A model generated the notes under the pieces. That model searched no databases and had not been told where the DNA came from. It was given only the letters and a program-made list of their open reading frames with translations. Both the position numbers and the translations under genes were made by a program. From Candidatus Helarchaeota archaeon (GTDB lineage: Archaea > Asgardarchaeota > Lokiarchaeia > Helarchaeales > JABXJV01), in assembly GCA_013375355.1 (NCBI GenBank), contig JABXJV010000146.1:1-20367 (forward strand): a DNA stretch of 20,367 bases, given 5' to 3'. This document shows positions 1 to 20,367 of this stretch, one piece after another (position 1 is the stretch's first letter; every line of letters begins with the position of its first letter).

Positions 1-193
1 AAGTAGAATCAATTCGTACTGGTAAAAAATCATAGATTGGGCTATCAATTGCATAAAGAGGAACCTCAAATTCATGTGCTGGTGATTGAGCATAATTGAA
101 ATTTAGTGTGATAATGCCTCCAATAGTAATAAAAACTATCCCAATTATTAATAGGATATTTTTAAGTTTCTTTAAATTTTCCTTTATTTTCAT
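1..193 (-). CDS. Membrane-anchored protein, N-terminal fragment cut by the window edge
   Basis: Reading the minus strand from ATG at 193 gives 64 open codons to the window edge with no stop. The product begins with a lysine-rich stretch (MKIKENLKKLK), followed by a hydrophobic segment at about residues 12-30 with isoleucines, glycines and no charges, then a polar region starting NYAQSPAHEFEVP. This is the layout of an uncleaved signal anchor or signal peptide with the rest of the protein outside the cytoplasm. A GTG three codons upstream (202-200) is an alternative start. The function cannot be told from this fragment. The gene is divergent from the GTPase gene at 429, with a 235-base AT-rich spacer between them. 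Confidence 0.6.
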   Translation of the reverse strand, partial: MKIKENLKKLKNILLIIGIVFITIGGIITLNFNYAQSPAHEFEVPLYAIDSPIYDFLPVRIDST

Positions 194-351
194 TTGAAAC
201 ACTATTCTAGTTTTTCATTAAATATCAAAAAATTCAACATTTTCTAATATTATAACCAAGTAATTAATTTTGAAAAAGTTAAGAATAATTTTTATTAAGA
301 TTTAATGATTTTAAGCTATAAGGATTTTTTAATCTAAAATTTTAAAAAAAA

Positions 352-360
352 TTTAAATAA
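352..360 (+). promoter_or_regulatory. Possible TATA box for the H-like/GTPase gene
   Basis: TTTAAATAA lies about 70 bases before the ATG at 429. It matches an archaeal TATA element, but the surrounding 235-base spacer (194-428) is almost pure A/T, so this is a weak call. Nothing else recognisable was seen in the spacer except the Shine-Dalgarno-like GGAG at 415-418, ten bases before the start. Confidence 0.3.
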
Positions 361-428
361 TTTTTTGATTTAAAATCCAATAAATTACAAAAAAATCCAC
401 TAAATTTTATTCGTGGAGAGTAGAAAAT

Positions 429-1378
429 ATGGTTGTTGTTGGTGATGGTCGTTACAAAATTCCCGATGATTTAGCTTATACAATCCAGCATGTATACTTT
501 AATTCTGAAAATGGTAAAATCGGTTTGGATGAATTAGGAATTGATTTCATTGCCAGACCGAAAGAAATAGAATTTCTCCAAAAAGATAAGGTAGAAAAAG
601 GAAAACCTTTTGCTTCAATCGCAGTAGAAAATGGAATGGTAACTCTTAATAGTCCCGTTTCGGGAAACATCAAGGAAATAAACACAGATGCCTTAAAGAA
701 TTTGGATCAAACATATGATAAAGGGTTTCTAATAATAGTTAGTCCTACTAATTTAGAAGCAGATTTAGGAGATCTTGTAAAAGGTGAAAAAATCGAAGAA
801 TGGGCAAAAAAAGAAGCCCAACAAGTAGCAAGGAGTGTCTTCAGTTATAAAATCATTGAAGTTGGGGATTCTACTGTGGGAAAAACAGCGATTAAGGTAA
901 GATTTACAGATGATTATTTCAAAAAGGACTTAAAGAGCACTCTTGGAGTAGACTTTGGCTCAAAAGAAGTTCATTTTGATTATTTTGGAGATGATCCAAT
1001 GCTAGGAGTTGAAAAAATCACTGCTAAACTGAATGTCTGGGATACTGGAGGTCAAGAGGCGTATGGAGTCTTCGTAAAATGTATTATAAAGAAGCCAGAG
1101 GGTGTCTAGTTGTTTTTGACGTTACGAATGCCGCCAGTTTTGATCATGTTCCAAAATGGGTTGATGAACTTTATGGGAACGTTGGACCTATTCCAGTCCT
1201 TTTAGTTGGGAATAAAATCGATCTAGTTGATCAAAGGAAAATCGCAACAGATAAAGCCGAAAAATTAGCCAAAGAGAAAGGTTATCTATATATCGAAACT
1301 TCTGCATTAACGGGAAAAAATGTTGTAGATGCATTTACGAAATTAGCAAGATCCATCTACGAAACGAAGAAGAAATAG
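429..1378 (+). CDS. H-protein-like (lipoyl-type) domain fused to a Ras/Rab-type small GTPase; frame broken by one base
   Basis: Residues about 15-120 resemble glycine-cleavage H protein: an N-terminal YTIQH segment (H protein: YT-x-x-H), a VEKGKPFA turn, then LNSPVSGNIKEIN matching the SPVSGxVxEVN hairpin, and a C-terminal FLIIVSP strand. The lysine that carries lipoate in true H proteins is absent (VENGMVTL in that place), so a lipoyl carrier role is unlikely. From about residue 138 there is a G domain: P-loop GDSTVGKT (146-153), switch I threonine T171 and DTGGQE (205-210). The frame is then lost. It resumes one frame over from CGT at 1073 as RKMYYKEARG, with NKID and ETSA motifs and a C-terminal tail ETKKK without cysteine. 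Restoring one base near 1072 gives 316 residues. GGAG at 415-418 supports the ATG. As written, the gene yields a 226-residue product with an incomplete G domain. The H-like assignment is by motif reading, not by search. Confidence 0.75.
1068..1081 (+). other. Frameshift site within the GTPase gene
   Basis: The upstream frame reads GTC TTC GTA AAA TGT; the downstream frame reads CGT AAA ATG TAT TAT. One extra C (TTC CGT) would join them as VFRKMYY. That restores exactly eight residues between the QE of the G3 motif and the YY, as in Rab proteins. No canonical slippery heptamer or strong stem-loop was seen here, so a sequencing or assembly error or a recent deletion is likelier than programmed frameshifting. 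Confidence 0.75.
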
Positions 1379-1382
1379 ATAG

Positions 1383-1435
1383 TTTTTTATTAAAATTCTA
1401 ATTTTTTATTTTTTAATATATTTTTGATCTTTATT
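1383..1435 (+). terminator. T-rich termination region after the GTPase gene
   Basis: Several runs of five to six T, separated by one to a few other bases, begin right after the stop at 1376-1378. Archaeal RNA polymerase terminates on such U-rich tracts. No hairpin was seen. Confidence 0.4.
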
Positions 1436-1526
1436 TTAAACTGACAAGACAATAAAATTATAGGATAATGAGAATTTTTTTTCATTCGAATTTTAAAATT
1501 TATTTATACCTTCAAAGTGAAAAGAA

Positions 1527-2414
1527 ATGGTAAAAGATAAAGTTATGTCCATTAGTGATGCTATTGCTTTGATAGATGAAGGTGATCATGTTGGATTTGG
1601 TGGGGTAATAACCAACAGAAAGCCAATGGCAATGATTTTTGAGTTAATAAAGCAACAAAAGAAAGATTTAGTCGTGTCCATTTTAACTGGAAACTTTGGA
1701 ATTGATGCTATGATTGGAATGGGACAAATTAAAACCCTAAATACAATTTATTGCGGCTTGGAAAACCTCGGATTTGCTCCAAATTTTCAACAACAGGTCC
1801 AAGCAGGAGCTCTTCCAGTGAATGAATTTACGGAAATGCAATTCTTTATGGCAGTTAGAGCCTCTGAAATGGGACTACCATTTCTTCCAACACGAACAGG
1901 GTTCGGAAGCGAATTAATTCGAGTTAATCCGTATTTAACTATGATGAAATGTCCTCACACCGAAGAAGAGTTGGTGGCAGTTAAAGCAATAGAGCCTGAT
2001 GTTACTATTATTCATTCTATGGTAGGTGATCATCAAGGCAACATCCAACTCGAAGGATCTAAAACTTACATGGATGATTCGATTTCACGTTCTTGTAAAA
2101 TCGGTGGTAAAGTAATTGTTTCTGTAGAAAAATTGGTGGATACTGAATATATATACCGTAATCCTATTAATACCATTATAAATAGCTTTGAAGTAGATGT
2201 TGTCGTTGAAGTACCATTCGGCAGTCATCCCGGATCGTTTGCACCACTTTATGCATCAGATATGGCAACTCTTATGACTCTTGCTAATGCCCTTGCCAAA
2301 CCTAAGAGGCTTAATAGATGGTTAGAAAAAAATATTTTTTCACTAAATAATTGGGAAGAATATTTACAGAAATTTAAATTAAAGAAAGATAAATGGTGGG
2401 AGGAGAAAAAATGA
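1527..2414 (+). CDS. Family I CoA-transferase-like subunit A (GctA/IpdA type)
   Basis: This 295-residue protein has the layout of the alpha subunit of glutaconate CoA-transferase and its hydrolase relatives such as IpdA. It shows an early glycine-rich turn DHVGFGGVITNRKPMA (20-35), the NEFTEMQF segment (99-106) and the characteristic GLPFLPTRTGFGSEL stretch, followed by DVTIIHSMVGDHQGNIQLEG. Such subunits form heterodimers with a B subunit and move CoA between carboxylates or, in IpdAB, open a ring thioester by hydrolysis. The acid that acts in IpdA lies in the EF/EW segment, here E100 or E103 by eye. The ATG has a GTGA four nucleotides further upstream. The gene overlaps the next start by ATGA, so the two are probably translated together. 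The substrate is unknown. Confidence 0.85.
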   Translation: MVKDKVMSISDAIALIDEGDHVGFGGVITNRKPMAMIFELIKQQKKDLVVSILTGNFGIDAMIGMGQIKTLNTIYCGLENLGFAPNFQQQVQAGALPVNEFTEMQFFMAVRASEMGLPFLPTRTGFGSELIRVNPYLTMMKCPHTEEELVAVKAIEPDVTIIHSMVGDHQGNIQLEGSKTYMDDSISRSCKIGGKVIVSVEKLVDTEYIYRNPINTIINSFEVDVVVEVPFGSHPGSFAPLYASDMATLMTLANALAKPKRLNRWLEKNIFSLNNWEEYLQKFKLKKDKWWEEKK

Positions 2415-3271
2415 CAGAAGAAAAAGAATTTAATACCCCAGAAATTATGGTAACAACTCTTGCCGGCTATATTAAAGATGGAGATGTTATGTTTCAAGGT
2501 GCCGCCACTCCTATGCCAATGGTTGCAATAGAATTAGCTAGAGCTACACATGCTAAAGATATTACTTATTTTTCAGGTTTAGGATTAAATCCGCATAAAC
2601 CAATTAATTTTGAGGATTTTATGGTGAGAGGAATAACTGAAGTAATCAAAGAAATTAAAGTTACAAACCATATGTATGCGCGAGAAATGTGGGATCAATG
2701 GCAAAAAGGAAGATTAAGCCTCGAATTCTTACGTCCAGCACAAATCGATAAAAATTGGAATTGTAATAATACAGTTATTTATGGGGAAGAAAAAAATTAC
2801 CATAAACCAAAGGTTCGATTACCTGGTGGAATGGCAGTTTCTGATGCATTAAATTTAATGAAAAAAGTTGTCCTCTACACGCCTCGACATATGAAGAGAA
2901 CTTTCGTTGAAAATGTTGATTTTATAATGTGTAAGGGCTATCCTAACTCTGAATGGCGAAAAAAACATAGGATGGGTTCAGGACCAATTGCGATGGTTAC
3001 AAATCTTTGTGTATTTGAGCCCGATCCTAATACCGGTATGATGGCAATTAAATCGCTTCATCCAGGAGTTACACTTGATAATGTTCTTGAAAATACTGGA
3101 TTTGACCCTATCCGCCCAAAAAGTATTCCAATAACTCCCATTCCGACATCGGAACAATTAGAGCTAATAAGAAATAAAATTGACCGAATAGGTTTTCGTG
3201 AGATTGAATTCCCAGATATGCGGAATAAAGTAATGGCTCGTGTAGCCCAAAAAGCCAGAGGTGAAGGTTAA
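2411..3271 (+). CDS. Family I CoA-transferase-like subunit B (GctB/IpdB type) lacking the usual catalytic Glu
   Basis: This is the partner of the preceding subunit: 286 residues with an early GDVMFQGAATPMPMVAIELA segment, RLPGGMAVSDALNL in mid-protein and LHPGVTLDNVLENTGF near the C-terminus, all typical of GctB/IpdB-like proteins. In true family I transferases a glutamate before a Ser-Gly or Asn-Gly pair attacks the acyl-CoA (Glu54 in glutaconate CoA-transferase beta). Here that place reads ITYFSGLGL, with Phe at residue 54. This suggests a hydrolase or lyase like IpdAB rather than a transferase, which is inference. The start at 2411 is chosen because GGTGGGAGGAG (2395-2405) sits just before it; an ATG at 2393 would place that site inside the gene. 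The stop overlaps the next gene's ATG (TAATG). Confidence 0.85.
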   Translation: MTEEKEFNTPEIMVTTLAGYIKDGDVMFQGAATPMPMVAIELARATHAKDITYFSGLGLNPHKPINFEDFMVRGITEVIKEIKVTNHMYAREMWDQWQKGRLSLEFLRPAQIDKNWNCNNTVIYGEEKNYHKPKVRLPGGMAVSDALNLMKKVVLYTPRHMKRTFVENVDFIMCKGYPNSEWRKKHRMGSGPIAMVTNLCVFEPDPNTGMMAIKSLHPGVTLDNVLENTGFDPIRPKSIPITPIPTSEQLELIRNKIDRIGFREIEFPDMRNKVMARVAQKARGEG

Positions 3272-3840
3272 TGGAATTTGAAATCATAAAATTAGACTCA
3301 TATAGGGCAATATACCCAAGAAATGTGGTATTAGTAACAACAATTGATAATGAGGGAAAACCTAATATTATTACTTTAGCATGGACTATGAATGTATCAT
3401 TTAAACCCCCTATTGTTGCTATTTCTATAGCAAATACTAATCGACATAGTTATAAATTACTGCAACAAGTTGAAGAATATGTAGTCAACGTTCCTACTAG
3501 AGAAATTATCAAAGAGGTTTTATTCTGTGGAAGAAATTCAGGAAAAAATATCGATAAGTTTAAAGCCACATCACTTACTCCATTGCCAGCTAATAAAGTT
3601 CGACCACCTATTATTAAGGAATGTATTGGATTCATTGAATGTCAAGTCATCAATAAAGTAAAAGCAGGTGATCATACAGTGTTTTTTGGAAAAGTTCTTG
3701 ATTGTTATATTAAAAAGGATTTTTCCCTAGAGAATAAAGGCTATGATTTAAATAAGACTCAGTTAATTTATCATCTTGGAAGAAATGATTTTACAATTAA
3801 CTCATCCGAACGAATTCATATTAATGAATGGTGGAAATAA
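3271..3840 (+). CDS. Flavin reductase-like FMN-binding split-barrel protein
   Basis: This 189-residue protein resembles the flavin reductase/flavoredoxin (DIM6/NTAB) family. The N-terminal part reads YPRNVVLVTTIDNEGKPNI, then TLAWTMNVSFKPPIVAISI, then NRHSYKLLQQVEEYVVNVP, and later GDHTVFFGKVLDCYI. In this family these segments form the barrel and bind the FMN phosphate and ring. Members reduce flavin or pass electrons to a partner. Its ATG overlaps the stop of the CoA-transferase-like subunit B, so it belongs to the same three-gene operon and may supply electrons to the same pathway. The partner and electron donor cannot be told from sequence. It is complete, with the usual length for the family. 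Confidence 0.85.
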   Translation: MEFEIIKLDSYRAIYPRNVVLVTTIDNEGKPNIITLAWTMNVSFKPPIVAISIANTNRHSYKLLQQVEEYVVNVPTREIIKEVLFCGRNSGKNIDKFKATSLTPLPANKVRPPIIKECIGFIECQVINKVKAGDHTVFFGKVLDCYIKKDFSLENKGYDLNKTQLIYHLGRNDFTINSSERIHINEWWK

Positions 3841-3980
3841 CTTCGTAAAAATATAAATACGATTTAAAATATTGATTGATTTTTTAGATTGACCTCATAA
3901 TAAATTTTATAAAAAGAAATTCTCATAAAGAAATAAGCAAAATTTCTTATTTTTAAAATAAATATAAACAGGTCTTAAAA

Positions 3981-4241
3981 TTGAGAAAAGATACATTAGG
4001 AATAATTTTAGCAATTGTTGGTGCTGGTATAGGATTCCTTGGAGCTTTCACAGCTCAAGGAGACATAGATAACGTACAACTCTTTACTCTTCTCGTAGTC
4101 TTCTTGACTGAGGATATTGATACTCTTCGATTAATGGTAATACTAATAATGTTTATGATGACTAGTGATACCGGTTGGTATTTAATATACGCTGGACTTG
4201 GTTGTGCACTTCTTGGTGGAATTATAGCAGCAGTTGATTAA
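3981..4241 (+). CDS. Small hydrophobic membrane protein
   Basis: An 86-residue protein of no recognised family. It starts at TTG 3981, with AGGT (3970-3973) seven bases upstream. It has a glycine-rich hydrophobic helix at residues 6-26 (LGIILAIVGAGIGFLGAF), a central hydrophobic stretch broken by TEDIDT, and a second glycine-rich helix at about 66-84 (YLIYAGLGCALLGGIIAAV). The two outer helices look alike, so it is probably a two- to three-pass inner-membrane protein that packs through Gly-rich faces. It stands alone, with 140 bases before and 206 after it, and a T-rich tract follows its stop. Confidence 0.6.
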   Translation: MRKDTLGIILAIVGAGIGFLGAFTAQGDIDNVQLFTLLVVFLTEDIDTLRLMVILIMFMMTSDTGWYLIYAGLGCALLGGIIAAVD

Positions 4242-4246
4242 AAAAC

Positions 4247-4276
4247 TTTTATTTTTTATTCTTTTTCTATTGTTTT
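4247..4276 (+). terminator. T-rich termination region after the small membrane protein
   Basis: T runs of four to six bases begin six bases after the stop codon. This fits archaeal U-tract termination. The rest of the 4242-4447 spacer holds the palindrome and TATA-like site listed separately. Confidence 0.4.
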
Positions 4277-4380
4277 AGATAAAAAATATTTATTAATGTT
4301 AATATAAACCAAAATTTCAATTATTTGAAGTATTTAACATTTTTACTTTAGAAGTTGAAGCTATTTGACTAAAATTTAAA

Positions 4381-4399
4381 AATATTATTAAATAATATT
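4381..4399. repeat. Perfect 19-base inverted repeat upstream of the carbonic anhydrase-like gene
   Basis: AATATTATT, one central A, then AATAATATT: nine bases on each side match perfectly. It ends eight bases before the TATA-like site at 4408 and 48 bases before the start at 4448. This is a position where archaeal regulators often bind. The region is very A/T-rich, so chance cannot be excluded. Confidence 0.4.
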
Positions 4400-4407
4400 G
4401 GTGAATA

Positions 4408-4415
4408 TTATAAAA
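4408..4415 (+). promoter_or_regulatory. TATA-like element of the carbonic anhydrase-like gene
   Basis: TTATAAAA lies about 25 bases before the region of the Shine-Dalgarno site GGCGGTG (4436-4442). It predicts a short leader just covering that site before the ATG at 4448. Confidence 0.4.
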
Positions 4416-4447
4416 TTATTTAGAAAAAGTAAATTGGCGGTGTAAAA

Positions 4448-4987
4448 ATGATTATTCCATCCCCGAAAGGAATAGTGCCCAAAATTCATGAAAAGGCTTT
4501 TGTTGCGCCAAATGCAACAATAATAGGCGATGTAGAAATTGGTGAAGGATCAAATATTTGGTTTGGTGCAGTAATTAGAGGAGATTTTGCTCCCATCCGA
4601 ATAGGAAAAAATACTAGTATCCAAGATAATGTTACTATTCACTGCGAGCCAGGAACTAATCCGGCAATAATCGGTGATAATGTTATTGCGGGTCATAATT
4701 GCATGATTCACGGTCCTTGTAAAATTGGAAATAAAATTACAATTGGTATCAATGCAACAGTTTTACCACATACAGAAATTGGCGATGGTTGCGTAGTAGG
4801 TGCTAATGCTGTGGTCACTGAGAGAACAGTCATTGAACCCCTAACACTGGCAGTTGGTGGAGGAGTTTCTGCACAACCTAAAAAGAAATATACAGAAAAA
4901 CAAATAAGTAGAATGTCACTAGGTGCACAATTATATGCCCAAAATGGAAAGAAATTTAAACAAATGTTCGAAAAGGAAAAGGTTTAA
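4448..4987 (+). CDS. Gamma-class carbonic anhydrase-like left-handed beta-helix protein
   Basis: A 179-residue hexapeptide-repeat protein whose repeats run from about residue 18 to 135. The sequence NIWFGAVIRGD then IRIGKNTSIQDNVTIH is the gamma-carbonic anhydrase signature. The three zinc-binding histidines are visible as H65 (VTIH), H83 and H88 (AGHNCMIHGP), and the catalytic-site Arg, Asp and Gln are present as R44, D46 and Q59. It would form a trimer with metal bound between subunits. The short loop around H65 resembles the CamH/YrdA branch rather than Cam of Methanosarcina, which has a longer acidic loop. Not all members of that branch show carbonic anhydrase activity, so the reaction (CO2 hydration) is probable but not certain. 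The start is supported by GGCGGTG at 4436-4442. The gene is monocistronic. Confidence 0.87.
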   Translation: MIIPSPKGIVPKIHEKAFVAPNATIIGDVEIGEGSNIWFGAVIRGDFAPIRIGKNTSIQDNVTIHCEPGTNPAIIGDNVIAGHNCMIHGPCKIGNKITIGINATVLPHTEIGDGCVVGANAVVTERTVIEPLTLAVGGGVSAQPKKKYTEKQISRMSLGAQLYAQNGKKFKQMFEKEKV

Positions 4988-5092
4988 CTATAATAATTTA
5001 TTTATTATTCAAAAAGAATTTCCAAAAAATTATTTAAAATAAATATCAGTAATGTTTTGAAAAATATTTTTTCAAAGGAGTTGAATTGTCAG

Positions 5093-5452
5093 GTGACAAA
5101 AATAACCGATACAGAAGAGGATGTCAAAAATTTAATTCTTGCTGAAATGGCAAAACAAGAAGAAGTAAATTTTCTCATAATTCTTGGTATTGTGGGAGCT
5201 ATTGTTGTTGCTATTGGTATAACACTATGGTATTTTTTACATCCTCGAAGTCCATGGGTAAAAAGACGTGAAGTAAAAGATAGGAGAAAAGATAGAGACG
5301 AAGATGAAGCAAAACGAAAAGATGAACGGCGACAGCTAGCACTACAAAGAAAATTGCAAGAATTAGATTACACCTGTAAATATTGCAATGCACCTGGTTT
5401 GAAAGGGCCAAAATGTGAATATTGCAGTCATATAAATTTCTCTTTAGATTGA
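5093..5452 (+). CDS. Membrane-anchored zinc-ribbon protein
   Basis: The 119-residue product has one transmembrane helix at about residues 27-49 (FLIILGIVGAIVVAIGITLWYFL). A very charged Arg/Lys/Asp/Glu helix follows (about 55-92), then a C-terminal zinc ribbon with Cys95, Cys98, Cys108 and Cys111 (CKYC ... CEYC). The positively charged side after the helix suggests the zinc ribbon is cytoplasmic. The family is not recognised; zinc ribbons of this sort usually mediate protein or nucleic-acid contacts. The start is taken as GTG 5093 because AAGGAG (5075-5080) lies upstream, although its 12-base spacing is long. The open frame extends to a TTG at 5057 that has no ribosome-binding site. Confidence 0.6.
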   Translation: MTKITDTEEDVKNLILAEMAKQEEVNFLIILGIVGAIVVAIGITLWYFLHPRSPWVKRREVKDRRKDRDEDEAKRKDERRQLALQRKLQELDYTCKYCNAPGLKGPKCEYCSHINFSLD

Positions 5453-5483
5453 TTTTAATTAAAATACAATTATTTTTTAATTT

Positions 5484-5504
5484 TTTTCAATTAAGAATTG
5501 AAAA
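5484..5504. terminator. Stem-loop between convergent genes
   Basis: TTTTCAATT, AAG loop, AATTGAAAA: a perfect nine-base-pair stem with a three-base loop, preceded by further T. It lies between the plus-strand gene ending at 5452 and the minus-strand gene ending at 5584. It could end transcription from both sides. It is A/T-rich, so its stability would be modest. Confidence 0.45.
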
Positions 5505-5583
5505 TTAACACACTTTAAGGGTTTTAAAACTTCTTGATATTTTTTAAGAATCTTCATAAATATAATACTAAACCTAGAAATAT

Positions 5584-5841
5584 TTACTCCTCAAAAATTT
5601 CAGATAGCGGAATATGCCTATTACATTGGGGGCATCCGTCGGATCTTCCCTCTGCTACTTTCCAATGCATTTTTAATCCGCATTTACATTTATAAATTTC
5701 TTGTTTCGGCTTTTTAGACTGTTCCGAAAGTTTAATTTCATCTTTTTTTGAAATAAATTTTTTAAATTTCTTTTTTATAACTCTAGCATTCATCTTCTTT
5801 CTAATTTCATCCTCTGGAAACAACGATGTTTGTTTAGGCAT
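5584..5841 (-). CDS. Small basic zinc-ribbon protein
   Basis: An 85-residue protein. Residues 15-48 are rich in lysine and arginine, and the C-terminal half carries a Cys4 motif: C52, C54 (CKCG), C70 and C73 (CPQC). It contains no hydrophobic segment, so it is probably cytoplasmic and could bind nucleic acid or protein. No family is recognised. ATG 5841 is the only sensible start; a ribosome-binding site is not evident. It stands alone, convergent with the membrane zinc-ribbon gene and divergent from the ligase-like pair starting at 6013. The 171-base spacer to that pair shows only A/T-rich DNA. Confidence 0.65.
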   Translation of the reverse strand: MPKQTSLFPEDEIRKKMNARVIKKKFKKFISKKDEIKLSEQSKKPKQEIYKCKCGLKMHWKVAEGRSDGCPQCNRHIPLSEIFEE

Positions 5842-6012
5842 GTTTAATAATAAAAATGACCAATATATGAATATTTTTGTGAATTTAGTTTTTATTTTTT
5901 AAAGGAAAATAGTATTTTTTTAAAAAAATATAAATGTAAAACTAATCAATATTAGATTAAATTGAAATTTAGTTATAAATAACACTAAATTGGTAAAATG
6001 GTGGGATAATCT

Positions 6013-7020
6013 TTGATATTCAATAATATTGAAAAATTACCACAAGAAAAGCTACAAAAAATGCAATTGGACAGGTTAAATACGCAATTAAATACCGTTT
6101 ATAACAACTGTCCACTTTATAAAAAACGATTTGACCAAAATAATGTTGATCCTAACATTACAAAAATTGAGGATTTAGCAAAATTTCCGATCTTGACAGA
6201 CGAGATAATTATAGAAAATACTGTTAAAAATAAGGATGTTTTTGGCGGCAGGCAAAATATTATTGAAGATGCCATTTGGAAACTCTTTTCTAATGATAAA
6301 TTTCCTTATGTAGAAGGGTCCCCATTCTTTTATGGATATAGCCAAAACGATTTTAAGTCTGAAATTGATATCTTAAAGCGGATGTTATTTGGCACTGGAA
6401 TTCGACAAGGCGATTTTGTTCATGCTATTATCCTAGGAATGGATCCTATTACTTATTCTGTCTACCAAGCAGCGCTAAAATTAGGTTGTCGATTTTTGGG
6501 TGGACTTGCCGTGGAGATCGATATACCTCGAATAGTTGATTCTATGAGATTAAAACCTAATTGTCTCATTACCCCATTTGCAATGCTTATGGCAGCTAGT
6601 AAACATGCAAAAAAAGCAGGTTTTGATGAATCGACACATTTTTTAAATTATCAAAAGGTCTTAGTTCATGATATAATATGGGAAACTAGAAGGGCTGAAA
6701 AATTACAAAGGAAAGGGTGGAAGAATGCAGAATTCTTTAATCTTCGGAAGATTAATATTCCCGGATTTTATGCGTGTGAATGTGAAAAACACGATGGTCT
6801 TCATTATCCGCAAGATTCATTCATAGCTGAAATAGTAGATCCAGAAAACCCAAAAGAACTTGTTGCTGAAGGGGAAAGAGGTCAACTATTGGTAACTAAT
6901 ATTACTAGAGAAGCTAGTCCATGCATAAGGTATACTCCCCCAAGGCCATTATTTGCTTCAAAACATTTAGAAATATGCGATTGTGGTAGAACAATTGCGC
7001 GATTAAAATTTTTAAAGTAG
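6013..7020 (+). CDS. Truncated phenylacetate-CoA ligase-like protein without ATP loop
   Basis: A 335-residue protein resembling the adenylate-forming PaaK family. The N-terminal part is typical (CPLYKKRF, then IEDLAKFPILTDE), as are the middle (GTGIRQGDF) and the CDCGRT motif at 322-327. Two parts needed for catalysis are missing. Where the ATP-binding SSGTTGKP loop should lie it reads NDKFPYVEGSPFFYGYS (94-110), and the chain stops eight residues after CDCGRT, so the C-terminal lid domain with the catalytic lysine is absent. It is therefore probably a non-catalytic partner or regulator. TTG 6013 is chosen since GGTGGGAT (6000-6007) lies upstream and in-frame stops exclude earlier starts. The next gene follows without a gap, so the shortening is not due to a recent stop. 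The pair is probably one transcript. Confidence 0.75.
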   Translation: MIFNNIEKLPQEKLQKMQLDRLNTQLNTVYNNCPLYKKRFDQNNVDPNITKIEDLAKFPILTDEIIIENTVKNKDVFGGRQNIIEDAIWKLFSNDKFPYVEGSPFFYGYSQNDFKSEIDILKRMLFGTGIRQGDFVHAIILGMDPITYSVYQAALKLGCRFLGGLAVEIDIPRIVDSMRLKPNCLITPFAMLMAASKHAKKAGFDESTHFLNYQKVLVHDIIWETRRAEKLQRKGWKNAEFFNLRKINIPGFYACECEKHDGLHYPQDSFIAEIVDPENPKELVAEGERGQLLVTNITREASPCIRYTPPRPLFASKHLEICDCGRTIARLKFLK

Positions 7021-7029
7021 GTGATGAGA

Positions 7030-8364
7030 TTGGTTGAATTTTGGAATCCCCGGATTGAAACACTACCTAAAAAAGAACTTATTGAAATTCAAGAAAAGCT
7101 ATTAAGAGTACAAATAAATAGAATTTATCATCGATCTCCTTATTATCATAAAATAATGGAAGAAGCTTCACTTAAACCGGCAGATATTCGTAATTTTGAT
7201 GATTTAATGAAATTTCCAATTAATAATAAAGATCAAATTAGAGAAAATAGGAATAAGACCGGCGATCCTTGGGGGCAGACACTTTGCGTAGAAGAAATTT
7301 TTTCAATAGAGAATCGAATTTCAACTGGAACTTCGGGAGATAGCACTTACATTGGATTTACAAATACAGATATTAAAAACATCACTGAAATGTTTTGTAG
7401 ACACCTTTGGGGAATTGGAGTTCGTCCAGGAATGACAACAGCGCTTATGACTATTCCATGGCATGCATATTTAGTAGGATTAAATCGAGCCTTTGATCAA
7501 TTGGGTTTAAAACGATGGGGTACGGGTTTTCCCTCTCCGCTAGATGTAGGTAGAATGATTGACGCCATAGATTTTTTTAGAAGAGATGAAACGTCGTATT
7601 CATATAGCGCAGTTGATGCAAGTTTAGCGGTAGAACAAATCCTAAAAGATAGAGGAATTAATCCAAAAGATTACATGTCTGAAAGAATTACTACACATAC
7701 AGGAGATATTATGACTCCAAAACTTAGAAAACACTTTTTAGATGAGCTAGGAGGGGCGCACTATAGCCATGGTGGGTTAGGAGATTTATGGTGGGTTTTA
7801 AACGAATGTCAAGCTATGAATGGCCTCCATTGGTGGGAAGATATGATTTATACCGAGGTTTTGGATGCAAATACAGGAGAACGGATTGCCCCTGGTGAAT
7901 TGGGGGAGTTGACTTTAACAGGTTTAATCCATGAAGCTATGCCCTTGGTTAGGTTTGCTACAGATGATATTGGTAAGATTGAGATTGAAAAATGCGATTG
8001 TGGGAGAACTCATGGTCGAGCTTGGCAAATTACAAGGAGAAAATATCTAATGACTGTAAAGGGAGCAAAACAAAAACATATCACCCCATTTGACATCGAA
8101 GAATATTTTAAAACTATGCCTGAAATGTATACAAGTCAATTCTCATTTGTTAAAGATAAGAAAGGCGAACTTGATCAGCTCTGGATTAAAACGACATATG
8201 ATGCAACCTCAACTAAAGATCCCGAAGAACTAAGGCAGAAGCTTGAACAAGGTATAGAAAAAGAATTTGGAGTAAAAGCAAAAATTGAATTCGTTACCTT
8301 AGGTGAATTACCAATAATATTTCACAAAATTGACCGTGTTATCGATATGACAAAGGAAAAATGA
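7030..8364 (+). CDS. Phenylacetate-CoA ligase-like adenylate-forming enzyme
   Basis: A full-length (about 444-residue) member of the PaaK family, which joins carboxylic acids to CoA through an acyl-adenylate. It has SPYYHKIM and DDLMKFPI at the N-terminus, an ATP loop STGTSGDST (98-106), and the YSHGGLGD ... ECQ region where the family has its tyrosine and acidic substrate motif. It then has GELGELTLTGL, AMPLVRFATDDIG, CDCGRT (322-327), the hinge region RRKYLMTVKG and a final HKIDRVIDM with the lid lysine at about 433. The ATP loop is slightly unusual (SGDST rather than TGKPT). GGTGAT (7020-7025) lies four bases before TTG 7030; ATG 7024 or GTG 7021 are possible starts but touch that site. 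The acid substrate is unknown. Confidence 0.8.
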   Translation: MVEFWNPRIETLPKKELIEIQEKLLRVQINRIYHRSPYYHKIMEEASLKPADIRNFDDLMKFPINNKDQIRENRNKTGDPWGQTLCVEEIFSIENRISTGTSGDSTYIGFTNTDIKNITEMFCRHLWGIGVRPGMTTALMTIPWHAYLVGLNRAFDQLGLKRWGTGFPSPLDVGRMIDAIDFFRRDETSYSYSAVDASLAVEQILKDRGINPKDYMSERITTHTGDIMTPKLRKHFLDELGGAHYSHGGLGDLWWVLNECQAMNGLHWWEDMIYTEVLDANTGERIAPGELGELTLTGLIHEAMPLVRFATDDIGKIEIEKCDCGRTHGRAWQITRRKYLMTVKGAKQKHITPFDIEEYFKTMPEMYTSQFSFVKDKKGELDQLWIKTTYDATSTKDPEELRQKLEQGIEKEFGVKAKIEFVTLGELPIIFHKIDRVIDMTKEK

Positions 8365-8377
8365 ATAAAAAATTTAA

Positions 8378-8415
8378 TTTTTTTACTTTTTTAAGCGGAT
8401 TTTATTATTTTTTTT
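8378..8415 (+). terminator. T-rich termination region after the ligase-like pair
   Basis: Runs of seven, six and eight T follow the stop at 8364. The remainder of the spacer up to 8603 shows no RNA gene or reading frame that I can support. Confidence 0.45.
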
Positions 8416-8603
8416 GATATTAATCTAGCTAAATGTTCAATTTCTTGTTAAAAATAGATAAATCTCTTAAGTATAGTTCAAAGTTATAGGACTTAATTTT
8501 GTCAACAATTTTAAATGTTAAAACCAAATAATATGGTAAGTGTTATTTGAATATATTATATTTAAAATTTAATTAGAATAAAATATGTTTTAATCAAGAT
8601 AAA

Positions 8604-8609
8604 TGAGGT
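8604..8609 (+). promoter_or_regulatory. Shine-Dalgarno site that sets the start of the coiled-coil gene
   Basis: TGAGGT lies eight bases before ATG 8618. It overlaps the earlier in-frame ATG at 8603, which has no site of its own. This favours 8618. Confidence 0.65.
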
Positions 8610-8617
8610 ATTCAAGC

Positions 8618-9577
8618 ATGGCAATTGAATGGGCAAAAGTTGAAGAAAAACCAGATAAGTCTGTGAAAGTTGTAGGTCGATATTTATTAGATACAAGAAA
8701 AAGAATAGAAACTTTAGAAGCAGAACTTGAAAAAACGAAAGGTGAGAAAGAACAAACTGAAGCCAAGTTAAGTTCTGCCGAGTTACGAATCGAAACCTTA
8801 AATGCAGAATTAGAAGATAAAATCAATAAAAATAAGGAACTTGAAGAAGACCTTGGTTCGAATAAAAATCTTCTAAGCAACGTAAGAGACGAGTTAGAGG
8901 AAGTTAAAGGTAAATTAGCCACTACTGAAGAAAATTTAAAAGCAAAAGAAAGTGAAGTCACCTCTTTAGAAGCAGATGGCGAAAATCTTTCCAATGCAAT
9001 TAGCGAAAAAGATCAAGAAGTCTCTGATTTAACCACGAAATTAGAAGAAGCAAATGCTAAATCAGCTGAATTGGAAACTAAGATAAGTGATCTTGAAGAA
9101 AAAGCAAAAAAACTTGAAGTGGCTGAAACTAGAGTTACGGAATTAGAAAAAATTGCTGGTGAATCTGAAAGTCTTTCTAGCGCCGTTGAAGAAAAAGATA
9201 GTAAGATTTCTGAACTGGAATCAAAACTCGCTTCATTGGAAAATATGACTGAGCAATTGAGTGAACGAGATAACACAATTTCCGAATTAAATGCAAAATT
9301 AGAAGAAGCCGAAAACAGAATTAATGAACTTGGACAAGAATTAGAAAAATTAAAACCACCGGAAGAAGAAATTGTAGCAGCAACTCCTTCTACAGGTAAA
9401 ACAGTAACAACAACGATACCTTGGGGTGCGTCTGGAATTTATGCATGTCCAAGATGTTCGTCAAAACGACTTAAACAAGAAAAAGATCGAACAAAAATCC
9501 TCTACATGGCTGCTGGTGCTCCTGTCTACGCAACAAAGTTCAAGTGTATGAATTGTGGCAATGAATGGAAGAAATAA
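8618..9577 (+). CDS. Long coiled-coil protein with C-terminal TFIIS-like zinc ribbon
   Basis: The 319-residue product begins MAIEWAKVEEKPDKS. From about residue 25 to 250 it is an almost unbroken coiled coil rich in Glu, Lys and Leu, with repeated blocks such as ISELESKLASLE and ISELNAKLEEAE, and few prolines. A short Thr/Pro linker follows (about 252-268). The chain ends in a zinc ribbon with Cys277, Cys280, Cys310 and Cys313 (CPRC ... CMNCGNEWKK), like the ribbons of TFIIS and archaeal RNA polymerase small subunits. No membrane segment or P-loop is present, so it is not an SMC or Rad50 ATPase. It is probably a cytoplasmic scaffold; its partner is unknown. Coiled-coil proteins with a terminal zinc ribbon are reminiscent of Asgard genomes, but the specific role is not known. 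Confidence 0.7.
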   Translation: MAIEWAKVEEKPDKSVKVVGRYLLDTRKRIETLEAELEKTKGEKEQTEAKLSSAELRIETLNAELEDKINKNKELEEDLGSNKNLLSNVRDELEEVKGKLATTEENLKAKESEVTSLEADGENLSNAISEKDQEVSDLTTKLEEANAKSAELETKISDLEEKAKKLEVAETRVTELEKIAGESESLSSAVEEKDSKISELESKLASLENMTEQLSERDNTISELNAKLEEAENRINELGQELEKLKPPEEEIVAATPSTGKTVTTTIPWGASGIYACPRCSSKRLKQEKDRTKILYMAAGAPVYATKFKCMNCGNEWKK

Positions 9578-9593
9578 ACGGAAAATTATCCCC

Positions 9594-9601
9594 TTTTTTT
9601 T
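9594..9601 (+). terminator. T8 tract between convergent genes
   Basis: Eight T in a row preceded by four C, 17 bases after the stop of the coiled-coil gene and before the convergent oxidoreductase gene ends at 9630. Confidence 0.45.
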
Positions 9602-9629
9602 ATATTTAATACCTTTAAAGAATTAAATT

Positions 9630-11057
9630 TTATTTTGCTGGAATAGTTTTTTCAAGTAATATATCAACTAGTTCCAATGCACTATTTGCAGCCAATTCGG
9701 CACCAATTCCGTGACCACCTGCCTCTGCACCTACGATATATAAGCCTTTTATGGGTGTAACTTGAGATGGTCTTCGTTCATATATTTGATCTACAGTTTG
9801 ACCAACGCCTATAATATTTCCATATTCACCAGCATAAGTCTCGACTAAAGTAGGAGTATCTGTTTTATACCATTCAATGTGATCTTCTAATGCTGGTAAG
9901 ACGGTTTTTAAAGACTCTAGACATTTTTCCCCTATTTTTTTGTATTTCTCCACTGTTTCTCCTGGTAAGCACCCGGTCCCGAAGAAAATTGATTGTTTTC
10001 CAGGAGGCGCTAAGTTAGGATCATAATTGGTTGGAGAAGTTATCATCCCACCCACTTTATCAGGTATTTCACCAGCAAATATACCTGAAGTTCTATCAAT
10101 TTCACTGTATTCATACGGTAAATAAAGTATCAATTTCTGGTCGGTCACCTTTTCATCTAATGCAACCTTAATACTTAAGCAATATTGAGCATAAGTTAAA
10201 TTCTTTACTCGCTCAACATATTCCGATGGAAATTTTCTCTCTCCTACCAAATTTGAAACTGTATTTTGAATATCAGCATTACTAATGATTATATCTGATT
10301 CATATGAAGTTCCATCTTCTAATTCTATTCCCGTTGCTCTATCATCTTCTACATGAATTTTTTTGATTTTTGCATCTAGTTGAACTTCTCCACCATATTT
10401 TTTAATTCCATCAACATAAGCTTGAGGGATAGCAATACAACCACCAATTGGGTAGGCAGAAGAGCGTGATGAGGCTACTTGGCGAAAACATCTAATGAAT
10501 TCTCCCGCTGAAGCCTTTTCAGGCAAGACACAAAAATATTGTCCTACAATTCCGCTAAGTAATGTATGAATAATCTTATTTGTAGAATATTGATTTAAAA
10601 ATTCATTAAACGGTGTGTAGTACAGTTCTCTAATTTGCTTTTTTCGTATTGAAAGACAATCTGCAAAGAATTTCATAGCCTTATCAAATTCTCCGGGTGC
10701 ATATTTTTCAGCAATCTGACTCATAGCCTTTCTGGAATAAATTAACTCTTCACCACAATAATTCATAAGAGGTCGTGGATCCTTAGAAAGGACCCATTTA
10801 ATAGCATCTGGCATTTCAATGCGTTTCAACACATCTCCTAGATAGCCATTTGGCCCCACTCCAAATAAATGAACACCCAAATCCAGTTTAAATCCTTTAT
10901 AATTGTAAGTTGTGCATCGCCCACCTATGATTTTATTTTTATCAAAAAGTTTCACTTTATAACCATTATAGGCAAGTAGTGCTCCTATTGCACAACCTCC
11001 TACGCCACCACCAACTATTAGAGCATCAAATTTTTCTGCCAAAATAATCAACTTCAC
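9630..11057 (-). CDS. Phytoene desaturase-like FAD-dependent oxidoreductase
   Basis: A 475-residue flavoprotein of the amine oxidase/CrtI-like superfamily. The dinucleotide-binding motif GGGVGG sits at residues 16-21 and is followed by an acidic residue at the end of the second strand (LFDK, D39) and GGRC (45-48). The C-terminal FAD segment is GLYIVGAEAGGHGIGAELAANSA. The middle contains SAYPIGGCIAIPQAYVDGI and DIIISNADI, as in carotenoid desaturases, isomerases and retinol-saturase-like proteins. In archaea relatives of this group also act on isoprenoid lipids, so carotenoid or isoprenoid desaturation or saturation is the best guess. There are no neighbouring carotenoid genes. GTG 11057 is used; TTG 11051 and TTG 11042 are alternatives. 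It is divergent from the acyl-CoA synthetase gene, with a 72-base spacer. Confidence 0.8.
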   Translation of the reverse strand: MKLIILAEKFDALIVGGGVGGCAIGALLAYNGYKVKLFDKNKIIGGRCTTYNYKGFKLDLGVHLFGVGPNGYLGDVLKRIEMPDAIKWVLSKDPRPLMNYCGEELIYSRKAMSQIAEKYAPGEFDKAMKFFADCLSIRKKQIRELYYTPFNEFLNQYSTNKIIHTLLSGIVGQYFCVLPEKASAGEFIRCFRQVASSRSSAYPIGGCIAIPQAYVDGIKKYGGEVQLDAKIKKIHVEDDRATGIELEDGTSYESDIIISNADIQNTVSNLVGERKFPSEYVERVKNLTYAQYCLSIKVALDEKVTDQKLILYLPYEYSEIDRTSGIFAGEIPDKVGGMITSPTNYDPNLAPPGKQSIFFGTGCLPGETVEKYKKIGEKCLESLKTVLPALEDHIEWYKTDTPTLVETYAGEYGNIIGVGQTVDQIYERRPSQVTPIKGLYIVGAEAGGHGIGAELAANSALELVDILLEKTIPAK

Positions 11058-11129
11058 TTTTTTAAAAAAATAACTTCAGTTCTGATTTAATTTTTAAATA
11101 AATTTAAATTTTTTTTTATAATTGTTAGC

Positions 11130-12569
11130 TTGATAAAATTGACTAGTGATTTAAGTTATTTTTTCAATCCTAAATCTTGTGCGATTATTGGAGCCACAGA
11201 TTCTCCGAAATTTGGATATTTTCAGACTAATTATTTAATAGGATCTGGTAAATTTAAAATATATCCAGTTCACATTAAAAAAGAAACGATTCTCGGGCAA
11301 AAAGCGTATAAAAATATTAAAGATATTCCTGATGATGTGGAACTTTCTTTAGTATTAGTGCCTATGAGAAATGTGCTTCAAGTTGTTTCAGAATGTATTG
11401 AAAAAGGAGTAAAGGGAATAATAATAGAGTCTGCTGGTTTTACAGAAACCGGACGTGAAGAGGAAACAAAACTTCAAAATAAAATTTCAAAAATTGCTAA
11501 AGACACCGGAGTTCGAATTATAGGTCCTAATTGTGTAGGAGTTTCAGATGTATATACAAAATTCAGTACTTCTGGTTCAGATTTATCTAATGTTAAAACA
11601 GGAAATATTTCTATTATTGCTCAAAGCGGTGTATTAGGAAATATTGTAATAGATTGGGCAAGGGGGAATGGTTTTGGGTTCAATAAAGTCATCACCTTAG
11701 GAAACAAGGCGGACGTCGATGAAATAGATGTTATAGAATATCTGATGACGGATGAGAAAACAAAAGCAATAGCTGTTTATTTAGAGGGAGTAAAAATAGG
11801 GAATGAAACTAGATTTAGGAATGTATTAAGTAAAGTAACTAAAAAGAAACCTATTATTATTGTAAAAAATGGTAGATCCGAAATCGGGTCCAAAGCAGCA
11901 TTTAGTCACACAGGTAGCATCGCAGGAAGTGACTTTGTTTATGATTCTTTGTTTAAACAAATTGGGGTAATACGTGCTAATAATTTTTATCAATTATTTG
12001 ATTTTGCAAGAGTATTTGCCTCCCAACCAATGCCAAAAGGTGATAGAATAGCTATTATTACTTCTAGCGGCAGTTTAGGTATTCTTACATGTGATGAAAT
12101 ATCAAAATTAGGTTTGAAATTAGCTAGATTTTCTGATGAAACCATTGAAAAATTAGAAAAAAAAGCATATCCTAAATTTAATTGGGTTTCATCATTAAAG
12201 AATCCAGTAGATATTGGACCTGCTGGACCTGAATTAATGACATATAGTATAAAAAACGTATTAAATGACGAAAATGTAGACGCTTTAATAATGATTATAG
12301 TTATTCCAGAGCAAGTTTTAGATGTTACTGATGATACTGATCAATCAATATCAAAAGAAATGTTTAAAATGTATACTAAGGTGATTGCCAAAAATGGAAT
12401 AGGCAAAACGAAGATAATTTGCACCTTTTCGAGTCCACTTTTATCTAGTATAATACGTAGCGCAGGAGAAGCTTATAATATCCCCGTAATTTCATCGATG
12501 CAACAAGCTGTTAAGTGTATTAAAGCGATGCTAGAATATCGAAAATATCTAGAAAAAGAGGTTAATTGA
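11130..12569 (+). CDS. ADP-forming acyl-CoA synthetase alpha subunit
   Basis: A 479-residue protein with the domain order of the alpha chain of archaeal ADP-forming acetyl/acyl-CoA synthetase (ACD). A CoA-binding Rossmann domain comes first (KSCAIIGATDSPKFGY, then IIIESAGFTETG and IIGPNCVG). Two succinyl-CoA-synthetase-like domains follow. The phosphorylated histidine is H260 in AAFSHTGSIAGSD, and the glutamate that stabilises it is E219 in YLEG. These correspond to His257 and Glu218 of the well-studied ACD1. ACD makes ATP from ADP and an acyl-CoA. The ATP-grasp beta subunit is not next to this gene and must be encoded elsewhere. TTG 11130 is used, without a clear Shine-Dalgarno; TTG 11139 is an alternative. 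The phosphodiesterase gene follows after 15 bases, so they are probably one operon. Confidence 0.85.
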   Translation: MIKLTSDLSYFFNPKSCAIIGATDSPKFGYFQTNYLIGSGKFKIYPVHIKKETILGQKAYKNIKDIPDDVELSLVLVPMRNVLQVVSECIEKGVKGIIIESAGFTETGREEETKLQNKISKIAKDTGVRIIGPNCVGVSDVYTKFSTSGSDLSNVKTGNISIIAQSGVLGNIVIDWARGNGFGFNKVITLGNKADVDEIDVIEYLMTDEKTKAIAVYLEGVKIGNETRFRNVLSKVTKKKPIIIVKNGRSEIGSKAAFSHTGSIAGSDFVYDSLFKQIGVIRANNFYQLFDFARVFASQPMPKGDRIAIITSSGSLGILTCDEISKLGLKLARFSDETIEKLEKKAYPKFNWVSSLKNPVDIGPAGPELMTYSIKNVLNDENVDALIMIIVIPEQVLDVTDDTDQSISKEMFKMYTKVIAKNGIGKTKIICTFSSPLLSSIIRSAGEAYNIPVISSMQQAVKCIKAMLEYRKYLEKEVN

Positions 12570-12571
12570 AT

Positions 12572-12578
12572 AGGAGGG
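12572..12578 (+). promoter_or_regulatory. Strong Shine-Dalgarno site in front of an ATT start
   Basis: AGGAGGG, the strongest ribosome-binding site in the window, lies six bases before ATT 12585. No ATG, GTG or TTG in the right frame occurs before 12669. Confidence 0.75.
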
Positions 12579-12584
12579 TTATAA

Positions 12585-13970
12585 ATTCAAAAATTTAATC
12601 ATGCAATTTTATTTATTATTGATGATGTCAGAGCAGACCAATTTTTTGACTTAGTTGAAAAGGGATACTTGAAAAATATCTCTGAATATTTAACCGATGG
12701 ACTTTATTGTAAGAATTGTATAACAACTTTCCCTACAATTACAGTACCAGCCCATACTACTATTTTAACAGGACAATATCCAGATGGATATGATGTGCCC
12801 TTACTCAAGTGGGTAGATCGAAATTATGCTAAATTAACAGAAATCGATTATACAAAAGGTATTATTGGCTTAGAAATTAATGACCATATGAATAGGAGCG
12901 TTAAAACTATATATGAACTAGTAAATGGAAACACTTTTTCCGCATTTGAATTCCTCTTTCGTGGAGCAACTAGAGATTTCGGGTTTAATCGTCAAGAATT
13001 TTTTACATCTTTGGATAAACCAGTAATTAATAGCTTCTTAAATCCTAGTGATTATTTTGAAGAAAATGAGGCTCCAAAATTTTGTGCGTGTTGGTATTTC
13101 GATAGTGATGTTATTCTACATGAATATGGTTCTGAATCTGATACTTATCTTAAAAGCTTAAGAAAGATAGACAGATATATAGGTCGTATAATTAAAAAAT
13201 TAAAAGAAAATAATTATTTTGATGATACTTTATTTATTATTACTTCAGATCATGGAAATTATACTGCTAATGTGCAAAGAGATCTATCTAGTTCTCTTGA
13301 AAAATTTGGATTAATTCGGAACAAGGATTATTGGGGTGAGTTTGGAGGGGTTGGATTTTTCAATTTTAAAGAAGAAAATGATTGGCGGCAAAGAGCATCT
13401 TACGATAAAATGACCAAATATGGACCTAATAAAGTGAATATCTTTGAAACTATTCTGAACCTTGATGGCGTTCAGCAAATATATTATCGAGATGGAGATT
13501 GTCGGAAAGATAAAGGGATTATTCAATTAAAAAGTCATGATGGAGAAGGTATTATAGAGTATGATAACGGAAAGACAAAATATTCATATGAAAAAAATGA
13601 TCTATTCGGTTATGAAAAAGATCCCAAAGCAAGTAAGCTCCTGGATGGAAAATTTCATTCAATTGATGAATGGTTGGAGCATACATATCATATTGATAAT
13701 CCCATAATAGTCGATCAGCTTCCACGTTTTCTTAATATTGACAAACGTTCAGTTGATATAGTTGCAGTTACTGATGCAAAAACGGTTTACCACCATTTGT
13801 TTTCTCATGATGTATGTCACAGAAACACTATGAATGTGCCTTTAATAATGTCTGGAAAAGGTTTGGAGAAGAAGGAGATACCATTCGCAAAAACTTCTGA
13901 CATTACACCGACAATCTTAAAATTTTTGGGAGAAAAAATTGATTCAATGGTTGGAAAACCATTGATATAA
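12585..13970 (+). CDS. Alkaline-phosphatase-superfamily phosphodiesterase/nucleotide pyrophosphatase, probable ATT start
   Basis: From ATT 12585 the frame is open for 461 residues. It begins IQKFNHAILFIIDDVRADQF, which carries the first metal-binding aspartate (D13) of this superfamily. The catalytic threonine lies in FPTITVPAHTTILTG (T53). Other metal ligands fit D173 or D175 and H179 (YFDSDVILHEYG), D222 and H223 (SDHG) and a late histidine near 408 (FSHDVCHRN). The ending SDITPTILKFLG is also typical. Such enzymes cleave phosphodiesters, nucleotides or phospho-head groups with two zinc or manganese ions. There is no signal peptide, so it is probably cytoplasmic. An in-frame TAA lies directly before the ATT. 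Starting at TTG 12669 would remove the first beta strand and D13. The substrate is unknown. It follows the acyl-CoA synthetase gene by 15 bases. Confidence 0.8.
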   Translation: MQKFNHAILFIIDDVRADQFFDLVEKGYLKNISEYLTDGLYCKNCITTFPTITVPAHTTILTGQYPDGYDVPLLKWVDRNYAKLTEIDYTKGIIGLEINDHMNRSVKTIYELVNGNTFSAFEFLFRGATRDFGFNRQEFFTSLDKPVINSFLNPSDYFEENEAPKFCACWYFDSDVILHEYGSESDTYLKSLRKIDRYIGRIIKKLKENNYFDDTLFIITSDHGNYTANVQRDLSSSLEKFGLIRNKDYWGEFGGVGFFNFKEENDWRQRASYDKMTKYGPNKVNIFETILNLDGVQQIYYRDGDCRKDKGIIQLKSHDGEGIIEYDNGKTKYSYEKNDLFGYEKDPKASKLLDGKFHSIDEWLEHTYHIDNPIIVDQLPRFLNIDKRSVDIVAVTDAKTVYHHLFSHDVCHRNTMNVPLIMSGKGLEKKEIPFAKTSDITPTILKFLGEKIDSMVGKPLI

Positions 13971-13979
13971 AATAAAATG

Positions 13980-13986
13980 TTTTTTT
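13980..13986 (+). terminator. T7 tract after the phosphodiesterase gene
   Basis: Seven T, nine bases after the stop, in a 43-base spacer between convergent genes. Confidence 0.4.
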
Positions 13987-14013
13987 ATAAAAGTAAATTA
14001 AATAAAATAGATG

Positions 14014-14850
14014 TTAGTCAAATTTCCGGGAATACCCAGCGGCTTGAATTAAAAATCCGGTTGTAAGGGATATAGGGGCAAGTATGGCAGGAACAATTGC
14101 TCCAGATTCAGAGCTCAATATATTATACACATAAAATATTACACCATTAAGCTCAAATAGCTCATACAAAATTGCCATTGTTCCATAGGGATCAGTGGAA
14201 AAATCTCCAAGATGAAAAGTTGTAAAAGCACCAAGATTAAACATTTTCCTCATAGTTGTTGAGTTTAATACTATACCTAAAACAAAAATCAACCAGCCAA
14301 TTACTATGGCAAAGGCATTTTTTCGTAAACCAGGATTTTCTACACCAACATAGATATAAATTAATATAATTACAATTGGAGTTCCCATTGGTAGGAGATA
14401 TAAAGTATGGGCCAAATCATATGGAACAAGGACTAATATGGGGGTAAATATTAAGGTTATCGCAGATATTACATAGTGAAATTTTGTATATACTTGAGAT
14501 TCGACTCCAATCATGAGTATACTTATTCCTAAGAACGCTACTGACATATGAAATTGCCAGAATAAACGAATTGTAGGGTCTATACGCTCCGTTGAAACAA
14601 GGTTAAAGACAAATACTATTCGATCTGGAGGTAAAAAGAACATAAAATAGAGACGAATACAATATGTAATACCTATAATTAAATAAAAAAATGCAATACA
14701 ATACCCATAAAGATCTCTTCGTTCCATTTCAATAGAAGTTTTACGTGCTTTTTTAATAAAATAGATTGAAAAAATTATCAAACTAATAATGTATGCGAAA
14801 AACAATAATACTCCAGAATTCCAGATAAAATTATCAAGAAGGACAACCAA
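14014..14850 (-). CDS. Multi-pass (about seven-helix) membrane protein
   Basis: A 278-residue integral membrane protein with hydrophobic segments near residues 12-32, 49-72, 97-116, 125-145, 150-170, 178-198 and 235-270. The last stretch could hold two helices. A basic loop KKARKTSIEMERRD follows the first helix, which suggests that side is cytoplasmic. Later loops contain DPTIRLFWQFHMS and GDFSTDPYG. No enzyme motif, kinase domain or transporter signature is seen, so a sensor or receptor-like role is only a possibility. TTG 14850 is chosen because AGAGGA (14857-14862 on this strand) lies six bases before it. That arrangement matches the divergent GTPase gene at 14996. The family is not recognised. 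Confidence 0.7.
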   Translation of the reverse strand: MVVLLDNFIWNSGVLLFFAYIISLIIFSIYFIKKARKTSIEMERRDLYGYCIAFFYLIIGITYCIRLYFMFFLPPDRIVFVFNLVSTERIDPTIRLFWQFHMSVAFLGISILMIGVESQVYTKFHYVISAITLIFTPILVLVPYDLAHTLYLLPMGTPIVIILIYIYVGVENPGLRKNAFAIVIGWLIFVLGIVLNSTTMRKMFNLGAFTTFHLGDFSTDPYGTMAILYELFELNGVIFYVYNILSSESGAIVPAILAPISLTTGFLIQAAGYSRKFD

Positions 14851-14995
14851 ATTAATTCCTCTATAATGATTTTTTGAGATTTTAAATATAATTTTATACT
14901 ATTTTATAAATTAATTTTCTATTCTATCATATCATAAACTTTATCATAATTTATTGCGATTTGTTTAAGTATTCTAAAATCATAGAGGAAAAAAT
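14851..14995. promoter_or_regulatory. Divergent promoter region between the membrane protein and a GTPase gene
   Basis: This 145-base spacer must drive both genes. Each start is TTG preceded by AGAGGA and a six-base spacer (14857-14862 minus; 14984-14989 plus). The centre is A/T-rich with several TATA-like words, so the exact boxes cannot be chosen by eye. Confidence 0.5.
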
Positions 14996-16024
14996 TTGGA
15001 ATCAGAAATTTTAAAAGGAGTAGTTTATTCAAAATTTGAGAATATTGGACCTTCTCCATTAGCTTGGTATCCCTTAGAAATTAAAACCGATACCTTAAGG
15101 TTAATTTCTTTAAAATCAATTACACTATTAACAGGTGAAGAAGGAGAGGTTCCAGAAACAACGGCAGTAGTCCCATTTCCGAATTTAGGGCGCTCTGGAT
15201 TGGTAAAATATTTAGAAATCGAAGACCCTCAAGCACGTGGTGGTTGTAGAGATGCTTCAGTGACAATTTTATTTGATGATAAATATAATTCAGTAATTTA
15301 CAAATATATGAACGTTTTAAACGAACGGTTGAATGATTTTTCAAAAATTATTATTAAATTAGAAAAAGAGAAAAACACATCTCAATTTTCAAAGGAACTC
15401 AAAGATTTTTATTCGGAAATTTTGGATCTATTAAAAGAATTACAACAAAGCGAGGATCGAGAGCAATTTCCTGCCCCTAAATTAACTGTTTCCCCCCCAA
15501 AAACCCAATACCGATTTAAAGTTATTGTCGTTGGCGATCCAGCAGTTGGTAAGACAACTTTAATACTCCGATATGTTGATAGGGCTTTTAAAAAATTGTA
15601 TGTGCCCACCATCGGTGTCCAGACATCGAGCAAATTAGTTAAATTGAAGGATCCTCAAGATTCTTATATTGAATTAATAATTTGGGATATAGCTGGCCAA
15701 GAAAAATTCAATCAATTAAGAAAACTTTTCTACTCAGGAGCAGATGGAGTAATTTTTGTCTTTGATGTTACCAATAGACAAACATTTATCAACACTGCAA
15801 GTTGGTTTAAAGACGTTCAACAAAACTTGGATAGGGATTGGAAAGGAATTATCTTAGCAAATAAAATAGATCTAAAAGATAATCGTGTTATAGGACCAAG
15901 GGCTGGCCAAGTCATAGCAGATAAAACAGGATTAGACTATTTAGAGACCTCTGCAAGAACTGGTGTGAATGTAGACTCGTTATTTCAATTACTTAGTAAG
16001 AAAATCCTTGGAACGAAAATCTAA
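14996..16024 (+). CDS. Ras/Rab-type small GTPase with N-terminal longin-like domain (paralogue 1)
   Basis: A 342-residue protein. Residues 1-125 form a domain shared with the next three GTPases (motifs SITLLTGEEGEVP at 41-53 and LFDDKYNS at 92-99). Its order of predicted strands and helices resembles a longin domain. A helical linker (about 126-155) leads to the G domain: GDPAVGKT (180-187), switch I T205, DIAGQ (231-235), NKID (289-292) and TSA (318-320). All five nucleotide-binding motifs and the switch II glutamine are intact, so it should bind and hydrolyse GTP. The C-terminus GTKI has no cysteine, so lipid attachment as in eukaryotic Ras or Rab is not expected. TTG 14996 is supported by AGAGGA six bases upstream. 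It is convergent with the next GTPase gene with a 31-base gap. Confidence 0.85.
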   Translation: MESEILKGVVYSKFENIGPSPLAWYPLEIKTDTLRLISLKSITLLTGEEGEVPETTAVVPFPNLGRSGLVKYLEIEDPQARGGCRDASVTILFDDKYNSVIYKYMNVLNERLNDFSKIIIKLEKEKNTSQFSKELKDFYSEILDLLKELQQSEDREQFPAPKLTVSPPKTQYRFKVIVVGDPAVGKTTLILRYVDRAFKKLYVPTIGVQTSSKLVKLKDPQDSYIELIIWDIAGQEKFNQLRKLFYSGADGVIFVFDVTNRQTFINTASWFKDVQQNLDRDWKGIILANKIDLKDNRVIGPRAGQVIADKTGLDYLETSARTGVNVDSLFQLLSKKILGTKI

Positions 16025-16026
16025 TT

Positions 16027-16045
16027 AAAAAAAATCTTAAAAAAA
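16027..16045 (-). terminator. Oligo-T termination tracts for the minus-strand GTPase gene
   Basis: On the minus strand there are runs of seven and eight T just after the stop of the gene ending at 16056. They lie in the 31-base gap between convergent genes. Confidence 0.45.
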
Positions 16046-16055
16046 TTGCTAATTC

Positions 16056-17066
16056 TTATTTTGTGACTAAAATTTCAGCAAGTTGCTTAAAAGCTTCGTT
16101 TACCTTCTCCCCTGTCTTTGCTGAAGTTTCTACATATCCTAATCCAAATTTTTCTGCTATTTTTTCTGCAGCTTTTCTAGTGATTACTCGTTTTGATTTT
16201 AAATCAATCTTATTTCCAATTATCAATCCTATAGGTTTTTTTGATGAAAAATTTGGGGAAACATCTTTAATCCAACTTTCAATATGATCGAATGATTCTT
16301 TATTCGAAACATCATACATAATTAAGACACTATTTACATCTTCATAAAAAACCCTTCGCATTAATGAGAATTTTTCTTGCCCCGCGATATCAAAGATATT
16401 TAAATGAATATTTTTATTGGCTATAGAGACCTTCTTGTTACAAACATTCACCCCAATCGTAGGGAGATAACTTTCTTGAAAACTATCATCCACAAATCGT
16501 AGAAGCAATGTTGTTTTTCCAACACCTGCATCACCGATGACTACTACTTTGAATCTAAAATCTGGTTTTTTTTCTACAACTCTTTCCCTAGCTCTTTTTT
16601 CTGCCTCTCTTATAGAATCTAGATTATTAAGTAGCTTTTGATAAAGCTCTTTTAATACTGGTTCAATTTTTTCTTCGTTATTTGAAATTTCTTTTTCAAT
16701 TATTTTATTTGCGACCTCTCTAAGTAGCTTTTCAAACTGTTCAGAATATTTATAAGCAAGGGAGGAGTATTTTTCATTGAAAAGCACAGTTAAATTAGAG
16801 TCTCTGGCTCCCCCTCTCTTCGACTCATCTTTAAGTTCGAAATGATAAACAATACCAATAAGTTGGTATTTTACAAAAGGAATAATAGATACTTCTTTAG
16901 GTACTCTTCCCTCTTCCCCAGTTAATAGTGTCATTGATTTGATTGCAACTAATTCTAATATAGCGAGGTCGAATTCAGTTTGTGGATAATAATCTTTAAC
17001 TTCGGGTCCAAATTCGCCCACTACAGTATAAATAATCCCCTTTAAAATTTGTTTTTCATTAACCAT
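16056..17066 (-). CDS. Ras/Rab-type small GTPase with N-terminal longin-like domain (paralogue 2)
   Basis: A 336-residue paralogue. The N-terminal domain (about 1-125) has KSMTLLTGEEGRVP (43-56) and LFNEKYSS (95-102). A charged helical linker rich in Glu/Arg covers about 126-166. The G domain has GDAGVGKT (178-185), switch I T203, DIAGQ (226-230), NKID (285-288) and TSA (314-316), all intact. The C-terminus LVTK has no cysteine. It is closest to paralogue 3 directly upstream: both have LPTIGVNV, AGQEKF followed by LMRRVFYE, and WIKDVS. The ATG at 17066 lacks an obvious ribosome-binding site. The gap to the upstream gene is 64 bases, so the two minus-strand genes may form one transcript. Confidence 0.85.
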   Translation of the reverse strand: MVNEKQILKGIIYTVVGEFGPEVKDYYPQTEFDLAILELVAIKSMTLLTGEEGRVPKEVSIIPFVKYQLIGIVYHFELKDESKRGGARDSNLTVLFNEKYSSLAYKYSEQFEKLLREVANKIIEKEISNNEEKIEPVLKELYQKLLNNLDSIREAEKRARERVVEKKPDFRFKVVVIGDAGVGKTTLLLRFVDDSFQESYLPTIGVNVCNKKVSIANKNIHLNIFDIAGQEKFSLMRRVFYEDVNSVLIMYDVSNKESFDHIESWIKDVSPNFSSKKPIGLIIGNKIDLKSKRVITRKAAEKIAEKFGLGYVETSAKTGEKVNEAFKQLAEILVTK

Positions 17067-17130
17067 AATTTATTCTTTATTATGTTGTGCTTAAAATTTC
17101 TTTTTATTATTTGTCAAATTTAACTATTTT

Positions 17131-18156
17131 TTATTTTTTCATTACTATTTTTGCAAGGAGAGTAAATGCTTCATTAATTTTTTCGCCCGACTTCGCAGAA
17201 ACCTCTATGTAATCTAATCCAAATTTTTTTGCTATAGCTTCAGCATCTTCTTTTTTAATTATTCTTTGTGATTCCAAGTCGATTTTATTTCCAACAATAA
17301 TTCCTTTAACTTTTTTAGGCGAAAATGCCTCAGAAACATCTTTAATCCAATTATCAAGGTGTTGAAAAGATTCAATTGATGTAATATCAAACATTATGAC
17401 AGCTCCATTCAATCCCTCATAGAAGACTCTTCTCATGAGTTTAAATTTTTCCTGACCTGCAATATCATAAAAATTCAGTCTTACTCTTACTTTTTTTGTA
17501 GCCCTAGCTAACGAAATATCTTTGTTAGACACATTTACTCCAATTGTAGGTAAATAAGTTTCTTGAAATGCGTTATCTACATAACGGAGAAGTGTAGTGG
17601 TTTTGCCTACTCTTCCATCTCCGATAACTACAATCTTAAATCTATAGGCAGGTTTTTTCTTTTTGACAGTTTTTAAAGCTTGTGCTTCCGCTTTTTTTAA
17701 GGAATCGAGATTTTTAATTAAGGTTTCATAAAGCTTAACTATTATGGATTCAACCTCTTCCCTATTTTTCGCCATTTCACTTTCATTTATTTTTTTTGCA
17801 ACTTCAATGAGCAAAGCATTGAATAAATCGCTGTATTTGTAAGCAATTGAGGAATATTTCTCATTAAATAATATGATTATATTCGAATCTACGACCCCTC
17901 CCCTCGATTTTTCGTCTGTTACTTCAAATTGAAATAAAATTCCTAAGAGTTGATATTTAGCATAAAGAATTATCGAAATTTGATCCGGCACATGACCTTC
18001 ATCGCCTGTTAAAAGTGTAATTGACTTAATTGCAATTGTAGTCAATGTAGCATCATCAAAAAAGTCAGATTTTGGGTGATGGAATTTAACTTCAGGCCCC
18101 ACATCTCCCATTGCATTATAAACAACTCCTTTTAGTATAAAATCTTTTTTTACCAT
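17131..18156 (-). CDS. Ras/Rab-type small GTPase with N-terminal longin-like domain (paralogue 3)
   Basis: A 341-residue paralogue and probably the first gene of a two-gene minus-strand operon. The N-terminal domain carries KSITLLTGDEGHVP (44-57) and LFNEKYSS (96-103). The linker (about 127-168) is helical and ends in a lysine run. The G domain has GDGRVGKT (179-186), switch I T204, DIAGQ (231-235), NKID (290-293) and SAKSG (320-324). A small insertion of basic residues (ARATKKVRVR, 217-226) lengthens the hairpin between switch I and switch II compared with paralogue 2. The C-terminus VMKK lacks cysteine. AAAGGA just before ATG 18156 supports the start. It is divergent from paralogue 4. Confidence 0.85.
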   Translation of the reverse strand: MVKKDFILKGVVYNAMGDVGPEVKFHHPKSDFFDDATLTTIAIKSITLLTGDEGHVPDQISIILYAKYQLLGILFQFEVTDEKSRGGVVDSNIIILFNEKYSSIAYKYSDLFNALLIEVAKKINESEMAKNREEVESIIVKLYETLIKNLDSLKKAEAQALKTVKKKKPAYRFKIVVIGDGRVGKTTTLLRYVDNAFQETYLPTIGVNVSNKDISLARATKKVRVRLNFYDIAGQEKFKLMRRVFYEGLNGAVIMFDITSIESFQHLDNWIKDVSEAFSPKKVKGIIVGNKIDLESQRIIKKEDAEAIAKKFGLDYIEVSAKSGEKINEAFTLLAKIVMKK

Positions 18157-18289
18157 ATTTCCTTTTAATCCTACCTCGATTAAAAACTTTTTGAAAAATG
18201 TTGGCTTATTTATTGTGAATCTAATTTATTAAAAATTAGGAACTAAAAATATAAGGAAAAATCCTATTAAATATAAATAATAATCCAGC

Positions 18290-18325
18290 GTAATTCTAAT
18301 AGTAATTCGTCTAATTTGAATTAGA
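18290..18325. repeat. Short direct and inverted repeats in the divergent GTPase promoter
   Basis: GTAATTC occurs at 18290-18296 and 18302-18308, twelve bases apart. It is followed by TCTAATT-TG-AATTAGA (18310-18325), a perfect seven-base inverted repeat. It sits 21 bases before the ATG at 18347 and could be an operator shared by the two divergent GTPase genes. Chance is possible in DNA this A/T-rich. Confidence 0.35.
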
Positions 18326-18346
18326 ACAATTTGTGAACGAATTAAA

Positions 18347-19399
18347 ATGTCCGAAATTGCAGAAAAAATTGTTAAAGGGATTGTTTTCTCAATTTTTAGA
18401 GAATCTGGCATCGAGCCTAGCGCTTGGTGGCCAGAAATCGATCAAAATTTACGCTCTACTGTTGCTGTAAAATCTATTTCTTTACTTACCGGTGAGGAGG
18501 GAAGAGTTCCATCTCGTATTGCAACACTTCCTTTTCCAACATTTGGTTTGAATTCAGTTTCGTTATTTTTTGAAATTTCAGAGCCAATTCCCGAAAAAAT
18601 TCAATCAGAAAGGACAAAGCGTGATTGTACAATTTCTCTATTATTTAATGACAAATACACTTCATTTATCTATAAAAATATGGAAAAACTAGAATCTAAA
18701 TTAAAAAAAGTCGCTAGAGATATAGTCGAAGCTAATTCAAAAGGGTTTTCTCCAAATCCTCTTTATTTTGAGAAAGTTTATGAAGAATTTGAAAAAATTG
18801 CAAGTGAAATAAGAGATACAGAATTGGAAAAAATGGCCAAAATTGATACATTTAAGGCTAAAGATAAACAGATTAAACACGAGTTCAAAATTGTGTTAGT
18901 TGGGGGTGTTGCAGTAGGAAAAACCACAACTTTACTTCGATATGTAAGAGGAGCTTTTCGGGAAACTTATAAACCAAGTGTAGGAATAGAAGTAAAAACT
19001 AAAGACATTTTAATTGATGATAACCCGATTCGAATTTTAATCTACGATTTTGCAGGCCAAGAAAACTTCGAAAATCTATATCCGACATTTTTCGCAGGTG
19101 CAGATGCTCTAATTATTCTTTATGATATAACTGATTCTGAAAGTTTTTCAAAAGATGCTCCAAAATTCTATAAAATATTTTTAAAATATGCAACAAAAAA
19201 ATTGAAAGCAGGTATTCTAATAGGAAATAAAATTGATCTTATTGATCAAAGGGAAGTAAAACCAGAATGGGGCTATGAATTAGCAAAAAAAATGGAATTT
19301 GGTTATACGGAGATTTCTGCTAAAACAGGTGAAAATGTAGATGATACTTTTTCATTATTAGCTAAAAAAATATATGAAAAAGCTCAAACTAAAATATAA
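18347..19399 (+). CDS. Ras/Rab-type small GTPase with N-terminal longin-like domain (paralogue 4, switch I Ser)
   Basis: A 350-residue paralogue, the most divergent of the four. The N-terminal domain has KSISLLTGEEGRVP (42-55) and LFNDKYTS (99-106); the RGG found in paralogues 1-3 is replaced by a longer charged loop (about 80-93). The helical linker runs from about 118 to 170. The G domain has GGVAVGKT (186-193), DFAGQ (234-238), NKID (294-297) and SAKTG (324-328). The switch I threonine that contacts Mg2+ and gamma-phosphate is a serine here (PSVGIE, S211), which could loosen the GTP-bound state. The C-terminus AQTKI has no cysteine. GTGA ten bases before ATG 18347 is a weak ribosome site. 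Its end faces the proteasome alpha gene with a 15-base gap. Confidence 0.83.
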   Translation: MSEIAEKIVKGIVFSIFRESGIEPSAWWPEIDQNLRSTVAVKSISLLTGEEGRVPSRIATLPFPTFGLNSVSLFFEISEPIPEKIQSERTKRDCTISLLFNDKYTSFIYKNMEKLESKLKKVARDIVEANSKGFSPNPLYFEKVYEEFEKIASEIRDTELEKMAKIDTFKAKDKQIKHEFKIVLVGGVAVGKTTTLLRYVRGAFRETYKPSVGIEVKTKDILIDDNPIRILIYDFAGQENFENLYPTFFAGADALIILYDITDSESFSKDAPKFYKIFLKYATKKLKAGILIGNKIDLIDQREVKPEWGYELAKKMEFGYTEISAKTGENVDDTFSLLAKKIYEKAQTKI

Positions 19400-19404
19400 T
19401 AAAT

Positions 19405-19414
19405 AAAAAAAAAA
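19405..19414 (-). terminator. Oligo-T terminator of the proteasome genes
   Basis: Ten T on the minus strand directly follow the psmA stop codon, a good archaeal terminator. Confidence 0.55.
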
Positions 19415-20092
19415 TTAGAGGTTTACCCTCTCTTTCTTGATTTCTTTTTTCTCTTGGTCAATAAGCAATAATTCAGCAGGTTTTTTTTCGCCAATTACCT
19501 GTTCATAAATGTTTAGAAGCATTTCCTTCATTTCAGATAATGTAGCTTTCGGATTATATTGTGTTTTTAATAAATCAACTGCGTCATCTTCCTTTCTACC
19601 GACAGCTATAGCATTAACCGTAAATTTAGCACCGCTGGGTTCTATTAGATGTAGGGAGGGGCCATTATGATCGAAACCCGCGAATAATAAGCTTACACCA
19701 AAGGGTCTACCTCCATATTGTGTTACTTTTTGAAAAATATTACTTATTTTCCAAGATAAAACGTCGAGATTAGGTTCTTCATTGTAATATATCCTTTGAA
19801 TTTGTGCTTCAACTCTTGCTTGATCAATAAGAACTCTTGAATCTGCCAAGAGACCTGAATATGCAGCATATATATATTCATCAATTTGAAAAATTTTCTC
19901 ATTAAATTCAAATAGAGGATTACTATGCTTCAGTTCGCTTAAAATAACCAAGCCTTTACTATTTCGAGCTGCTAAAACCAGCGAACCACGTTTTACAGCC
20001 TCTCGAGCATATTCAATTTGGTGAATTCGCCCATCAGGACTGAACATTGTTGCAATTCTATCATATCCACCCATACCTCTAGGATCCATCAT
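19415..20092 (-). CDS. psmA: 20S proteasome alpha subunit
   Basis: A 225-residue protein with the alpha-subunit signature GYDRIATMFSPDGRIHQIEYAREAVKRG at its N-terminus (residues 9-36; read as GYDR, FSPDGR and EYAREAVKRG). This part forms the gating helix and tail of the outer rings. Later it has AAYSGLLADSRVLIDQAR and YGGRPFGVSLLFAGFD, both typical of archaeal alpha subunits. It has no catalytic threonine, as expected. Seven copies form each outer ring and control entry of unfolded proteins into the chamber built by the beta subunit. ATG 20092 is used; GGAGGT nine bases upstream lies inside the end of the beta gene, and the beta stop codon directly precedes this start. Translation is therefore coupled. 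The length is somewhat short of the usual 230-260 residues. Confidence 0.93.
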   Translation of the reverse strand: MMDPRGMGGYDRIATMFSPDGRIHQIEYAREAVKRGSLVLAARNSKGLVILSELKHSNPLFEFNEKIFQIDEYIYAAYSGLLADSRVLIDQARVEAQIQRIYYNEEPNLDVLSWKISNIFQKVTQYGGRPFGVSLLFAGFDHNGPSLHLIEPSGAKFTVNAIAVGRKEDDAVDLLKTQYNPKATLSEMKEMLLNIYEQVIGEKKPAELLLIDQEKKEIKKERVNL

Positions 20093-20367
20093 TTAATTTT
20101 TACCTCCGTTTAATTGTGAAATTTCTTCATCTGATAATCGTCTAAATCCTTCATTTGTAATAACTGCCATATCAACTCCATTTCCAGTATGAGGATTCCT
20201 TTCAATTGCTGATAACATCGCTTTCAAAGCAAGTTTTTTGGCCTCTTCTAGAGTTAAATCATCTCTGTATCCACCTTCTAAAACACCATAAGATATTGGA
20301 CTGCCAGAACCTGTTGAAATAAAATCATCAGGAAGCAAAGCTCCACTAGGATCCATTTCATAAAGAT
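20093..20367 (-). CDS. psmB: 20S proteasome beta subunit, C-terminal part cut by the window edge
   Basis: The last 90 or so residues of the proteolytic subunit. Visible are LYEMDPSGALLPDDFISTGSG-type residues (DPSG, then TGSGSPISYGVLEGGY), followed by LTLEEAKKLALKAMLSAIERNPHTGNG and DMAVITNEG. These match the conserved second half of beta subunits, where SGSG lies near the active site and the final helices pack between the rings. The N-terminal threonine nucleophile and propeptide lie beyond the right edge. The frame continues through codons up to 20367, so the true start is outside the window. Its stop codon abuts the alpha gene, an arrangement that guarantees joint production of the two chains. 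Confidence 0.92.
   Translation of the reverse strand, partial: LYEMDPSGALLPDDFISTGSGSPISYGVLEGGYRDDLTLEEAKKLALKAMLSAIERNPHTGNGVDMAVITNEGFRRLSDEEISQLNGGKN
20102..20107 (-). promoter_or_regulatory. Shine-Dalgarno site of psmA inside the psmB 3' end
   Basis: GGAGGT, also read as Gly-Gly codons of the beta subunit, lies nine bases before the psmA ATG and marks translational coupling. Confidence 0.7.

Follow-up and report, generated by a model that had tools for sequence, protein, structure and literature searches.

The window, i.e. the whole analysed stretch of 20,367 nucleotides from a Candidatus Helarchaeota archaeon, contains a gene coding for an N-terminal domain of the H-protein type which passes directly into a GTPase resembling Rab. 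The preliminary description had given 429–1378 as the extent of the fusion, and this has to be corrected, as it is not a single open frame: two ORFs are present (429–1109, 226 amino acids, and 1079–1378), with a frame break near position 1067. The gene comprises the following features.

429–830, + strand: H-protein-type (GCV_H) domain, residues 1–134, without the lipoyl lysine (PF01597, PDB profile matches, model of P0003)
630–632, + strand: codon of N68, the lipoyl-lysine position of GcvH (alignments)
789–830, + strand: helix closing the H domain at its C-terminal end, residues 121–134, and running straight into the GTPase (secondary structure of the P0003 model)
837–1109, + strand: first part of the Rab-like GTPase (PF00071, 58 bits; alignment), its final codons lying beyond the frame break
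864–887, + strand: P-loop, GDSTVGKT
1041–1058, + strand: DTGGQE
1064–1078, + strand: stretch of the frame break, one base fewer than in the relative L001 near 1067 (pairwise DNA alignment with L001)
1079–1378, + strand: second part of the GTPase in a different frame (PF00071, 98.6 bits; ORF list)
1211–1222, + strand: NKID
1295–1309, + strand: ETSAL

An N-terminus resembling the H protein of glycine cleavage had been proposed beforehand, and the profile searches bear this out. Residues 1–134 exceed the curated cut-off of PF01597 (33.5 against 22.2 bits, E 4.4e-8), and a profile built from 11 fused H domains retrieved GcvH structures from the PDB (1dxm, E 1.6e-6; 1onl, E 2e-6), the best 10 of its 18 matches all being named GcvH. 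The motifs listed in the preliminary description are all found in the window ORF (YTIQH as its YT..H at residues 17–21, VEKGKPFA at 55–62, SPVSG at 75–79 and FLIIVSP at 100–106), and the GCV_H domain is followed by the Ras match directly, as had been stated. The predicted model of the relative P0003 reaches a pLDDT of about 94 over residues 1–130; at a pTM of 0.64 the mutual orientation of its domains is unsure. The residue numbers of the helix were transferred from P0003, and the stretch is gap-free between P0003 and the window in the alignment. A model of the frame-broken window protein, made from an 11-row alignment, had a mean pLDDT of 31 and was set aside. The lists from PDB fold searches were taken up by Rab chains and therefore say nothing about the H domain.

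A longin or roadblock domain, the identity that would have spoken against an H-type fold, was tried and rejected. No such Pfam match lies at the N-terminus of the window fusion, and hhalign gave a probability of only 0.14 % against the N-terminal domains of the window's four other GTPases, compared with 99.75 % (E 2.9e-27) for H-like proteins of the AGKG type and 98.9 % (E 2.4e-17) for canonical GcvH. These four Rab-like GTPases are located side by side at 14996–19399, two per strand, and have an N-terminal domain in common; one of them shows a weak match, below the cut-off, to the Folliculin longin region. A phage origin of the fusion was also rejected, with zero matches in a phage collection.

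The G1–G5 motifs of the GTPase, including the catalytic Gln, are all present in the window, divided between the two frames. Over the gene, the window and L001 share 87 % of their DNA sequence, and the frame is intact in L001. A lone gap fits a sequencing or assembly error as well as a true lesion.

Distribution of the fusion and kinship of its H domain

When residues 1–134 were searched against some 5.8 billion proteins, 11 reached E <= 1e-3. One of these is the window protein itself; the ten relatives are nine intact full-length fusions of 316–327 amino acids and one piece of 152 amino acids from a contig of 1,041 bases. With the full-length profile, 262 proteins among 7997 scored candidates were found at E <= 1e-30. 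Promethearchaeum syntrophicum, Lokiarchaeum ossiferum and Harpocratesius (two proteins each) as well as a Sigynarchaeota MAG are among the 120 matches listed, and Helarchaeota MAGs also carry the fusion. Promethearchaeum and Harpocratesius belong to the Promethearchaeales, from which Helarchaeota are separate (NCBI taxonomy). A PF01597 label is attached to just 19 of the 120 listed rows, and most are therefore not marked as H-type. The fused-H profile matches 123 of 124 fetched proteins at E <= 1e-5 (three being standalone H proteins, chosen deliberately) and none of 124 shuffled N-termini used as a control; 111 of the 124 have both parts, judged by a P-loop together with 90 or more model columns. 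A scan of contigs gave three loci, among them L003 from Thermoanaerobaculum (28 % over 69 residues).

The same domain pair was sought in 227 Asgard genomes, as the preliminary description had proposed, and occurs in nine of them with 13 genes in total, one truncated by a contig end. Nine of the 12 whole genes lie over the GCV_H cut-off, or nearly so. Eight are listed over it (two of G001 and one each of G084, G088, G089, G090, G091 and G092), and the ninth is the second copy of G090 with 22.3 bits; G087, the second copies in G088 and in G091 and one G090 gene are either below the cut-off or missing from the listing, in which three fusion rows fall below it. The switch motifs are kept almost throughout the full-length relatives: the P-loop in 101, the catalytic Gln in all and GNKxD in 103 of the 104 proteins.

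The position of the lipoyl lysine behaves differently. Its absence had been noted before and holds for the window (N68) as well as for all 11 rows of the first alignment, which have N or H here. Among the 104 full-length fusions, 12 possess a K, one of them being P0072 of Lokiarchaeum ossiferum, and the remaining 92 carry eleven different residues, so that the column, judged from these sequences, behaves as unconstrained. This fits the earlier idea that the fold was reused as a binding module. However, K is found there in 12 members, and a few could therefore still be carriers. A link to the lipoylation machinery was suggested too and is not upheld: no lipoate ligase adjoins a fusion in the loci read, and ligase-type genes were present elsewhere in three of the four genomes searched.

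By Pfam and PDB profile matches the fused domain belongs to the same family as GcvH (PF01597, TIGR00527). It differs in the lipoyl lysine, which is not kept, in the attached GTPase and in its score against the NCBIfam equivalog TIGR00527 (26.8 bits, far below the cut-off of 115.85). These archaea commonly encode H-like proteins that stand alone and have AGKG or SGKW around the lysine. They score up to 84 bits with the fused-H profile, whereas the four lowest canonical GcvH proteins reach 21–30 bits. Several adjoin genes of the heterodisulfide reductase (Hdr) type: in G001, PF02754 matches lie within about 4 kb at L006/L007 and L008, and the neighbours at L017, L021, L025, L029 and L033 are HdrC-, HdrA- or HdrB-like, judged by eye only. 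Others, for instance L018, L019 and L093, lack an Hdr-type neighbour over the stretch that was read. In a tree of this short domain, unrooted and with 59 rows (26 of the 104 fusions and 33 standalone proteins of our own choice, without L022, L026, L028 and L038, for which no H ORF was retrieved) the 26 fusions form one group (100/99), and the HdrB-adjacent L007 is nearest to it. As far as profiles and tree go, the fused domain has its closer kin among Hdr-adjacent H-like proteins and not in canonical GcvH, and it probably descends from lipoate-binding H-like proteins adjoining Hdr genes, which are LbpA-type by likeness.

LbpA of the Hdr-like sulfur oxidation system is, in the part of its description considered here, an H-type domain tied to Hdr-type genes by neighbourhood (PMC6067878), a setting seen in part of the fusion family, and the nearest relatives found for the fusion are Asgard H-like proteins beside Hdr genes. 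However, the 95 LbpA sequences aligned in that part of the paper all share the lysine which is absent from the fusions as a rule, and none is a GTPase fusion; the word stem GTP is absent from its main text (PMC6067878). A cluster in G001 (L094:6513–14700) comprises DsrE-like ORFs, an H-like protein of the SGKW type, a gene of the lipoate-ligase type and HdrC-, HdrB- and HdrA-like genes and closely resembles the Hdr loci for sulfur oxidation known from work on LbpA. A second type of H fusion was seen at L071:934–1881 and L079:1000–1890, where a DGC-type N-terminal domain (by Pfam in L071) precedes an H domain that keeps the lysine; both adjoin ferredoxin-like ORFs.

Gene neighbourhoods and the companion ORF

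In G089, G090 and G091 the gene order is HdrC, HdrB, HdrA, FlpD/MvhD, ferredoxin, fusion and a small companion ORF. The gap between Hdr cluster and fusion measures 50, 45 and 50 bp, respectively, and the one between fusion and companion 13 bp in all three. Gene families were scanned in G091, where the HdrA2 model gave 861 bits, below its cut-off of 1100. HdrB and HdrA of the loci other than G091 were confirmed by custom profiles, and HdrB also by PF02754; the remainder was read by likeness. The fusion of G088 is divergent from the Hdr cluster, and 76 bp separate it from the companion that follows. G084 has an HdrB gene 2.3 kb off, and another HdrB-like piece adjoins the fusion; the fusion of G161 has both an HdrA-like gene and a PF02754 gene at distances of up to about 5 kb. 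The contig of G092 has only 3 kb, with the companion 111 bp after the fusion. In G087 a GTPase remnant adjoins the companion, and an HdrB gene beside nickel-hydrogenase genes lies 4.4 kb away; the remnant was left out of the linkage counts. A fusion-type GTPase remnant consisting of the C-terminal part only is seen next to a companion ORF at L135:7976–8221 in a single-contig genome, a case of gene decay in one lineage.

Altogether, a PF02754 match (HdrB type) is located within 6 kb of six of the 12 fusions whose contig permits the test, with 1.08 expected (P 2.2e-4). With orthologues collapsed, linkage is found in four of seven lineages (P 2.2e-3) or three of six (P 0.017). The expectation treats each PF02754 match as a separate place, which works against the linkage reading, and the limit of 6 kb was fixed after the loci had been seen, which favours it.

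The linkage is confined to part of the family. HdrB and HdrA profiles matched nothing at E <= 1e-5 in the window and in L001 and L002, the two fusion genes of LW55_61, nor around the second copies of Lokiarchaea (L040, L046, L047 and L048). The link to metabolism that the preliminary description envisaged thus gains from the Hdr gene clusters elsewhere and nothing from the window itself. The second copies of Lokiarchaea adjoin RtcB- and SIS-type genes (each family scanned in one locus), to which we attach no functional reading. Directly 3' of the window fusion a pair of CoA-transferase subunits is encoded (1527–3271), but the pair is missing at that place in L001, its 88 % relative, and was dropped as the partner of the window copy. 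Genes like 2-hydroxyacyl-CoA dehydratase lie near L002, as judged by eye. The window also encodes a coiled-coil protein with a terminal CxxC...CxxC piece (8603–9577), which is kept in L001.

Assigning the companion ORF proved more difficult. Among five proteins one Pfam match was obtained, 14.8 bits against a cut-off of 27; one protein scanned against NCBIfam had zero matches, and the PDB gave no convincing one. Compared with Asgard roadblock proteins, the profile probability is 26 % (18 of the 20 fetched loci), or 17 % once the doubtful ORF of L097 is dropped; controls reached 0.1–0.2 %. Because this likeness is weak, the label longin/roadblock-like is tentative. The companion family occurs in 71 of the 227 genomes and is therefore not confined to the fusion system. 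A companion-type domain precedes GTPase motifs in L138 and L139. At L136:758–1678 and L137:1525–2352 a glutaredoxin-like part is followed by a companion-type domain in one frame; in L137 the glutaredoxin-like part has 22.0 bits against a cut-off of 22.9.

Possible role of the fusion

The protein may be understood as a Rab-like GTPase with a retooled H-type protein as its N-terminal domain, which in most members would carry no lipoate. It is plausible, at somewhat less than even confidence, that through this domain the GTPase docks on an iron-sulfur complex of the Hdr type or a similar one, in the place of the lipoyl carrier, and that the complex is gated by GTP switching: the GTP or GDP state would decide whether the H domain binds or blocks. 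In Lokiarchaea the small ORF directly 3' of the fusion, tentatively longin/roadblock-like, would act as regulator. For the Helarchaeal copies including that of the window, the genes of the partner complex would have to lie elsewhere. More tentatively still, Lokiarchaea might have put a Rab-type switch into the electron-bifurcating Hdr machinery, with a lysine-less copy of the carrier and a regulator from the same operon turning it on and off by GTP.

Instead of docking on a redox complex, the H domain could serve the GTPase as a scaffold or regulate it in cis, with the GTPase acting in membrane or cytoskeletal traffic, the role generally assumed for other Asgard GTPases, and the Hdr neighbourhood being secondary. 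We regard this as somewhat less likely, since the operon position in G089–G091 and the kinship to Hdr-adjacent H-like proteins point to redox partners. Furthermore, a C-terminal Cys is the prenylation site of eukaryotic Rabs, and none of the 104 proteins has a Cys among its last six residues and thus a C-terminal prenyl anchor of the Rab kind; in this, and in the H-type N-terminal domain, the fusion differs from small GTPases of the Rab family, of which Rab1/Rab11 and the Thorarchaeota Rab 7eze are examples. A role that needs no Hdr complex, in which the H domain binds a metabolite or partner of glycine, sulfur or lipoate metabolism and the GTPase signals this state, has other metabolic genes next to the Helarchaeal copies in its favour (the CoA-transferase, the dehydratase-like genes of L002), but these neighbours are not conserved and no ligand-binding residue could be named; we consider it improbable. 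The chance is smaller again that part of the members are genuine lipoyl carriers under a GTP switch, from which the lysine-less ones are derived: the 12 members with K, P0072 among these, would agree with it, but the eleven different residues of the others and the seemingly unconstrained column argue against it.

A separate question is whether the window copy is merely a decayed gene without function. The one-base frame break, the two fusion genes of LW55_61, of which one could be spared, and the remnant left in G087 at another place are in line with decay. However, a single gap at this level of DNA identity, with no further stop on either side, is explained equally by an error, and we take decay to be somewhat unlikely; it would in any case leave the family untouched.

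Small GTPases of Asgard archaea are mainly read as precursors of membrane traffic in eukaryotes. The present Rab-like GTPase, conserved and found in cultured Lokiarchaea, bears a domain known from metabolism that depends on lipoate, and some members of the family are encoded within a redox operon together with a candidate regulator. This neighbourhood of redox enzymes hints that Rab-like switches govern metabolism too. If such a switch indeed acts on the Hdr machinery, Rab-type switching would serve metabolism among the nearest archaeal relatives of eukaryotes, in addition to membrane traffic or ahead of it. Since the fusion occurs in cultured Lokiarchaea and in a redox operon, a metabolic role of Rab-type switching is directly testable in growable organisms.

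No description of an H-domain/GTPase fusion was found in the literature searched (open-licence PubMed Central). Fusions of small GTPases with longin or roadblock domains in Asgard archaea, as far as described in the available part of a recent survey (PMC10933270), are similar in combining a small GTPase with a second domain; the N-terminal domain of the present fusion is unrelated by profile to those of the window's other GTPases. According to that part of the survey, published in 2024, 35 of 74 GTPases of MK-D1 are single-domain proteins, 26 have longin or roadblock domains and others are marked "?", and "lipoyl" does not occur in it (PMC10933270). P0020 and P0038 of Promethearchaeum syntrophicum may be among the proteins marked in this way, and the H domain may give a name to one unassigned domain of earlier GTPase surveys.
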